Shown one piece after another: positions 1-64,000 of a DNA stretch of 64,000 nucleotides; positions within the stretch are counted from its first letter, which is position 1; each line of letters opens with the position of its first letter. The stretch is taken from NCBI GenBank assembly GCA_016844945.1, contig JAERTJ010000073.1, forward strand, positions 1 to 64,000. The letters run 5' to 3'. The stretch comes from Fidelibacterota bacterium. GTDB lineage: Bacteria > Fidelibacterota > UBA8477 > JABMPR01. The notes beneath the pieces are model-generated. The model had not been told where the DNA came from and made no database searches. It saw only the letters and a program-made list of their open reading frames with translations. Made by a program: the position numbers and the translations under genes.

Positions 1-440
1 GTACCAATTCCAAAAGCCAATGCACCCAGAGCACCATGAGTTGAAGTATGAGAATCACCGCACACAATAGTCATCCCCGGTAGCGTAATTCCCTGTTCTG
101 GTCCAATAACATGTACGATACCCTGGCGAGGATCAGACATATCAAAATTAGTAATTCCCAGTTCTTTGGTATTGCTGGCAAGAGTATCGATCTGCAGTTT
201 CGAGACAGGATCTTCTACCCCTTTTTCTCTGTCTTTTGTCGGAATATTATGATCTGGGACAGCAACATTGGCTCCTGTTCTCCACGGTTGTCTTTGGTTC
301 ATTCGTAACCCCTCAAAAGCCTGAGGAGAGGTCACCTCATGAATCAGCTGACGATCGATATATAGCAGACTGGTCCCATTATCATTTCTACGAACCTCAT
401 GGTTCTCCCACAACTTATCATATAATGTTTTAGCACTCAT
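1..440 (-). CDS. leuC: 3-isopropylmalate dehydratase large subunit, 3' part outside window
   Basis: Reading leftward from the ATG at 440 gives [16 protein letters not shown], then [20 protein letters not shown] and, near the left edge, [20 protein letters not shown]. These are hallmark LeuC (aconitase-family) segments. The enzyme isomerises 2-isopropylmalate to 3-isopropylmalate in leucine synthesis, carrying a 4Fe-4S cluster and pairing with LeuD. Only the first 146 or so codons are inside the window, so the cluster cysteines and the end cannot be checked. The start codon overlaps the leuA stop by one base (TAATG), which implies translational coupling. LeuD is expected just beyond the left edge (inference). 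Confidence 0.95.
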
Positions 441-2023
441 TAGACACTTTCTTCCACTGATATTGATTCGGGATCTTGTTCCATTTCCATTTTTCTTTTA
501 TGCTGATTCAGAGCCTCAAGATAAGCCTTGGCACTGGCCTCGATGGTGTCTGTAGAAATACCTCGTCCCGCATAAATATCACCTTTATGGTGCAGACGGA
601 GTGTCACTTCTCCCAGAGCACTTTTTCCTCTGGTAATTGATCGCACCTGATAATATTCCAGATTGAATTGCTGGCGGATGTCCAACGCTCGAGCGATGGC
701 TCTAAAACAAGCTGCTACTGGTCCATCACCCGTGGCAGAGTCTTGATATTCCCCATCGGGAGTCTGGATACGCACGATGGCAACGGGAATAGTCGTGGTA
801 CCAAGATTCACATGAAGATAATCCAATTTGTAAAAGGCGTCTTCTTGCTCTAAGAGATCACCCATGAGAGCCCTGAGGTCCTCATCAAAGACTTCCTTCT
901 TTTTATCAGCCAGAACCACAAATTCCTTATAAATAGTTTTCAGACGTTCTTTGTCCACGTGAAAACCCAGAGATTCCAGACGTGATTTTAAACCTGCCCT
1001 CCCGGAATGACGACCAAGAACAATTTTGCTTTCACCGATGCCGATTGCATCTGGATTCATGATCTCATAGGTCTGACGGTTTTTCAGCATACCATCCTGA
1101 TGAATCCCAGATTCATGGGCAAAGGCATTCTCACCCACAATCGCTTTATTGGGTTGCACCAACATGCCTGTATACCCGGAAACCATACGACTCGTATTCA
1201 TAATTTCACTGGTTTTGATGTCGGTATGACAGCTCCACAATTCGGGGCGGACTTTTAGCGCCATCACGATTTCCTCTAGTGAAGCATTGCCTGCACGCTC
1301 ACCAATTCCATTAATGGTACATTCTACCTGACGAGCTCCGTTTGAGATGGCAGTTAATGAGTTTGCAACTGCATGCCCCAGGTCGTTGTGGCAATGCACG
1401 CTGATTATGGCATCGTTGATGTTAGGAACGCGCTGCTTAAGTGCTGCTATCTTTTGTCCAAACTCTATGGGAAAGGCATAGCCTGTGGTATCCGGGATGT
1501 TAACGGTGGTTGCACCTGCCGCAATAACAGCTTCAATGATCTCAACCAAATACTCGATATCGGTGCGGCCGGCATCTTCAGGTGAAAATTCAACATCAGG
1601 TGTGAAGGTCTTGGCAAAGGCAACTGCATCACAAGCCATTTCGATGATTTTTTGGCGCTTCTCAGCCAGAGTTTTGCCATAACGATCATCGCCAAACTTC
1701 TGTGTGATGTGAATATCAGAAGTGCCCATAAAGGTGTGGATTCTATATTTTTCCGCATTCTCCAATGATTTACGGACAGCATCAATGTCTGGTTCAAGTG
1801 CTCTGGCCAATCCTGCTACCACAGCAGATACTTCATCACCAATCCGACGAACTGCATCAAATTGGGTTGGTGAGGAAATAGGGAAGCCCGCCTCAATTAC
1901 ATCAACACCCAGTTTATCCAACTGGCGTGCTATCTCAACCTTCTCATGCATGGTCAGGGAAGCACCGGGTGATTGTTCACCATCTCTCAAAGTTGTGTCA
2001 AAGACGATTACCTTTTCACTCAT
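440..2023 (-). CDS. leuA: 2-isopropylmalate synthase
   Basis: The 527-residue protein condenses acetyl-CoA with 2-oxoisovalerate, the first committed step of leucine synthesis. It opens with [20 protein letters not shown], the DRE-TIM metallolyase signature, and carries [14 protein letters not shown], whose His residues bind the catalytic divalent metal. The last 130 or so residues form the LeuA allosteric domain ([20 protein letters not shown] onward), so leucine feedback inhibition is likely. The length is usual for bacterial LeuA. The gene sits 37 bases downstream of leuB and overlaps leuC by one base. The order leuB-leuA-leuC differs from the classic leuABCD arrangement. Confidence 0.97.
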
Positions 2024-2060
2024 GTTGTGGTTCCCTTCTTCCGATTTGTCTCTGGATCAA

Positions 2061-3143
2061 TCATGCGATATTTTCTCGCACTTCAGCCATTTTCTTTATC
2101 ACCAGATCACTCATTTCATCTGTATTAACCAGCTTATCACCCTGGCGATATAATTCACCCGTACGATATCCTTCTTCAAGGACCTCTGACACAGCAGTCT
2201 GGATTGCAGCACCCGCTTTGGGTAGATCCAACGTGTAACTAAGCATCATAGATACGGACATGATCATGGCCAGCGGGTTGGCTTTACCCTGTCCAGCAAT
2301 ATCAGGAGCGGAGCCATGAACCGGCTCATACAGGGCATACTTTTCACCAAGACTGGCTGAAGGCAACATGCCCAGACTTCCGGTCACCATGGAGGCGATG
2401 TCGCTGAGGATATCACCAAACATGTTGGAGGTTACGATGACATCAAATTGTTTCGGGGTACGAACGAGCTGCATGGCTGCATTGTCCACATACATGTGTT
2501 CCAGTTCCACATCAGGGTAATCCTTATGGACTTCAACGACGATATCTCGCCAGAATTGGGAAACATCCAAAACATTAGCCTTGTCTACGGAGCAAACTCG
2601 ACCATTTCGTTTCTGAGCCAGGTCAAAAGCAACATGGGCGATTCGCTCTACTTCATGGCGTTCATACACCATGGTGTTCCAACCCTTGTTTTTATCAGCT
2701 CCCTTGGGGGTACCAAAATAGATACCACCCGTAAGTTCACGAACAACCATGACATCAACACCACTTACGATTTCTTCTCGCAAAGAGGAAGCATCCGCCA
2801 GAGCTGGAAACACGACTGTTGGTCTTAGATTTGAATAGAGACCCAGGCCGCCCCGGAGTTTGAGGAGTGCTTGCTCCGGTTTTTGGTCTTGAGGTAAAGA
2901 TTCCCATTTGGGTCCGCCCACTGCGCCCAGGAGGACGGCGTCTGAGCGTTGACACATCTGTAGGGTTTCTTTTGAGAGGGGGGCACCCGTCTCGTCAATG
3001 GCACAACCACCGACCTGGGCATATTCATAATCAAATCTGACATTTTCGATTTCACCAACAGTATCCAGGACTTTGAGAGCCGCTTGCATGACCTCAGGTC
3101 CAATACCATCACCGGGTAATACCGCAATTTTATAGGATTCCAT
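2061..3143 (-). CDS. leuB: 3-isopropylmalate dehydrogenase
   Basis: The 360-residue protein performs the NAD-dependent oxidative decarboxylation of 3-isopropylmalate. It starts [20 protein letters not shown] and contains [29 protein letters not shown] (substrate loop) and [20 protein letters not shown] (metal-binding Asp region), all typical of the isocitrate/isopropylmalate dehydrogenase family. [20 protein letters not shown] marks the NAD-specific C-terminal lobe. Length is normal. It follows ilvC after 8 bases and precedes leuA in the same operon. Confidence 0.97.
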
Positions 3144-3151
3144 CGAATTAA

Positions 3152-4150
3152 TTATCCTCTGTTTCCAATAAAGCTCATCATCCCACGTAATTTCTTGCCA
3201 ACCACTTCAATGGGATGTTCTTGGTTCTGCTTCCGAAGGATGTCGAAATTCTTTCCACCTGAGTTTGATTCCTTTAGCCATTCCTCGGCAAATGATCCAT
3301 CCTGTACTTCTTTCAGGATAGCTTTCATTCTTTCTTTTGTACCGGCATCAACAACACGTGGACCACGAGTCATACCACCATATTCAGCTGTTTCACTTAC
3401 TGAATAGTTCATTCTTGTCAGGCCACCCTCATAGAAGAGATCCACGATGAGTTTAAGCTCGTGCATACATTCGAAGTAAGCCAGATCGGCTGGATAGCCA
3501 CCTTCTGTGAGTGTTTCAAAACCACTCTTCACCAGATCGGCAACACCACCACACAGAACGGCTTGTTCTCCAAATAGATCAGTTTCGGTTTCATCCTTGA
3601 AATTGGTTTCCAGGGCACCAGCCCGCGTACAACCAATACCTTTAGCCCAGGCCAGGGCAGTTTCTTTTGCCCGACCCGATGCATCCTGATCCACTGCGAT
3701 CAGACAGGGGACTCCCTGTCCATCCTGGTAGGTTCGGCGAACCAGGTGTCCAGGACTTTTTGGGGCAACCATAATCACATCGACGTGTTCAGGTGGAACG
3801 ATTTGATCATAGTGAATGTTGAATCCATGTCCAAATGCCAGGGTACTCACTCCTGATAAATGGGGGGCAACATCAGCATCATAAATGGCCTTCATGGTCT
3901 GGTCCGGGAGTAAGAGCATGACGATATCGGCAGATGCTGTAGCTTCAGCGATAGTTTTCACTTTGAGACCCGCGGCTTCAGCTTTTTGCCAGGAAGCACT
4001 CTCTTTGCGAAGACCCACACAAACATCAACCCCTGATTCCATTAGATTTAGCGAGTGGGCATGTCCCTGACTACCGTATCCCAGTACCGCACACTTTTTC
4101 CCTTTGAGTCGTGACAGATCAGCATCACTGTCATAAAATGCATTTACCAT
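3152..4150 (-). CDS. ilvC: ketol-acid reductoisomerase (class I, short form)
   Basis: The 332-residue enzyme converts acetolactate or acetohydroxybutyrate to the dihydroxy acids of the valine and isoleucine pathways. The N-terminal Rossmann domain shows [17 protein letters not shown], and the following GLRKESASW is the cofactor-phosphate loop expected for NADPH preference (inference). The C-terminal knotted domain contains [20 protein letters not shown] and [13 protein letters not shown]-like metal-binding segments (here [19 protein letters not shown]). The length fits class I. The gene lies 20 bases from ilvN and 8 bases from leuB. Confidence 0.97.
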
Positions 4151-4170
4151 AATTCTAAATCCCTCTTTCC

Positions 4171-4740
4171 CTAGCTTATTGCTGATTGAATTTGTTTAGT
4201 GGTCCATTGCTGGTCGGTGGTCATCATCTCAATCTTAGCTTTCAATTCGAGATGACTTCCCCGACGCATGGCCATTTTCCCAGTGCGCATGAGTTCGACA
4301 ATATCGTATTCCTTTAGCTTTTGAAGAAAGGATTCGATTTCCATGTCATACCCCGTTGCTTCGATGATAACTGCACCTTCTTCTGAATCGATGATCTTGG
4401 CACCGTATTCCCTGGTGAGGAGATCCAGCTTGACACGATCTCCATTGGTAACAGAGACCTTGGCCAGCATATACTCACGAATAACAGCGGGCACATCCGT
4501 CACATCTTCGACGGTATAAGCATTTACCAGCTTCTGGATATTACGAGCCATATTGACCCGGCGATGCTGGTTTGACTCATCTGTAACAATGGTGATGCGA
4601 GTGATCCCAGGGCTTTCTGTAGCGCCAGCTACGATACTTTTAATGTTAAAATTTCGACGTCTGAGCATGGAGACAATCCTGTTCAGGACACCTGGCTCAT
4701 CTTCCACGAAAGCGACGATGGTATGTTCTGTTTTTTGCAT
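4171..4740 (-). CDS. ilvN: acetolactate synthase small (regulatory) subunit
   Basis: The 189-residue protein is the regulatory partner of the IlvB catalytic subunit. An ACT domain fills the first 80 residues ([20 protein letters not shown], then [16 protein letters not shown]), the usual site of valine feedback binding. A ferredoxin-like C-terminal domain follows ([20 protein letters not shown], then [11 protein letters not shown]). The size is slightly above the 160-180 typical of IlvH/IlvN because of a C-terminal tail. It starts 9 bases after the ilvB stop, consistent with stoichiometric co-translation. The symbol ilvH would be equally defensible. Confidence 0.95.
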
Positions 4741-4749
4741 GATTTGCTC

Positions 4750-6495
4750 CTATACATCCATATCTGAAAATTGTTCTTCGGTGATGGGTCGCTGCACCAT
4801 TTCATTGAGCGCCGAACCAGTGGCTACCATGGGGTAGACCATTTCCATGGGTTCGACCACAAACTCAATGAGTGTGGGACCATTGTGAGCTTGAGCTTCC
4901 AGAACTGTTGGAATGACATCCTTTCGTTCGGTGACTCTGAAACCCTTGACACCATAGGCATCAGTCAACTTGAGGAAATCAGGACTAGAAATAGGGGTCT
5001 CGCTATAACGATTTTCATAAAACATTTCCTGCCATTGACGCACCATTCCCAGATAACCATTGTTGATCAGTGCAATATTAATATTGGCATTTTCCTGAAC
5101 TGCAGTTGCCATCTCACTGATGGTCATCTGGATACCTCCATCTCCCACCACAGCCCAAATGGGTTTCTTGCGACCGGCAAAACTGGCTCCGATGGCGGCT
5201 GGTAGTCCATACCCCATGGTTCCCAACCCTCCAGATGTGAGAAGTGAATTGGCATGATCTTGATAATAGTATTGAGCAACGGTCATTTGGTGTTGACCCA
5301 CATCTGTCACCATGAGGGCACCACCTTTAGTGGCTTCCCAGAGATCACGTACCACAAAGGCACCAAATAATTTATCAGACTTGCGGTTGAGGATATCTTT
5401 GGTCCTGGAATTCTTCATCCAATCTTTGATTGTTGCTGTCCACTCATCATGTTTGGTTTTTTTGATCTTGGGTAAGGCAGCTGACAACACCTGCTTCAAG
5501 TCACCCCTGATACCAACATCTACAATGATGTTCTTGTTCAGCTCTGTTGGATCAATATCGATGTGGATCTTCTTTGAATTAGGAGAGTAGGTTTCCAGTT
5601 TACCAGTTACACGATCATCAAAGCGCATTCCGCAGGCGATGAGTAAATCGGCTTCCTGAATGGCATGATTAACCCAGTAGCCCCCATGCATCCCCATAAA
5701 GCCAATACAGCGTGGATGACTGGCAGGGATACCTCCAATACCCAGGAGCGTTACGGCAACTGGGATATCAGCCTTTTCAGCCAGGCGAGTCAATTCAGAG
5801 GTCGCCCCAGAGAGTAGAACACCGTGACCAGCCAGAATAACGGGATTTTTAGCTTCATTAATCAGTTTTGCCACCTCTAAGAGATCTTCTTCGGAGGCCT
5901 TAACAGTTGGGTTGTAACCCGGCAACACATCATTGGTCTCCGGGTAGACAAATTCCATGGATTCATTTTGAACATCTTTGGGGATATCGATCAATACAGG
6001 ACCTGGTCGACCTGTACGAGCGATATAGAAAGCATCTTTGATGGTTGCTGCAAGTTTTCGGATATCATTTACCTGATAGCTATGCTTGGTAAGTGGAATC
6101 ATGGCCCCCAGAATATCCGTCTCCTGAAAAGCATCGCTACCCAGAGCTGCTCTACCTACCTGACCGGTAATACACACCATGGGGATTGAATCCATCATGG
6201 CAGTGGCAACACCCGTAATCAGATTGGTTGCGCCAGGACCTGAAGTTGCCATGGCAACACCTACCTTACCACTTGCCCTGGCAAATCCATCCGCTGCATG
6301 GGCTGCATTTTGTTCATGCCTGGTCAACACATGGTGAATTTTATCACTGTATTTCACCAGGGCATCGTAGATGGGTAAATTTGCTCCACCTGGATAACCA
6401 AAAACGACTTCTACTTCCTCACGGATCAAACATTCCCATACGATGTCTGCACCAGTAAGCATTTTTGTATCAGCTGGTTTGTCTGTCTCACTCAT
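4750..6495 (-). CDS. ilvB: acetolactate synthase large (catalytic) subunit
   Basis: The 581-residue thiamine-diphosphate enzyme makes acetolactate from pyruvate, or acetohydroxybutyrate with 2-oxobutyrate. The N-terminal PYR domain has [16 protein letters not shown] and the catalytic-Glu region [20 protein letters not shown] central FAD-binding domain follows, and the TPP domain shows the GDG...NN motif ([16 protein letters not shown] to [12 protein letters not shown]). Length is usual for the family. Its ATG overlaps the ilvD stop in an ATGA tetranucleotide, so the two are translationally coupled. Confidence 0.97.
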
Positions 6496-8165
6496 TTTAA
6501 CACAGCTCCTGTATTTGCTGAGGTTACCATCCGGCTATAGCGGGTCAGGTAACCTGATTTAATTTTGGGTTCAAATGGCTTTAGTTCAGCCAATCTTTGT
6601 GATATTTCCTGATCGGTTAGATCAACAGAGAGTTGTCGATTGGGGATATCGATGGTGATTAAGTCTCCATCCCTCAGGCTTCCGATAGGTCCACCTGAAG
6701 CGGCTTCGGGAGAAACATGTCCAATACAAGCACCCCTTGTTCCTCCTGAAAAACGTCCATCTGTGATAAGCGCGACTTCAGCGCCCAATCCCATTCCCAT
6801 GATAGCACTTGTGGGTGCCAGCATTTCAGGCATCCCTGGACCACCTCGAGGTCCCTCGTAGCGGATAACAACCACATCGCCAGGTTTTACCTCTTTTGAC
6901 TTAATGCCCAGGATAGCTTCATCTTGAGATTCATAGATTCTGGCTGGTCCAGTGTGAACCATCATTTTTGGATCCACTGCGCCTGTTTTGATTACAGAAC
7001 CATATGGTGCCAGATTGCCATACAGTATGGCTAATCCACCTTCATGGGAGTAGGGTGATTCAATTGATTTGATGACGGATTCATCTTTACGTTCAGCATC
7101 CTGAATGGTTTCGCCCAGAGTTTTGCCCGTAATGGTTGGACGATCCAGATAGAGTAGACCATCCATACGGGAAAGCTCATTGAGGATTGCAGATATGCCC
7201 CCCGCCCGATGTACATCTTCCATGTGAACTCGATCGGTAGCTGGACTCACTTTACAGAGATAGGGTGTTTTACGACTCAGGGTATTCAATTCGTTAAGAT
7301 CAAAGTCAATGTCTGCTTCAGAGGCAGCAGCCAGGGCATGGAGTACTGTATTGGTTGATCCGCCCATTGACATGTCCAGGGCAAAGGCATTTAACAAACT
7401 TTCCCGAGTTACGATATCTCTGGGTTTAAGATCCTGTTCAACCAGACCCATCAAGGATCTGGCAGCCTGACGAACCAAATCCAGACGCCCATCATCTGTT
7501 GCCAGCATGCTTCCATTACCTGGAAGGGCTAATCCAAGGGCTTCCAGTAAACAATTCATTGAGTTGGCAGTGAACATACCAGAACAAGATCCACAGGTTG
7601 GGCACCCCTGCTCTTCTAATTCTTTCAACTCAGCATCACTAATACTACCAGTCTGATGTTTTCCAACACCTTCAAACACAGAAATCAGGTCAACCTTTTT
7701 TCCATCTTCCGTCACACCTGCCTGCATGGGTCCACCTGCTACGAAAACCGCTGGAATGTTCATCCTTAAGACTGACATCAGCATTCCCGGAACGATTTTA
7801 TCGCAACTTGAAATACAGATCAGACCATCCAGACGATGGGCTTCAGCTACGGTTTCCATACTGTCAGCAATGAGTTCACGACTCGGAAGGGAGTAGCGCA
7901 TCCCCAGATGTCCCATTGCAATACCATCATCTACACCAATGGTATTGAATTCAAAAGGAACACCTCCTGCTTCACGGATAGCATCTTTGGCAACTTTGCC
8001 AAAAGCCTGGAGGTGAACATGACCTGGAATCAGATCGATATACGAGTTGGCGACACCTATGAATGGTTTTTCAAAATCGGAATCTTCTTGAATTACGCCG
8101 GTTGCACGCAGAAGGCTTCGGTGAGGTGCTTTGTCGAATCCTTTTTTTATGAGATCGGATCTCAT
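6492..8165 (-). CDS. ilvD: dihydroxy-acid dehydratase
   Basis: The 557-residue Fe-S dehydratase produces 2-oxoisovalerate and 2-oxo-3-methylvalerate. Cluster cysteines are visible in [15 protein letters not shown] and [19 protein letters not shown], and the IlvD/Edd signature continues with [14 protein letters not shown]. It is the first structural gene of the operon. The start at 8165 is preceded by a strong purine-rich ribosome site (AAGGAGAGAGAGAATA). The first part of that site overlaps the 3' arm of a 6-bp hairpin (TTCAGT/ACTGAA, 8180-8200), so translation initiation may also be tuned. The leader peptide ORF ends 124 bases upstream. Confidence 0.97.
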
Positions 8166-8206
8166 TATTCTCTCTCTCCTTCAGTTTGCACAGCACTGAA
8201 ACCAGA

Positions 8207-8307
8207 AAGAACTCGTCGTCAGGGGTATAAGCAATTTTAGTCGGGGGTTAGCCGCCTCTCTGCTCGTTCCTGATGTTTTGTGAGTTCTATCAGGCGATCA
8301 GAGCGGC
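8207..8307 (-). promoter_or_regulatory. probable transcription attenuator of the ilv-leu operon (two competing folds)
   Basis: Two mutually exclusive folds can be drawn in the leader transcript. Fold A pairs CCTGAT (8289-8294, the leader stop region) with ATCAGG (8269-8274) and, outside it, GCCGC (8303-8307, leader Ala codons) with GCGGC (8251-8255), plus TCTG/CAGA between. Fold B pairs AGAACTC (8282-8288) with GAGTTCT (8208-8214) and TCAGG (8269-8273) with CCTGA (8219-8223). It is followed by the pyrimidine-rich stretch TTTCTGGTTTC. Fold B is a plausible but imperfect terminator because its U-tract is interrupted. A ribosome stalled in the Ile/Leu/Val run would leave fold A intact and prevent B. 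This is inference from base pairing only. Confidence 0.6.
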
Positions 8308-8460
8308 GTTGATAATAATAAGTACTAGGCCTAGAATACTCAGGACATTAATACTTAGAATCTCTGTAGCTACATTTGACTCAAGCGCTTGGCTTAATAC
8401 AAGAGCCTGCCCACGTGAAAGCGGGGTGGAAATAGTCGAATATGTGTTCATGCTACTCAT
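8290..8460 (-). CDS. branched-chain amino acid leader peptide (56 aa)
   Basis: This small ORF has ATG at 8460 and TGA at 8290-8292. It begins MSSMNTYSTISTPLSRGQAL. Residues 34-55 contain 15 Ile, Leu or Val out of 22, for example LSILGLVLIII followed by NAALIA, including three CTA Leu codons and three consecutive Ile codons. It lies between a good promoter and ilvD, exactly where ilv operons of other bacteria carry leader peptides. The C-terminal codons form one arm of an RNA stem that competes with a terminator-like fold. It is longer than classical leaders (about 14-32 aa). The hydrophobic run could alternatively be a membrane segment of a small protein. I favour the leader role because of the position and competing folds. 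Confidence 0.68.
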   Translation of the reverse strand: MSSMNTYSTISTPLSRGQALVLSQALESNVATEILSINVLSILGLVLIIINAALIA

Positions 8461-8478
8461 GGTCTCTTAACCTTGCGT

Positions 8479-8508
8479 ATTCTATCTCGAAATGGTAGAG
8501 GAATGCAA
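8479..8508 (-). promoter_or_regulatory. sigma70-type promoter of the ilv-leu operon
   Basis: On the minus strand a -35 TTGCAT (8503-8508) and a -10 TAGAAT (8479-8484, five of six consensus bases) are separated by 18 bases. An A/T-rich palindrome CTTTTTAAAAAG lies just upstream and could act as an UP element. The predicted start of transcription would fall only about 10-12 bases before the leader ATG at 8460, so the leader mRNA would have a very short 5' end. Confidence 0.55.
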
Positions 8509-8796
8509 TATCTTTTTAAAAAGAATGTTGGATCATTGTTTTTTGTTCATTTCTAAGGAATCGAGTGAAATACCCAGCAATATTTTTGCATTTATTTGGA
8601 GACCAATTCAGTCTTAGTTGTGTAGCCATAAGGGTTTAATTCATTTTTCCTCAGGCTATTCCCAGCATATTCTGACCACGGGTTGTCATGATAATGGGAA
8701 TAGATTTACACCTCCGTGATCAATATGTGCGACCTTGAGCTTCCACGAATTCTGTATTCTCAATTTATTTATCAAGAGGCGACACCCTCAACTGAG
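8509..8796. other. intergenic region between gltB 3' end and ilv promoter, with one stem-loop
   Basis: No gene is seen here. An 8-bp inverted repeat CTATTCCC (8656-8663) / GGGAATAG (8696-8703) with a 32-base loop lies about 95 bases beyond the gltB stop. It could form a weak transcript end, although no T-run follows on the minus strand. The rest is A/T-rich and unremarkable. Confidence 0.35.
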
Positions 8797-11700
8797 TTAC
8801 TCATTCAAGACCAGACTTAAACGTTGATTCACCTGTTGATCATAAAGGGCTTTACTATCCAGGAGCTGCATAACCAGTGGGGTAATTTTTGTAAATTTTG
8901 CTTTTTCTGCCTCCCATTCATCAAGGATAATGGATGTCTTCAGTGACCCGGTATGAAAGCGGTGTCGTTCAAGAAGCCTTGTAATGGAAAACTCATCCAC
9001 TTCTTCAAGTGGTTCAGCCACAACAAAATCCGTATTCAGATGATCTTTGTCTTCATCACTCAGGTCATACAGATAGGCTGTACCTCCTGTCATCCCAGAT
9101 CCAAAATTGAAACCAATCTCACCAAGAACGATGACTGTACCACGAGTCATATACTCACAGGCATGGTTACCTACGCCCTCAACCACTGCCGACGTGCCAC
9201 TATTTCGAACAGCAAAACGTTCGTTGGCACGACCAGCTACAAACAGGGTTCCACCAGTTGCGCCATACAAAGCCACATTGCCAATCATGGTATGTTCTTT
9301 CCCGGGAACGCGGATATCGCGAGGCATACGAATGGTAATCAGTCCACCACTCATTCCCTTCCCAACATAGTCATTCGCCAGACCCTTAAGCCGGAGTTCA
9401 AGCCCGTGAGTAAGAAATGCCCCAAAACTCTGACCTGCCACCCCTCTCAGGCGATATTGAAGTGTGCCATTGAACTGACCTTCACCAAAGAGAAAGGCAA
9501 TCTCACCTGCCATTCGGGTGCCAATAGCCCGGTCTTTATTGCTTACACGATCCCTGATCACTGCCTGACCGTGCGTTAACAATTCTTTGTGAATTCCCTC
9601 CAGGATTTTCTCATCAAAGCTGGGAAATTTTCTTCCAACATTTTGCGCCTCCTTTTTCTTGATCCAATCCCTTCTCAGTGTTGGTTCAAGAATTGCGGAA
9701 AAATCCACATTTGAGTAGACCTCTGATGCTTCTTCATTTTCCTTGACCTCTAACAAATCATTCCGTCCCAATAGAGCTTCAATACTTTCCAGTCCAAGTT
9801 GAGAAAGCTGATCCCTAACATCTTCTGCCAGGAGCTTGAAGAAGGAAGCCAATTCTTCCGCCGTTCCTTTGAACTTTTTCCTTAACTCCAAATCTTGTGT
9901 CGCAATTCCCACAGGACAATTGTTCTGGTGACAGCGACGTACCATGACACAACCAATAGCCATGAGTGCCACAGATCCAAAATCATATTCTTCAGCGCCC
10001 AGAGCAGTAGCCACAAGAATGTCTTTGGCTTCCATAATTCCACCATCAACACGGAGCGTAACCTTGCTTCTTAATTTATTGGCCAGGAGTGCCTGGTGGG
10101 TTTCAGCCAGACCTGTTTCCCAGGCCATACCCGTGTGCTTCATAGAACCTAGTGGAGTGGCTCCTGTTCCGCCATCTCCAGCGGAGACAATTACAATATC
10201 AGCACCCGCCTTGGCTACACCACAGGCAACAATTCCAATTCCCGGCTGAGATGCCAGTTTGACTGAAATCTTAGCTCTTGGGTTACTTTCTTTCAAGTCG
10301 TAGATGAGTTGCGCCAGGTCTTCAATAGAGTAGATATCATGATGCGGTGGGGGTGAAATGAGGGGTATGCCAGGTGTTGCAGATCGGGCAGTGGCTATCT
10401 CAACACTGACTTTTTGACCTGGTAGTTGCCCACCTTCACCCGGTTTAGCACCTTGTGCAATCTTGATTTGCAATTCCTGTGCTGCGGCTAGATAATCAGC
10501 TTTAACACCAAACCGCCCGCTGGCAATCTGTTTGGTGTGGGCATTCATATGATCGTTTTGTTTGAACAACAAATAGCGATCTGGTGTTTCGCCCCCTTCT
10601 CCTGTATTACTCCGACCATGAACCAGAGCGATCCCCTTGGTCAACACTCGGTGTGCCTCATCGCTGAGAGCTCCAAAACTCATGGCTGCAACTCCAAAGC
10701 GGCGAGTGATTTGGTCCCCTGACTCAACTTTTGCTTGCCCTGGCCGAGCTGATTTTTTTAGCTCAAGTAAATCCCTGAGATAGATTTTGCCCCTGGGCTT
10801 TTTGGCTTTCTCTGGCTGGTGAGTCGCCCGTTTTCGAATCTGTTTTGCTATCGCAGGGCTATAACCATGGGATTCTCCATTACGTTTTACCCTGAATAAG
10901 CCAATATCTTCCAACTCATCTTTACCCTCACTAAAAACATCTGCATGTCGCTGACATACACGTTTCTGAATCATCTCCAGATTATCCCCACCAATATTCG
11001 GGTTTAGTGATGGTATCCAGGTCTCTAGAAAATCTGAGTGCAAGCCAATCGTATGTAATAACATGGAGCCCTGGTATGAGCTGAAAGTAGAAATTCCCAT
11101 CTTAGCCATACTTTTGAGCAAACCCTTTTCCAATGCAAAGCGATAGTTATCCATGCCTGTGAGCCAGTCTTCCTCATCTAATGTTTCCCTGATGAGTTCA
11201 TAAGCCATATATGGATATACTGCACTGGCACCCAACGTGGTCAACACCGAGATATGGTGATCCTCATAGACATCCCCTGCCAGACATATCAGTGAGACAT
11301 CACTTCTAATTTTTCGTTTCACCAGGTCGTGGTGTACAGCAGATACGACCAATGCCATGGGGATAGGGATGTGGTTTTCATCGATATGCTCATCACTGAG
11401 AAATAAGATGCGTTTACCGGTTTCAATAGCTCCGGCACATTCATCCTGAATTTGCCTGAGGCGCTTCTCAAAAGCTTGACCCTTTTCTGCCAGTACAGAG
11501 ATAATCTCATGCTTGAATTTTTTGTATTTCTGCATGAGCCAACGGACCTCCCGCGGCGATAAAATGGGGCTAGCAATCCGGATAGCCCCGTGAAAGGCTG
11601 GTTCAGTGGCTAATAAATTCTCTTCACTACCCAGATAATGATAGAGACTCATCATGAGACGTTCACGAATCGGATCAATAGGTGGATTGGTAACTTGAGC

Positions 11701-13308
11701 AAATGCCTGTACAAAATAGTCGTAGAAACTGCGACCTTTCTGAGACAGAAAAGCCGGGGGCGTATCATCCCCCATAGCTCCAACGGGTTCTAAGGGAACA
11801 GCACTCAGAGGTTTAGTGAATCTTTCTACAGATTCCTGATGCCAGCCATGAGCAAGACGCAATCGCTTGTCAAAACCCCCCTGGGGAATACCAAAAGCTC
11901 CAAACTCCTCTTGCTTGTCCTGACGTACCAATCTCAGGAAGTTCTTCTCCATGAGCTTTCCATAGTCAGCCTGCTTTGCCATCCGGGATTTAATTTCTGT
12001 GTTGCTCTCAACACCTCCACTCAAGGAAACTGAATAAATTTCGCCTGATGACATGTGGTGATGAACAATCAAGTCATCATCATCTACATCCACAACTCCT
12101 GCTTCTGATGCCATGATGACCAGACCACTTTTGGTTCTGGTGTAGCGTAGAGGACGTAGGCCGTTACGATCCAACTTGGCTCCAACAGTTTCGCCGTCAG
12201 TGAAAATCAGAGCAGCTGGCCCATCCCAGGGCTCCATAAAATTTTCATGATACATATAGAAATCGATGAGCGAGCGATCCATCTGAGGAAAACCACTATA
12301 GGGATCCGGGACCATCATCATCATAGCGTGATGTGGATCCTTGCCACTTTGCACCAAAACACCAAAGACTTCATCGAAGGTGGCGGAGTCGCTGTATTTA
12401 GGGGTCACTATGGGTCGGATGATATTAAAATCTTCTTCCCAGAAGTCCGATTTTAGCTGTCGTTCACGGGCATTCATCCAGAGTCGGTTACCACGAATGG
12501 TGTTGATTTCTCCATTATGTGCAATCCCGTGAAAAGGTTGGGCCATTTCCCAGGAAGGGTTTGTGTTAGTGGAGAAACGTTCATGAAAAATTGCCATGCG
12601 TGATTTAAACTCTGGCTCACGAAGGTCTGGATAGAACTGAGCGAGTTGATACGATGATAGAAGACCTTTGTACACCATGGTACGCGTAGAAAGACTACAA
12701 AAATAAAGGGATTGCTTGCCTATTCTGGGCCCGTGTTCAAATTTTTTACGAAGGAGATAGGCCTGTTGTTCAGATGAGTATTTCTTATGACTTGATATGG
12801 CAAAAAAGGCATGCAGAATATCAGGCTGGTTGGCCTGGGCTATACTACCTAAATATTGGGGTTTGATAGGAACTTGTAATATTCCAAGAAATCGAGCTCC
12901 CATGCTTAGAGCCACCTTGGTCAGCATTTTTTCCAGTTCCTGGATGTCAACATCTCTGGAGAAAATCACCCCAAGTGCCAGCTGTTCCCTGGCTTTGGGT
13001 TTTTTGATTCCAGCTGTCTCCATCCGTTTTTTAAAGAATGTCCAGGGAATATCAACCAGCAATCCAGCACCATCGCCTGTATCCTCGTCGAAACCCTTGC
13101 CCCCCCGATGCTCCAGACGATTTAATGCCTTCAAGCTGAGCTCAACAACTCGCCTGCTGGCAACACCTGATTCTTCGGCGATAAATCCCACACCACATGC
13201 ATCATGATGATCATCTGGATTGTACAATGGGTAACTTGCTTCTTCTATATTGAATTCATCTGTAGATCTATTGAAGTTAGCCTGGGAAAGGTTCTGTGGA
13301 ATTTGCAT
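8797..13308 (-). CDS. gltB: glutamate synthase large (alpha) subunit
   Basis: The 1503-residue enzyme transfers the amide of glutamine to 2-oxoglutarate. The class II glutamine amidotransferase domain starts after a 37-residue propeptide at Cys38 (DACGVGFIAEESG), which becomes the N-terminal nucleophile. The FMN-binding synthase domain carries AKPGEGGQLPGQKVS and VIVSAGDGGTGATPLGSMKH. The 3Fe-4S cysteines are in CVMVRRCHQNNCPVGIATQ (C-x5-C-x4-C). The C-terminal GXGXG beta-helix domain follows (GNVALYGATGGTLFVAGRAN). No small subunit gltD is next to it, so the electron donor (a distant GltD or ferredoxin) is unknown. It lies 82 bases after proA on the same strand and supplies glutamate, the precursor of the Pro and Arg genes upstream. 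Confidence 0.96.
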   Translation of the reverse strand: MQIPQNLSQANFNRSTDEFNIEEASYPLYNPDDHHDACGVGFIAEESGVASRRVVELSLKALNRLEHRGGKGFDEDTGDGAGLLVDIPWTFFKKRMETAGIKKPKAREQLALGVIFSRDVDIQELEKMLTKVALSMGARFLGILQVPIKPQYLGSIAQANQPDILHAFFAISSHKKYSSEQQAYLLRKKFEHGPRIGKQSLYFCSLSTRTMVYKGLLSSYQLAQFYPDLREPEFKSRMAIFHERFSTNTNPSWEMAQPFHGIAHNGEINTIRGNRLWMNARERQLKSDFWEEDFNIIRPIVTPKYSDSATFDEVFGVLVQSGKDPHHAMMMMVPDPYSGFPQMDRSLIDFYMYHENFMEPWDGPAALIFTDGETVGAKLDRNGLRPLRYTRTKSGLVIMASEAGVVDVDDDDLIVHHHMSSGEIYSVSLSGGVESNTEIKSRMAKQADYGKLMEKNFLRLVRQDKQEEFGAFGIPQGGFDKRLRLAHGWHQESVERFTKPLSAVPLEPVGAMGDDTPPAFLSQKGRSFYDYFVQAFAQVTNPPIDPIRERLMMSLYHYLGSEENLLATEPAFHGAIRIASPILSPREVRWLMQKYKKFKHEIISVLAEKGQAFEKRLRQIQDECAGAIETGKRILFLSDEHIDENHIPIPMALVVSAVHHDLVKRKIRSDVSLICLAGDVYEDHHISVLTTLGASAVYPYMAYELIRETLDEEDWLTGMDNYRFALEKGLLKSMAKMGISTFSSYQGSMLLHTIGLHSDFLETWIPSLNPNIGGDNLEMIQKRVCQRHADVFSEGKDELEDIGLFRVKRNGESHGYSPAIAKQIRKRATHQPEKAKKPRGKIYLRDLLELKKSARPGQAKVESGDQITRRFGVAAMSFGALSDEAHRVLTKGIALVHGRSNTGEGGETPDRYLLFKQNDHMNAHTKQIASGRFGVKADYLAAAQELQIKIAQGAKPGEGGQLPGQKVSVEIATARSATPGIPLISPPPHHDIYSIEDLAQLIYDLKESNPRAKISVKLASQPGIGIVACGVAKAGADIVIVSAGDGGTGATPLGSMKHTGMAWETGLAETHQALLANKLRSKVTLRVDGGIMEAKDILVATALGAEEYDFGSVALMAIGCVMVRRCHQNNCPVGIATQDLELRKKFKGTAEELASFFKLLAEDVRDQLSQLGLESIEALLGRNDLLEVKENEEASEVYSNVDFSAILEPTLRRDWIKKKEAQNVGRKFPSFDEKILEGIHKELLTHGQAVIRDRVSNKDRAIGTRMAGEIAFLFGEGQFNGTLQYRLRGVAGQSFGAFLTHGLELRLKGLANDYVGKGMSGGLITIRMPRDIRVPGKEHTMIGNVALYGATGGTLFVAGRANERFAVRNSGTSAVVEGVGNHACEYMTRGTVIVLGEIGFNFGSGMTGGTAYLYDLSDEDKDHLNTDFVVAEPLEEVDEFSITRLLERHRFHTGSLKTSIILDEWEAEKAKFTKITPLVMQLLDSKALYDQQVNQRLSLVLNE

Positions 13309-13345
13309 GGTTCATCCTATATAAAACAAAAAACTTCTAGCACTA

Positions 13346-13351
13346 ATTATA
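13346..13351 (-). promoter_or_regulatory. possible -10 element for gltB
   Basis: A perfect TATAAT lies on the minus strand 37 bases before the gltB ATG in an A/T-rich 82-base gap. No convincing -35 hexamer is seen at 16-18 bases, so this is a weak call. gltB may also be read through from the argG-proA transcript. Confidence 0.35.
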
Positions 13352-13390
13352 CTATATCCGAATAATTTACGACATATCCTAATTAATTCT

Positions 13391-14632
13391 TTAATTTCTT
13401 AATTGTCCATTGCCAGCAACAACAAATTTTGTTGTTGTAAGCTCCTTTAAACCCATGGGACCAAAGGAGTGCAATTTTGTGGTACTGATACCAATCTCTG
13501 CACCCAGACCCAACTCACCCCCATCATTAAATCGAGTTGAAGCATTCACGATGATAGCAGAACTATCCAGTGCTTTGGTGAATTGCTCAATATTCGCATC
13601 ATCTTTACTCAGGATTGCCTCGGTGTGGTCACTGGTGTAGGTCTGGATATGTTTGATGGCACTATCCAGATCCTCCACGATTCTCACTGCTAGGATTAAA
13701 TCTAGAAATTCAGTATCAAAATCACCCAGGGTCGCTGGTTTCACATCTACTGAGTATGATTGGGTTTTTCTGCACCCTCGGATCTCAACCCCTTTTTGGT
13801 CACAAGCCTCTAAAAATTCAGGCATAAATGTGTCTGCTATTTTTTCATGGACCAGGAGGGTTTCCAGGGCGTTGCAGACACCTGGTCTTTGGGCTTTGGC
13901 ATTCATGGCTATGGAAGTTGCCGTGGTCATATCTGCTGATTCATCCACATACATATGGCAGTTCCCTTTGTAGTGTGCAATCACCGGTACGGTGGCAACT
14001 TCATAGATTCTGCGAATTAAACCTTCACCTCCACGTGGTATAATCACATCCAACACATCATTCATCTTTGCCAATTGGTCTACAGTGTCCCGATCTGTTG
14101 TGGGCACAATATTGATGACCTCTTGTAATCCATATTTTGATAATGCTTCTTTGAGAATTTTAACCAAACACAGGTTTGAATGGATGGCTTCTGAGCCACC
14201 GCGAAGCATCAAACCATTTCCGGCAAAAAAACACAGGGAGGCTGCCTCTACGGTCACATTGGGTCTTGATTCGTAAATCACACCAATAACTCCCAGGGGG
14301 ATTCTACGGCGTTGAACCTTGAGTCCATTGGGTCGGGTATATGCTTCAGTAACAGCCCCCACGGGATCCTCAAGCGTGGCTACTTCCAACAGGCTGTCAG
14401 CCATCGCTTTGATCCGATCATCAGTCAATGTGAGACGATCAACCATGGCCTTGGACAACCCATTTGCAATAGCACCCTGACAGTCCTTTTCATTGGTTGT
14501 TTTGATCTCTTCTCTGGATGCCAGGATCATCTCTGCCATATCTTTAAGTATGGACTTTTTGATTTCAGTGCTTACAGTGGGAAGCACTTTGCTAGCCAGC
14601 TTGGTACGTTTTCCTAGTTCATGTAAATTCAT
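13391..14632 (-). CDS. proA: gamma-glutamyl phosphate reductase
   Basis: The 413-residue NADPH-dependent enzyme reduces gamma-glutamyl phosphate to glutamate semialdehyde in proline synthesis. It has the aldehyde-dehydrogenase fold: IPLGVIGVIYESRPNVTVEA, IPRGGEGLIRRIYEVATVPV, and the catalytic Cys in NAKAQRPGVCNALETLLVH. The C-terminal STRFNDGGELGLGAEIGIST is also diagnostic. The length is normal. The ATG overlaps the proB stop in an ATGA junction. Confidence 0.97.
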   Translation of the reverse strand: MNLHELGKRTKLASKVLPTVSTEIKKSILKDMAEMILASREEIKTTNEKDCQGAIANGLSKAMVDRLTLTDDRIKAMADSLLEVATLEDPVGAVTEAYTRPNGLKVQRRRIPLGVIGVIYESRPNVTVEAASLCFFAGNGLMLRGGSEAIHSNLCLVKILKEALSKYGLQEVINIVPTTDRDTVDQLAKMNDVLDVIIPRGGEGLIRRIYEVATVPVIAHYKGNCHMYVDESADMTTATSIAMNAKAQRPGVCNALETLLVHEKIADTFMPEFLEACDQKGVEIRGCRKTQSYSVDVKPATLGDFDTEFLDLILAVRIVEDLDSAIKHIQTYTSDHTEAILSKDDANIEQFTKALDSSAIIVNASTRFNDGGELGLGAEIGISTTKLHSFGPMGLKELTTTKFVVAGNGQLRN

Positions 14633-15759
14633 AATCTTTCCGATGCGGCGACCATATTTTCACGATGGATCACACTTCTGCGGTGTTTATATCCCAGGAT
14701 TGCTTCAATGTCTCCTGACTTACACCCCGCAATTTTCTGGATTTCATCTTGATTGTACTCTACGATACCGCGTATTATTTCAGTTCCATCAGCCAGACAG
14801 CACACAACACCATCTCCACGTTTGAAATCTCCTCGAGTGGACACAATCCCCGAGGCAAGCAGGCTGGCTTTGTTTTGCCTTAATGCCGTAGCAGCGCCCT
14901 GGTCAATAACGATCACTGCTTTGGGTTTTAGGGCATGGGCGATATAGGCACGCCAGGCGTTTAATTCGTTACGTTCCGGGTAAATGATGGTCCCTATGTT
15001 TTCTCCCCTAACCACTGATGCCAAGACATTTTCCCGGCGACTGTTGGCAATCACGCATGGAACCCCATACCGTGCAGCCATGGCAGGTGCTTCAAGCTTG
15101 GTAGCGATTCCTCCACGCCCCATTCCCCTCACTTTTTCACGTGACAGTTCCTTTTTCAGTTGCTCAAGATCTGGCAGAGAAAGTTCGTCTAAAAATTTAG
15201 CATCGGAGTGCTTGAGTGGGTTCTTATTGGCAATACCATCCACATTGGAGAGGATGATATATAGGTCGGCGCTGACCAGGTTGGTGCAGAGAGCTCCGAG
15301 TTGATCATTATCGCTAAAGCGTATCTCTTCAGTGGAGACGCTATCATTTTCATTGATGATGGGGATAATCTGGCTGTTCAACAGGGTGTTAATGGTATTT
15401 CGTGCGCTGAGATATCTACGACGAGATTGAAAATCATCATGGGTCAATAAAAGCTGTGCTGTATTCAGGTTGTATGCCTGGAAATACTGTTGGAAATAGC
15501 GCATAAGAATGGGTTGTCCGATTGCTGCGGCGGCCTGATTATTATCAAGGGAAGCAATTTTCTCATTTAATAGTCCCATACCGGCTGCCACCGCACCACT
15601 GGTGACCAGAACAACTTCCAGACCGTCATGAACCAATACTGCCACCTGACGCGTCACTTCAATGATCTGGCTCTCCTGAATTTTTTTATCCGCGCCACAC
15701 AGACTGGAACTACCAATCTTGACGACAACACGATTCAGTTTGGGGAGTTGTCGGGTCAT
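14629..15759 (-). CDS. proB: glutamate 5-kinase with PUA domain
   Basis: The 376-residue protein phosphorylates glutamate, the first step of proline synthesis. The amino acid kinase domain shows VVVKIGSSSLCG and LVTSGAVAAGMGLL at the N-terminus, then IPIINENDSVSTEEIRFSDN and DGIANKNP. GMGRGGIATKLEAPAMAARY is the conserved kinase segment. A PUA domain occupies the last 90 residues (AWRAYIAHALKPKAVIVIDQ onward). Its ATG overlaps the argH stop by one base (TAATG), and its own stop overlaps the proA start. Proline feedback is known for the family, not shown here. Confidence 0.97.
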   Translation of the reverse strand: MTRQLPKLNRVVVKIGSSSLCGADKKIQESQIIEVTRQVAVLVHDGLEVVLVTSGAVAAGMGLLNEKIASLDNNQAAAAIGQPILMRYFQQYFQAYNLNTAQLLLTHDDFQSRRRYLSARNTINTLLNSQIIPIINENDSVSTEEIRFSDNDQLGALCTNLVSADLYIILSNVDGIANKNPLKHSDAKFLDELSLPDLEQLKKELSREKVRGMGRGGIATKLEAPAMAARYGVPCVIANSRRENVLASVVRGENIGTIIYPERNELNAWRAYIAHALKPKAVIVIDQGAATALRQNKASLLASGIVSTRGDFKRGDGVVCCLADGTEIIRGIVEYNQDEIQKIAGCKSGDIEAILGYKHRRSVIHRENMVAASERL

Positions 15760-16946
15760 TATTCCTCAGAAATTGATTTAGCAATCTGTTGATAGGCATC
15801 CCGAAAGGGCACACCCTGCTTAACCAGATCGTAAGCTTTTTCAGTGGCATACAGATCCTTACTCATAGCCTGATCACAATTCTCAGGATCAACCTCAAGG
15901 TTTTGTATCAACAATGTCATGACCTTCAATGACTCAAGCGTGACCTTAAATGCTTTCATGACAGGTTCTTTGGTGAGCTGCAAATCCCGGTTGTATCCAG
16001 AGATGAGATTACTGACAATGTTTGAAACCTGATATTCACAGGCCGTCACAACATGATGTTTTGCCCTGAGTAACTCCAACACATCTGGGTTTTTCTTCTG
16101 GGGCATAATCGAACTGCCCGTACAGAACTGATCGGGAAGTTTTATAAAGGCAAACTCCTGCATGTTGAAGAGAATAAGATCGTTAGCCATTTTATTCAGG
16201 TCAGCGGTGAATTGAGACAGGGTATGGATTAGCATGACTTCAAATTTTCCACGGCTATACTGGGTATAAATGGGATTCTCCTGGACCTTTGGAAAACCCA
16301 ACTCATTGGCGGCTAATTCACGATCAATATCCAGGGGGACTCCATAGCCTGCTGCCGTACCCAGGGGTGATTGGTCAATAATTTTTGTAACTGCTGAAAG
16401 TAAAATTTCATTGTCCTCCAGACCATTGAGGAATGCTGAAGCCCAGAGTCCAAATGAAGAAGGCATGGCTTTTTGCATGTGGGTATAACCTGGATATCCA
16501 ACCTCACCATAAGTTTGGATAAACTTAGTCAGAGCTTCCTTCAACTGTTTGTTTAGCACAGATAATTCTTCGAGACGGTCTCGGTAGTACAGCCGCAATG
16601 CTGTGAGAACTTGATCATTTCTTGATCTGGCAGTATGTATTTTTTTTCCCTCATCACCCAGAGCAGTGGTTAAATGGGCTTCAATGGCGGTGTGACAGTC
16701 TTCCTGTGAACGTGAGATACTAAACTTACCCTCGGCGTGGAGTTGAATGATGACATCCAACTCCCTTTTGATCAAATCAGCCTCTTCCGTATTCAGTAGA
16801 CCTGCTTTCTCCAGCATACTAGCCTGGGCTTTTGAAGCGATACAATCATATTTGACCAATTCTTGATCCAGGAGATAGTCATCACCCACGGTGAATGCTT
16901 CTATTTGTTGATCCAGTTCAACACCTTTATCCCAAAGTTTTGACAT
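15759..16946 (-). CDS. argH: argininosuccinate lyase, short form
   Basis: The 395-residue enzyme cleaves argininosuccinate to arginine and fumarate. The fumarase/aspartase signature GSSIMPQKKNPDVLELLRAK is present, as are HTARSRNDQVLTALRLY and GYPGYTHMQKAMPSSFGLW. It is about 60 residues shorter than the usual 455-460 because the C-terminus ends soon after VKQGVPFRDAYQQIAKSI. The core catalytic segments are intact, so it is probably functional. The start overlaps the argG stop by one base. Confidence 0.95.
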   Translation of the reverse strand: MSKLWDKGVELDQQIEAFTVGDDYLLDQELVKYDCIASKAQASMLEKAGLLNTEEADLIKRELDVIIQLHAEGKFSISRSQEDCHTAIEAHLTTALGDEGKKIHTARSRNDQVLTALRLYYRDRLEELSVLNKQLKEALTKFIQTYGEVGYPGYTHMQKAMPSSFGLWASAFLNGLEDNEILLSAVTKIIDQSPLGTAAGYGVPLDIDRELAANELGFPKVQENPIYTQYSRGKFEVMLIHTLSQFTADLNKMANDLILFNMQEFAFIKLPDQFCTGSSIMPQKKNPDVLELLRAKHHVVTACEYQVSNIVSNLISGYNRDLQLTKEPVMKAFKVTLESLKVMTLLIQNLEVDPENCDQAMSKDLYATEKAYDLVKQGVPFRDAYQQIAKSISEE

Positions 16947-18199
16947 TATTCAACCTCACGCCAGTTATAGGGCCTATTCTTATGTAGCACCAGTTTATGC
17001 GCCTTGAGTCGGATGGCATTGATATTGATAAAACCTTCAGCATCTGTAGCATCAAAACCACCTTCGATATCCATACTGGATAGATCTTGATCGTAGAGGG
17101 AGTTAGGTGACTCGCGACCGATGGTGACCACATTTCCCTTGTAGAGTGACAGTCTGACTTTTCCATCAATGGCTTCCTGACTTTTATTGAAAGCACTCAT
17201 GATGAAATCCATTTCAGGAGAGAACCAATAGCCATTATAGATCAATTCGGCAAATTTGGGGATAAGCATATCTCTGAGATGCATAACTTCTTTATCCATG
17301 GCTATACCCTCAATATCCCGGTGAGCTGCCCAGAGAATTGTACCAGCCGGTGTCTCGTAAACACCTCTTGACTTGATACCTATATATCGGTTTTCAACCA
17401 TATCAAGTTGACCGATGGCATTCTCACCACCCACATCATTCAGGTAGCTAAACAATTCAAGAGAATCCGTTTTTACGGTACCATCTTCCATATTCAAAAC
17501 ATGGGTCGGGATTCCATTTTTAAAGGTGATCTCTAGTTTTGTTTCCTTATCTGGAGCATCTTTCAAAAGTTTTGAAATACTGTAAACTGAATCATCAGGA
17601 GCCACTGCAGGATCTTCCAGAATTCCAGCTTCATGACTGATATGCATGAGGTTTTCATCTTCACTGTAGGGACGTTTCTTGGAAGCCGTGATCTCAATCC
17701 CATGCTTTTGGGCAAAATTGATGAGATCCGTTCTGCCTTTGAACTCGTTGAGGAACTCAGGATCCTTCCAGGGTGCAATGACTTTGATTTCTGGATTGAG
17801 AGCATAATAGTTCAATTCAAAACGAACCTGATCATTGCCCTTGCCTGTAGAGCCATGTGAGACGTATTGCGCCCCCTCTTTGTTGGCAATGGCAATTTGT
17901 GCTTTCGCCAGGGCTGGACGAGCTAATGAGGTCCCCAGCAAATAACGTCCCTCGTATAGCGCATTTCCCTGGAGTGCTGGCCAGATATACTTTACAACAA
18001 ACTCTTCCCGTAGGTCCTCGGTATAGACCTTGGTTGCCCCTGTGGCGTAGGCTTTTTTCTCAACCGCCTTAAAATCCTCCGTTTGACCTACATTCCCCAC
18101 GAAGCAAATCACTTCATAACCCTTAAGGTCGAGCCATTTCAGAATGACTGAGGTGTCCAACCCCCCGCTGTATGCCAGGACCACTTTCCTTTTACTCAC
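16946..18199 (-). CDS. argG: argininosuccinate synthase
   Basis: The 417-residue ATP-dependent enzyme joins citrulline and aspartate. It begins [19 protein letters not shown], the PP-loop ATP pyrophosphatase motif, and continues with [19 protein letters not shown] and WSLLG-equivalent family segments. It heads the overlapping cluster argG-argH-proB-proA. A strong terminator hairpin lies 40 bases before its ATG, and an arginine-rich leader ORF precedes that, so expression is very probably controlled by attenuation. Confidence 0.97.
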
Positions 18200-18239
18200 G
18201 TTATACTTTCCCTTTCATGGTTGTCATCAATTCTAGATA

Positions 18240-18270
18240 TAAAAAAAGCCCTGGTAAGGAACCGGGGCTT
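18240..18270 (-). terminator. intrinsic terminator in the argG leader (attenuator)
   Basis: On the minus strand AGCCCCGG (18262-18269) pairs with CCAGGGCT (18247-18254) with one C-A mismatch and a 7-base loop TTCCTTA. A run of seven T follows at once (18241-18247 on the complement), plus flanking A-U pairs. It sits between a leader ORF and argG, upstream of the coding region, so it can only serve as a conditional stop for the argG operon. Confidence 0.85.
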
Positions 18271-18317
18271 TTCTGTTTAAATCTTATTATATTTACAGAG
18301 TTACACACCGGTTCCTT
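18256..18317 (-). promoter_or_regulatory. antiterminator pairing of the arginine attenuator
   Basis: AAGGAACCGG within the last codons of the leader ORF (18308-18317) is perfectly complementary over 10 bases to CCGGTTCCTT (18256-18265). The second segment contains the GG end of the terminator's 5' arm and most of its loop. Formation of this stem therefore excludes the terminator. A ribosome stalled on the Arg codons (18328-18339) leaves the first segment free. A ribosome that reaches the stop codon at 18301 covers it. Confidence 0.78.
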
Positions 18318-18378
18318 CCAAGGATGGGCGGCGGCGGCGAATAATTGTAAGGTTCATATGTCTGGTCATGTTTTTCAT
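18301..18378 (-). CDS. arginine leader peptide (up to 25 aa)
   Basis: The ORF can start at ATG 18378, 18369 or 18357 (all in frame) and ends with TAA at 18301-18303. The peptide ends MNLTIIRRRRPSLEGTGV. Four consecutive CGC Arg codons occupy 18328-18339, and a fifth Arg codon (AGA) is present if an upstream start is used. It lies directly in front of the argG terminator and antiterminator pair. A leader peptide measuring charged tRNA-Arg is the simplest reading. No clear ribosome site precedes any of the three ATGs, which is a weakness. Confidence 0.75.
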   Translation of the reverse strand: MKNMTRHMNLTIIRRRRPSLEGTGV

Positions 18379-18388
18379 TTGCGGAACA

Positions 18389-18417
18389 ATAATAGCTTTT
18401 TGCGCCCCTTAGCGCAA
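18389..18417 (-). promoter_or_regulatory. candidate promoter of the arg leader, overlapped by a palindrome
   Basis: A -10 TATTAT (18389-18394, five of six) lies 17 bases from a poor -35 TTGCGC (18412-18417) on the minus strand. The -35 is one arm of the inverted repeat TTGCGC-CCCTTA-GCGCAA (18400-18417), which could be an operator, for instance for an arginine repressor-type or other regulator (identity unknown). The same intergenic region must hold the divergent metA promoter on the plus strand. I cannot place that one reliably. Confidence 0.4.
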
Positions 18418-18518
18418 CAATATTTTATTTCTTTGCTTAAAACACATTTAATACCTAATATTATTCTGTGATTGATATAGTAACCTTTAAAGAGCGATAA
18501 TAGAAAGCCTCCCCATTT

Positions 18519-19586
18519 ATGCCCTTAGTAGCACACACCCCGCTCCCTACCCTTGACCTTCTAAAACAACAGGGAGAGGAAGTACTCGAACTGGGTCAAG
18601 CCCTTCACCAGGATATTCGTGAACTGCACATCGGTTTTCTTAATCTCATGCCCAACGCCTCTTTTCAGGCGACTGAACGACAGTTTCTCAGACTAGTAGG
18701 AAGTTCAAACCAGATCGTCCAATACTACATTTACCTCTTCACCATCGATGGGGTTGAGCGTAATGATGCGACCCAAAACTATATTGATAAGTACTATACT
18801 ACCTTCGACAAAGTCAGGTCCGCCGGGCTGGATTCATTAATCATCACTGGTACCAACCCTGCTAATCCCACACTTGAACAGGAACCTTTTTGGGAACCAC
18901 TGGGAGAAGTGGTGGACTGGGCAACACAAAATGTTACTTCTGTACTCTGCTCATGCCTGGCTGTGCACGCTATCGTAAAACATCTTCATTCCATCGAACG
19001 GAAGCCCCTTGAGAAAAAACGATGGGGGGTCTACAGTCACCGAATCACCAATGCCCGTCATCCCCTGCTCAGAAATATAAATACACGCTTTGATGTTCCC
19101 CATTCCCGCAACAATGACGTCAGCCCTGAACAACTGCAAGCTGCTGGCTTTAAAATTCTGGTTCATGGCGCGGAAAGTGGTGTCCATATGGCAGTAAGCC
19201 CGGATATGTTTAGAATTGTCTACCTTCAGGGACATCCTGAATATGATCGCATCAGCCTTTTAAAAGAATACAAGCGTGAGGTCAATCGTTTCGTGATTGG
19301 TGACCGTGATACTTACCCTGAAAGTCCAGAGAATTATTTCAACACTGAGGTTGAAGCGATCATCAAGTCCTATAAACAAGTCATCATTGAAGCAAGGACC
19401 AAAAACAAACCACAACCAGCATTTCCGGAGGATGAGATTGAGCCTTTGTTGGATAATACGTGGCGGGATACAGGTAAATCAATTTTTGACAACTGGCTCG
19501 GGCTGGTATATCAATTAACAAATGTGGATCGGCATCTTCCCTTTACTGAGGGTATTGACCCTGATGATCCATTAAAAATCAAATAA
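18519..19586 (+). CDS. metA: homoserine O-acyltransferase (MetA family)
   Basis: The 355-residue protein acylates homoserine, the entry to methionine synthesis. The catalytic Cys146 (SVLCSCLAVHA), His239 and Glu241 (YLQGHPEYD) are in place, as is LHIGFLNLMPNASFQATERQ. The position known to separate acetyl from succinyl donors (residue 111 in E. coli numbering, in a TGAPxG or TGAPxE motif) is rewritten as ITGTNPANP, so the donor cannot be read by that rule. The downstream O-acetylhomoserine-type sulfhydrylase suggests acetyl-CoA (inference). It is the first gene of a two-gene unit. Confidence 0.92.
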   Translation: MPLVAHTPLPTLDLLKQQGEEVLELGQALHQDIRELHIGFLNLMPNASFQATERQFLRLVGSSNQIVQYYIYLFTIDGVERNDATQNYIDKYYTTFDKVRSAGLDSLIITGTNPANPTLEQEPFWEPLGEVVDWATQNVTSVLCSCLAVHAIVKHLHSIERKPLEKKRWGVYSHRITNARHPLLRNINTRFDVPHSRNNDVSPEQLQAAGFKILVHGAESGVHMAVSPDMFRIVYLQGHPEYDRISLLKEYKREVNRFVIGDRDTYPESPENYFNTEVEAIIKSYKQVIIEARTKNKPQPAFPEDEIEPLLDNTWRDTGKSIFDNWLGLVYQLTNVDRHLPFTEGIDPDDPLKIK

Positions 19587-19618
19587 GCCTTTAAGCATAA
19601 AGAAAGGGAGCGTGCCCC

Positions 19619-20893
19619 ATCAAACGCGAAACCAAAGCAATACATAGCGGATATACCAGTGAAGGTACAACCAAAGCTGTGGCGGTGCCCATTTATCAGA
19701 CCGTCGCTTATGAATTCGACAACGCCCAACATGGTGCTGATCTATTCAATCTGGAAGTTCAGGGGAACATCTATTCTCGTATCATGAACCCCACTTGTGC
19801 TGTTTTAGAACAACGTGTAACCGACCTTGAAGGTGGAGCCGCAGCCCTGGCAGTTACAGCAGGAAGTGCTGCTGTGAATTATGCCATCCTCACCATTGCC
19901 CAACATGGAAACAATATTGTTTCTGTTCCTCAGCTATATGGTGGGACCTACACCTTATTTGCCCACATGTTTGAACGCCTGGGGATTGAATGTCGTCTTG
20001 CTGATGATGATTCTCCGGCCAGCCTGGAAAAACTGATTGATGATAAAACCAGCGCTGTGTTTTGTGAAAGCATTGGCAATCCGGCTGGTAATATCGTCGA
20101 CCTTGCAGCCATCGCAGAGATGGCACATTCCCATGGTGTTCCGCTTATTGTCGATAATACTGTCGCAACCCCGATTTTGATACGTCCCATTGAACATGGG
20201 GCTGACATTGTCATCCATTCCCTGACCAAATATATGGGTGGACATGGGACAGCTCTGGGTGGAATAATTGTAGATTCAGGTAAATTCCCATGGGCTGATA
20301 ATGCTGAAAGATTTCCGATGCTCAACACACCTGAGCCTGCCTATCATAACATGGTTTATACGGAAGCCATGGGCGAGTTGGCATTTATCGCACGGACACG
20401 AACGGTACCTCTGAGAAATACTGGTTCAGCTTTGAGTCCGATGAACGCCTTCCTGATCCTTCAGGGGATAGAAACCCTGGCATTACGGATGGAACGACAT
20501 TGCGAGAACGCCCTTGCTGTGGCAAAATACCTGGAAAAACATCCCAGGGTTGAGTGGGTGAATTTTGCCGGTCTTCCAAACTCCGAGTACTATGACCTGG
20601 CTCAAAAGTACTGTGATGGACATCCATCAGCCCTCATGACATTTGGGATAAAGGGTGGTATGGAAGCTGGAGAAAAATTTTATGATGCCCTCAAAATATT
20701 CAAACGTCTCGTGAATATTGGTGATGCAAAATCTCTGGCTGCGCATCCAGCCTCTACCACACACCGACAATTGTCTGGTGACGATTTACTGGCATCAGGG
20801 GTCACACCCGAAACCTTACGTCTGTGTGTAGGGATTGAGCATATCGATGATATTATTGAGGATTTGGAACAGGCACTAAAGGCTGCTGAATAA
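19619..20893 (+). CDS. metY: O-acetylhomoserine sulfhydrylase, apparent ATC start
   Basis: This PLP enzyme of the Cys/Met metabolism family makes homocysteine from acylhomoserine and sulfide. The PLP lysine is in VIHSLTKYMGGHGTALGG, and AHPASTTHRQLSGDDL is typical. The conserved family N-terminus (KRETKAIHSGYTSEGTTKAV, then PIYQTVAYEF) is encoded upstream of the first GTG (19679). No ATG, GTG or TTG exists in that frame after the TAA at 19598. ATC at 19619 follows the ribosome site AAAGGGAG with 8 bases spacing and gives a 424-residue protein of normal length. Either ATC is used or the base call is wrong. It lies 32 bases after metA. Confidence 0.93.
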   Translation: MKRETKAIHSGYTSEGTTKAVAVPIYQTVAYEFDNAQHGADLFNLEVQGNIYSRIMNPTCAVLEQRVTDLEGGAAALAVTAGSAAVNYAILTIAQHGNNIVSVPQLYGGTYTLFAHMFERLGIECRLADDDSPASLEKLIDDKTSAVFCESIGNPAGNIVDLAAIAEMAHSHGVPLIVDNTVATPILIRPIEHGADIVIHSLTKYMGGHGTALGGIIVDSGKFPWADNAERFPMLNTPEPAYHNMVYTEAMGELAFIARTRTVPLRNTGSALSPMNAFLILQGIETLALRMERHCENALAVAKYLEKHPRVEWVNFAGLPNSEYYDLAQKYCDGHPSALMTFGIKGGMEAGEKFYDALKIFKRLVNIGDAKSLAAHPASTTHRQLSGDDLLASGVTPETLRLCVGIEHIDDIIEDLEQALKAAE

Positions 20894-20900
20894 TCCCAAG

Positions 20901-20936
20901 CCCGCTTTTGCGAGGAGGAACGACAAAGCAATCCCC
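20901..20936. repeat. short REP-like intergenic repeat
   Basis: The stretch contains TGCGAGGAGGAACGACAAAG followed by CAATCCCC. A degenerate relative is found at 46824-46861 (TGTGAGAAACGCAGTGACGA then AGCAATCCCC). Both resemble the dispersed GCGAGGAACGAAGCAATC type of palindromic repeat common in intergenic DNA of many bacteria. It sits just after metY. Confidence 0.5.
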
Positions 20937-20971
20937 AAATTGTGGTTCGGGACATAAATGCGTGCCTTCCT

Positions 20972-21015
20972 GAGGCTCTCGAAGGAGACATGTACTACCA
21001 CCCTTCGAGAGCCTC
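20972..21015. terminator. 14-bp perfect hairpin between convergent genes
   Basis: GAGGCTCTCGAAGG (20972-20985) and CCTTCGAGAGCCTC (21002-21015) form a perfect 14-bp stem with a 16-base loop. It lies between metY (plus) and the lipoprotein at 21129 (minus). A bidirectional transcript end is likely, although there is no clean T-run. The arms also resemble a dispersed CTTCGAGA-type repeat, so it may be part of the neighbouring REP-like element. Confidence 0.5.
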
Positions 21016-21128
21016 CAGTCTACGCGCGTATAGCTTCGACATGGCAGGCAGGGTGATGAATCATAGATAAATTTTGAGTTATAGGGTAACTGAGTTTTAG
21101 TTCTGACCTTACCAAACCTAGAAAATTA

Positions 21129-21602
21129 CTATTTATCGAAAATAGTTTCCTCTTGCTGAGCGCGTAGTAATCTGAGTTGGTTAATCAGAGGCTGAATACT
21201 GGTTAAGGTATCTCCGAATTCAAAAGTGATTTTCTTTGATCCTTCACTGGATTCGACTTTGATCCATTCAGCACCTCCGTCGGCACAATCAGGACAACCA
21301 ATTACATCCTCGAAACTTTCCAGGGTGGCAAAATCAACCCGCGAAATGAGGTCGTTCCAATCATCCGTTTCCATTGGAGCATTGTTTATGCGCATTGGAT
21401 ATTCATCACTCGCCCTCCCAATGGCCCTGTATATGAGAGATTCAGAGGAAATCTCCATCTCGCGAACACAATACCCGACACATTCACCAAAGGACGTTCC
21501 ACTTGAGATAACCGTATCACTGGAATCTGTTTTGTCCTCACAGGAGAGCAATAGAAAGACTACGGTCATTACCTTTAGCATCATTTTCATTGGATTCACC
21601 AC
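21129..21602 (-). CDS. small lipoprotein of unknown function
   Basis: The 157-residue product has a signal peptide ending in a lipobox (TVVFLLLSC), so it is probably membrane-anchored after Cys processing. The ORF opens with GTG at 21602, but the ATG at 21590 (MKMMLKVM) is the more natural start. The mature part has a C-x3-C pair (GECVGYCVREMEI) and a C-x2-C pair (VIGCPDCADGG), which could form disulfides or bind a metal. I do not recognise a family. It is the last gene of a three-lipoprotein group with 21642 and 22107. Confidence 0.72.
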   Translation of the reverse strand: MVNPMKMMLKVMTVVFLLLSCEDKTDSSDTVISSGTSFGECVGYCVREMEISSESLIYRAIGRASDEYPMRINNAPMETDDWNDLISRVDFATLESFEDVIGCPDCADGGAEWIKVESSEGSKKITFEFGDTLTSIQPLINQLRLLRAQQEETIFDK

Positions 21603-21641
21603 TCTGTTATCAATTCTAAATCCAAGCTATTTCCAATCTGG

Positions 21642-22085
21642 TCACGGTGTTGAGTATTCAATGCTCTCACTCCTCAATATTCGATAATTGGAATCATCCA
21701 TATCCGTCGTATTCAGGATCACACGCCAGGTACAGTTTTCATTTGGTAGCATGACTAAAAAATTGAAACTTAAATCAGTTCCAAGGTTGAAGTATTCTGC
21801 ACCGGTTCCGCACCAGTTCCACATCAGGTAAGCCCAACCTGTATCAGCCAGCGCTTCTGTACTGTAATGAGGTGATGTTGCATCATAGGCAAAATACTTA
21901 ATACTCTCTGGGCTGTCGTTCACCATAGTAAAAGAAGCCATGGAGCTATTTCCTGAAGTCACTGTTCCATTGTATTCAATATAGACTGTGCCTGATTTAT
22001 CCCTACCAGGTGTTTCTTTGGGCTCCAGAACGCCACAGGATGTGAGCAATGCAATCCCCACAATTATATTGAATAAGATTTTCAT
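21642..22085 (-). CDS. small lipoprotein of unknown function
   Basis: The 147-residue product starts MKILFNIIVGIALLTSCGVL, a clean lipoprotein signal with lipobox LTSC. The mature part is rich in beta-prone segments (YIEYNGTVTSGNSSMASFTM) and has two cysteines (NWCGTG, NENCTWRV) that may pair. No family is recognised. It lies 21 bases downstream of the VWA lipoprotein and 40 bases upstream of the next lipoprotein, so the three are probably co-transcribed. Confidence 0.72.
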   Translation of the reverse strand: MKILFNIIVGIALLTSCGVLEPKETPGRDKSGTVYIEYNGTVTSGNSSMASFTMVNDSPESIKYFAYDATSPHYSTEALADTGWAYLMWNWCGTGAEYFNLGTDLSFNFLVMLPNENCTWRVILNTTDMDDSNYRILRSESIEYSTP

Positions 22086-22106
22086 AAGTACTTATCAGTC
22101 TCCGAA

Positions 22107-23645
22107 CTATTCTATGGTTTGCAGGGCTCGAACTAGCTCCAGCAGTTCGGCATCTCTGTCATCCGACCCATTCAAAGATGAGAGTATTAGTTCCTCTACA
22201 TCTGACAATCCAGTTGAAACATATGGGCTTTCTCTGAGAATTTCGGCATACTCAGCCACACCAGCCGTAAATCTAAAGCGGTCAGGAGCCTGTGCAAATT
22301 CAGAGACCCATTCCCCACCGTTAATGGGTACATCCAGAGGAATATCCATGTCTCCGTCTGGGAGTTTATATCGCAAGTGAACGATTCCCAAGGCGCCTGA
22401 TCCGCCTTCTACCAGATCTAATTCATAAAGTGCTGTAACTCGATGACCAGCCCCTATTTCACCCGCATCCGTACTATCATTTTCGAAATCTTCATCTGCA
22501 ATATCCCTATTTTCATAGCCAATCAAACGGTATCGTTGCACAGCCGCTTCATTAAATTGAACCTGAATTTTTACATCCTTGGCGATGACTTCCATCACAG
22601 CTGATAATTCTTCTGTAAACAGCCTCTCTGCTTCGTCTATACTATCAATATAATAGTAGTTCCCATTTCCCTGATCAGCCAGTTGCTCCATGAGATAATC
22701 ATTGTAATTACCACTTCCAAAACCCAGGGTGGACAAAGTAATTCCTTGATCCACATAATCAGAAATGAGTTCCAGGATAGCATCATGTGAGGTGGCTCCT
22801 ACATTGGCATCACCATCAGAACAAACGATGATACGATTCACCCCGCCGTCCAGGGATCCAGACCGGTTCACATCATAGGCATTTTGCAGTCCAGATGCCA
22901 TGGCTGTGGAGCCCCCTGCCTCTAGATCTGAAATAATCGCCTTAATTGCATCTGCATCATTCTCCTGCAGGCTGGTAGGTGTGAGTACTGTACCTACACT
23001 TCCGGCGTAGGTGCAAATTGACACTTGATCACCTGTTCGCATATTATCCACCAATATGTAAAGACTCTCTTTTACCAGATCCATTCTTGAGCGCATGGAT
23101 CCTGAAATGTCGATGAGGAAAGTCAGGTTCCATGAAGTGGATTGTTCACTGGCTTCTCGTCCCTGAAGACCAATTCGCATCAGATGTAGACTATCTGACC
23201 TGAAAGGAGATGGAGCGCCCTCAATACTCACTGAAAATGGGCGATCTATTGGAACTTCATAGTCCTGTCTGAAATAATTGATGTATTCTTCAACGCGTAC
23301 TGAGGAAGCAGCAGGAATAATACCTTCATTAATTTTTTTGCGCCCAAAGGTGTAGGATCCTGCATCCACATCCACACCAAAGGTTGATAGATTGTCCTCT
23401 GATGTAAATACAAATCCATTATAGGTCAACTCGCCATGTTTTTCAGTACCCGGGAAGTAATCACTTTTACCACCCGGAAGTGCAAAATTATCACTGAGTG
23501 CTCCATCAGCAGTTTCGGTACCCCCTTGAGAGAGGGCTCTTGCATCATCTGAACTTGTGAGGGTGTTTTCACATCCAACAAAGACTGTAAACATCGCTAT
23601 GATCATAAAAAGAGTAACTCGTTGGATATTGCTTAAAACTTTCAT
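22107..23645 (-). CDS. VWA-domain lipoprotein (YfbK-like)
   Basis: The 512-residue product has a lipoprotein signal (MFTVFVGCENTLTSS). A conserved N-terminal segment (TFGVDVDAGSYTFGRKKINE, then VRVEEYINYF) precedes a von Willebrand A domain with a MIDAS motif (FLIDISGSMRSRMDLVK) and RIIVCSDGDANVG. The C-terminal part (VKIQVQFNEAAVQRYRLIGY) matches the YfbK-type tail. Such proteins are cell-surface or periplasmic and of uncertain function. An excellent ribosome site (GGAGGAAGTC) precedes the ATG. A 16-bp palindrome lies 45 bases upstream. Confidence 0.9.
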   Translation of the reverse strand: MKVLSNIQRVTLFMIIAMFTVFVGCENTLTSSDDARALSQGGTETADGALSDNFALPGGKSDYFPGTEKHGELTYNGFVFTSEDNLSTFGVDVDAGSYTFGRKKINEGIIPAASSVRVEEYINYFRQDYEVPIDRPFSVSIEGAPSPFRSDSLHLMRIGLQGREASEQSTSWNLTFLIDISGSMRSRMDLVKESLYILVDNMRTGDQVSICTYAGSVGTVLTPTSLQENDADAIKAIISDLEAGGSTAMASGLQNAYDVNRSGSLDGGVNRIIVCSDGDANVGATSHDAILELISDYVDQGITLSTLGFGSGNYNDYLMEQLADQGNGNYYYIDSIDEAERLFTEELSAVMEVIAKDVKIQVQFNEAAVQRYRLIGYENRDIADEDFENDSTDAGEIGAGHRVTALYELDLVEGGSGALGIVHLRYKLPDGDMDIPLDVPINGGEWVSEFAQAPDRFRFTAGVAEYAEILRESPYVSTGLSDVEELILSSLNGSDDRDAELLELVRALQTIE

Positions 23646-23689
23646 GACTTCCTCCCGAATTAAAATTTGAACCTGAAATGAATTTCATA

Positions 23690-23705
23690 TGTCTCATTTG
23701 AGACA
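23690..23705. promoter_or_regulatory. operator-like palindrome upstream of the VWA lipoprotein
   Basis: TGTCTCATTTGAGACA is a perfect inverted repeat with 7-bp arms and a 2-base centre, 45 bases before the VWA start. Its length and symmetry suit a dimeric repressor. No T-run follows, so a terminator role is unlikely. The regulator is unknown. Confidence 0.4.
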
Positions 23706-23837
23706 AGTCATGTGCCATTTTTAGAAGCAGGGAAACATCCTTTCTGTAGATTGAGGATTTTGAAGGGCTTTACCTCAAAAATAAATAATAAAAATTATTA
23801 CTCAGCTTCAGTCTTGGCAGAACCGGTACTCTGCGAC

Positions 23838-23853
23838 TTTCAGAATTCTGAAA
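23838..23853. terminator. palindrome with T-run downstream of the barrel-protein gene
   Basis: TTTCAGAATTCTGAAA is a perfect 16-base palindrome, followed on the plus strand by CTTTTTTC. It can form a 6-bp stem with an AATT loop. It lies 44 bases after the end of the minus-strand gene at 23897. On that strand the T-run precedes the stem, so it would terminate plus-strand transcription better than the gene it follows. Function is uncertain. Confidence 0.3.
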
Positions 23854-23896
23854 CTTTTTTCAATATTCTGATGCTTTTACCAAGGGTGAAGGGATT

Positions 23897-24937
23897 TTAA
23901 ATCGTGACTTTTATACCTAACTCAAACAAGTTTTTATAGTAGAACCAGTGGTTAAAAACAGTCTCGTTTTTAATCGCGCTGTATTGGAGATAAATCATCT
24001 TTTGCGGATCAAGAACTCTATCAATCTGGACATGAAGTTGATTCTGGATATTTTCCTCTGGATCGCGGTGTGGGTTTAGTTCGGAGAAATCAGGTCGACC
24101 ATAATATTTATTCATCCCTTGCAGGACAACATGGATGAACATTTTCGGACTGATTCGTCCCGATCCATAAAGCTTTCCGGCTAGAATTGTCGCTTCGTCG
24201 ATCTCACTATTTGATCGGATATCCTCATAGCTGATGGAAAGACCGAGAATCATCCTACCTGTATATTTAAGTTGCCCACCCAGCAGCCATGACCGGTCTT
24301 CCTGATCCTCAGTTACATTGCTATATAGGGTGTCGTATTGAATGATCCTTGCAGGGTAATCCTCATACTGGATCAGACTGCCCTGCCAACGAAGTTCACC
24401 ACGAAGCTTGTTGGAGAGCGGTCGATTTAGGCTAAAGAATATCTTCTGGTCAGTATATTGAAAGAGCGTCCCATTATCGATTTGCAATAGGGACTTTAAT
24501 ACACCAATCTCATAATTAATGGATTGGGGTTTCACGCGATTCACGACACCTCGAAAGGTTGTTCTCCCTGACCTCTGAAAGTCTTCAAAGTATACCTTCT
24601 GAAAGGATTTCAGGTTGGCACCCAGCTGCCAATGCGGGAGAAGACCATACTGTCCCCCCACTTCAGCATTCACAATCACTTTGGAATCGAAAAGAAGTGC
24701 TGGCTCCAAATATCCTTGTCCCAGGAAGGATCCATGGATTCGGCTTCTGGAGGTAGATGTGTCAAACTTTATCAAGCCCCTTCCTTTTAGCCCAACGGTT
24801 GACTCGATATCATTAATATTTTCCCGAGGATTTGAGTCGTAATAGGTTGAAAAGTTTATCTGGCTTTCAAAAGCCAAACAGCTGCCTGATAAGAAAATCA
24901 GACAAACAAAAATCCGGCACTTATTGGAACAAGTCAT
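23897..24937 (-). CDS. putative outer-membrane beta-barrel protein, unknown function
   Basis: The 346-residue product has a signal peptide (CLIFLSGSCLAFESQ) and alternating polar/aromatic strands throughout, for example INFSTYYDSNPRE, ELRWQGSLIQYEDYPARI and MIYLQYSAIKNETVFNHWFY. It ends FELGIKVTI, close to the hydrophobic pattern of an outer-membrane signal strand. YYDSN near the N-terminus recalls barrels of surface-modification systems. No family is recognised with certainty. It is the last gene of the kinase-regulator operon and may be the effector or structural output. Confidence 0.7.
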   Translation of the reverse strand: MTCSNKCRIFVCLIFLSGSCLAFESQINFSTYYDSNPRENINDIESTVGLKGRGLIKFDTSTSRSRIHGSFLGQGYLEPALLFDSKVIVNAEVGGQYGLLPHWQLGANLKSFQKVYFEDFQRSGRTTFRGVVNRVKPQSINYEIGVLKSLLQIDNGTLFQYTDQKIFFSLNRPLSNKLRGELRWQGSLIQYEDYPARIIQYDTLYSNVTEDQEDRSWLLGGQLKYTGRMILGLSISYEDIRSNSEIDEATILAGKLYGSGRISPKMFIHVVLQGMNKYYGRPDFSELNPHRDPEENIQNQLHVQIDRVLDPQKMIYLQYSAIKNETVFNHWFYYKNLFELGIKVTI

Positions 24938-24976
24938 GAGGTTTTACAATTGGATAGTGCTATTGAAAATTCTTGT

Positions 24977-25942
24977 TCAGGGAGTATGGTCCAATTCCTT
25001 ATTAACAAGGCTGAGAAGTGCTTCATATTCATTTTGCTTTGACTTGAGGTAATCAATATCATTTGGGGACAAATTAATAGCAGAAAGTGTCTGTATTCCT
25101 TCTCTTCTGACATTGAGACTGATGGATTCAACTGATTCTGCAAATCGACCAGAAATGCTGGCATCATCGCGAGGGTTTTCATTGCCGCCGACATCGCTTA
25201 GAGCCTCCGCTGCGCCCCAGGCAGCAAAACTTTTCTCTGTTTCACCTCTGGAGTCTCGCTGTTGAACATCCTGTTCCGACTCCATTTGGAGCCCCAGATC
25301 CTCATGGAATTCTGCCAGCCTGGCAGCCAGCTCTATTTCTTTTGCACGAATGGAAAGGATTGAATCCAATTGAACTATTTTGAGAGCCAATAACTCTCGG
25401 ACATCTGTAAGAACTAAATCTCTCAATTCCTGATTTGCATATTCACTTTCAACAAGTTCCCTGTAGTCTGGTAATTGAATCTCATGAGCTGATTGGTTCA
25501 TCAGGACTTGCACTACGCGGAGACTGGTTGCCCGCTGAGCAACAGGTATCGAATCTCCGTCTCCATAACTCACTAAAACCTGTTCATAAACAATTTTTAA
25601 TTCCTCTAACACCTCGGTCTGTTGACCTTTAAGTATTGATAGTTGTGACTCTATGTTTTGGAGGGAATCCAGTACTGCCAGTTGTCGATCTGAATGGTTT
25701 GAAAGTAAAAATTTGTTGATCCAGGCATTATACCAGTAGGATGAATTTTGGAGTTGGCTGATTTTACTCTTGAGGATTTCCTGCTCTCTGGAGTATTGAT
25801 CCTGTGTGTGTTGTAATGCAGAAATTCTAGTGTTTATGCTCAGGTAAGATTGCCAAACCATTTCCATTTCCCGAGCTTGAACGCTTTCAATGCTTGATAT
25901 CATCAACAGGATTAAAAAGCTGTAGAACATCCTTTGTATCAT
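24977..25942 (-). CDS. periplasmic coiled-coil protein, unknown function
   Basis: The 321-residue product has a signal peptide (MIQRMFYSFLILLMISSIES, then VQA). Long heptad-rich helices fill residues 25-120 and 170-225 (LDSLQNIESQLSILKGQQTE, LIV-spaced). An acidic low-complexity linker (SEQDVQQRDSRGETEKS) precedes a helical C-terminus. The start overlaps the response-regulator stop in an ATGA junction, so the two are translationally coupled. The pairing with a barrel protein suggests an envelope-spanning assembly (inference only). Confidence 0.75.
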   Translation of the reverse strand: MIQRMFYSFLILLMISSIESVQAREMEMVWQSYLSINTRISALQHTQDQYSREQEILKSKISQLQNSSYWYNAWINKFLLSNHSDRQLAVLDSLQNIESQLSILKGQQTEVLEELKIVYEQVLVSYGDGDSIPVAQRATSLRVVQVLMNQSAHEIQLPDYRELVESEYANQELRDLVLTDVRELLALKIVQLDSILSIRAKEIELAARLAEFHEDLGLQMESEQDVQQRDSRGETEKSFAAWGAAEALSDVGGNENPRDDASISGRFAESVESISLNVRREGIQTLSAINLSPNDIDYLKSKQNEYEALLSLVNKELDHTP

Positions 25943-27309
25943 GATTGATCCCCCGAGTCGGTATTCTTGCCACCAAACTCCTTGAAAAGATCATGTTTTT
26001 CCATTTTGTAATAGAGTGTTGAAGTCTTGATACCAAGTTTTCGTGCAGCTTTTTGCCTGACCCCGCCAGCCCAGTTCATTGCATCGCGTATCAACACCTG
26101 TTCTGTCTCTTCCAGAACCTCATTGAGTTTCCCACTAGAACCTATCTGTGTGCCTGAGCCCTTCTCGAAATACACTTGTTCAGCCTTGATCCGACTCCCC
26201 TCAGTGAAAATCAGTAATCTCTCCAGAAAGTTTTCCAGTTCGCGGATATTTCCAGGCCAGGAATAAGCACTGAGTTTTTCCAGGGTCCCTTTCCCCAACT
26301 CAGGTACAGCTCGATTCATACGTGAACATTTTAGGCTTATGAAATGGGTGACGAGTTCAGCGATATCCTCAGGTCTTTCGCGTAGTGCTGGCAATTCGAG
26401 GGGCAGGACATTCAGTCGAAAATACAGATCTTCCCTGAATTGCTTTTTCTCCATGGCGGAATGTAAATTTTTATTGGTTGCAGCTACCACTCTCACATCC
26501 ACGGAGATCTGCTCGGTCCCTCCAACTCGTTGAAAACTCTGGTCCTGCAACACACGCAGAAGCTTGACTTGAAGTTGGGGTGAAATGTCTCCAATTTCAT
26601 CTAGAAGAATGGTTCCTCCATCAGCTTGTTCAAAGATGCCCTTGTGTTGACGCACAGCCCCAGTGAAGGCACCCTTTTCATGACCAAACAACTCACTCTC
26701 CAGCAGCGTGTCCGTCAGCGCACTGCAATTGATGGCAACCATTTCATTGGATGCGCGTTGACTTTCCAAATGTAAAGCACGGGCAATCAATTCTTTACCC
26801 GTTCCACTTTCCCCCGTGATCAAAACAGGACTGTCCACTGCAGCCATCTGCTTCACTTGAGCAATGATTTTTTGCATTTGCTCGGATGAACCAACCAAGC
26901 CATGGAAACTATCTGTTATTGGCTTTTTCTGATCAGTCAACGGTCCTTGTTCTTCAAAAACATTCGCTACTTTTGATTTTAATTCATCGATAGTGAATGG
27001 TTTGGCAATGAAGTCTCTGGCACCCAGTTTAAGGGCATTCACAGCCAGATCAATGGTGCCAAAAGCAGAAATCAGAATGAAGGGAATACCTGGTGTCTGA
27101 TCCTGAAATTCTTGAAGCAAGTTCATGCCCCCTTTGCCAGGTAATTTCAGATCAGAAATAACGAGGTCGGGTTGCACTTCCCGAAACAATTGTGCCCCGG
27201 CGTGACCGTCATCTGCGGTTTGGACCTGATAGCCATTTTTACTGAGAACTGTGGCTATTCCTTCCCGCATGGTATTGTCATCTTCTATGACCAGAATGGT
27301 TGGTTTCAC
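25939..27309 (-). CDS. NtrC-family sigma54-dependent response regulator
   Basis: The 456-residue protein has a receiver domain (VIEDDNTMREG, phospho-acceptor Asp53 in LVISDLKLPGKGG). A sigma54-activation AAA+ domain follows, with Walker A GESGTGKELIARAL and the GAFTGA loop that contacts sigma54 (HEKGAFTGAVRQHKG). LLDEIGDISPQLQVKLLRVL is the Walker B region. The C-terminal helix-turn-helix is RQKAARKLGIKTSTLYYKM. It starts two bases after the kinase stop. It activates sigma54 promoters, probably of envelope genes given the neighbours (inference). Confidence 0.95.
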   Translation of the reverse strand: MKPTILVIEDDNTMREGIATVLSKNGYQVQTADDGHAGAQLFREVQPDLVISDLKLPGKGGMNLLQEFQDQTPGIPFILISAFGTIDLAVNALKLGARDFIAKPFTIDELKSKVANVFEEQGPLTDQKKPITDSFHGLVGSSEQMQKIIAQVKQMAAVDSPVLITGESGTGKELIARALHLESQRASNEMVAINCSALTDTLLESELFGHEKGAFTGAVRQHKGIFEQADGGTILLDEIGDISPQLQVKLLRVLQDQSFQRVGGTEQISVDVRVVAATNKNLHSAMEKKQFREDLYFRLNVLPLELPALRERPEDIAELVTHFISLKCSRMNRAVPELGKGTLEKLSAYSWPGNIRELENFLERLLIFTEGSRIKAEQVYFEKGSGTQIGSSGKLNEVLEETEQVLIRDAMNWAGGVRQKAARKLGIKTSTLYYKMEKHDLFKEFGGKNTDSGDQS

Positions 27310-27311
27310 TG

Positions 27312-28724
27312 CTAGTCTTGTTCCTTTCGGGGTAGGTTAACCCGGAAAATTGTACCTGCTTCATCACTCTTTTGGACAACTATTGTGCCACCCAATTCAT
27401 AAATAATGCTCTGCACAATGGATAAGCCTAAGCCAAACCCACGATCACGGGTCGAGAAATAGGGTTCAAAAATGCGCTGCTGATCTTCTTCGGGTATGCC
27501 AGATCCTGTATCCATAAAATCAATTTGTAAATCACCTGGGATCCTGCTTACCTGAATTTCAGCTCGTCCTCCTTGACCCGCTGCCTCCAGGCCATTCTGA
27601 ACAAGATTAAGCAAGACACGTTGTATTTTTGAACGATCAGCCAGAAGTTCAGCATCACCCTCCAGAATTAGTTGTTGGTCCAGGGCGGTTAGCTCAGGAT
27701 GGAGAATGCGTTTGATATTATCGAAAACTTCACTTATGGAAAAGGGCTCGATAACACTTTTCAGAGGGCGCGCATAATCCAGATATTCCTGTACGATCTG
27801 TTTTAAATGCAGAAGCTCATCTGAAATTTTTTCAAGATAGGACTTGAACTCTTCCAGGTTTTCTCCCGGTGGGAGCATGGTGAGTTCTTCTCGGAGCAAT
27901 CCGCTGTAGATTTCCATTCCCCCCAATGGGTTTTTAATCTCATGGGCAATTCCAGCCAGGAGTTGTCGAGCTGTCTCTTCCTGCTTTTGAATCTCCTGAT
28001 GCATTTCAATCAGCGACTGATTCAGATCCCCAAACTCGTCCTCGCGGAGTAAATCCACAGGATCAGAATTGATATTGTTTTGAATAGCTTTTGCATAACT
28101 GGACAGGGCGCGCACAGGTTTGATCAGCGAACGTGAAAACACCAGGGTCAGGGATATTGCCACGAGAACAGCAGCCAGAAAAATCCAGAAAAGGCTGCCA
28201 GTCATTTGTTGAATCACGGTCATGTAATTGGCACCTGCCCAGATCACAAGAATAACCTGGGATCCTTGATTGGTCTGGATAGGAAGGGCGGCAGCTTTGA
28301 CATGTCGTCCATCATCCAACTTGTAAATTTCTGACACGACTGGATCATTGTCGTTCTCCAAGGCCAGCAGTCGGGGCAAAGCGGGAGACAATCTGGCAAT
28401 ATTGCGCTTCAGCGTTCTCTCTTGAGCGAGTATGGTTCCATTCTGTTTATAAAGGGTGATGCCTTCAATACCCGGGACAGCGAGAACGGAAAGTTCATGT
28501 TCAAGTTTTTGCCTTATACTCATGAGCTCAGGGGCCTCAACCAACATACTTACTAACTCCTTATCCAGAGTAGTGGCGATGATGCGATTGATGCGTTTGA
28601 GTTGGTCTCCCAATTCGGTTTCAAGGGCAGCTCTGGAATACCAGTACAGGGGAATAGAAAGCAATGTCATGGAGATCACCAGGATACCTAGAACCAGCAG
28701 AATGACTTTTGGGCTGAGCTTCAT
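27312..28724 (-). CDS. two-component sensor histidine kinase
   Basis: The 470-residue membrane protein has TM1 at about 7-28 and TM2 at about 180-200 (LFWIFLAAVLVAISLTLVF), enclosing a 150-residue periplasmic sensor region. A HAMP linker follows. The HisKA H-box is GIAHEIKNPLGGMEIYSGLL. The ATPase domain shows VLLNLVQNGLEAAGQGG, DTGSGIPEEDQQRIFEPYF and GFGLGLSIVQSIIYELGG. It is the NtrB-type partner of the downstream regulator. The stimulus cannot be read from the sequence. Confidence 0.94.
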   Translation of the reverse strand: MKLSPKVILLVLGILVISMTLLSIPLYWYSRAALETELGDQLKRINRIIATTLDKELVSMLVEAPELMSIRQKLEHELSVLAVPGIEGITLYKQNGTILAQERTLKRNIARLSPALPRLLALENDNDPVVSEIYKLDDGRHVKAAALPIQTNQGSQVILVIWAGANYMTVIQQMTGSLFWIFLAAVLVAISLTLVFSRSLIKPVRALSSYAKAIQNNINSDPVDLLREDEFGDLNQSLIEMHQEIQKQEETARQLLAGIAHEIKNPLGGMEIYSGLLREELTMLPPGENLEEFKSYLEKISDELLHLKQIVQEYLDYARPLKSVIEPFSISEVFDNIKRILHPELTALDQQLILEGDAELLADRSKIQRVLLNLVQNGLEAAGQGGRAEIQVSRIPGDLQIDFMDTGSGIPEEDQQRIFEPYFSTRDRGFGLGLSIVQSIIYELGGTIVVQKSDEAGTIFRVNLPRKEQD

Positions 28725-28945
28725 TTCTTAACCTGTCGCAATAATTGCACCATTTCTATACGGTTGATTCAATCATGTTTACATCGAGCTGATAGAAATT
28801 GTGTGGCGGACAGATTGAATTCAAGTGAATTAAGCGAGAATCTCCCCCCGATTGTGGCTTTGGTGGAGGAGGCTACCCACCCCACGGAATGGAACCAGAT
28901 GGCTCCGATCACAAGTCAATGTGAATTCCGCAGAGGTGGATAACA

Positions 28946-29003
28946 ACACAAACCCCTCTTACTCTGGGTTTGTGTGAGGAGTATGCCGACCGGGGAGATC
29001 GGC
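28946..29003 (-). terminator. terminator cluster after glnK
   Basis: ACACAAACCC (28946-28955) and GGGTTTGTGT (28966-28975) form a perfect 10-bp stem with a 10-base loop. A second 5-bp GC-rich stem GCCGA/TCGGC lies at 28985-29003. Both are downstream of glnK on the minus strand. There is no strong T-run, so termination may rely on another factor. The rest of the 307-base gap to the kinase gene (28725-28945) shows no gene. Confidence 0.5.
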
Positions 29004-29031
29004 ACTTGCTTGTTACACGGTATTCTTGGTG

Positions 29032-29376
29032 CTAACCAATTGCATCGGCTCCTGTTTCACCAGTGCGAATTCGAATGACTTGTTCAATGGGAAGGACAAA
29101 TATTTTTCCACGTCCCAGATCATCATGGTTTTTTGCAACTGTTGTAATGGCATCAATCACGGCATCTACGAATTCATCGTTAACAGCAATCTCAAGACGA
29201 ACTTTGTTCAGCAGCGTGATTTCATGAGAGATTCCCCGATATACTTCGGTTACCGGGATTTCTTTTCCCTGCCCCTTGGCATTGGTTACTGTAAATTTGT
29301 AAATCTGTTTTTTTAATAACTCCTCTTTGATATCAGGGAGTTCTTCGGGCTGTATAATAGCAATAATAAGTTTCAT
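29032..29376 (-). CDS. glnK: PII nitrogen regulatory protein (GlnK type), position 51 not Tyr
   Basis: The true start is the ATG at 29376 (MKLIIAIIQPEELPDIKEEL), preceded by AGGAGG. The 114-residue product matches PII, with the C-terminal signature GKIFVLPIEQVIRIRTGETG. An ungapped alignment of the T-loop to E. coli GlnB keeps Tyr46 (TEVYRG) but puts His at position 51, the usual uridylylation tyrosine (RGISHEITLL). Classical uridylylation is therefore unlikely. It follows amtB by 13 bases, the standard pairing in which PII blocks the ammonium channel in response to 2-oxoglutarate, ATP and ADP. Confidence 0.93.
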   Translation of the reverse strand: MKLIIAIIQPEELPDIKEELLKKQIYKFTVTNAKGQGKEIPVTEVYRGISHEITLLNKVRLEIAVNDEFVDAVIDAITTVAKNHDDLGRGKIFVLPIEQVIRIRTGETGADAIG

Positions 29377-29389
29377 TTTTTTCTCCTCC

Positions 29390-30676
29390 TTACTCGGCTG
29401 TAAAGATCTGGAAGCCGGCATAAGCTTCTTCCTGATGTTCGCTGATATCTAGACCACGTATCTCCTCAGACTCAGAAACGCGGAGAAGATTGAACGCCTT
29501 TAACAGGCTGAATAATCCAAACATGGTTACAAAACCCCATAGTGGGATGACAACTGATCCAATGATTTGAGCAGTCAGGGGATGTCCACCGAATAGACCT
29601 GTTGCAATACCCCCCCAGACCCCAGCAAGACCATGTACAGGCCAGGCACCTACTGGATCATCTATTCTAAGTTTTTCTAACAGGATGATGCCTGAAACAA
29701 CCAGGATACCCGCAACCAGTCCAATGATAATTGACTCACCATTCGTTACAGAGTCGCAGTTCGCTGTGATTCCAACAAGACCTGCCAGGATACCGTTGAG
29801 AGCCATGGACAAGTCTGGTTTTTTAAACAGGAACCAGGCCAGGATCATGGCCATTATCCCACCGGCTGCAGCAGCCAGTGTGGTATTCACGGCGATAAGC
29901 ATGACTGCATCTGTATTTTCTGTACCGACAATGGCCAATTGACTACCGGGATTAAATCCATACCATCCAATCCACAGGATGAATACACCCAGGGTAGAAA
30001 TGGTTAAACTGTGACCCGGCATGGCTCGGGATCCACCATCTCTTTTAAAACGACCCAGGCGAGGACCCAAAACAATAGCCGCTGCGAGCCCGGCAAAGCC
30101 TCCCAGAGCATGAACAACCAAAGAGCCGGCAAAATCATAAAAACCGAGGGCATCCAACCAGCCGCCTCCCCATTTCCAATAACCACTGATGGGGTAGATT
30201 ATACCAGTCAGGACTGCTGAGTATATGAGATAGGATGAAAATTTCATTCTACCGGCTACTGCTCCTGAAACAATAGTGGCGGCAGTTGCAGCAAAAGCGA
30301 CTTGAAATAACCAGTTCACCTGGGGATTCAGAACACCTGCTCCGGCTTCACCAGCTTCACCGATGAATCCAAATCCAGAAAATGAAAGAATTCCATTTCC
30401 ATCCAGGGGGTACATCAGACTATAGCCAACAACATAGAAAAGCAAAGCTCCTGCGCTGAGATCAATGATGTTTTTGAATAGAATGTTTACTGTGTTTTTG
30501 GCACTGTTTAGACCTGATTCAAGCAAGGCAAACCCTGACTGCATGAATAGGACCAATACAGCACAGATGAAAAGAAAAAAGTTATCGATGGCATAGGCAT
30601 TGACTGCTTCAGAGGCATAAGCCATTGATGTCAATCCAAACATGCCTGCAATAGTGAAAAAATGTGTCTTTTTCAT
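29390..30676 (-). CDS. amtB: ammonium transporter
   Basis: The 428-residue protein has a signal peptide (FTIAGMFGLTSMAYASEA) and about eleven transmembrane helices. Family segments include LVLFMQSGFALLESGLNSAKN, split here as FMQSGFALLESG and NSAKNTVNILFKN, then DFAGSLVVHALGGFAGLAAA (first pore His) and DPVGAWPVHGLAGVWGGIAT (second pore His). ISTLGVFILWIGWYGFNPGS is also typical. It conducts ammonium across the inner membrane. It lies between the torF-like porin gene and glnK, a layout widespread in Gram-negative bacteria. Confidence 0.97.
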   Translation of the reverse strand: MKKTHFFTIAGMFGLTSMAYASEAVNAYAIDNFFLFICAVLVLFMQSGFALLESGLNSAKNTVNILFKNIIDLSAGALLFYVVGYSLMYPLDGNGILSFSGFGFIGEAGEAGAGVLNPQVNWLFQVAFAATAATIVSGAVAGRMKFSSYLIYSAVLTGIIYPISGYWKWGGGWLDALGFYDFAGSLVVHALGGFAGLAAAIVLGPRLGRFKRDGGSRAMPGHSLTISTLGVFILWIGWYGFNPGSQLAIVGTENTDAVMLIAVNTTLAAAAGGIMAMILAWFLFKKPDLSMALNGILAGLVGITANCDSVTNGESIIIGLVAGILVVSGIILLEKLRIDDPVGAWPVHGLAGVWGGIATGLFGGHPLTAQIIGSVVIPLWGFVTMFGLFSLLKAFNLLRVSESEEIRGLDISEHQEEAYAGFQIFTAE

Positions 30677-30696
30677 TCTAATTATTCCTTAAAGAC

Positions 30697-31296
30697 CTAG
30701 AGGCTGAAGCCAAAAACGAGGAAGGATGTTTCCTGCTCAGGGTTCAGTATATATGAAACGGTATAGATATCGCGAGTGGCTGAGACCCCTACGCTTACGA
30801 GGTTAAAGTCAGGGTCATCTTTTACTGTGTAGAAACCATTACCCATCCCGAGGGTGACATACCCGTACCCCAACTCCAAATATGTGGAATTATCATCATC
30901 ACCATTGACGTTGTATGATACTGTGGATGAAACGGGTCCTAAATCCATTCCTGCACTTAACTCGATGATGTGATTACTCAGACTGAGAATATCATCCCCT
31001 CCAGCATAGGTGGGGAAAAAATAATCTGTCACCGTTAACGCCACAGGACCTACCTGGGTTGAAATGTACAGATCATTTTCATTCCCTCCCGGTGCTCCAG
31101 TTGTTGACCATGCCCCCCAGGCACCAAGTGTGAATACCCCATTTGAGTACTCAAGAGTGGGTTGTACAGAGGCTGAGTTTCCATAGTCTGTTCCACGCCA
31201 GACATAGCGGTTAAATACATCTACCCCGACACTGACCTCACCAAAAGCGATACTGATAAGTGTCGTCAAAAAGAGGAGAGCCGTAATTTTCTTCAT
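30697..31296 (-). CDS. TorF-family putative porin
   Basis: The 199-residue outer-membrane barrel has a signal peptide (ALLFLTTLISIAFG). The family opening VSVGVDVFNRYVWRGTDYGN is followed by VQPTLEYSNGVFTLGAWGAW. The C-terminus ends TSFLVFGFSL, a typical outer-membrane insertion strand ending in an aromatic and hydrophobic pattern. Proteins of this family are often encoded next to glnK-amtB, as here (20 bases before amtB). It may admit nitrogen compounds (inference). A good ribosome site (AGAAGGACAAAG) precedes the ATG. Confidence 0.85.
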   Translation of the reverse strand: MKKITALLFLTTLISIAFGEVSVGVDVFNRYVWRGTDYGNSASVQPTLEYSNGVFTLGAWGAWSTTGAPGGNENDLYISTQVGPVALTVTDYFFPTYAGGDDILSLSNHIIELSAGMDLGPVSSTVSYNVNGDDDNSTYLELGYGYVTLGMGNGFYTVKDDPDFNLVSVGVSATRDIYTVSYILNPEQETSFLVFGFSL

Positions 31297-31353
31297 CTTT
31301 GTCCTTCTTGTCCCTTAAAGTTTAAAGCAATCATCAAACACAGGTATAATTAA

Positions 31354-31376
31354 TAAAGCAAAACTCGCTTTGTCAA
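31354..31376 (-). promoter_or_regulatory. possible promoter of the porin-amtB-glnK unit
   Basis: A perfect -35 TTGACA (31371-31376) is followed at 15-17 bases by TATTAA or TTAATT, neither a strong -10. The spacer contains the inverted repeat AAAGC-GAGTTTT-GCTTT. A sigma54 -24/-12 element (TGGCAC then TTGCA) was looked for in the 216-base gap and not found. Confidence 0.35.
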
Positions 31377-31512
31377 TTAAATTATTAATCTTATGTGGGT
31401 TATTTCTTTATATTATACCGTGGATTAGGTTTATCACATAACTTGTTTAGGTATAAAGGGATATATACCTGAAATAGATCAGTTCGATGAGATTAGTGGT
31501 TATACTGGGTGA

Positions 31513-33054
31513 TTATTCCTGGAGGAAAATGTGCCAGTCAGGTCGTTTCCAGCTTTCCAGCAGTTGATCAACATCAGACTTAATGGCACGATTTTGCTTT
31601 TCATAGCCATCATAAAAAAGAACATACTCCAATTGTTGATCTGCAGTCCCGTATTCTTCGCTGAATTGTTGAATGATAGTATTGCATGGTGTTACAATTC
31701 GCTGACCGATCTGAGTTGTTTGAATGTTGAGACCTTCTCCCCCTTCTGTTGGCTCGTAGGCTTTGATAATGAGCTCAGAACAAACCATGGCTGAGTCAGT
31801 TCTAAAATCGAAATTTAGATCATAGGGTTTACCAAGTGTTGAAAAGGCATAGGAAATGGCTTTGGCCTTATCCAACTTGGATAATTTGGGGCGCAGTGCG
31901 GCTACACCATCACAAGTCAGGGTTGTTTCAAGGCTGTTCAAAATGACACCGGGTGCCAGAGCTTCAATCACACGAAAGGGTGTTCCATCCTCAGGCTCTA
32001 TTTTGCTCTGTTCATAGGTTGAGCCATATTTGTTTTCCAGGAGAATCTCAAAGTCACCACTAGAGATCCCCTGACCTCTTACCCAGGTTTTGGTCTCCTC
32101 ATCACTAAAATAAACTTGCCTGTGTTTCGGGGTAGAAATATAGAGAGCTGTGTGCGTCCAGAACCCGGGCAAACCCAGGTTAGTTAACGCCCATTCTTTA
32201 CGTGTGAAGATGATATCGCCAGGTTCTAAACTGGATTGAACCAGCTGCACTTCTTTTGAAGTCATCAAACTTTGATCAACACGCCATAGCTTTTTACCAC
32301 CCATGAAGGTTGAGACACTTTTCTGTAGGGGAAGCCAGAATTCAAAGGCTGCATCCTGCATCATTTTTACCCCATTTTCAAAAGTCATGGTGGTTCCGCT
32401 GCCCATTCCCATATCGTACAGGTATTCTTCAGCAGATTCAATCCTGACAAGATGTTCAAAGTTTTTGGGGGCTTTGGTCTCAGACATTATGGCATCCAGA
32501 GCCACAAATTTTGTCGCCAGAAAGACATTGAGAAAGTGATACTTAAACTGGCGGTACAAGTTCTCCTCCAGCCCATATTGAGGATAGGCTTCATTGAGAT
32601 AGACATGGATGTTCTCATTATTTTCCATGAGATTCAAAAACTCAAGTGCAGTTTGATATTGGGTTAAAAAAGCGAGGTAATAACAATACATCGCATAATT
32701 ATCGGATTCTTTTTTATCCAGAAGGAGTGCTTGTGAATGTTTCTGCTGTATATGATCGAGCTGGGCAAGATAGTCCAGAAGGCTACGCCACGTACTCACC
32801 AGGGATTCCTTTTCTGCCCTTTCCAATGCTATCGATTCATTACCAGATGATAAACCCCAGGGTTCTGCTTTTTCTTTCGAATAGTCCAGCAATGACCTCA
32901 GTCCACCGTCACAGATAATTATGGTGTTGATATCTTCCTGGATCGTGGTTCTAGTGTCCAGATCGGGAAAGGACGATACACAGCTCTGTGCAATCAATCC
33001 CAGAAACACACCAAGAATTACTTTTATCTGTATAGGTTTCATCATCAATCCCAT
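31513..33054 (-). CDS. lipoprotein with YiiX-like papain-fold (NlpC/P60-related) domain
   Basis: The 513-residue product has a lipoprotein signal (VILGVFLGLIAQSCVSS). ATGs at 33054, 33045 and 33042 are all possible starts. The first 260 residues are helical and unrecognised. A permuted papain-like domain follows with GDIIFTRKEWALTNL, the likely catalytic His in FWTHTALYIS and the likely Cys in DSAMVCSELIIKAYEP. This order (His before Cys) is that of the YiiX/YaeF amidase group. The substrate is unknown; a lipid or peptide amide at the cell surface is possible. The PLD-like gene lies 26 bases upstream. Confidence 0.82.
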   Translation of the reverse strand: MGLMMKPIQIKVILGVFLGLIAQSCVSSFPDLDTRTTIQEDINTIIICDGGLRSLLDYSKEKAEPWGLSSGNESIALERAEKESLVSTWRSLLDYLAQLDHIQQKHSQALLLDKKESDNYAMYCYYLAFLTQYQTALEFLNLMENNENIHVYLNEAYPQYGLEENLYRQFKYHFLNVFLATKFVALDAIMSETKAPKNFEHLVRIESAEEYLYDMGMGSGTTMTFENGVKMMQDAAFEFWLPLQKSVSTFMGGKKLWRVDQSLMTSKEVQLVQSSLEPGDIIFTRKEWALTNLGLPGFWTHTALYISTPKHRQVYFSDEETKTWVRGQGISSGDFEILLENKYGSTYEQSKIEPEDGTPFRVIEALAPGVILNSLETTLTCDGVAALRPKLSKLDKAKAISYAFSTLGKPYDLNFDFRTDSAMVCSELIIKAYEPTEGGEGLNIQTTQIGQRIVTPCNTIIQQFSEEYGTADQQLEYVLFYDGYEKQNRAIKSDVDQLLESWKRPDWHIFLQE

Positions 33055-33080
33055 TCTCTCGTGCAGCTCATCCGGAGTGC

Positions 33081-34523
33081 TTAATATGTAGATAACCCTG
33101 TAAATTCCTGAAAACGATACAGGATTGTTTTCATGAATCCAGCATCATTAAATTCTGAACAATCTGTGGTGTAGCCAGCCCCTCTGTTCTTCCAGAGATT
33201 ATCATGATATTCATCAATTTCCCGGAATATAGATGAGTTGGGAGCAAGGGTAAGGAGGACATCTGTTTCCATATTGTAATTCTTTAGGTTCTTTCGCGTA
33301 AAGTTTGATGAACCCAGAATCGCAATATGCGCACCGCGTTCCTTTTTGATCAAAGTAAGTTTTGAATGAAATTGTTCACCATGAGTATGATACCAGCGAA
33401 CCTTAATTTTATCACCAGACTTCTTCTTCAGCTCCTTAACAACCGGTCTGTTGGGCGTGCCATTATGGTGGAAACCAAACCCATCTTTATTGGGGTCAAG
33501 AATCAGTCTGATGGCTACCCCTCTATCAGAAGCCTGGAGGAGTGTCTTGATAATTTGTCTGTTTGAGAGATAGAACATGGCGATTTTTACTGTATCTCCC
33601 TGGGTCGTTGTGCCAATGTGTTCAATCACAGCTTCGTAAATTTTTCCTTCAGTGATCAGTTGTATGGTGTTTTCCAAAGAAACTTTTTTTGTATCCTCTT
33701 TGAAATTTAAAGCAGCTTCACCGGATAGCTTAGAATCTGAAAATTTTGCCAAGCCTTCCTCAGTTCGGTAAATATCCTGCCATAGCTCGCCCTTGACAAC
33801 CAACCCAATGTTTGAAAAATCGGCACTGGCACTATGGGGGTTAGCAGAGGTCACAACGGAAACCATTTCATCCCTATAGTCTGCGACAAAAACCTTTCTG
33901 TGATTTGCCTTAAGATTTATAAAGGCAAGATAACTCCTCAGGGTTACCGGATCCAATTTGTCAGAGAAGGCATTGGGCAGAAAACCATAGCTTGAAGTAT
34001 TTCCAAACCATTGAAAAAAGGTTCTCCAGACAGGACTATAAAGCGGGTTACTGTCTCGCAAGTGGGTCAGATCAGTCACGATTGTATTGATTCCAGCTAC
34101 ACGCATAGCTTCCAACTCGGGATGGAGAATACCCCCATAAAGTGTATTCACCGGGTCAGTGATAAAATCTATTTCAATCTCGGGGACAGCCCGTTTCCGA
34201 GCAATCAACAAGGCACTCAAATCAGCTGAAAGTTCAATGAGACTCCAATCAGAAGGTCCCTTGTATGAGTTGAACAAAAACATATCGATGAGGATATATT
34301 TTTCTGCTGTTTCGATGTAGGCAAAAACACTATCAAAGATTTCCTGGTGATGTTGGGTTTCTCCCAGACTATCCTTGAAGGTAAGGTCGACCAAAAATGT
34401 CATGTTGGAATCAGCTACGGGATAGACATCACTCTCATAGTAGACACCTTCAGGCAAAGGTTTTAGACCTTGAAAAAGGGCGACCAGACTCAGCCACCCA
34501 GCAATAATATAGACATTCATCAT
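33081..34523 (-). CDS. exported phospholipase D-like protein, second HKD motif degenerate
   Basis: The 480-residue product has a hydrophobic N-terminus (VYIIAGWLSLVALFQGL) and two PLD half-domains. The first motif is complete: His208, Lys210, Asp215 in ANHRKVFVADYRDE, followed by TSANPHSAS. The second is HSKLTLIKKERG with His386 and Lys388 but Lys at position 393 where Asp is expected; GSSNFTRKNL follows as usual. It resembles cardiolipin synthase or phosphatidyltransferase relatives acting outside the cytoplasm. The missing Asp might change activity, though some PLD relatives (Tdp1) also lack it. Its neighbour is a YiiX-like lipoprotein in the same orientation. Confidence 0.85.
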   Translation of the reverse strand: MMNVYIIAGWLSLVALFQGLKPLPEGVYYESDVYPVADSNMTFLVDLTFKDSLGETQHHQEIFDSVFAYIETAEKYILIDMFLFNSYKGPSDWSLIELSADLSALLIARKRAVPEIEIDFITDPVNTLYGGILHPELEAMRVAGINTIVTDLTHLRDSNPLYSPVWRTFFQWFGNTSSYGFLPNAFSDKLDPVTLRSYLAFINLKANHRKVFVADYRDEMVSVVTSANPHSASADFSNIGLVVKGELWQDIYRTEEGLAKFSDSKLSGEAALNFKEDTKKVSLENTIQLITEGKIYEAVIEHIGTTTQGDTVKIAMFYLSNRQIIKTLLQASDRGVAIRLILDPNKDGFGFHHNGTPNRPVVKELKKKSGDKIKVRWYHTHGEQFHSKLTLIKKERGAHIAILGSSNFTRKNLKNYNMETDVLLTLAPNSSIFREIDEYHDNLWKNRGAGYTTDCSEFNDAGFMKTILYRFQEFTGLSTY

Positions 34524-34896
34524 AGGCGTTTAAGTTTACCACAAATTATTAGATGATTGAGGTTTTACAACTGTATTTAAAACACTCTCGAGTGGGTCGG
34601 CTGGATCACTCTATAAGAAGCTCCTATATCATTTTAATATATCTAGTATATAGATATGATTAGATTCCTATTTATATGGCTGGCTTATCTACTTGACTCC
34701 TGTGAGTTATACACTTAAAACACAGGTAGATACACTGTGATATAGATCTTTGGCACATAGATTGTCACAAGCTAGACTATGACATCTGCTACTATCAATT
34801 AGTAAGCTGGGTTGGCTCACTCAAGAATTGAACAACTCCATGACAATTGATAGAGAAATTAATGCAGAAAAAATTTGAAAATGACAGGCTAGATAT
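34524..34896. other. divergent intergenic region between PLD-like and RND genes
   Basis: No gene is seen. It is A/T-rich and holds a short palindrome ATATCTA (34639-34645) / TAGATAT (34651-34657). It also holds a 9-bp inverted repeat CTATCAATT (34792-34800) / AATTGATAG (34845-34853) in front of the efflux genes. TTGACT at about 34693 could be a -35, but no convincing -10 follows. Confidence 0.4.
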
Positions 34897-36090
34897 ATGA
34901 ATTTCTCAGAATTATCCAACAAGCGCTGGTTTAGAATAGCATCAGCTATTTTTATCCTACTCATCGGTATCGCCAGTATGGCAATGTTGGCTTCAACTAA
35001 GGAAGAAAGTAAGAAAAAGGATGTCACCCAACGTGTTCGTAAGGTGGCAACCACGGAACTTCAGTTTTCGGACCACACTCTACTCATCCATGGCAATGGC
35101 AGCATCGAGAGTCAACATGCCCTTGACCTGGTTTCCCTGGTTGGAGGTCAGGTCACATTCTCAAAGGATGATTTAAAAAGTGGAATGTTTGTCAGGGCTG
35201 GTGAAATATTGCTTAAGGTTGACGATCGTGAAGCCCAAAATTACACATTGCAGGCTCGCTCTGGACTCATCAACTCAATTGTATCCCTAATCCCTGAACT
35301 GGGAGGAAATGCTCAGGCAAAAACCTATGAAAAATGGAACCAATACCTGGAGAGTCTAGGTATGAGCAAAACACCAGATTTACCAGAGATTACTGATTCC
35401 CAGGAACGTATTCGCGTATCCATGCACAATATTTTTAATCAACATGCCATGGTAAAGAATGCTGAGATTACCCTTGAGCGACACACGATCCGAGCACCCT
35501 TTGATGGATATCTTGCCAGCGATGGTGCCATTACTGGATCCTGGATATCTCCCGGGCAAATTGCTGCATCAGTCATTGACCCCTTTAAACTGGAAATAGC
35601 TGTCCCTCTGGCATTATCCGAACTGGAATTACTTTCTGACGAAGAAACGCCAACGGCTTTTATATATCCTTCTGAAGAACCAGATAAAAAGCTTCAGGGT
35701 ATTTTAAGACGACAGAACGCGCACATTGACAAACGCAGTCAGACCGTGACTATTCATGTTGAGCTTAATAATCCCGACCTGGATCCCGCCTTCCTCCCCG
35801 GTAATTATATGGATGTTTATCTCCAGGGAATTCAGCTGGAGAACGTTGACCTACTGCCCCGTGATGTGGTTGCGCCGGGACCCTATATCTATACCATGGA
35901 GGACACATTGCTTGCCCGCTACCCTGTGGAAATCCTCGCAACAGAAGGTGATTCAGTCATCATTGCCCAGGGTGATTTTAGTTCTGGTGAAAAGGTCATT
36001 ACCACCCTTTTGCAGCGTCCTATAATTGGGATGCAAATTGCCCCATTGGATGAAGTTTTACTTGTCGACACTTCCAGCTCACAGCATTAA
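34897..36090 (+). CDS. RND efflux periplasmic adaptor (membrane fusion) subunit
   Basis: The 397-residue protein has an N-terminal membrane anchor (IASAIFILLIGIASMAMLAS). The lipoyl/barrel-sandwich half shows VSLVGGQVTFSKDDLKSGMF and VRAGEILLKVDDREAQN. A short helical hairpin follows, and the returning half is LERHTIRAPFDGYLASDGAI. The beta-barrel and membrane-proximal domains come after. It bridges the RND pump to an outer-membrane channel. No TolC-type gene is nearby. The pump gene starts 21 bases downstream. Confidence 0.93.
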   Translation: MNFSELSNKRWFRIASAIFILLIGIASMAMLASTKEESKKKDVTQRVRKVATTELQFSDHTLLIHGNGSIESQHALDLVSLVGGQVTFSKDDLKSGMFVRAGEILLKVDDREAQNYTLQARSGLINSIVSLIPELGGNAQAKTYEKWNQYLESLGMSKTPDLPEITDSQERIRVSMHNIFNQHAMVKNAEITLERHTIRAPFDGYLASDGAITGSWISPGQIAASVIDPFKLEIAVPLALSELELLSDEETPTAFIYPSEEPDKKLQGILRRQNAHIDKRSQTVTIHVELNNPDLDPAFLPGNYMDVYLQGIQLENVDLLPRDVVAPGPYIYTMEDTLLARYPVEILATEGDSVIIAQGDFSSGEKVITTLLQRPIIGMQIAPLDEVLLVDTSSSQH

Positions 36091-36111
36091 GTCAAGAACC
36101 GAGACCCCATT

Positions 36112-39100
36112 ATGTTAAAAAATTATCTGGAATTTTTCACCAGACACATCAAGATCACAAACTGGATTATGATTGTCATCCTCCTTGCAGGAGCCGCATC
36201 TCTGGCATCATTAAATGTACGAGTCATGCCCAAGATGGACCTACAGGGCGTCCAGGTAAATATTCCCTATCCAGGGGCTTCAGCTCGTGAAGTGGAAGAA
36301 GGCATCATCACGAAAGTTGAAGAGAGCTTACGTGGGCTGGAAGGTCTGGGACGAATTTATTCAGGGTCTCAAGATGGTTTCGGATGGGTTTACGTAGAGA
36401 TTTTACCCAGCGTTGAAATGATCAAAGCGATTGATGCAATTCGAAATGCAGTAAACTCTATTGCCACCTATCCCGTGGATGCTGAGAAGCCTGTGATATA
36501 TCAGGACACCATGTGGCAGCGAGTCGCCATGCTCACCATTTATGGAGACACCGACCTGCTGAATTTAAAGCGTATCGCAGATGAATTCAGGGATGAGTTG
36601 ACCAAAACAGGTAAGGTTAGCCTGATCCGTTCTTTTGGAACCCCACATCGCGAGATTGTCGTTGAGGTTTCTCCCACCAACCTGGAACGCTATGGGCTCA
36701 CCATTGGCGATATAGGAAATGCTATTCGGGCGACCAATCTCAACATTTCATCTGGTTCTATCCTCACCAACAGAGAGCGCATTCAGATTCGCTCATATGA
36801 AAAGAAATATGAGGCAGAGTATCTGGAAAACATTCCCATCATTTCCAGTATTGAAGGTGGGCAGGTGATGCTCAATGAGATTGCTTCTATTCGTGAGCAA
36901 TGGCCGGAGAACTGGTTTTATGAAGAAACCGATGGAAAACAAACCATCGACCTGCATGTCATGTACAGCAATGATGAAGATGTGCTGGATATTTCTGACC
37001 TCATCGAAGAAAAGATAGAAGAAGTAGAAGCCCGCTATGGTGGTCTCATTCACATAGACCAATTCATCAAGGATACCGACGAGCTGGAAGAACGCATCAT
37101 GACTCTGGTGCAAAATGGTTTTTTGGGGCTGGTCATGGTATTGATCATTCTCAGTGTTTTCTTGAATCTCAGATTGGCATTCTGGGTTGCCCTGGGTATT
37201 CCCATTAGTTTTATGGGGACCTTTTTTCTACAATGGATGATGGGAATCACCATCAATGAAATGAGTTTATTTGGACTCATTCTGGTCCTGGGAATTTTGG
37301 TTGATGACGGCATTGTAATCGGGGAATCGATCTTCTCAATTCGGGAGCGTGAGGGTAAGCTTGGAATTCAGGCTGCTGTTGCAGGTACGCTTGAAGTGAT
37401 CAAACCGGTATTTATCTCCATTCTGACCACTATGGTGGCGTTTATGCCATTCTTTGCCCTGTATGGTGATCTCCGCAATTACACCTGGCAAATTGCTTTT
37501 GGAATTGTGGTGGCTCTGGGTTTCTCACTGATTGAAGCATTCATCATTTTACCTGCTCATCTTGCTCACAGCAAAGCACTTACAAAGCCAGTAGGTGAAG
37601 GTGTTTCCAGCCCCCTACGACGTAAACTTGAAGCGAAAATCACTCACTTTATCTCAAATGTTTATGGACCGTTCCTAAAAACGATCATGGCTTATCGCTG
37701 GAGTGTGGTAGCCGCCACAGTGGCGGGTATACTGATCATGGCTGGAGCTTTTGCAGGCACCCATATCAAAGCCCAATTCTTCCCCGATATTGAGGCACCT
37801 TATGCCCAGGTCAGGATAGAACTTCCACTTGGTATTAATACCGATATTGCCAATGATATTCGCGATGAAGCCATTCAGAGATCTGTAGAATTCGGTGCGA
37901 CCCGTGGTATACCGGAAAAAGGATATGATAATGCTATTTTAAGTCAACACTCGTGGATGAATGGCAACACCATAAGTATTTTTATGGTACTCATTCCTGC
38001 GAAGGATAGAGATTATACTGTTAAAGCCTTTTCAGACGAGTTGAGTGCCGCTCTGGGCGAATTCCCTGATGCTGAGAACATTCAAGTCGGGAGCTTCAGT
38101 TTTGGGGGAAGCCCCATTTCAGTCCGTTTTCTTTCCATGGATTTTGATCAGCTATTAAAAGCCAAAGAACTCATGAAAGAGGAGCTGAAAAAAATTGACG
38201 GTATTAAGGATATCAGAGATGATACACCATTGGGAACCAATGAATTTGTAGTTACTCTAAAACCCAAGGGCAAGGCTCTGGGGCTTACTTTATATGATGT
38301 ATCCAGCCAATTGCGACAGGGATTTTATGGCCAGGAAGCCATGCGTCTGCAGCGTGGTCGTGACGAAGTAAAAATCTGGGTCCGTTTTCCAGAAGCCGAT
38401 CGTCAGAGTGTCTCTCAGATGGAAAACCTGAAAATCCGTACACCATCTGGTAGCTTCGTGCCATTTAAAGAGATTGCAGACTATCGTATGCAGCGCAGTC
38501 TCCAGCGAATCCGTCATGAAGACGGCTATCGTGCTGTTTCAATTCATGCCAATATGGACTATAACAAAAATGATCTAACCGTGGTTCAGGAGGAGTTGAA
38601 TAAAGAAATAATTCCACGGGTTTTATCCCAGGTTGACGGGGTAACCACAGCTTATGGTGGACAGAATGAGTTTGTGAGACGGTCCACTGAATCTATCCAG
38701 TTCACCTTGATTCTTGCAGTGGTAGTTATGTTTACCATCCTTATGTTTCTTATGAAATCCTATGCTCAGGCTTTTCTTGTAATTGGCTTAATCCCTCTGG
38801 GTACAGTCGGTGCCGTTGCAGGACATGCACTTATGGGGTTACCTGTATCGTTTCTGTCATTCCTCGGAATTATCGCATTAGGTGGTATAATTGTGAATGA
38901 TTCGGTCGTACTTATCGACCGTTACAACAACCTGAAACGGAAGGGTGATTTGACCCCAACAGAAGCCATTTACACAGCAGGGATACAACGATTCAGACCG
39001 ATTCTCATGACGACGCTTACCACCGCTGCAGGTTTGGCACCTCTGATTTTTCAAAAATCAGAAGGTGGACAATTCCTCGTGCCCATGGCAGTTGCAGTTG

Positions 39101-39225
39101 CCTTTGGTGTCATCTTTGGAACTTTCCTGACGCTTCTCATGCTGCCGGCGGTATTACTCATTATTGATGAGGATTTACCTTCTATGCGATCAAAGATTTC
39201 AAGTTGGTTCAGGGGTAGCGGTTGA
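36112..39225 (+). CDS. RND efflux transporter permease (HAE/AcrB superfamily)
   Basis: The 1037-residue proton-driven pump has twelve transmembrane helices in two repeats. TM1 is at about 17-35; large periplasmic loops follow TM1 and TM7. The proton-relay Asp pair in TM4 is in LILVLGILVDDGIVIGESIF. TM10-11 shows FLGIIALGGIIVNDSVVLID. RPILMTTLTTAAGLAPLIFQ is a family signature in the second half. The substrate is unknown (drugs, lipids or metals); the VDDGIV form favours the hydrophobe/amphiphile side rather than heavy-metal pumps. It forms an operon with the adaptor. Confidence 0.95.
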   Translation: MLKNYLEFFTRHIKITNWIMIVILLAGAASLASLNVRVMPKMDLQGVQVNIPYPGASAREVEEGIITKVEESLRGLEGLGRIYSGSQDGFGWVYVEILPSVEMIKAIDAIRNAVNSIATYPVDAEKPVIYQDTMWQRVAMLTIYGDTDLLNLKRIADEFRDELTKTGKVSLIRSFGTPHREIVVEVSPTNLERYGLTIGDIGNAIRATNLNISSGSILTNRERIQIRSYEKKYEAEYLENIPIISSIEGGQVMLNEIASIREQWPENWFYEETDGKQTIDLHVMYSNDEDVLDISDLIEEKIEEVEARYGGLIHIDQFIKDTDELEERIMTLVQNGFLGLVMVLIILSVFLNLRLAFWVALGIPISFMGTFFLQWMMGITINEMSLFGLILVLGILVDDGIVIGESIFSIREREGKLGIQAAVAGTLEVIKPVFISILTTMVAFMPFFALYGDLRNYTWQIAFGIVVALGFSLIEAFIILPAHLAHSKALTKPVGEGVSSPLRRKLEAKITHFISNVYGPFLKTIMAYRWSVVAATVAGILIMAGAFAGTHIKAQFFPDIEAPYAQVRIELPLGINTDIANDIRDEAIQRSVEFGATRGIPEKGYDNAILSQHSWMNGNTISIFMVLIPAKDRDYTVKAFSDELSAALGEFPDAENIQVGSFSFGGSPISVRFLSMDFDQLLKAKELMKEELKKIDGIKDIRDDTPLGTNEFVVTLKPKGKALGLTLYDVSSQLRQGFYGQEAMRLQRGRDEVKIWVRFPEADRQSVSQMENLKIRTPSGSFVPFKEIADYRMQRSLQRIRHEDGYRAVSIHANMDYNKNDLTVVQEELNKEIIPRVLSQVDGVTTAYGGQNEFVRRSTESIQFTLILAVVVMFTILMFLMKSYAQAFLVIGLIPLGTVGAVAGHALMGLPVSFLSFLGIIALGGIIVNDSVVLIDRYNNLKRKGDLTPTEAIYTAGIQRFRPILMTTLTTAAGLAPLIFQKSEGGQFLVPMAVAVAFGVIFGTFLTLLMLPAVLLIIDEDLPSMRSKISSWFRGSG

Positions 39226-39404
39226 GTTTTTGAGTTAGAGCACCTTCCCATAATACAAACCGCTAGAGTGATCTCTCCTGGACTCTCAATAAGTGCTTTC
39301 CATGAAGTACAGTTGAGCTGGCTTGCACAAAGAGATTCCATAGTATGAGACTATTTACTCACCCTGGATGATTGGTATATCAAAATTTTTTGCTAGATTG
39401 GTCT

Positions 39405-40931
39405 ATGCGAACGCCTGACCCATTTACACTTATTATCTTCGGCGGAACTGGAGATTTGTCTCATAGAAAACTCTTTCCCGCACTATATAAATTATTTCTC
39501 CAGCAGCGACTCCCACAACGTTTTAAGGTTTTGGGGCTAGGTCGAAACGAGATCTCAGATAAAGTTTTCAGAGAGCAACTCACACACTCACTCAGTGATG
39601 ATACTTCCGGTTCAAGTGAACGCGAGCAAATTCAATTCTTTCTCCAGCACGTCCATTTTCAACAGCTTGACATGTCTCATGCAGATGATTTTCAACACCT
39701 AAAGCAACGGGTTCATAGCTTTGATAAGGAGGTTCGAGATAACCTTCTTTTCTATGTAGCTACAGCACCCTCATTCTTTTCCTCTGTCGCCCGAGAACTA
39801 ACCGCGCTGGGGCTTCATAAGGAAGATGTTGGGAATCAATGGCGGCGTATCATCTTTGAAAAACCTTTTGGCAATGATCTTGAGTCAGCCCGACAGCTAA
39901 ACAATGAACTACTTGCCTGCTTTAAGGAAAACCAAATATATAGAATCGATCATTACCTGGGGAAAGAGTCTGTCCAGAATATGCTGGCGTTCAGGTTAGC
40001 CAATGGCTTGTTTAAGCCTTTATGGAATAGGCAGTTTATTCACCACATAGAGCTTACTGCAGCAGAAAGTCTCGGTGTTGAAGACCGAGGTGCTTACTAT
40101 GATCCTTCTGGTGCCATGCGGGATATGGTACAAAATCATTTACTTCAACTGCTGGCAATCATTGCCATGGAGCCACCTTCACACTTCGACTCAACCTCAA
40201 TTCGTGATGAAAAAGTCAAAGTCCTTAAGTCCTTGCGTCCCATCACTGAAACAGAGATTCCGACTCACACGGTGAGAGGTCAATACATTGCCTCTACCAT
40301 CCGTGGTGAAAGAGTTCCTGGTTATCGAACTGAACCTGATGTACCGGAAAGTTCTTCAACTGAGACCTATATTGCTCTCAAAGCGTATATCGATAATGAA
40401 CGATGGCAGGATGTTCCCTTTTATATCCGTACCGGGAAACGTCTCCCTACGCGCGTCACTGAAGTAGTCATTCATTTTAATGGACCTGGTCACCAGATAT
40501 TCAACGATATTGACACACAAAGTATGGGTGGAAACCAGCTTGTGCTGCGAATACAACCTGATGAGGGAGTTCTTTTGAAGTTTGGGTTAAAAGTACCTGG
40601 AGCCGGATATCAAATAGCCCCCGTCGGAATGGATTTTCATTATTCTGATCTGAGTGAGTCAGAACTTCCAGAAGCATATGAAAGGCTGATCCTGGATGCA
40701 TTAATTGGTGATTCCACGCTCTTTTCCAGAGCCGATGCTGTTGAGGCATCCTGGGCATTTGTGGACCCAATCATACACTATTGGAACACACATTCAGAGA
40801 GCAAGTTATATGGATATCCAGCAGGAACCTGGGGTCCGCCAGAAAGTCTTGACCTTTTCGAGGAAACAGAAGAAGATTGGCGCTATCCCTGCAAAAATCT
40901 CAGTAGTGATGACAGTTATTGTGAGTTATAA
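39405..40931 (+). CDS. zwf: glucose-6-phosphate 1-dehydrogenase
   Basis: The NADP-dependent enzyme makes 6-phosphogluconolactone, feeding the oxidative pentose phosphate path. ATG at 39405 gives the family opening PFTLIIFGGTGDLSHRKLFP; an in-frame TTG at 39372 would add 11 residues without similarity. The active-site signature RIDHYLGKESVQNM and IFEKPFGNDLESA are present. The C-terminal WAFVDPIIHYWNTHSESKLY segment is normal. No strong ribosome site precedes either start. It abuts pgl with no gap (TAAATG). Confidence 0.95.
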   Translation: MRTPDPFTLIIFGGTGDLSHRKLFPALYKLFLQQRLPQRFKVLGLGRNEISDKVFREQLTHSLSDDTSGSSEREQIQFFLQHVHFQQLDMSHADDFQHLKQRVHSFDKEVRDNLLFYVATAPSFFSSVARELTALGLHKEDVGNQWRRIIFEKPFGNDLESARQLNNELLACFKENQIYRIDHYLGKESVQNMLAFRLANGLFKPLWNRQFIHHIELTAAESLGVEDRGAYYDPSGAMRDMVQNHLLQLLAIIAMEPPSHFDSTSIRDEKVKVLKSLRPITETEIPTHTVRGQYIASTIRGERVPGYRTEPDVPESSSTETYIALKAYIDNERWQDVPFYIRTGKRLPTRVTEVVIHFNGPGHQIFNDIDTQSMGGNQLVLRIQPDEGVLLKFGLKVPGAGYQIAPVGMDFHYSDLSESELPEAYERLILDALIGDSTLFSRADAVEASWAFVDPIIHYWNTHSESKLYGYPAGTWGPPESLDLFEETEEDWRYPCKNLSSDDSYCEL

Positions 40932-41669
40932 ATGAAACGCGCTAATATTTTTCCAGATATTGAACAGTTAAATACCGCTTTGGCTCGGAAAATAGTGGAT
41001 GTGCTTGAGAATGACCTAAAAGCTGGTGATCAAACCTTAAACCTGGCACTTTCTGGCGGCAGAACACCTATTGGTTTATTGGCTCGACTAATCGAGAAGC
41101 ACAGTGAATCAAACATATGGCCGCATGTTTGTGTGTATTGGGTAGATGAACGTCATGTCCCTTTTGATCATCCCGAGAGCAATTATGGAAACGCTCGACC
41201 TTTCATTGAAGCGCTTGGTATTCCCCAGGGTCAAATCTATCCTATGGGGGAGAACCCAGATACAAGCGAGGCTGCGCGAGAGTATCATAAATTAATTAGC
41301 GGTATTCAGACTGATGGTAATCTTGGTGATTCGCTTTTTAATTTGACACTGTTAGGCCTGGGTCCAGACGGTCATTTCGCATCGCTGTTTCCAGGGACTG
41401 ACCACTTAAATGACTCCGTATTGGCTAAAGCGGCTATCCAACCCGAATCAGGGCAGTCTCGGATAAGCCTGACACTACCAGCGCTGAATCGTTCCCGATG
41501 TTGCATTTTTATGGCAAGCGGGGGATCAAAAGCAGAAATTATATCCAAGATTTTTACTCTCGGCAAAGATTCTCGCTACCCTGCATCTCTGCTTGATACA
41601 ACTAAACCGGCTCTCTGGTATATGGATGAGGCTGCAGCAGGACTATTGGATCTTGGATCAACCTCGTAA
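40932..41669 (+). CDS. pgl: 6-phosphogluconolactonase
   Basis: The 245-residue protein hydrolyses the lactone made by Zwf. It is of the DevB/NagB-like fold with LNLALSGGRTPIGLLARLIE, VYWVDERHVPFDHPESNYGN and LLGLGPDGHFASLFPG, all conserved in bacterial 6-phosphogluconolactonases. The start codon follows the zwf stop directly, so translation is coupled. No gnd follows; the adjacent gene is convergent and unrelated. Confidence 0.94.
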   Translation: MKRANIFPDIEQLNTALARKIVDVLENDLKAGDQTLNLALSGGRTPIGLLARLIEKHSESNIWPHVCVYWVDERHVPFDHPESNYGNARPFIEALGIPQGQIYPMGENPDTSEAAREYHKLISGIQTDGNLGDSLFNLTLLGLGPDGHFASLFPGTDHLNDSVLAKAAIQPESGQSRISLTLPALNRSRCCIFMASGGSKAEIISKIFTLGKDSRYPASLLDTTKPALWYMDEAAAGLLDLGSTS

Positions 41670-41705
41670 TTGACCCATTGACAGGCTCACTGTCCAGGGA
41701 CGGCA

Positions 41706-42362
41706 TCAATCCTCATCCCACTGAAAATCTTCATCAACAACCTTCCACATGTACCATGATGCAACAGACCGATACGGTTTCCAATGTTCTGTGAGTACAA
41801 GCATTTCAGCTGGATCAGGATGATGATCAAGTTTGAAGAATGCTTTCAATCCATTCTTTATCCCCTGGTCATTTAATGGTAAAATATCCAGACGGGCAAG
41901 CGTGAAAATCATAAACATATCAGCTGTCCACTGTCCCACACCACGAATGCTGGTGAGTCTGGCTGAAACATCCTCATCTGACAGGTCATCCATATCGTTA
42001 CCCAGAAAATCAGGGTCAGAGAAGGCCTGGGCAATTCCCACAACATATTCAGACTTGCGTTGAGATAGACCTGCCTGTCTAATTTCGGCTGGGCTCGCCT
42101 GTGCAAGCACCTGAGGAGAGGGGAATTCTGTATCTGGAAATAGTGCCAGAAAACGCTCACGGATTGCCCGCGCCGCCTTCCAGGATATCTGTTGGGAAAT
42201 TATGGAACGGACCAGAGCCTGGTAAGGGTCTCCACCGCGCCCTAATTCAGGGGGACCAAAAATGTCAATGAGTCTTTTTAGCTTTGTGTCAGATTCAGCC
42301 AACTTTCTACTGGCTGTCTTCATAATCGACTTGTGGGCTATTTCCTCTTGGGGGGTATTCAT
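41706..42362 (-). CDS. DNA-3-methyladenine glycosylase II (AlkA-like, HhH-GPD)
   Basis: The protein removes alkylated bases. The helix-hairpin-helix and GPD region is LTSIRGVGQWTADMFMIFTL followed by LDILPLNDQGI, with the catalytic Asp in PLNDQG. YQALVRSIISQQISWKAARA is the usual N-terminal domain segment. The open frame extends to a GTG at 42440, but the ATG at 42362, preceded by GGAGAG, gives a 218-residue protein without a non-homologous extension. It lacks the N-terminal TBP-like domain of E. coli AlkA. It is convergent with pgl and divergent from the cytochrome gene. Confidence 0.88.
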   Translation of the reverse strand: MNTPQEEIAHKSIMKTASRKLAESDTKLKRLIDIFGPPELGRGGDPYQALVRSIISQQISWKAARAIRERFLALFPDTEFPSPQVLAQASPAEIRQAGLSQRKSEYVVGIAQAFSDPDFLGNDMDDLSDEDVSARLTSIRGVGQWTADMFMIFTLARLDILPLNDQGIKNGLKAFFKLDHHPDPAEMLVLTEHWKPYRSVASWYMWKVVDEDFQWDED

Positions 42363-42501
42363 TATTATAGCTCTCCATTTAATGACAATTGACTGCTTCA
42401 TTCGATTCCACAGGTCTGCTACCTCGCGCAAAAGTAGCACGGAATGACTCTTTAAGCATGAGTTTTACCAAATTCAAGATAAATTAATATCTTGATAATG
42501 C

Positions 42502-42530
42502 TTGCCTTAACTAAATGTGATAATTATTAT
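42502..42530 (+). promoter_or_regulatory. promoter of the cytochrome c gene
   Basis: A -35-like TTGCCT (42502-42507) is followed after 17 bases by TATTAT (42525-42530), five of six for a -10 element. The -10 lies inside a perfect Fur-type palindrome. The distance to the ATG (42664) leaves a leader of about 125 bases in which nothing else is recognised. Confidence 0.5.
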
Positions 42531-42535
42531 CACAT
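42515..42535. promoter_or_regulatory. Fur-family (7-1-7) operator-like palindrome
   Basis: The core TGATAATTATTATCA (42518-42532) matches the TGATAATnATTATCA 7-1-7 Fur box at every defined position. Symmetry extends to TGTGATAATTATTATCACA and one further A/T pair on each side (21 bp in all). It covers the -10 of the candidate cytochrome c promoter, an ideal repression site. Ferric uptake regulator or a relative (PerR, Zur) is the likely ligand; which one cannot be said. Confidence 0.6.
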
Positions 42536-42663
42536 GAATCAATTTTATACAAGCGGGGATATACAGGATAGGGATATCAGTGTCTTCACCTGGTACGTTC
42601 ATTTTAACAGTGGATACAAACTTTACTGTATGAATCATTCAATGAGGAAAGGGATCGATAGAT

Positions 42664-43656
42664 ATGAAATCATTTTTAACCATTCTGAAATGGATTAGTG
42701 GCGGTTTAGGTATACTCGTGATATGCTTCATCATTTTTGCAAACGTTCGGGGTGGTCGAACTTTTGATGCCCCACTACCAGACCTTGCCGCAAGCCAGGA
42801 TTCTTCAGTAATTGCACGAGGTAAGTACCTTGTATATGGACCCGGTCATTGTGCCACCTGCCATATGCCCATGGATAAACATGCTGAAGTGGAAGCTGGT
42901 GCAGAATTACCCCTGATCGGCGGTTTTGAACTAGCTATTCCGCCAGGGATTTTCCGAGCTCCTAATCTAACACCAGACGTCGAGACGGGTATTGGTTCTT
43001 TCAGTGATGGTCATCTAGCGCGTGCTTTGCGATACTCAGTGAGAGAGGATGGCCGATCTCTTTTTCCCTTTATGCCCTTCCAGGATATGAGTGATGAAGA
43101 TATTGTCGCGATTATCTCATTCTTACGCTCACAACCCCCTGTTCATAACCCTATGGAGACAACGGAGTTATCGTTTTTAGGGAAAACTGCGGTAGCATTT
43201 AATCTCATAGGACCTGTGCATCCTACAAAGACGCCGCCTCGTGCTGTCAAGATAGATTCGACGATTGAGTATGGTGAGTATGTTGCCAACGCCATTGCTA
43301 ACTGCAGGGGGTGTCACACCACGCGAGACTTGAAAACCGGAGCCTTTATTGGTATTGATTTTGCCGGTGGGATGATCATGAAAGATGATCCAATCGCGAA
43401 CGGCTACTCCTTCATTTCTCCGAATATCACACCTCACCTTACAGATGGAGTGATGACACATTGGAGCGAATCAACTTTTATTAATCGATTTAAAGCAGGT
43501 CGGATTCACCAGGGATCACCCATGCCCTGGGGAGCTTTTTCCATTATGACTGACCTAGAGCTGAAAGCGGTTTATCGCTATCTACAAGCCCTTGATCCTG
43601 CTCCCGGGAAGTTTACAAAAACAGTCTTTGCCCCAGGAGATGTGCTTCCGGGTTAA
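42664..43656 (+). CDS. membrane-anchored dihaem cytochrome c
   Basis: The 330-residue protein has one N-terminal transmembrane segment (about 8-27) and two cytochrome c domains facing the periplasm. Haem-binding motifs are CATCH (Cys63, Cys66, His67) and CRGCH (Cys214, Cys217, His218). Candidate axial Met residues are in FPFMPFQDMSDED and GSPMPWGAFSIM. The arrangement resembles the cytochrome subunits of membrane dehydrogenases, but no dehydrogenase gene is adjacent. A Fur-type operator overlaps its promoter, so iron-dependent expression is plausible. Confidence 0.9.
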   Translation: MKSFLTILKWISGGLGILVICFIIFANVRGGRTFDAPLPDLAASQDSSVIARGKYLVYGPGHCATCHMPMDKHAEVEAGAELPLIGGFELAIPPGIFRAPNLTPDVETGIGSFSDGHLARALRYSVREDGRSLFPFMPFQDMSDEDIVAIISFLRSQPPVHNPMETTELSFLGKTAVAFNLIGPVHPTKTPPRAVKIDSTIEYGEYVANAIANCRGCHTTRDLKTGAFIGIDFAGGMIMKDDPIANGYSFISPNITPHLTDGVMTHWSESTFINRFKAGRIHQGSPMPWGAFSIMTDLELKAVYRYLQALDPAPGKFTKTVFAPGDVLPG

Positions 43657-43679
43657 CTTAAATTCAGCTGTAATGACCA

Positions 43680-46597
43680 CTATTTCATCAAAAGTAATTT
43701 GATGGTTTGGCTGGATCCATTCACCGTCAATGCAGCAAAATAAATTCCGGTTGCAGCGTCTTTCGGAGTCCACTCTACCTGAAACTGCCCCGCCGAATGA
43801 TGCCCTTCAATCAAGGTCTCAAGTCGTTGCCCCAGCACATTGAATATTTCAATTTTCACGGGACCGGATTGACCTAATTCATAACGCAAGGTAGTCGTTG
43901 GGTTAAAAGGGTTGGGATAATTACTAAACAGGTTGAAAACTGCTGGTTTAACATCTGACTCCATCACCGAAACGGGTGGATCCACAGCATTTGGACCAAC
44001 GTCTGTTGCGGTTAATGGTCTTCTCGTGATGGGATTGATTGAGTACTCATCTGCTCCAACATCGTTGGGGGTAATACGTGATTGTCCATGAATATCCCGT
44101 GTGATGTTCAGGTGGCTGGTAAGAGCCGCATTAATGGCTGGACTACTGGCACTCAAAAACCACAAACTGTCGCTTTCCGTCGCCGCATATTCCAGCATGG
44201 GATCAATTTGATTGATTTCAGTTGAAGTTGCTGCCATTCCCAGAGCAAAGCCGTTTTGGGGATACATGATATTGCCTTCCCAGGTAAAATTGTTAGGCTG
44301 GTTTATGATTTCGATGAGATCCCCTTGTCCACCAATCACAAGATTATTGACCATAGTCACATTCCGGGGCTCTCTGGTCCAGGAATTATCACCGCGTCCA
44401 TATCCTATCTCAATGTTTGAGTAATTATTGACCAAGGTGTTGTGTGCAATGGTGGCATTATCGACTCGCCAGTGGGCACTGAGAGATCCAGTATCTGTAT
44501 CTCCATTTGTAAGCGTAATGGCTGCATCCCAGCGATAGCCTGTCAGCCCTTCAAAATAATTGTTATATATTTTGTGGTTGCGGGCATAAATACGGACACC
44601 GCCTGTACCGACCTTTCCCTCACCCAGAAAATAATTGTCATGCACCACAGAGCCATCCCCATGCCGCAATGAGACAGTACCCTGTGAACTTCTGATGGTG
44701 TTATATCTAACTGTATCCTTACAACTCTTAATTGAAATGATTTCAGGGTCACCATCGCAATCTTCAAACAGGTTGTACTCGATAAGTGTGAATCCATCTG
44801 TGAGAGACAGTTGACTCCAGCCTACACGAATGGCTTCCATTTCATTGTCATGACGGGGTCCAATATTATAGAAATAGTTATGATCGATACGGTCATGTTG
44901 AGAGACATTGTCTCCACCATCAATGGTGATAAAATTGCCCAGCTGGTGTTTATCCCTGAAGGTATTGTGATCGATCCGGTTATGGTGGCTGAGTAGGGTG
45001 GCATCGTCCCAGACACCCCCAATATAAACCCACTTACCACTCTCGCCTTCTGTCTCTGTTAACTGAAAGGTGTTGCGGGTGATGCGGATATTATTGCTGG
45101 CTTCAAGCTTAATTACCGTGTACCGATCAGAAGTAAATCGAAAACCCTCAATTTGAATGTAAGCTGCCCGTCTCAAATTGAAATATGACTCACCAGCAAT
45201 GACGGCCTGACCAATATTTGCAGCACGGATAATGATAGGCTGTCCTGGTAGGCCTGCCTTGTCCTGGATGGAAATGCTACCCGGATCATAAGTTCCATCA
45301 GCCAGTTCAATAATATCCCCAGGACGAAGATCATCATCTTCACAGATATCTTCAAAATCAGTTGCTGTTGAAACCTCATATATAGTCGGTGGTGTATCAT
45401 CATACACAACCGTAGCGCCTATCTGCATGTCACTTGTTACCAGGAAGGATTGCTCCAGATCCGTTCCTGACAAATCATCAGTCCATCCTGTATTCATATA
45501 ACTGGGAGGGAGGCACAAGCTGGCGGTTACTTCGGTCAGGTTATAGTAGATACCTCCTGGTGGATCCAGTGATATTGTACCAAATGCGGGCTGGGTGACA
45601 GTAACAGTATATTGTGCAGGAGGATTATCGGGGTCGATTCCAACAGTGGCTCCGATCTGCATATCCGAGGTAATGGTAAATGTTTTTTCCAGCTCGGTAC
45701 CGCTGAGATCGCCTGTCCAGCCCTCATTGAGATAGCCCTCAGGAAGGGTGAATGTGGCTGTGACTTCGCTACTATCAGGGTAGACATCCAATCTGGATCA
45801 AGACTTATTGAGCCACTGTTGGGATCCTCAACATCAATGGTATGAGTAATCAGTAGGACAGGGAAGGTGACGTCTGGGATAGGTGTTGTGCTGATGTATA
45901 TGTCATCCATATCGGCATCGAGACTCCCTGATGCACTGTCATATCCCAGGTTAAACCTCAGACCATGATACTCTTTAACCCCGGCAGGTCGAGTTCCAGA
46001 GGCTGTTGGTGTATAGGTTTCTCAAAAGGATGCAGATACTGCTTCCCTTCCATTAAAAATGACCTGGTAGCCAGCATTGTTATAGTCGACCCGAGCACTG
46101 ATACGATTCCATGTACCAAACGTATAATTACCAATGTACGCTCTTGACCCACCATTAAATATCTGGGCTGTACCACCACTCCCTTCCGGCGTATCGAATT
46201 CAATCACAAAGGTGCGTTTCTCACTTCCCCCAAACAAATCATACCCACTGATGGCAAAGTCTTTTTCTGCCATAGCGTTGATCTTTACAAACATATCTAC
46301 ATATACAATACCTGTCACTCCTGGCTCAGAGCTGCCATAGCTAATGTTGTGCACCACCATTGATTGACTGTTTGCAACAAAATTTAAACTTTGAGATCCA
46401 GTATGTACCCGTGATGCCTCATTGACCACAGTTGCAGTTCCAGTCTCGATGTCCCAATCACCCTGACCGTTGATACTACCAAGAGCATTTGATTCAAAGG
46501 AAGTGATGAGGATGTCTTGCGCATTCAATTGTAGAACTGATAGTAAGGATAATACTGTAATAACTAGTGTGCTTTTGTGGATTCTGTTAATCTTCAA
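43680..46597 (-). pseudogene. exported parallel-beta-helix (lyase-like) protein gene, broken by stop and frameshift
   Basis: The gene reads as one product in three pieces. Piece one (TTG start about 46597, signal LKINRIHKSTLVITVLSLLS) has a lectin/jelly-roll-like domain and stops at TGA 46022-46024 after NGREAVSASF. The same frame continues at once with ETYTPTASGTRPAGVKEYHG to about 45790, where SGSISLDPD shifts frame into LDVYPDSSEVTATF. Piece three (43680-45791) has two further SISLDP-type repeats. It then has a right-handed beta-helix of the chondroitinase B/alginate lyase type (LADGTYDPGSISIQDKAGLP, HNRIDHNTF) and a sorting domain (NYPNPFNPTTTLRYELGQSG). It is a pseudogene, or two sequencing errors lie within 240 bases. 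Confidence 0.75.
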
Positions 46598-46638
46598 GGG
46601 GTTTCCCCTATAATTCGTTTTTAACTGCAAAATAACCA

Positions 46639-46674
46639 ACCAATAATGTGTATGACAACATACACATTATTGGT
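46639..46674. repeat. 16-bp perfect hairpin with ACAA tetraloop
   Basis: CCAATAATGTGTATG (46640-46654) and CATACACATTATTGG (46659-46673) pair perfectly, with one further A-T pair outside, around the loop ACAA. It lies 42 bases upstream of the TTG start of the broken lyase-like gene and about 300 bases after the C25 protease gene. No T-run flanks it on either strand, so a classical terminator is unlikely. It could be an mRNA 5' structure or a small dispersed element. Confidence 0.55.
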
Positions 46675-46823
46675 GCATGATGCAATTTGAATGTTTGTTA
46701 AGACTCGGGTGAATTCAGTGATGGGGTCGTCTTCTGGACATTGAGCCTGCCTGTGGGTCATGGCTTAGATAGGTTTTAAAAGTCGACACCTGTTTGGCTG
46801 CGCTAAAAACAGGTGTGGGTTAA

Positions 46824-46967
46824 CCCGTCTTTGTGAGAAACGCAGTGACGAAGCAATCCCCTATTCGAAGATCAACTAAAGAGATCGCCACGTCCTGGCA
46901 GACTCCAGCCTATGCCTTCTGAAAAAATTATGCTACGGCGGACAGGCTCAGGAAGACAGGGGCTGGG
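46824..46967. repeat. degenerate REP-like repeat block
   Basis: The block starts CCCGTCTTTGTGAGAAACGC, continues through a segment ending AAGCAATCCCC, and includes GAGATCGCCACGTCCTGGCA and TATGCTACGGCGGACAGGC. These are the kind of intergenic palindromic-repeat pieces seen dispersed in many bacterial genomes. The first part is related to 20901-20936 in this window. No gene is seen between 46640 and 46967. Confidence 0.5.
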
Positions 46968-49900
46968 TTATTCTGAGAGAATTAACTCCACTAATTGAAC
47001 CACATCCAACACGTCTAGGTGTTCGTCATTAAGAAGATCAGCACTTTCAAACTGTATAGTACTTGGTGTCTCAATAAACAACGCAAATTCAATGAGCAAG
47101 GTGATGTCGAGGATGTTTATCTGATAATCACCTGTCACATCACCCAGGGGTGGGACACCATGGATTACCTCAAGATTTACATTAATAGGAATTTCCGGAA
47201 TATTACTCGAATTGGAGCTTAGCATAAGTGGTAGAGAGAAGGTACCCTGGTTAAACCCCCGCGTATCAACATCTACCCTGAACACACCTGATTCGGCTGG
47301 CTCCACACTTCCAGACCAGGCATTAACTTTGAGCCAGCTCAACTGTCTGTGGATCAAAATTGCCGATCCTGCAGAAATATCATTATCCGTATTATAGTAG
47401 ACTTGTAACCCCTTAGTCTTGGTTTCGTTCTGAATACCAACGGTAGAACTTCGCCGGGTACCTGCCATCTCCAGGTATTGGAAAAGAATGTCACCGTTTG
47501 CTATAAGCACCACCTCAAAGGTATGGCGATCATTGGTGTTAAATTTAGGAAAATCATCCCAACACACGACAGCAGTATCTACACCATTTGTCCAAAAATA
47601 CGGCACACCTTGAAGACCAGCATTATTATTCAGGTCATCCCACCAGGGAGCAATCAGAGCTGCTGGGGCAGCTCCATTGGGCAGAGTTAAGTTTGCCCAG
47701 GGGTATTCATCACTAACAAAGGACATGGTGCCATTACTACTAAAGAAAAAACTGGTATAGATCTCTGAAAAGAATGGAAATTCAAACCCAATTTCAAATG
47801 GACCAATGGAGGAATCATCGGGATCACCCGTGAAGGGTCTTTCATTCTCTGGCTGTGATATATCTACCCAGGCAAACGTCGGTCCGCCAACATCATCCTG
47901 GTCTAACCATTCATAATCAAACAAATCTCTGACCTGGGTTTGATAGGCTGAACCATCTGGCTCCGCCCCACCCTTTACGAATTCATAATCAGCTAATGGG
48001 TTAGATGCTGGTAGATGTTCAGGCTCATTTATCGGGGCAAGACTATAGACCAGGGGGGATCCACCATTGTTAGTAATTGTAATAGAATCAGAAGTTGAAG
48101 ACCAGGGATTCAAAACAAAATTGATGTTGGTCTGACTTAAACCCATCTCAGAAGCAGGATAACGCTGAGCTCTCTGTGTCGTATAAAGGAGGGCTTGTTG
48201 AGAACGTAATTCGCCAATACTGCGGTCTGCTATATTGTTGTAGCCCACCTGAAGACCCGTACGATAATCCGGCGATTCAATTCCAGTGGTGGAAAAATTG
48301 GTCCAGGTATCATAATTATAATAATCTTTAAATTGCATCTTGATCATGTTATCGCCCGTGCTAGTGGGATGGCTGTCAGTGTTGTAAATGATGACCTGAA
48401 AATTCAAGGTCGAGAAGACATCCAGATTGCGCATCCTGCTCCACTCTATAATAAACCGATCATCAAAACTTTTATAACTCACACCTCCAGGATCGGTTAA
48501 CAAATCATCCCAAAAAGGGGCTATCATGGCATTCGGTCCGGAAGCTGCTGGAATCACACGGTTATAGAAACTGACTTCTGGTGTATATCCAAGAGCCAAC
48601 CAACCATTTGAGCAGACTGTCATTGCATCATAATCCTGACCATAATATGTCACGGTAAATGGTAGATCCATTTGAACAATTGCATCGTCTTCTTCATATA
48701 GATCTGAAATGGCTAATCTGCTGCCCTCGCCTCCCAACTCTGGGTCAATTTCCAACCAGTCATATTCCGGCGCTAATGAATAGGAAACATCCATGTCATC
48801 ATACACTCGGTATCCATAACCATCAGGACTTGAGGGTGTAAAACGATTGATTTGCTCAATGGTTAATTCTGCGCTTAGCGTATCAAATCTCATCCCATTT
48901 TCGCTGATGAATTCCAAGTCCAACACTTCTCCTGGAAATATTTGATCCGAAAGAACCAGCAACACGTCTGACTGAGTTGAGACAGTTTCATCCACTTCAA
49001 TAGCTGGACAGGTTATCCCTTGACCACCTGTCGAAATAAGGGGGTGTTCAACAGGATTTAATATTGTTTCAGGGCAGGCCAGACCACCCTTGTTACGAAC
49101 ATTCAAGCGAATACGAATTGAATCTCCAGCCACTAAAGCACCTGAGACCATATCAATGTCAGCTATCTGCAATGCAGGAGCCTGTATTGGAAAGCTCCTT
49201 TCCCAGTTATAGCGTATAATTCCTACTTCCGCCTTGATTTTCAATTCTATAACCTCGCCATGTCGGGCATTGGCGTGAACATCAAAGTCGAAAATATCTT
49301 CCAGATCCATGCTTGCATCTGAATGGAAGTTTTCAATTACATAAATAGAGTCAGTGATCATACAGCCTTCACTTGTACTGGAGAGGGTCAGCAAAAGGGA
49401 CTCGATGGTCTCTCCCTGATTGTTAAGGGTAAGATCAAGCCCGTGATTCCCACCAGCTTCAAGTATTCCCGAAGGGCTAATACCCCAGCCAGAATAATCA
49501 AGCGGATTCACATCATCCGTAATGGGAATGGACATTAGATATGGATCTAAGTTTTTGCCAGTGATGGTGAGATTCAAAGTCGTGTCCGCTCCAGAGTATA
49601 TGGGTAGTGTTACTCGACCGGAAGCATCCGTTTTTGAACCCTGGGCATTATCATCATTCAGGAGATAGACAAAAGCATTAGCAATTCCAGCACCCATTTC
49701 ATCCTGAACGGTCAGTGAGATGTGATCATCACTCCTGTTGAGCAACGTTGGATGGTCTACTGTTAGTTGCTGTGGTGTGTCTGTCCAGATTGCCATCCCG
49801 GGGTCACCCAGAATAACATAGACATGATGATAGAATTCTGCGGATTGTCCAAAGGGCAGATATTCACTCTGGTAGTAATTCCGCCACAGATTCAATTTTC

Positions 49901-51452
49901 CATGCCATAGCGCCGGTCCCAACTCATTCATCCCCAGATCAAAGATGCCTGAGTACAGCCCCACGTTGATCACATTATTAAACTGGGTATGGGTATGAAC
50001 CTCACTGGGACCAATAAAGGCAACTGCACCCTTTGGAACACTTGATGTGCCTGCTCGAATCCATTTCTCACCAAAAACCGGGTCAACTGGCGCTGCAAAA
50101 TTTCCACCGCCACAGACAATGCTGGTGACGATTGGCAGCTTAAAACCATTATGAAGATTGTTGATATCAGAATTATAAAAATAGGGTCCAATCCAGTGAT
50201 CCCAGGCACCCAACCCACGATAATTTACAAAGCCCACACCATTGGTAATGGGTGTACTGATATTCGTGAGACTGCTTTGCATGGGATAATAGGCTGTATC
50301 AACCTGCGTGAAGCCATTTTCGATAAGTTTTCGACCAACCCAGTTGTTGATATGCTGGGTAGATATGGCAGCAGTGACCGTACAAACCAGAAGCCCTCGT
50401 TTAAACCATTCTGGATCCTCCAGATAGGGATCGCGTTCATACTTGAGAATCTTATTTCTTAGGGTAATCAGCTCACCGATTGTGTCCACAGATAGTCGCC
50501 CCACCCAGGCTTCCGGAAAACTGTCATCTCCATCCAATAATACATAGGGGTGATCGGTTACCAGAGCTTCATTATCTGGATTGTAAACATAAAAGCCACC
50601 TATCCCCCGGTCTTCATCGCCAATGAGCAGCACGTATTGAGGTGGATCTTCCCAGGTATCGTACGCAGTCTGAATAAATGATTTAATGGTTGTGGGAGAA
50701 TTCCCGGAAACATTGGTGTTCACTACTGTAACCGGGTGCCCCTTGCGTTCTTTCCATTCGACAAGTGGCTCTAGATACGGTTCATATAGAGGAGGTGTAA
50801 TGATCAGATAATGTCCAAGCTGATCGTAAATATCCGCTTCGTCAATGATGGATAAAGGATTGCCCCCTTCATCAATGGTGGATAGGTTGCTTGTAGTAAT
50901 TCCTGATATTTGAACTTCCAGATGTTCCGCAACACTGGTTGTTCTATTATTCCTGTCAAGCATGACCGGGGTGATGGTTAATGGCAAAAAGGTTTGTCCG
51001 CGCATTGTTACGAGCTGACCCAGTTTGACCATTGGCTTCTCTACAAAGTGTGTTGCATCCCAATCAAAATTATGAATAATCGTAGATGGGTCTGATTCCT
51101 GCCTTCCAGGTGGTGTCAATTTCAGGTAGCCCGCGGGAAGGTGCTTTGTGCTCGTACTCAACAATGTTACCTGGGGATTCTCCACAGAACGCACTGGGAT
51201 TAATTGAGTGATTGTGGGTAATGCTGGATCGCCAGGTTTCCCGGTAAGACCATATCCCCCCTGGTAAAAAGATTCAGGTTTTGAAAGTAGCTCCGTCCAC
51301 GCCGATGTTTGAACCGTTGTAAAATCGAGGTTGACTATCACTCCATTTGCTACGTTTATGAGTTCCATACCGGGACGCATATTCTCCAGCGCCAGACCAC
51401 TGACGGTCCATAAAAAGGTCACAACCAGAAATATTTTTTGTGCTTTATGCAT
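46968..51452 (-). CDS. exported gingipain-like C25 peptidase with dockerin-like C-terminus
   Basis: The product of about 1494 residues starts at ATG 51452 (MHKAQKIFLVVTFLWTVSGL); an in-frame TTG lies 9 bases upstream. A propeptide-like region (to about 210) precedes the C25 domain (about 215-560): YVLLIGDEDRG, WVGRLSVDTIGELITLRNKI, FVNYRGLGAWDHW and TSIVCGGGNF (catalytic Cys about 450). The usual GHG of the His motif is GLG here; the nearest His is five residues on, in WDHW. Ig-like and two jelly-roll-like repeats follow (SDDAIVQMDLPFTVTYYGQD). The last 60 residues are dockerin-like (GDVTGDYQINILDITLLIEF, then LLNDEHLDVLDVVQLVELIL). There is no NPFNP-type sorting domain. Confidence 0.88.
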   Translation of the reverse strand: MHKAQKIFLVVTFLWTVSGLALENMRPGMELINVANGVIVNLDFTTVQTSAWTELLSKPESFYQGGYGLTGKPGDPALPTITQLIPVRSVENPQVTLLSTSTKHLPAGYLKLTPPGRQESDPSTIIHNFDWDATHFVEKPMVKLGQLVTMRGQTFLPLTITPVMLDRNNRTTSVAEHLEVQISGITTSNLSTIDEGGNPLSIIDEADIYDQLGHYLIITPPLYEPYLEPLVEWKERKGHPVTVVNTNVSGNSPTTIKSFIQTAYDTWEDPPQYVLLIGDEDRGIGGFYVYNPDNEALVTDHPYVLLDGDDSFPEAWVGRLSVDTIGELITLRNKILKYERDPYLEDPEWFKRGLLVCTVTAAISTQHINNWVGRKLIENGFTQVDTAYYPMQSSLTNISTPITNGVGFVNYRGLGAWDHWIGPYFYNSDINNLHNGFKLPIVTSIVCGGGNFAAPVDPVFGEKWIRAGTSSVPKGAVAFIGPSEVHTHTQFNNVINVGLYSGIFDLGMNELGPALWHGKLNLWRNYYQSEYLPFGQSAEFYHHVYVILGDPGMAIWTDTPQQLTVDHPTLLNRSDDHISLTVQDEMGAGIANAFVYLLNDDNAQGSKTDASGRVTLPIYSGADTTLNLTITGKNLDPYLMSIPITDDVNPLDYSGWGISPSGILEAGGNHGLDLTLNNQGETIESLLLTLSSTSEGCMITDSIYVIENFHSDASMDLEDIFDFDVHANARHGEVIELKIKAEVGIIRYNWERSFPIQAPALQIADIDMVSGALVAGDSIRIRLNVRNKGGLACPETILNPVEHPLISTGGQGITCPAIEVDETVSTQSDVLLVLSDQIFPGEVLDLEFISENGMRFDTLSAELTIEQINRFTPSSPDGYGYRVYDDMDVSYSLAPEYDWLEIDPELGGEGSRLAISDLYEEDDAIVQMDLPFTVTYYGQDYDAMTVCSNGWLALGYTPEVSFYNRVIPAASGPNAMIAPFWDDLLTDPGGVSYKSFDDRFIIEWSRMRNLDVFSTLNFQVIIYNTDSHPTSTGDNMIKMQFKDYYNYDTWTNFSTTGIESPDYRTGLQVGYNNIADRSIGELRSQQALLYTTQRAQRYPASEMGLSQTNINFVLNPWSSTSDSITITNNGGSPLVYSLAPINEPEHLPASNPLADYEFVKGGAEPDGSAYQTQVRDLFDYEWLDQDDVGGPTFAWVDISQPENERPFTGDPDDSSIGPFEIGFEFPFFSEIYTSFFFSSNGTMSFVSDEYPWANLTLPNGAAPAALIAPWWDDLNNNAGLQGVPYFWTNGVDTAVVCWDDFPKFNTNDRHTFEVVLIANGDILFQYLEMAGTRRSSTVGIQNETKTKGLQVYYNTDNDISAGSAILIHRQLSWLKVNAWSGSVEPAESGVFRVDVDTRGFNQGTFSLPLMLSSNSSNIPEIPINVNLEVIHGVPPLGDVTGDYQINILDITLLIEFALFIETPSTIQFESADLLNDEHLDVLDVVQLVELILSE

Positions 51453-51687
51453 GAATTCCAAGGAGTGTTTATTGATCGCTAATTAACAGTTCATAATCAT
51501 GACATTTTTTATATAGAATGAATAGTATCTGTAGGGATGTTTGTATACAAGGAGAAATAAAGTAGAGTTGGATTTGTGATAAAGCGTGTTGGGAGAAAGG
51601 TACAGGGGTATAAGGTGGAAGGGGGGCATTTCGTTTAAGCGTTTTGGACAAGGGAGGGATACTTGTTGTCCCTTTGATATGACGCTG

Positions 51688-52392
51688 TTAATCTTTAACG
51701 CAGCGAATGGAATAGCCTGTGCTTTTAAGGTAGTAGTCTCTTTCTATGGCGGACGAGCTATAGTCAAGTTTACGATAGTAGGCGTAACCACTATTGTATT
51801 GGGTGTCTGTCCAGAAGTAGCAGCTCTCCCCTAGACTAAAATACCCATGATAACTGTAACGAAAGCCACCAGGCAAGGCACTCATTCCACTCTTATTATT
51901 GCCCTCACCATTCAGATACCAGCCCCAGGTGGATTTCAGGGCATCACCCAGTTGCAGCTCACTGCCCCGCCACTCTGTACTGTTCAGTTCAGAAGTATTG
52001 AGCCCCATATACGCTTCCAATTTTTTCCATTCACCATCTGTGGGAATATGCCACCCTTCAGGCGCTAAACCCCTGGTGTCATTGACTGCATTCCAATTGT
52101 ACAGATACCCATAGGTAGTAGCATGGGACTCGTTATCACCATAAGTGGTATAAGCTCCACTGGCGAATGAATGCCACTCCGAATCGGCAATGTTTGTGGA
52201 AATTGAATCTCCGTTGCGATAGTGGGTGACTCTCAGATTATCTGCCATCCAGGTCTGTCCATCTATGATGACTGATTCATATGTGTTCCCATCAATATCA
52301 GATAGTGACGGACCCTTGCTATACTCGAATTGCCCGGGTTGTTCACACCCCATTAAGACAAGGGATATGATTATGATAAATCTGTGGATCAT
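51688..52392 (-). CDS. FISUMP-domain lipoprotein
   Basis: The 234-residue product has a lipobox (IIIISLVLMGCEQPG). The mature part is the Fibrobacter succinogenes major paralogous domain: DIDGNTYESVIIDGQTWMAD, NLRVTHYRNGDSI, LYNWNAVNDTRGLAPEGWHI, PTDGEWKKLEAYMG and ending STGYSIRCVKD. The fold is related to formylglycine-generating/lectin-like domains, but the role is unknown. It is surface- or periplasm-located. It stands alone, 226 bases from the C25 gene and 113 from the next. Confidence 0.88.
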   Translation of the reverse strand: MIHRFIIIISLVLMGCEQPGQFEYSKGPSLSDIDGNTYESVIIDGQTWMADNLRVTHYRNGDSISTNIADSEWHSFASGAYTTYGDNESHATTYGYLYNWNAVNDTRGLAPEGWHIPTDGEWKKLEAYMGLNTSELNSTEWRGSELQLGDALKSTWGWYLNGEGNNKSGMSALPGGFRYSYHGYFSLGESCYFWTDTQYNSGYAYYRKLDYSSSAIERDYYLKSTGYSIRCVKD

Positions 52393-52505
52393 TTTGAAGA
52401 CTCCAGACTCCCCGGGTTGCTTGTAAAATAGATTGTCGTTCCGGGAAGTCCTATCACCTACCTTGTTAAATTGACCCTTGATGTGTTAGATGAAAAAAAT
52501 GCGTT

Positions 52506-53861
52506 TTATCTCAGAAGGATCATTTTGATGGTCTGTTTATGAGATCCTGCCTGTAATCGACAAAAATAGACACCTGTGGGTAGTTCTTGTCCCCATTGAT
52601 CTATCCCATTCCACTCAAATGCATATCTCCCGGCTGGATGCACACCATTTTGAAGTGTTTTAACTTTTTGCCCCTTAACATCGAAAACATCCAGGCGAAT
52701 CCGTGCTTGTTCATTGAGTGTGAAGCGAATCGATGTACTTGGGTTAAAGGGGTTGGGGAAATTGTGCTCGAGGTGGAATTTTTCCGGTAACAGGTTTACC
52801 CAGGTGGAAGATGTTGGATAAGTCCATTGATAACGCCAATCGTTTATCCATTCCAGCTCATCTTCACCCCAATTCTGAAACACTGCCGTCAGCTGGTTAC
52901 CATCGACATCATATGTTTTGAGTTTACGCTTACTGTCATACCAGACTGCTGCATCATAATCCCAATCCTGATGTCTTAAGAGCACCTCAAAACCATTATC
53001 ATCCCAGGTATGCAATCGTTTTTCAACATTGTACCAGTCATGCCCAAGCCATACCTGATCAATCTCGGAAATCAACTCATTGGATTCTGCATAGCTATAA
53101 GTTGTGCGCTGAAGGCTCAGCCACTGGGAGCCATCCCAGACCTGAATCAGCCATTCAGTCCGATCATCATTTGAATTGAGCTCAAAACTATGGAGTGAAT
53201 CTGGCATCCAGATGTCGTCATCATAGTTCCAGAGCTGGACCTGGCTAGAGACCAGGGCGTTATTCAACCCATAGTCATAAACCATGCGAAAATCATTCAA
53301 CCAATAATCAACCACCCAAGTTCTGTGAACTTCCACAGACAACCTATCTTCAGCATCATAAACATAGAATAGTTGTTCCCTGTCTTCCCAAGTGCTGTTA
53401 TTCAAAACCTGAAGTGTTCTATCTATCAATCTAGAACTACTATCATAGCTAAAGAGGTGCCGCCACTCATTAAACCACTCTGAAACCAGTCCGGTTTGAT
53501 ACACCTGTTGTTCTAATAATCCTTGATCATCATAGCTCCACAACAAACGCCAATCATTAAACTGAATACCCGAACTGATATAATACCGTGCTGATTCAAC
53601 TTGTTGACCCTCCACATTATATTGATACACCTCTTCATATTGATGCAACCAGCTTGATTCGGTCCAGCGGAAAATGTTCAGGGATTCGGCCGCCAGGGTT
53701 GTCATCTCACGTGTCAATTGATGCTCCCCAGGATGTTTTATGGTAAGAGGAAGCAGGTTCATCTGGGGTACGTTATCATGGGTTCGCTCAGTGGATTGCC
53801 CAACAACTGACAGGCTGAGTATCAGAGTTAAAACTGCCGTTTTTAAAGTTCGTAATGCCAT
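52506..53861 (-). CDS. exported repeat protein with C-terminal sorting domain
   Basis: The 451-residue product has a signal peptide (AVLTLILSLSVVGQSTE). Residues 65-340 consist of about ten imperfect Tyr/Trp-rich repeats of 25-30 residues (WLHQYEEVYQYNVEGQQVES, LLWSYDDQGLLEQQVYQTGL), reminiscent of YD-type beta-hairpin repeats. The last 80 residues are the sorting domain (FHLEHNFPNPFNPSTSIRFT then GVYFCRLQAGSHKQTIKMIL). Secretion to the cell surface is likely. The function of the repeats is unknown. Confidence 0.85.
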   Translation of the reverse strand: MALRTLKTAVLTLILSLSVVGQSTERTHDNVPQMNLLPLTIKHPGEHQLTREMTTLAAESLNIFRWTESSWLHQYEEVYQYNVEGQQVESARYYISSGIQFNDWRLLWSYDDQGLLEQQVYQTGLVSEWFNEWRHLFSYDSSSRLIDRTLQVLNNSTWEDREQLFYVYDAEDRLSVEVHRTWVVDYWLNDFRMVYDYGLNNALVSSQVQLWNYDDDIWMPDSLHSFELNSNDDRTEWLIQVWDGSQWLSLQRTTYSYAESNELISEIDQVWLGHDWYNVEKRLHTWDDNGFEVLLRHQDWDYDAAVWYDSKRKLKTYDVDGNQLTAVFQNWGEDELEWINDWRYQWTYPTSSTWVNLLPEKFHLEHNFPNPFNPSTSIRFTLNEQARIRLDVFDVKGQKVKTLQNGVHPAGRYAFEWNGIDQWGQELPTGVYFCRLQAGSHKQTIKMILLR

Positions 53862-53986
53862 TTATCCCACGGTACCTCTATATAATTCAGTCATGAATTT
53901 AGTTTAATTCTTAGGGTTGACCATGCTTTCTGTAGGTGATGTTAGTTTTGTTGTACAAGAGAATGACTGGAGGTTCTGAAGGTAAA

Positions 53987-54556
53987 TCAAGCTGTTCTTG
54001 TAAGTAGCACATTGAACCAAACCTGTTCCCGGTCTGTTCTTTGATCTTTGGTGAACCAGGATTTATCAATGAATAATTTTTGTGTGAGTATCTCCTCAAA
54101 CGAAGTGAGAGTTTGATCATTAAAGAATCGACCGGATCGTTCACCTTCGAAGTCGCTATATTTAAAAGAACAGTAGAAGACCCCATCATTTCTTAGCATA
54201 CCGGCAAGCTTATCCAGGGCAGAGATAAGCTCTGGGGTAGATAAGTGTAACAGGGATGCGCTGGCCCAGATTCCGGCAAACCTCTCCTCTGTTTCAAAGT
54301 CTTGAATCCTGGTTTCAATGACATCACAGCGGGAGTATTCACGTGCATGTTTAGCGAGTTTATGACTGGGCTCCAGCCCTAGAGGTTCATAGCCTCTGGT
54401 TGTGAAATAGTGAAGGTCGCGTCCGGAACCACAACCCACATCCAGGATATTGCCCCCTTGAATCATCCGTTTTTCAAAGGCTTTATACAGGGGTGTCATA
54501 TCTATTGAGAGTGTATTCTCAATAAATGTTCTGGCATTTTGATCATAGTAGTTCAT
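53987..54556 (-). CDS. class I SAM-dependent methyltransferase
   Basis: The 189-residue protein has the SAM-binding motif I GNILDVGCGSGRDLHYF and acidic motif II PLGLEPS. The later IWASASLLHLSTPEL and GVFYCSFKYSDFEGER are typical of small UbiE/Tam-like methyltransferases. The substrate is unknown. It lies 25 bases after the small ORF at 54582 on the same strand. Confidence 0.88.
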   Translation of the reverse strand: MNYYDQNARTFIENTLSIDMTPLYKAFEKRMIQGGNILDVGCGSGRDLHYFTTRGYEPLGLEPSHKLAKHAREYSRCDVIETRIQDFETEERFAGIWASASLLHLSTPELISALDKLAGMLRNDGVFYCSFKYSDFEGERSGRFFNDQTLTSFEEILTQKLFIDKSWFTKDQRTDREQVWFNVLLTRTA

Positions 54557-54581
54557 GATAAAAGTCTGGATAATGGGTTCA

Positions 54582-54857
54582 TTAAAAGTTGATCAATTCT
54601 TCAATCTGTTTTGGTGTGTGGGTTCCAATTGATACCATCCCAGGCAAGAACCTTATCAAGGTAAAAATCAATTGAATTCCTGGAGTAATCCTCACCGAAT
54701 CGATTTCAGCGGGTACTGGTTCCAATTCTTTGATTAAATGGGGTGGTGGATATTCTTCCCCATTAAACGATAAGGGATCAGTGGGAATAACATCATTATA
54801 GCTCGGTATATTTCTTTGAATTTCCCCTGGACTTATGAATGGGATATTTTTCAGCAT
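54582..54857 (-). CDS. small ORF, possibly a remnant of an aldo/keto reductase C-terminus
   Basis: The 91-codon frame overlaps the end of the MazG-like gene by about 60 bases in another frame, so its first 20 codons are doubtful. The last 35 residues (TPGIQLIFTLIRFLPGMVSI followed by GTHTPKQIEELINF) resemble the end of aldo/keto reductases (a PG-V-S-x-I-x-G-x-R-x-P-x-Q-x-E pattern). No catalytic part is present. It is either a degraded gene tail or a chance frame. Confidence 0.35.
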   Translation of the reverse strand: MLKNIPFISPGEIQRNIPSYNDVIPTDPLSFNGEEYPPPHLIKELEPVPAEIDSVRITPGIQLIFTLIRFLPGMVSIGTHTPKQIEELINF

Positions 54858-55140
54858 TCAGTTTCATCTTTCTTCGTGTGGCTTCAATGGGGTCAATCCC
54901 TGTCATTTCACAAAAACGCAAGAGGTAAACCAAGATATCCCCCACCTCGTTTTCAACCTCTTCCCTTTTTGCTTCAACCTTTTCAGCAGCCTTTTCTGTG
55001 GGTGTCCATAACATAATCTCTTGAAGTTCTGAGGCTTCAATGCTAAGTGCAGCAGCCAGATCTTTAGGGTTGTGAAACTGTTCCCAGTCCCGATCCCGGG
55101 CGAATGTATTGATAGCTGCGGTGAGTTCTTTTAGATCCAT
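54796..55140 (-). CDS. MazG-like nucleotide pyrophosphohydrolase
   Basis: The 114-residue all-helical protein belongs to the MazG/dUTPase-beta group: WEQFHNPKDLAAALSIEASE, LQEIMLWTP, KREEVENEVGDILVYLLRFC. The EExxE and ExxD acidic helices bind the divalent metals that hydrolyse NTPs (house-cleaning role). The C-terminal HKSRGNSKKYTEL is typical of the RS21-C6/XTP3TPA-like form. It is single-domain and of normal size. Confidence 0.9.
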   Translation of the reverse strand: MDLKELTAAINTFARDRDWEQFHNPKDLAAALSIEASELQEIMLWTPTEKAAEKVEAKREEVENEVGDILVYLLRFCEMTGIDPIEATRRKMKLNAEKYPIHKSRGNSKKYTEL

Positions 55141-55233
55141 TTTTGAGTCGCTTTCCTTGTGAAATGTGCTTCAATATAAGTATTCACGGAAAAGAAATCT
55201 TATTCTTTCCATCGTGGAAATGGTGAATAAAAT

Positions 55234-55266
55234 AACAAAGGACCAATCTGCGACTGGCCCTTTGTT
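55234..55266 (-). terminator. intrinsic terminator of the 1271-residue exported protein gene
   Basis: On the minus strand AACAAAGGGCCA pairs with TGGTCCTTTGTT (12 bp including one G-U) around a 9-base loop. ATTTTATT follows. The stem starts 24 bases after the stop of the gene at 55290. Confidence 0.7.
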
Positions 55267-55289
55267 GAATAGCTTTAAATTGCCTCGTG

Positions 55290-58200
55290 TTATTTCAGAT
55301 AAACCATTTTTATCGTCTCACTATTCTTACCTGAAGTCACTCGAGCAAAGTAAACACCTGTGCTAACCTGAGTGTTTTGATTATTCAATCCATTCCAGAT
55401 CTGATTGTACCATCCTGCTGACTGATTGCTTTGGATCAGTGTTTTGACTTCCTTTCCACTTACATCGTATATAACCACAGAGACATCGGAATCTTCTGGA
55501 ATACCATATGCAATCGTTGTACTGGGGTTAAATGGGTTTGGATAATTCTGATGCAATTCAAATTGCTTTGGAATATTGTTGGCTTCTACTCCAACAACCG
55601 TTCGAAAAGCGGTGATCAGAAAGATAGACTCGCCGCCTGAATTGTTGAACTGATAGCTATCCAACTCATTCATATTGATTGTGATTTCATTTTGAATATC
55701 TACAAGAACAAAATGCATTTCCTCTGGTAATTCACCCAGGTCATAACTCCAGGTTAATTCCACATCGCCTGGCTCAGACTGAACCGTCATCTGCCAGACA
55801 TCTTCCTCATCCATGAGGATTGGGGATCTAATATCCCGGTTATAGCGGCTTCCCAAAACCTCATTCCAGGTCGAATGGACAAAATAGCTGGATACGTGTG
55901 AGGGTGATGGCGGTTGCGGGGGTTCCGGGTAATCAAAATTTGCATCGAATCCAGCACTTGCTTCTGGATGGACACCTAACTGCGTAATTTCATCCTGTCG
56001 ATCACCCTGTTGAGCTGAAATGGTAAGATACCACTCCTCTTCACTGCGAGTCGCTTGATCAGAACGGAGAGCAGTTCCATCGTCTGTAAAGTCCAGATGA
56101 AACAATACGTTGTCGACCAATGCAGATAACCAATATCCACCCCAGGGTAGGAGGTAATCTTCAAGCACATAACTCTGATCAGAATATCCATATATGCTAC
56201 CGGCAACCCAATTGTTGGCAGCGGCAGTTCCAAAGTCGACTGTCTGACCATTGTATTCAATTTGAATTGCAGATACGGGCTTGCTATAGGCGAACGGATT
56301 TCCAATAATATTCCATCCGCGCTGCAGCTCAGTTGAGAAGTTCGTCGTATCAGCCAGTCCTGTAATATGGACATCCATGTATTCGCTAGCGGCTAGCCAG
56401 TATCCCCGGCCCTGTTCGATATGATCCATCATATAGTAACTGGACCATTGGTCATAGCTGTAGACATAAATTGGCAGGTTAGAGTACGGTGCCAGTAAGT
56501 CCCATATTGAATGGAAACCTGTAACTAATGGCAAACTGAACAAGTGCCAACCGGGATCGAATGGATGGTTTAATTCACTGGAAGCAGATTGTCCCACACT
56601 CACTCTAAATTCGTTCAAGCCGCCAGTGTCTGAATTGTATGAATACTGAAGGTTGCTATTGAGATTATGAATGACACCGTGTGTGATATCTTCAAGAATG
56701 TATGTTGTTACAGGTGGTATACCTGGAACATGCGAAAAATCCAATGTGATATCTGTTTGCTCCAGATCGGTTGCTACCACAAAATCCCATGAAAGCGTGT
56801 TATTGACCAAGCTGACGGGGGCTCTATAGTCGGTGGTAAAGTTTGGACCAATCTCCTCCCCCCATTCCTCATGGGGAAAGTACAGTTGCAGATAATTGGA
56901 AGGTGGCAAGGGTGGCTCTGGAACATCATAATACATGTCATAACCAAAGGTGGCATCCCATTCAGTACCAAAGTTATTATCATGATCACTCAATTCACCA
57001 CCCCAAACAGCTATTTGAACAGCCCAGGGTTCACCTTGATCAATGTTATCCAAATTTTCAAACCAGACTAGCGGCAGCTCCATTCCAAGCCCGTTGTACG
57101 AAAACGACCTATTATCAATGTCTTCCCAAATCTCTTCAGATGGAGTCACAATTACAAATTTATACTCTTGATAGTCCCCTTCATTGTATGCTGAAAAATC
57201 GACCTCTATCTCATAGATGCTTGAAGAGTCCTCGTTGCTCAGGGTGAGTTGATCTCCTCCCCAGTTGTTAAAGCTCCCTCTTAATTCTATATGATCAACG
57301 AATGGATTAAAGTTGCCCAGAACTGACTGCAATTCCATGTTAACACTAAATTTTACAAGGGAATCCGGACTCTCATCTGCAAAATAGACAACGGGTTGAA
57401 TAATTTCACCATATCCATTTTGATCTGTATCTGGTTCGGTTCCAGACGTTTGAAATGAGCGGTTCTCTGTGTTTTCCCAGATTGCTTGATCTACATCGCC
57501 TTCTGTTAGTATGACAAACTTATACTGTATTTCCTCATTCACGCTAAGATTGTCAAAGAGCGAGAGGTAGCTATAAGTAGAAGGGGTTTCGTAATCCCGT
57601 TCCAGCTCCACACTCCCACCCCAATTGCCAAGATTTTCATGACCACCACGGATGACAATCAGATCACCAGCATTAGGATTAAAAGCTCCATTGTGAATTT
57701 GAAAATTCATATCCACCTGGAATAAAACTTCGACACTAGATATCTCGTAAGGGTTCAAATCTTGATACCAAACAGTCGGTAAAATATTTTCACCGGTACT
57801 GAGGGTGTCCATTCGATTATAGGGAATTTCCTCATAGGTATCCCACGTCCCATTGATTCGATATTTATATTCTATAGGTCCTTCAACTGCTTCGAACGTG
57901 CCTACATAAATACTGTCTCCATCCTCATCAGTCAGAACATCTTCACCCATCCAATCATTCATCGACCCTGCGACATCAACAAAATCTGAGCCCGGATTAA
58001 AATTGCCCATCATTGCCTGATAACTCATATTGACGCTAAATGTGACTGTCGTCCCAGGTTCGTAAGGGTGTGAACCAATACTGTTAAAGAAGTTCTGTGG
58101 TTTTACAATCCACTCTGAAGCATGTGTTGATACACCTGCAGAGGCTAACCAGTTAGGGTTTCCGTGTGTGACGTTTCCCTTTCGGATTAGTGTATGATCC

Positions 58201-59105
58201 TTGGTTGCATCTGGGACACCAGCAACGCTCCATCCTGATCCAGGATCGACCAAATCATATACTCCAATCATATCAATGATGGTTGTATCTGAACCCTCTA
58301 TGTATGCCAGCGCCCTTACATCATCACCATTAAAAAAGGTGGCAATCCATGGATTGGCATAGTCAAAAGTTTCATCTGCTTCACTCAGGATTACAGGGTC
58401 AGCCTCTGAAGCTGAAATCACATAAACATCTTCTGGTTGAATGATTGAGAATGGTGAAAATGTGAAAATTTCGCTCCATGGATTCCCATTGTAGTTCACA
58501 AATATCAGGAATTCAGATAAGTCAATCTGAGCCTGTGTCCCGTTGTAAACCTCCAGAGCTTTACTACTAGCGCTACCCTCAATATATTCTGAAAAGAAAA
58601 CGGCAGGCACATCATCATTAAACTTCAGATTATCAATCGTAATAGTATGAACACCTGCACTTGCCATACCTGATATTGTAATATAACCATCTGTTCCTAA
58701 ATCACTTACGCCTGAGATAGTGTAGGTACGATATCCTGGCAACCCTCCATCAAGAGCAACGATAGGCTCAATTGAACCAAGCCCCTCAACAGAAAGGAAG
58801 ATAAGACTGTCCTCGAATCCTTCACAATTAATCTCAACATTTAACGCATAATTGGCACCTAAGGTTGCTGTGATTGCACGTTGGATAAAAAATGTGTAAC
58901 CAGCATCTGAGAAAAGGACTCCACCCGATTCATTCACACCACCTTGATTATCCCAGGCTACGGTTGTGTAACCGGTTTGTCCATCATAGACACCCCAGTT
59001 TTGGACATCGGAATCATCTTCAAAAGTCAGAAACAGGTCATTTTGTCCAAATGCCATGCTTAAGAACAATCCAACAATCAGCAGGTTTCTTAAAATGTTG
59101 CTCAT
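55290..59105 (-). CDS. large exported multidomain protein (lamin-tail domain, sorting domain)
   Basis: The 1271-residue product has a signal peptide (LLIVGLFLSMAFGQND). After a jelly-roll-like N-terminus comes a lamin-tail domain at about 170-345 (VFFSEYIEGSASSKALEVYN, then ITIDNL before it). Three modules of about 115 residues follow, of the carbohydrate-binding/Ig type (FSVNMSYQAMMGNFNPGSDF, VDMNFQIHNGAFNPNAGDLI, FSVNMELQSVLGNFNPFVDH). The later part is beta-rich with paired PEPPxPPS segments (YDVPEPPLPPSNYLQLYFPH and FDYPEPPQPPSPSHVSSYFV). The end is a sorting domain (HQNYPNPFNPSTTIAYGIPE). A good ribosome site (GGGGAGGAAATAATC) precedes the ATG. It is probably a surface adhesin or binding protein. 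Confidence 0.88.
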   Translation of the reverse strand: MSNILRNLLIVGLFLSMAFGQNDLFLTFEDDSDVQNWGVYDGQTGYTTVAWDNQGGVNESGGVLFSDAGYTFFIQRAITATLGANYALNVEINCEGFEDSLIFLSVEGLGSIEPIVALDGGLPGYRTYTISGVSDLGTDGYITISGMASAGVHTITIDNLKFNDDVPAVFFSEYIEGSASSKALEVYNGTQAQIDLSEFLIFVNYNGNPWSEIFTFSPFSIIQPEDVYVISASEADPVILSEADETFDYANPWIATFFNGDDVRALAYIEGSDTTIIDMIGVYDLVDPGSGWSVAGVPDATKDHTLIRKGNVTHGNPNWLASAGVSTHASEWIVKPQNFFNSIGSHPYEPGTTVTFSVNMSYQAMMGNFNPGSDFVDVAGSMNDWMGEDVLTDEDGDSIYVGTFEAVEGPIEYKYRINGTWDTYEEIPYNRMDTLSTGENILPTVWYQDLNPYEISSVEVLFQVDMNFQIHNGAFNPNAGDLIVIRGGHENLGNWGGSVELERDYETPSTYSYLSLFDNLSVNEEIQYKFVILTEGDVDQAIWENTENRSFQTSGTEPDTDQNGYGEIIQPVVYFADESPDSLVKFSVNMELQSVLGNFNPFVDHIELRGSFNNWGGDQLTLSNEDSSSIYEIEVDFSAYNEGDYQEYKFVIVTPSEEIWEDIDNRSFSYNGLGMELPLVWFENLDNIDQGEPWAVQIAVWGGELSDHDNNFGTEWDATFGYDMYYDVPEPPLPPSNYLQLYFPHEEWGEEIGPNFTTDYRAPVSLVNNTLSWDFVVATDLEQTDITLDFSHVPGIPPVTTYILEDITHGVIHNLNSNLQYSYNSDTGGLNEFRVSVGQSASSELNHPFDPGWHLFSLPLVTGFHSIWDLLAPYSNLPIYVYSYDQWSSYYMMDHIEQGRGYWLAASEYMDVHITGLADTTNFSTELQRGWNIIGNPFAYSKPVSAIQIEYNGQTVDFGTAAANNWVAGSIYGYSDQSYVLEDYLLPWGGYWLSALVDNVLFHLDFTDDGTALRSDQATRSEEEWYLTISAQQGDRQDEITQLGVHPEASAGFDANFDYPEPPQPPSPSHVSSYFVHSTWNEVLGSRYNRDIRSPILMDEEDVWQMTVQSEPGDVELTWSYDLGELPEEMHFVLVDIQNEITINMNELDSYQFNNSGGESIFLITAFRTVVGVEANNIPKQFELHQNYPNPFNPSTTIAYGIPEDSDVSVVIYDVSGKEVKTLIQSNQSAGWYNQIWNGLNNQNTQVSTGVYFARVTSGKNSETIKMVYLK

Positions 59106-59435
59106 GATTATTTCCTCCCCAGAGACAATCTTGGTTGAGTTAAGTCAATTTTGTATTCAAAATAATGCAGCGTTGTTATCCGTTTCTTAATAGCAGGTTA
59201 TTATGTGACCTTTCCAAACAGAATGGCCTGGACTATACAAGTTTACATATTATTAAGCGCATTTTCCCCACCCTCAGAATTGAGGAAGAACCTAATTGAA
59301 TCCTGTTGTTTTTACAAGGACATGCTGGTTTCTCTTCCACTTGAAAATGTTAGTCATCGATAGATATTTTCATTCTCAATTTCCGATTAGTATAGATATT
59401 GTCTCGCCATAAAAGCGGCATTCAAATCGTTAAAT
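59106..59435. other. divergent intergenic region, no gene seen
   Basis: This is A/T-rich DNA between the minus-strand exported protein and the plus-strand nitroreductase gene. It should hold both promoters, but no hexamer pair stands out. No repeat or stable hairpin is seen. Confidence 0.4.
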
Positions 59436-60302
59436 TTGGAGTATTTCATCGATAGACAACCAATACACCCGGCTTCAGTGCTTATTCAACAGAGGTCTTC
59501 CTGGCGTAGCTGTACCGGCGCGGCTATTCCCCTTGAAACACTACATGAACTTGAAACCTTTGTGGCAAATCAAACCCGAGGTCTTTTCGGCAAACATCTG
59601 CGCTTTCAAGTGGCTGCTGCCAGATCAAATGATTCGCAAGAACTGCGAGGACTTGGGACCTACGGGTTCATTCGGGGAGCCAGTGCCTTTATTATAGGTG
59701 CCATTGACAGGAACACTGATAACCTGGAAGACTACGGCTACCTCATGGAGCAGATCGTCCTTTATGCCACGCAGCTAAACCTCGCTACCTGTTGGCTGGG
59801 AGGTTCCTTTCAAAAAGACAATTTTTCAGCCAGGATTAACACACAGCCACACGAGATTGTCCCGGCTGTCGTATCTGTAGGAATTGGAGCTGCTAAAAGG
59901 AACATGACGGATCGATTGATACGCAATGTAGCTGGTTCCAAAAAACGACGCCCCTGGGATCAGCTCTTTTTCGAGGCTGGTACCATCTCCCCCTTGCGAC
60001 CTGAAAGTAATGGCAAGCTATCACCTGTCTTCGAAATGGTTCGCTTAAGTCCATCTGCATCCAATAAGCAACCCTGGAGATTAATTTTAGAGGGGAACGA
60101 CGTTCATTTTTTTCTACAGCGAAATAAAGGATATCGCAAATCCATGTTCAGCGATCTGCAGCGCATCGATATGGGTATTGCCATTTCTCATTTTGATACC
60201 GTATGCCGTGAATTGAATATCAACGGTACCTGGAACCAGGACCAAAACGTTGTTCCTCCAAAAGAGGACTGGGAATACACCATCACCTGGACGTGCAATT
60301 AA
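59436..60302 (+). CDS. nitroreductase-family protein (TM1586-like)
   Basis: The 288-residue protein starts at TTG 59436 (MEYFIDRQPIHPASVLIQQR). Segments RSSWRSCTGAAIPLETLHEL, GAIDRNTDNLEDYGYLMEQI, LYATQLNLATCWLGGSF and SPSASNKQPWRLILE match the putative TM nitroreductase family, a duplicated FMN-binding fold in one chain. The SPSASNKQPW motif is the flavin-contact region. Substrate unknown. No in-frame ATG lies near the conserved start, so TTG is accepted. Confidence 0.82.
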   Translation: MEYFIDRQPIHPASVLIQQRSSWRSCTGAAIPLETLHELETFVANQTRGLFGKHLRFQVAAARSNDSQELRGLGTYGFIRGASAFIIGAIDRNTDNLEDYGYLMEQIVLYATQLNLATCWLGGSFQKDNFSARINTQPHEIVPAVVSVGIGAAKRNMTDRLIRNVAGSKKRRPWDQLFFEAGTISPLRPESNGKLSPVFEMVRLSPSASNKQPWRLILEGNDVHFFLQRNKGYRKSMFSDLQRIDMGIAISHFDTVCRELNINGTWNQDQNVVPPKEDWEYTITWTCN

Positions 60303-60475
60303 AAATTCGTACCACTCCATTGCCATTTTCATTCTACCCTGTTACGCAAATCTTGTATTGGTCAAATAAAACCCCGTCATAGATTAAATGGTTTACTGGC
60401 AGGGGGTCCATCCAGTGGCTCTCTCACACAATGACACCAATCTCGACATAACAAAGCTTTGGCTTTGGGGGTATT

Positions 60476-63469
60476 ATGAAAAATTTGATCCTGTACATGC
60501 TCTGTACTGTATTCCTCTACGGACAGACTCAACCCTTGACCAATCTCCATTCTGTTCAACCCGGTGTGTTCATCCTCGAAAATGCAACCGTGCATACTGA
60601 GCCTGGGGAGACTCTTCATCCTGCCTCCATTATTATTCGAGACGGTCATATTGAAGCTGTGGGGAAAAACGTGAAAGCACCTGCGGATGCCACTAGGCTT
60701 GATATGGATGGCGCTCAAATTTATGCTGGGTTTATAGATGCCTACGTGGAAATCAAATCCCCACAGTTGAGCCAGGGCGCTCGATCCAACTGGAGCGATC
60801 TGGTTCATCCGGAATGGGTCGCTGTTGACAATTTCACGCCAGATGCAAAACAGATTAAAGCCCGTCACAAGTTGGGATTCACTCATATGCACGCTGTTCT
60901 TGACAGTGGCATTTTTCGCGGACAATCTTCACTTATCGCCCTGGATAAATCGGCAACAGTGAGTCTTCCCGAGGTGAGTCAGGTGATGGATTTCTATCGA
61001 CGCCCACGCGGTTCAGGTGGCTATCCTGAGGCCTTGCTGGGGACAATTGCTGTGATGCGTCAGACCCTCTACGATGCTGACTGGTATCATCAGGCAAAAA
61101 CCATTTATACCAGGCATCCAGATAAAAATAAAGCCCCGGAAGAGGATATTGCCCTAGCCAGTCTTGCCCACGCACGAACCAAAAAAACACCCTTTCTTAT
61201 CAAAACAAAGAATGAGACATACGCTCTCAGAGCTTTTGACATATCTCATGAATTCGATCTCAATCACTGGTTAATGGGTTCCGGGTATGAATATCGGCGA
61301 CAGGCTGAGATCGCAGCGGCTAAACCCTTTATCATTCTTCCTCTGAACTATCCAGGAAAACCAGACATTACCGACCCTTATCGCGCAGCCCAATACACAA
61401 CTGATGAACTCAAGCATTGGGATATGGCGCCTGATAATGCGCTGAGGTTAACAGGTGCCAATGTAGATATCGCATTTTCTACATCCGGGCTAAAGGAACT
61501 GAAACAGTTTCGTAAAAACCTGGAAAAATCTATAGACCGCGGTCTAAGTAAAGCCACAGCACTGGCAGCACTAACAACCACACCATCTGCATATTTCGGA
61601 TTAGGGCAAAATCATGGAAAGATCAAAGCCGGCTATCTGGCAAACCTGGTAGTAGTTGATGGCGATTACTTTGAGACAGAGAACCCGGTAAAATCACTCT
61701 GGATTGGTGGGATAGAGCACATTGTAGATCCAGAACCTGAACTCACGCTCCACGGAAAATGGGATTTTAACATGGAGACACTAAAAGGAGTGTTGGCATT
61801 CCAGGGTAAACCAGATCACCCAAGAGGCACCCTCACCATCGATACCAGCAAATTCAAATTAAAAAACCTGAGGATTGATGGATCTCTCATTTCCTGGAGC
61901 ATTGACCTGAATGAATCCCCCCTCCCAAAAGCTGGCGTTACACGTTTCAGGGGAAGTATTTCCGCACAGGAGCTACAGGGTCTGGCAGTAATGGCAAACG
62001 GAGGCAATCATCCCTGGACAGCCAGGAATCATTCGACAGTGCCAGAAGATAAAAAACAACAACCGGCTGCTGCAACTCTACTGCAACCCACCTTTCCAGA
62101 GGGAGCTTTTGGGTTCCAGCAATTACCTGAACAACCCAGAACTATTTTTATTAATGATGCCACACTATGGACCTCAGGTCCGCAGGGGATTATGAAAAAG
62201 GCTGATCTGATAATTGAAAAAGGGAAAATCAAAAAGATTGGTCAAAACCTTTCTGCTCCCAGGGGCAGTCATCTCATCGAAGCGACTGGGAAACATGTTA
62301 CGCCTGGCCTGATTGACCCGCACAGTCATACCGCTGGTGAATCTATCAATGAAGGATCACAAAGCGTAACATCTGAAGTACGTATCCAGGATGTCCTTGA
62401 TCCCGATGATATCAACATTTATCGCCAACTGGCTGGCGGATTGACCACCATTCATGTCCTCCATGGGTCGGCCAATACTATAGGTGGACAAAATTCTGTT
62501 ATCAAACTCCGCTGGGGCTCCGATGCTCATAGTCTGATCATGGAACAGGCACCACTGAGTCTGAAGCTTGCGCTTGGCGAGAATGTCAAGCAATCCAATT
62601 GGGGTGACAACAATGTGACTCGTTATCCTCAGACTCGAATGGGTGTTGAACAGGTCTTACGGGATGCCTTCACTCGTGCTCAGGATTACCAGATTAGATT
62701 GGATACTCATGCGAAACGAATCAAATGGCGCAAGACGCATATTCCTCCCCGTAAAGATCTTGAATTGGAACCACTGGTAGAAATCTTGAAGGGTAATTGC
62801 CGAGTGCATGTGCACTCCTACCGTCAGGATGAGATTCTGATGATGCTTCGGGTAGCTGAGGATTTTGGTTTTACAGTAACCAATATGGAGCATGTCCTGG
62901 AAGGCTATAAAGTAGCTGATGAAATGGCTCGACATGGAGCTGGAGCAGCTACCTTTTCAGATTGGTGGGCTTATAAGTTTGAAGTCTATGATGCCATCCC
63001 ATATAATGCGGTCATTATGCAAGATGCCGGTGTATTAGTTTCATTTAAAAGTGATTCAGATGAGCTAGCCCGTCGTATGAACCTGGAGGCAGCTAAGGGT
63101 ATCAAGTATGGTGGAATGACAGAGATAGAAGCTATGAACACAGTGACCATCAATCCTGCCACACAGTTACATATAGATCAATGGGTTGGCTCGCTTGAAG
63201 TAGGCAAGGATGCCGATTTTGTTGTTTGGTCAAAGCATCCACTCTCAACTCAGGCTGTTTGTGAGCAAACCTGGATTGAAGGTCGGCGGTATTTTAGTCT
63301 GGAGCAAAACACCTCTCTCTTGAGGCGGGATGATCAAATAAGGCAGAAACTTTTCCAAAAGATTCTTAAAAACAAAGATGATGAAAATGACTCCTGGGAG
63401 CATTATAAGGAACACTCCAGACCAAACCCCAACCGTGATGATTTATCCTGGGAACGAGGTGTAAAATGA
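60476..63469 (+). CDS. exported tandem amidohydrolase, N-terminal half lacking metal ligands
   Basis: The 997-residue product has a signal peptide (LILYMLCTVFLYGQTQP). It contains two copies of the amidohydrolase fold. The first (about 30-415) opens FILENATVHTEPGETLHPAS and reaches GFIDAYVEIKSP where HxH is expected, so it cannot bind metal in the usual way. The second (about 555-997) has His616 and His618 in GLIDPHSHTAGES, more His in VHVHSY and NMEHVLEG, and Asp in SFKSDSDELA. It ends with the usual VGSLEVGKDADFVVWSKHP. A linker beta-domain separates them. The second half is likely an active metal hydrolase (imidazolonepropionase/dipeptidase-like). Its stop overlaps the next gene's ATG (ATGA). 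Confidence 0.88.
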   Translation: MKNLILYMLCTVFLYGQTQPLTNLHSVQPGVFILENATVHTEPGETLHPASIIIRDGHIEAVGKNVKAPADATRLDMDGAQIYAGFIDAYVEIKSPQLSQGARSNWSDLVHPEWVAVDNFTPDAKQIKARHKLGFTHMHAVLDSGIFRGQSSLIALDKSATVSLPEVSQVMDFYRRPRGSGGYPEALLGTIAVMRQTLYDADWYHQAKTIYTRHPDKNKAPEEDIALASLAHARTKKTPFLIKTKNETYALRAFDISHEFDLNHWLMGSGYEYRRQAEIAAAKPFIILPLNYPGKPDITDPYRAAQYTTDELKHWDMAPDNALRLTGANVDIAFSTSGLKELKQFRKNLEKSIDRGLSKATALAALTTTPSAYFGLGQNHGKIKAGYLANLVVVDGDYFETENPVKSLWIGGIEHIVDPEPELTLHGKWDFNMETLKGVLAFQGKPDHPRGTLTIDTSKFKLKNLRIDGSLISWSIDLNESPLPKAGVTRFRGSISAQELQGLAVMANGGNHPWTARNHSTVPEDKKQQPAAATLLQPTFPEGAFGFQQLPEQPRTIFINDATLWTSGPQGIMKKADLIIEKGKIKKIGQNLSAPRGSHLIEATGKHVTPGLIDPHSHTAGESINEGSQSVTSEVRIQDVLDPDDINIYRQLAGGLTTIHVLHGSANTIGGQNSVIKLRWGSDAHSLIMEQAPLSLKLALGENVKQSNWGDNNVTRYPQTRMGVEQVLRDAFTRAQDYQIRLDTHAKRIKWRKTHIPPRKDLELEPLVEILKGNCRVHVHSYRQDEILMMLRVAEDFGFTVTNMEHVLEGYKVADEMARHGAGAATFSDWWAYKFEVYDAIPYNAVIMQDAGVLVSFKSDSDELARRMNLEAAKGIKYGGMTEIEAMNTVTINPATQLHIDQWVGSLEVGKDADFVVWSKHPLSTQAVCEQTWIEGRRYFSLEQNTSLLRRDDQIRQKLFQKILKNKDDENDSWEHYKEHSRPNPNRDDLSWERGVK

Positions 63470-64000
63470 AACCAGTAATTCTGATCATATTGTCAATGAT
63501 GAGTATGCTTTACGCTTCTGATCAAATTCCAGCTCCACCTCAAACACAACCTATCCTGATTCAGAAGGGCATCCTGCATACAGTTTCTCAGGGTGTACTC
63601 AAGAATACAGATCTGCTATTTGAGGATGGGACAATCACCCGCATCGAAGGGGATATCAAAGCGACAGCAGAGATGGTTGTAATTGATGCTACCGGAAAGC
63701 ATGTCTATCCAGGTCTTATTGCGGGCGTATCAGCGCTGGGTCTAGTAGAAATTTCTGCAGTACGGGCTACAGTGGATTATGATGAGGTCGGTGAACTCAC
63801 GCCAGAGGTTCGCGCCAATGTGAGTTACAACCCGGATTCTGAAGTGATTCCAGTGACGCGTTCCAATGGTGTTTTATTTGTGAATGTAACTCCTCGAGGC
63901 GGTCGTGTTCCAGGACAATCTTCCCTGATGGCTATGGATGGGTGGACCTGGGAGGAGGCTACTTTTCTACATCCCACAGCCCTCCATTTGAATTGGCCAT
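63466..64000 (+). CDS. exported amidohydrolase-family protein, 5' part
   Basis: This starts at ATG 63466 inside the ATGA overlap with the previous gene and runs off the right edge. The signal peptide is ILIILSMMSMLYASDQ. The amidohydrolase opening is GILHTVSQGVLKNTDLLFED followed by VIDATGKHVYPGLIAGVSAL; again no HxH follows PGLI in the visible part. It is a paralogue of the upstream protein, and the two probably form a complex (inference). Confidence 0.85.
   Translation, partial: MKPVILIILSMMSMLYASDQIPAPPQTQPILIQKGILHTVSQGVLKNTDLLFEDGTITRIEGDIKATAEMVVIDATGKHVYPGLIAGVSALGLVEISAVRATVDYDEVGELTPEVRANVSYNPDSEVIPVTRSNGVLFVNVTPRGGRVPGQSSLMAMDGWTWEEATFLHPTALHLNWP

Follow-up and report, generated by a model that had tools for sequence, protein, structure and literature searches.

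The window analyzed here is a 64,000-nt stretch of DNA from the MAG (~91% complete) of an uncultured marine bacterium of the phylum Candidatus Neomarinimicrobiota, and the best relatives of its argG are found mostly in other MAGs of that phylum. On the minus strand of the window, a leader ORF that sits between argG and a divergent metA-like gene (PF04204; plus strand, 18519) precedes a run of arginine and proline biosynthesis genes (Table 1). Two in-frame ATG codons, at 18369 and 18378, set the length of the leader peptide at 22 or 25 residues, respectively, and its sequence, read directly, is (MKN)MTRHMNLTIIRRRRPSLEGTGV. Based on the Arg frequency of seven neighboring genes, four consecutive Arg residues would be expected approximately 0.00013 times per 22 codons. 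The hairpin with its seven T lies 27 nt past the leader stop codon and 43 nt ahead of argG. Of the 42 window ORFs that are 150 aa or longer, argG alone is preceded by both a terminator and a small ORF rich in any one amino acid.

An earlier sequence-only reading of this DNA had described a small ORF with four CGC codons that ends at 18301, a strong terminator with seven T, and a 10-base match between 18308-18317 and 18256-18265. Direct reading places the ORF exactly there, the terminator is present, and the match is exact; in the window, the duplex between arm 2 and the 5' side of the terminator has a p value of 0.001 relative to 1000 shuffles.

Table 1. Features of the argG locus within the 64,000-nt window.
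Feature	Position	Strand	Remarks
Putative leader promoter	18387..18417	-	TTGCGC at 18417-18412 (TTG, -33 region) and TATTATTG box at 18394-18387
Leader peptide ORF	18301..18378	-	Start ATG 18378 or ATG 18369; stop 18303-18301
Four CGC Arg codons, proposed sensing codons	18328..18339	-	Read directly
Arm 1 (Arg codons)	18325..18339	-	Pairs with arm 2 in the ribosome-free fold; RNA folding
Arm 2 (antiterminator arm)	18308..18317	-	AAGGAACCGG (18317-18308), perfect 10-base complement of CCGGTTCCTT (18265-18256)
Predicted intrinsic terminator, arms 3 and 4	18241..18272	-	Stem 18272-18244, seven T at 18247-18241; sequence, RNA folding, relatives
argG, argininosuccinate synthase	16946..18199	-	Start 18199
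argH, argininosuccinate lyase	15759..16946	-	Short (395 aa)
proB, glutamate 5-kinase-like	14629..15759	-	AA_kinase and PUA domains
proA, glutamate-5-semialdehyde dehydrogenase-like	13391..14632	-	Aldedh domain; name from the sequence-only reading
gltB-like large gene	8797..13308	-	Uncertain operon member; name from the sequence-only reading

The match of the window's ArgH to TIGR00838 ends at position 388 of 455, and its C-terminal Pfam domain, PF14698, scores below the cut-off. It had also been suggested that gltB might be under the same control as argG. In favor of this suggestion, the gltB-like gene follows proA in the order argG-argH-proB-proA-gltB both here and in three other members of the genus (G227, G229, and G235). 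Against it stands the 82-nt gap between proA and gltB, in which a TATAAT-like stretch can be seen by eye.

Predicted folds of the leader RNA and a proposed switch

The leader RNA (18382-18234) is predicted to be more stable than shuffled versions of itself (z = -3.76; one of 200 shuffles was as stable). In its predicted fold, arm 1 is paired with 18320-18306, at the ORF's end, and the terminator is a hairpin of its own; the sensing codons are held in a protector hairpin, 1:2, a result obtained for the window only. When we folded the RNA that would be left free by a ribosome located at the last Arg codon, arms 2 and 3 paired (-22.0 kcal/mol), and the RNA left free by a ribosome at the stop codon adopted the terminator fold (-18.9 kcal/mol). 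For the stall geometry, we used general values for the size of the ribosome footprint. In the window, arm 2 starts 13 nt downstream of where the last Arg codon begins and extends as far as the stop codon. This spacing and the predicted folds agree with the earlier proposal that a stalled ribosome frees arm 2 and a ribosome at the stop codon covers it. The features of a classical attenuator found here are a run of codons for the product amino acid, an intrinsic terminator before argG, an antiterminator that excludes it, a suitable stall geometry, and a 1:2 hairpin. As modeled, the arrangement of the leader is that of a trp-type attenuator with arms 1 to 4.

From this arrangement we infer leader translation, stalling, termination, and a response to arginine, which would operate as follows. 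Transcription would begin a few bases ahead of the leader ATG, with a ribosome following RNA polymerase. With ample charged Arg-tRNA, the ribosome would run to the stop codon and cover arm 2, arms 3 and 4 would then form the terminator, and transcription would end before argG. With Arg-tRNA in short supply, the ribosome would stall on the CGC run and cover arm 1, so that arm 2 would pair with arm 3, no terminator would form, and argG and the genes beyond it would be transcribed. If the leader were not translated at all, 1:2 and 3:4 would both form and transcription would stop.

Conservation of the leader among relatives

We applied a strict test to the upstream regions of argG genes. The test demands two elements: a terminator hairpin with an energy of -8 kcal/mol or lower, after which no fewer than five of seven bases are T, and, with its stop codon at most 110 nt ahead of this terminator, an ORF of 8-45 codons in which some stretch of six includes three or more Arg. 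Removal of regions that share the same last 160 nt or are shorter than 150 nt reduced 147 upstream regions to 123, among which L001, L015, L033, and L084, whose contigs begin inside argG, count as misses. The test was passed by 19 of the 123 regions. Among the controls, 18 passes were seen in 3690 dinucleotide shuffles and 37 in 5858 random windows; the latter control is conservative because the windows were drawn from the same loci and may include true leaders. Seventeen of the 19 passes fall within the phylum and represent 16 genomes (G187 passes twice). For other amino acids in the same 123 regions, the next highest counts were 5 for Asn, 4 for Ile, and 3 for Lys.

At 14 of 24 loci, pairing between the end of the ORF and the 5' side of the terminator surpassed that of shuffles (p < 0.05; Fisher 3.3e-16, uncorrected for kinship). 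These loci, chosen by eye, comprise the 19 strict-test loci together with L035, L075, L092, L103, and the Lys-rich L115; L245 and L249 lie outside this set and their arms were judged by eye and by fold. Individually, L136 (p 0.78), L138 (p 0.44), L104 (p 0.37), and seven other loci are above p 0.05. The mean energy of a locus's own pair is -19.7, compared with -13.9 for cross-species pairs, and it was reached in 0 of 100000 permutations (also uncorrected for kinship). The arm definition used here was widened after a narrower one had given p < 0.05 at 5 of 19 loci (Fisher 1.4e-8) and, again, 0 of 100000 permutations.

ArgG is found in 68 of 245 genomes of the phylum and, by our own reading, partly by eye, 20 of the 68 carry an Arg leader (G000, G227, G229, G235, G063, G068, G079, G086, G087, G093, G094, G095, G096, G103, G184, G186, G187, G191, G193, and G194; arm pairing is weak in G193 and G194). 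The pattern is not seen in many other ArgG genomes of the phylum, including all argR carriers, f19, G064, G069, G085, G104, G195, and G201, and some ArgG regions are cut by contig ends and unreadable (e.g., G225). In the window's own genus, g1, ArgG is detectable in only 5 of 19 members, which suggests that arginine auxotrophy is common there.

Leaders from the same genus read MTQINISLINIRRRHPQRQGTGV (L082), MTHVNIALINNRRRHPERQGTGV (L083), and MNAPIRNIIRRRHQKISWVPGA (L085). Six leaders of family f17 resemble MLNNRRNNRQNRRRSNHMEGHR (L091, L095, L096, L097, L099, and L145) and two others are looser (L103 and L104), and family f15 contributes MVERRRQVRRSRTPRQNWRFRGIL (L092) and MIGFSNRSGLVRRASENARREDVGVAI (L249). 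The leaders of family f26, MIDQLRRSINRRRASLATGRLREGCS among them, precede an ArgG that is ~45% identical to that of the window. The Arg triplet of the f17 leaders is written with CGA, CGC, and CGT in varied order. Since the codons vary but the encoded residue is still Arg, it is apparently the amino acid that is conserved. Outside the phylum, the pattern occurs at one KSB1 locus (L021) and at three of the eight Thermotogota-titled loci obtained from argG relatives (L035, L047, and L075). Comparison of argG upstream regions had been proposed as a check on the attenuator, with a lack of conservation of run and stems counting against it. The Arg run recurs in three further members of the genus and in additional families of the phylum, and both run and stems are kept in relatives, contrary to what a lack of conservation would have entailed.

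The strict test found nothing upstream of carA (0/21), argF (0/21), or the ornithine aminotransferase (OAT)-like gene (0/7; 0/49 together), so only part of the pathway would be controlled in this way. Several loci differ in what precedes argG. In f17, the Arg leader of L009 is immediately preceded by a carB-like gene (L009:5-2803), placing the attenuator between carB and argG. Upstream of the Arg leader of G068 (C31:23470-23941), only the first 157 profile positions of carA are matched, in two pieces. At L090 (G028), argG follows histidine biosynthesis genes (HisA-like, phosphoribosyl-AMP cyclohydrolase), and the same ending was recognized by eye ahead of argG at L086-L089, in f19 and G085 loci. 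The f26 loci L131-L139 combine a distant ArgG with Arg leaders of their own, and G187 has two f26-type argG copies with a leader before each.

A putative promoter close to the leader start

A sigma-70 scan did not list a leader promoter. We also considered TAnnTTTG, a consensus of the Bacteroidota type. A TAnnTTTG-like box (at least 4 of 6 positions) precedes the leader start in 19 of 22 loci, compared with 27% of random positions, and at 5 of 6 positions it does so in 11 of 22 loci, compared with 5.7%. The best box lies 6-8 nt before the leader start in 18 of 22 loci, within a searched range of 4-10 nt, and TTG is present in the -33 region of 19 of 22 loci, a figure without a background rate. 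L136 and the Thermotogota loci were left out of these 22, and for L081, L082, L083, L091, and L145 the upstream in-frame start was used, which favors a short distance. The TAnnTTTG and TTG pattern thus appears to fit a leader promoter better than sigma-70 does. Since the box sits close before the leader start in most loci, the transcript would start within a few bases of the leader ATG, making the leader peptide near-leaderless. Transcription starting downstream of 18301, an outcome that the sequence-only reading had named as evidence against the attenuator, is contradicted at the level of prediction by this promoter-like pair just upstream of the leader start in most loci. On the plus strand, a small hairpin over the putative promoter (18400-18417) scores as a terminator-like site.

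ArgR and other known regulators

An ArgR operator was rejected as an explanation of the leader for lack of any ArgR match (PF01316, PF02863) in the window's own genome, although this absence alone is no proof because the MAG is ~91% complete. Across the phylum, 23 of the 245 genomes have ArgR (PF02863), and each of these belongs to the 68 that have ArgG. In 22 of the 23, it lies on the same contig as argG and within ~130 nt of it; in the remaining genome, G005, the argG contig is cut. ArgR occurs in 0 of 20 leader genomes compared with 23 of the 48 other ArgG genomes (Fisher p 4.6e-5, uncorrected for kinship). The exchange of ArgR for the leader is not a complete partition, since the other 25 ArgG genomes have neither or are unreadable.

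In an ArgG tree of 74 rows, the leader rows of f1, f15, and f17 group within a single supported clade (96/94), whose 22 rows also include 8 that lack a leader and 2 that are Lys-rich. Label changes on the tree number 2 for ArgR rows and 9 for leader rows; L084 is labeled 'none' only because it is cut, and L145 was left out. Given that the f26 leaders sit on a distant ArgG lineage, the switch would have arisen more than once or been re-used.

Other regulators were considered as well. No T-box (RF00230) was found in the window or the leader loci, and neither the window nor 14 of 15 leader-bearing or related loci contains a known Rfam leader or riboswitch at its gathering score. The best sub-threshold Rfam matches are weak (E 0.11 at best) and include Trp, Phe, His, and Thr leaders, the best amino-acid leader being Trp_leader with 18.2 bits against a cut-off of 41. 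TRAP-type control was rejected, there being no PF02081 match in the window's own genome. In a MAG titled Synergistetes, a T-box leader (RF00230, 93.4 bits, cut-off 93) lies just before argG at L031:278-513.

A lysine-rich leader

In G061 (L115), MGIILNQLKRKKNSKKK takes the place of the Arg leader, and the terminator and arm 2 are kept (p 0.003). G060 (L120) has a similar Lys-rich sequence with unread bases. Two LysX-like ligases and matches to argC and argB models follow argG-argH in G061. A leader recoded for lysine would fit the sequences of G061 and G060. However, A-rich DNA gives rise to Lys runs easily, which weakens this reading.

proB-proA and a possible route to ornithine

The product of ProB and ProA, glutamate semialdehyde, could be converted to ornithine by an aminotransferase. 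Other arginine genes were sought in 18 of the 20 leader genomes. ArgF scores over the cut-off in all 18 and ArgJ is found in none; ArgC and ArgB score over the cut-off only in G186 and G187, and the weak sub-threshold ArgB/ArgC matches that exist include one in the window's own genome that is ProB itself. Given the lack of ArgC, ArgB, and ArgJ in 16 of the 18 genomes, these seem unable to use the acetylated or the LysW route, and because ArgB and ArgC are lacking there, the proB-proA pair in this operon may supply ornithine through glutamate semialdehyde. Arginine control of proB-proA may thus be part of the arginine pathway and not a side effect.

The aminotransferase step to ornithine is putative, and its candidate gene is less sure. 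For the OAT-like gene at C92:37083-38312 in the window's own genome, G000, the best NCBIfam model is ornithine aminotransferase at 364 bits, under the cut-off of 378. Seven of the 18 leader genomes have matches of 364-378 bits and G103 reaches 643 bits; in the remaining 10, G227 among them, only class III aminotransferases with weaker scores were found. Two arrangements support proB and proA as arginine genes. The ArgR genome G003 has the order argR-argG-argH-aminotransferase-proB-proA, with an aminotransferase nearest to ArgD but under the cut-off, and G191 has the order proB-proA-argG with the Arg leader and terminator before proB. At the f17 and f15 loci examined, the leader precedes argG-argH without adjacent proBA.

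Alternative explanations

The leader peptide might instead act by nascent-chain arrest, either sensing free arginine or being slowed by its poly-Arg chain, and not by way of Arg-tRNA charging. Arg runs can slow ribosomes, and there is a precedent in the fungal arginine attenuator peptide, which as a nascent chain arrests the ribosome in response to free arginine. Arrest peptides usually conserve further residues, however, and outside the Arg run the peptides considered here vary greatly from family to family. What recurs is the Arg residues and their spacing to arm 2; we therefore regard arrest as very unlikely. It seems similarly improbable that the terminator switch is read by some other factor, such as an RNA-binding protein or a riboswitch-like ligand, beside an incidental Arg-rich ORF. 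A terminator with a complementary arm would by itself fit any antitermination system, but the Arg enrichment is specific and recurs, and neither the window nor 14 leader-bearing or related loci match any Rfam family at its gathering score.

If the hairpin were not a terminator, the leader could work through occlusion or re-initiation of argG translation, or through a Rho-type switch. Both have partial parallels: the S. aureus rbfL leader covers a start site (PMC13009471), and the Salmonella speF leader combines Arg codons with Rho and RNase G (PMC6386406). A hairpin followed by seven T nevertheless stands between the ORF and argG, and such a terminator recurs in leader loci, which makes this explanation extremely improbable. 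The likelihood that an upstream transcript's terminator happens to lie beside a spurious ORF is negligible in our view: although terminators are common (971 of 5858 random windows have one by the strict criterion), the upstream neighbor points away, and the pattern is conserved and specific to arginine.

Comparison with known systems

Ribosome-mediated attenuation by a leader peptide is well known for other amino-acid operons, and ArgR or T-boxes are the regulators usually named for arginine biosynthesis. Judging from sequence, argG-argH-proB-proA is very probably controlled by a ribosome-mediated transcription attenuator tuned to arginine, a known type of mechanism. If correct, this extends ribosome-mediated attenuation to such an operon, in an uncultured phylum, and the related families, which use ArgR or the Arg leader at the same operon and never both in the genomes examined, constitute a natural experiment. 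It would also offer a reason why proBA sit together with arginine genes, and it predicts that arginine is made here without acetylated intermediates.

Taken together, the observations permit a wider reading that we put forward tentatively, as possible rather than probable. A near-leaderless Arg leader would be the standard control of the argG operon in a large Neomarinimicrobiota branch, it and ArgR replacing each other at the same locus. It would govern an unacetylated route (glutamate, ProB, ProA, ornithine aminotransferase, ArgF, ArgG, ArgH), so that arginine supply would also set the flow into glutamate semialdehyde and proline, and in one AT-rich genus with gained LysW-type genes the leader would have been recoded to a lysine run.

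In searches of the open-access attenuation literature, we found no ribosome attenuator of an arginine biosynthetic operon. The main text of PMC2965389 has no occurrence of arginine, argG, argC, or argB. The accessible part of PMC8632094 describes other leader ORF motifs, such as Cys codons ahead of cysS and an Arg-Leu-Arg peptide, along with a motif at carA, and contains no Arg-run leader. The sequence-only reading had remarked that Arg leaders are rarely described, which is fair, yet leaders in which ribosomes pause at Arg codons do exist at Salmonella speF and S. aureus rbf. According to PMC6386406, consecutive Arg codons in orf34 of the speF leader sense arginine by ribosome pausing, in combination with Rho, mRNA folding, and RNase G, to control putrescine synthesis. 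The leader-ORF Arg codons are thus shared with the argG leader, but speF is not an arginine biosynthetic operon controlled through an intrinsic terminator. In rbfL, as PMC13009471 describes it, leader-ORF Arg codons also sense arginine and the start site of rbf is covered; unlike the proposed argG leader, rbfL acts on translation of a biofilm regulator, and low arginine represses. The carA leader of P. aeruginosa shares a leader peptide before an arginine/pyrimidine gene and suspected attenuation, although the gene differs, and PMC4997734 ties its attenuation to pyrimidines and its arginine control to transcription.

Arginine is named as T-box controlled in other species in PMC1262725. An Arg-responsive T-box shares with the leader tRNA-based sensing of arginine before argG (L031 is an example) but differs in that the tRNA binds the RNA directly and no leader peptide is involved. 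ArgR likewise controls arginine genes and sits before argG in other families of the phylum, but it is a protein repressor of initiation. Relative to the trp, his, thr, and phe attenuators, the argG leader is distinguished by arginine as the amino acid, by its uncultured phylum, by its probable near-leaderless start, and by scores below every Rfam gathering cut-off. What it has in common with these same attenuators is a small ORF containing codons for the product, a set of four arms, an intrinsic terminator, and a design in which the outcome would be decided by whether the ribosome has stalled or finished.
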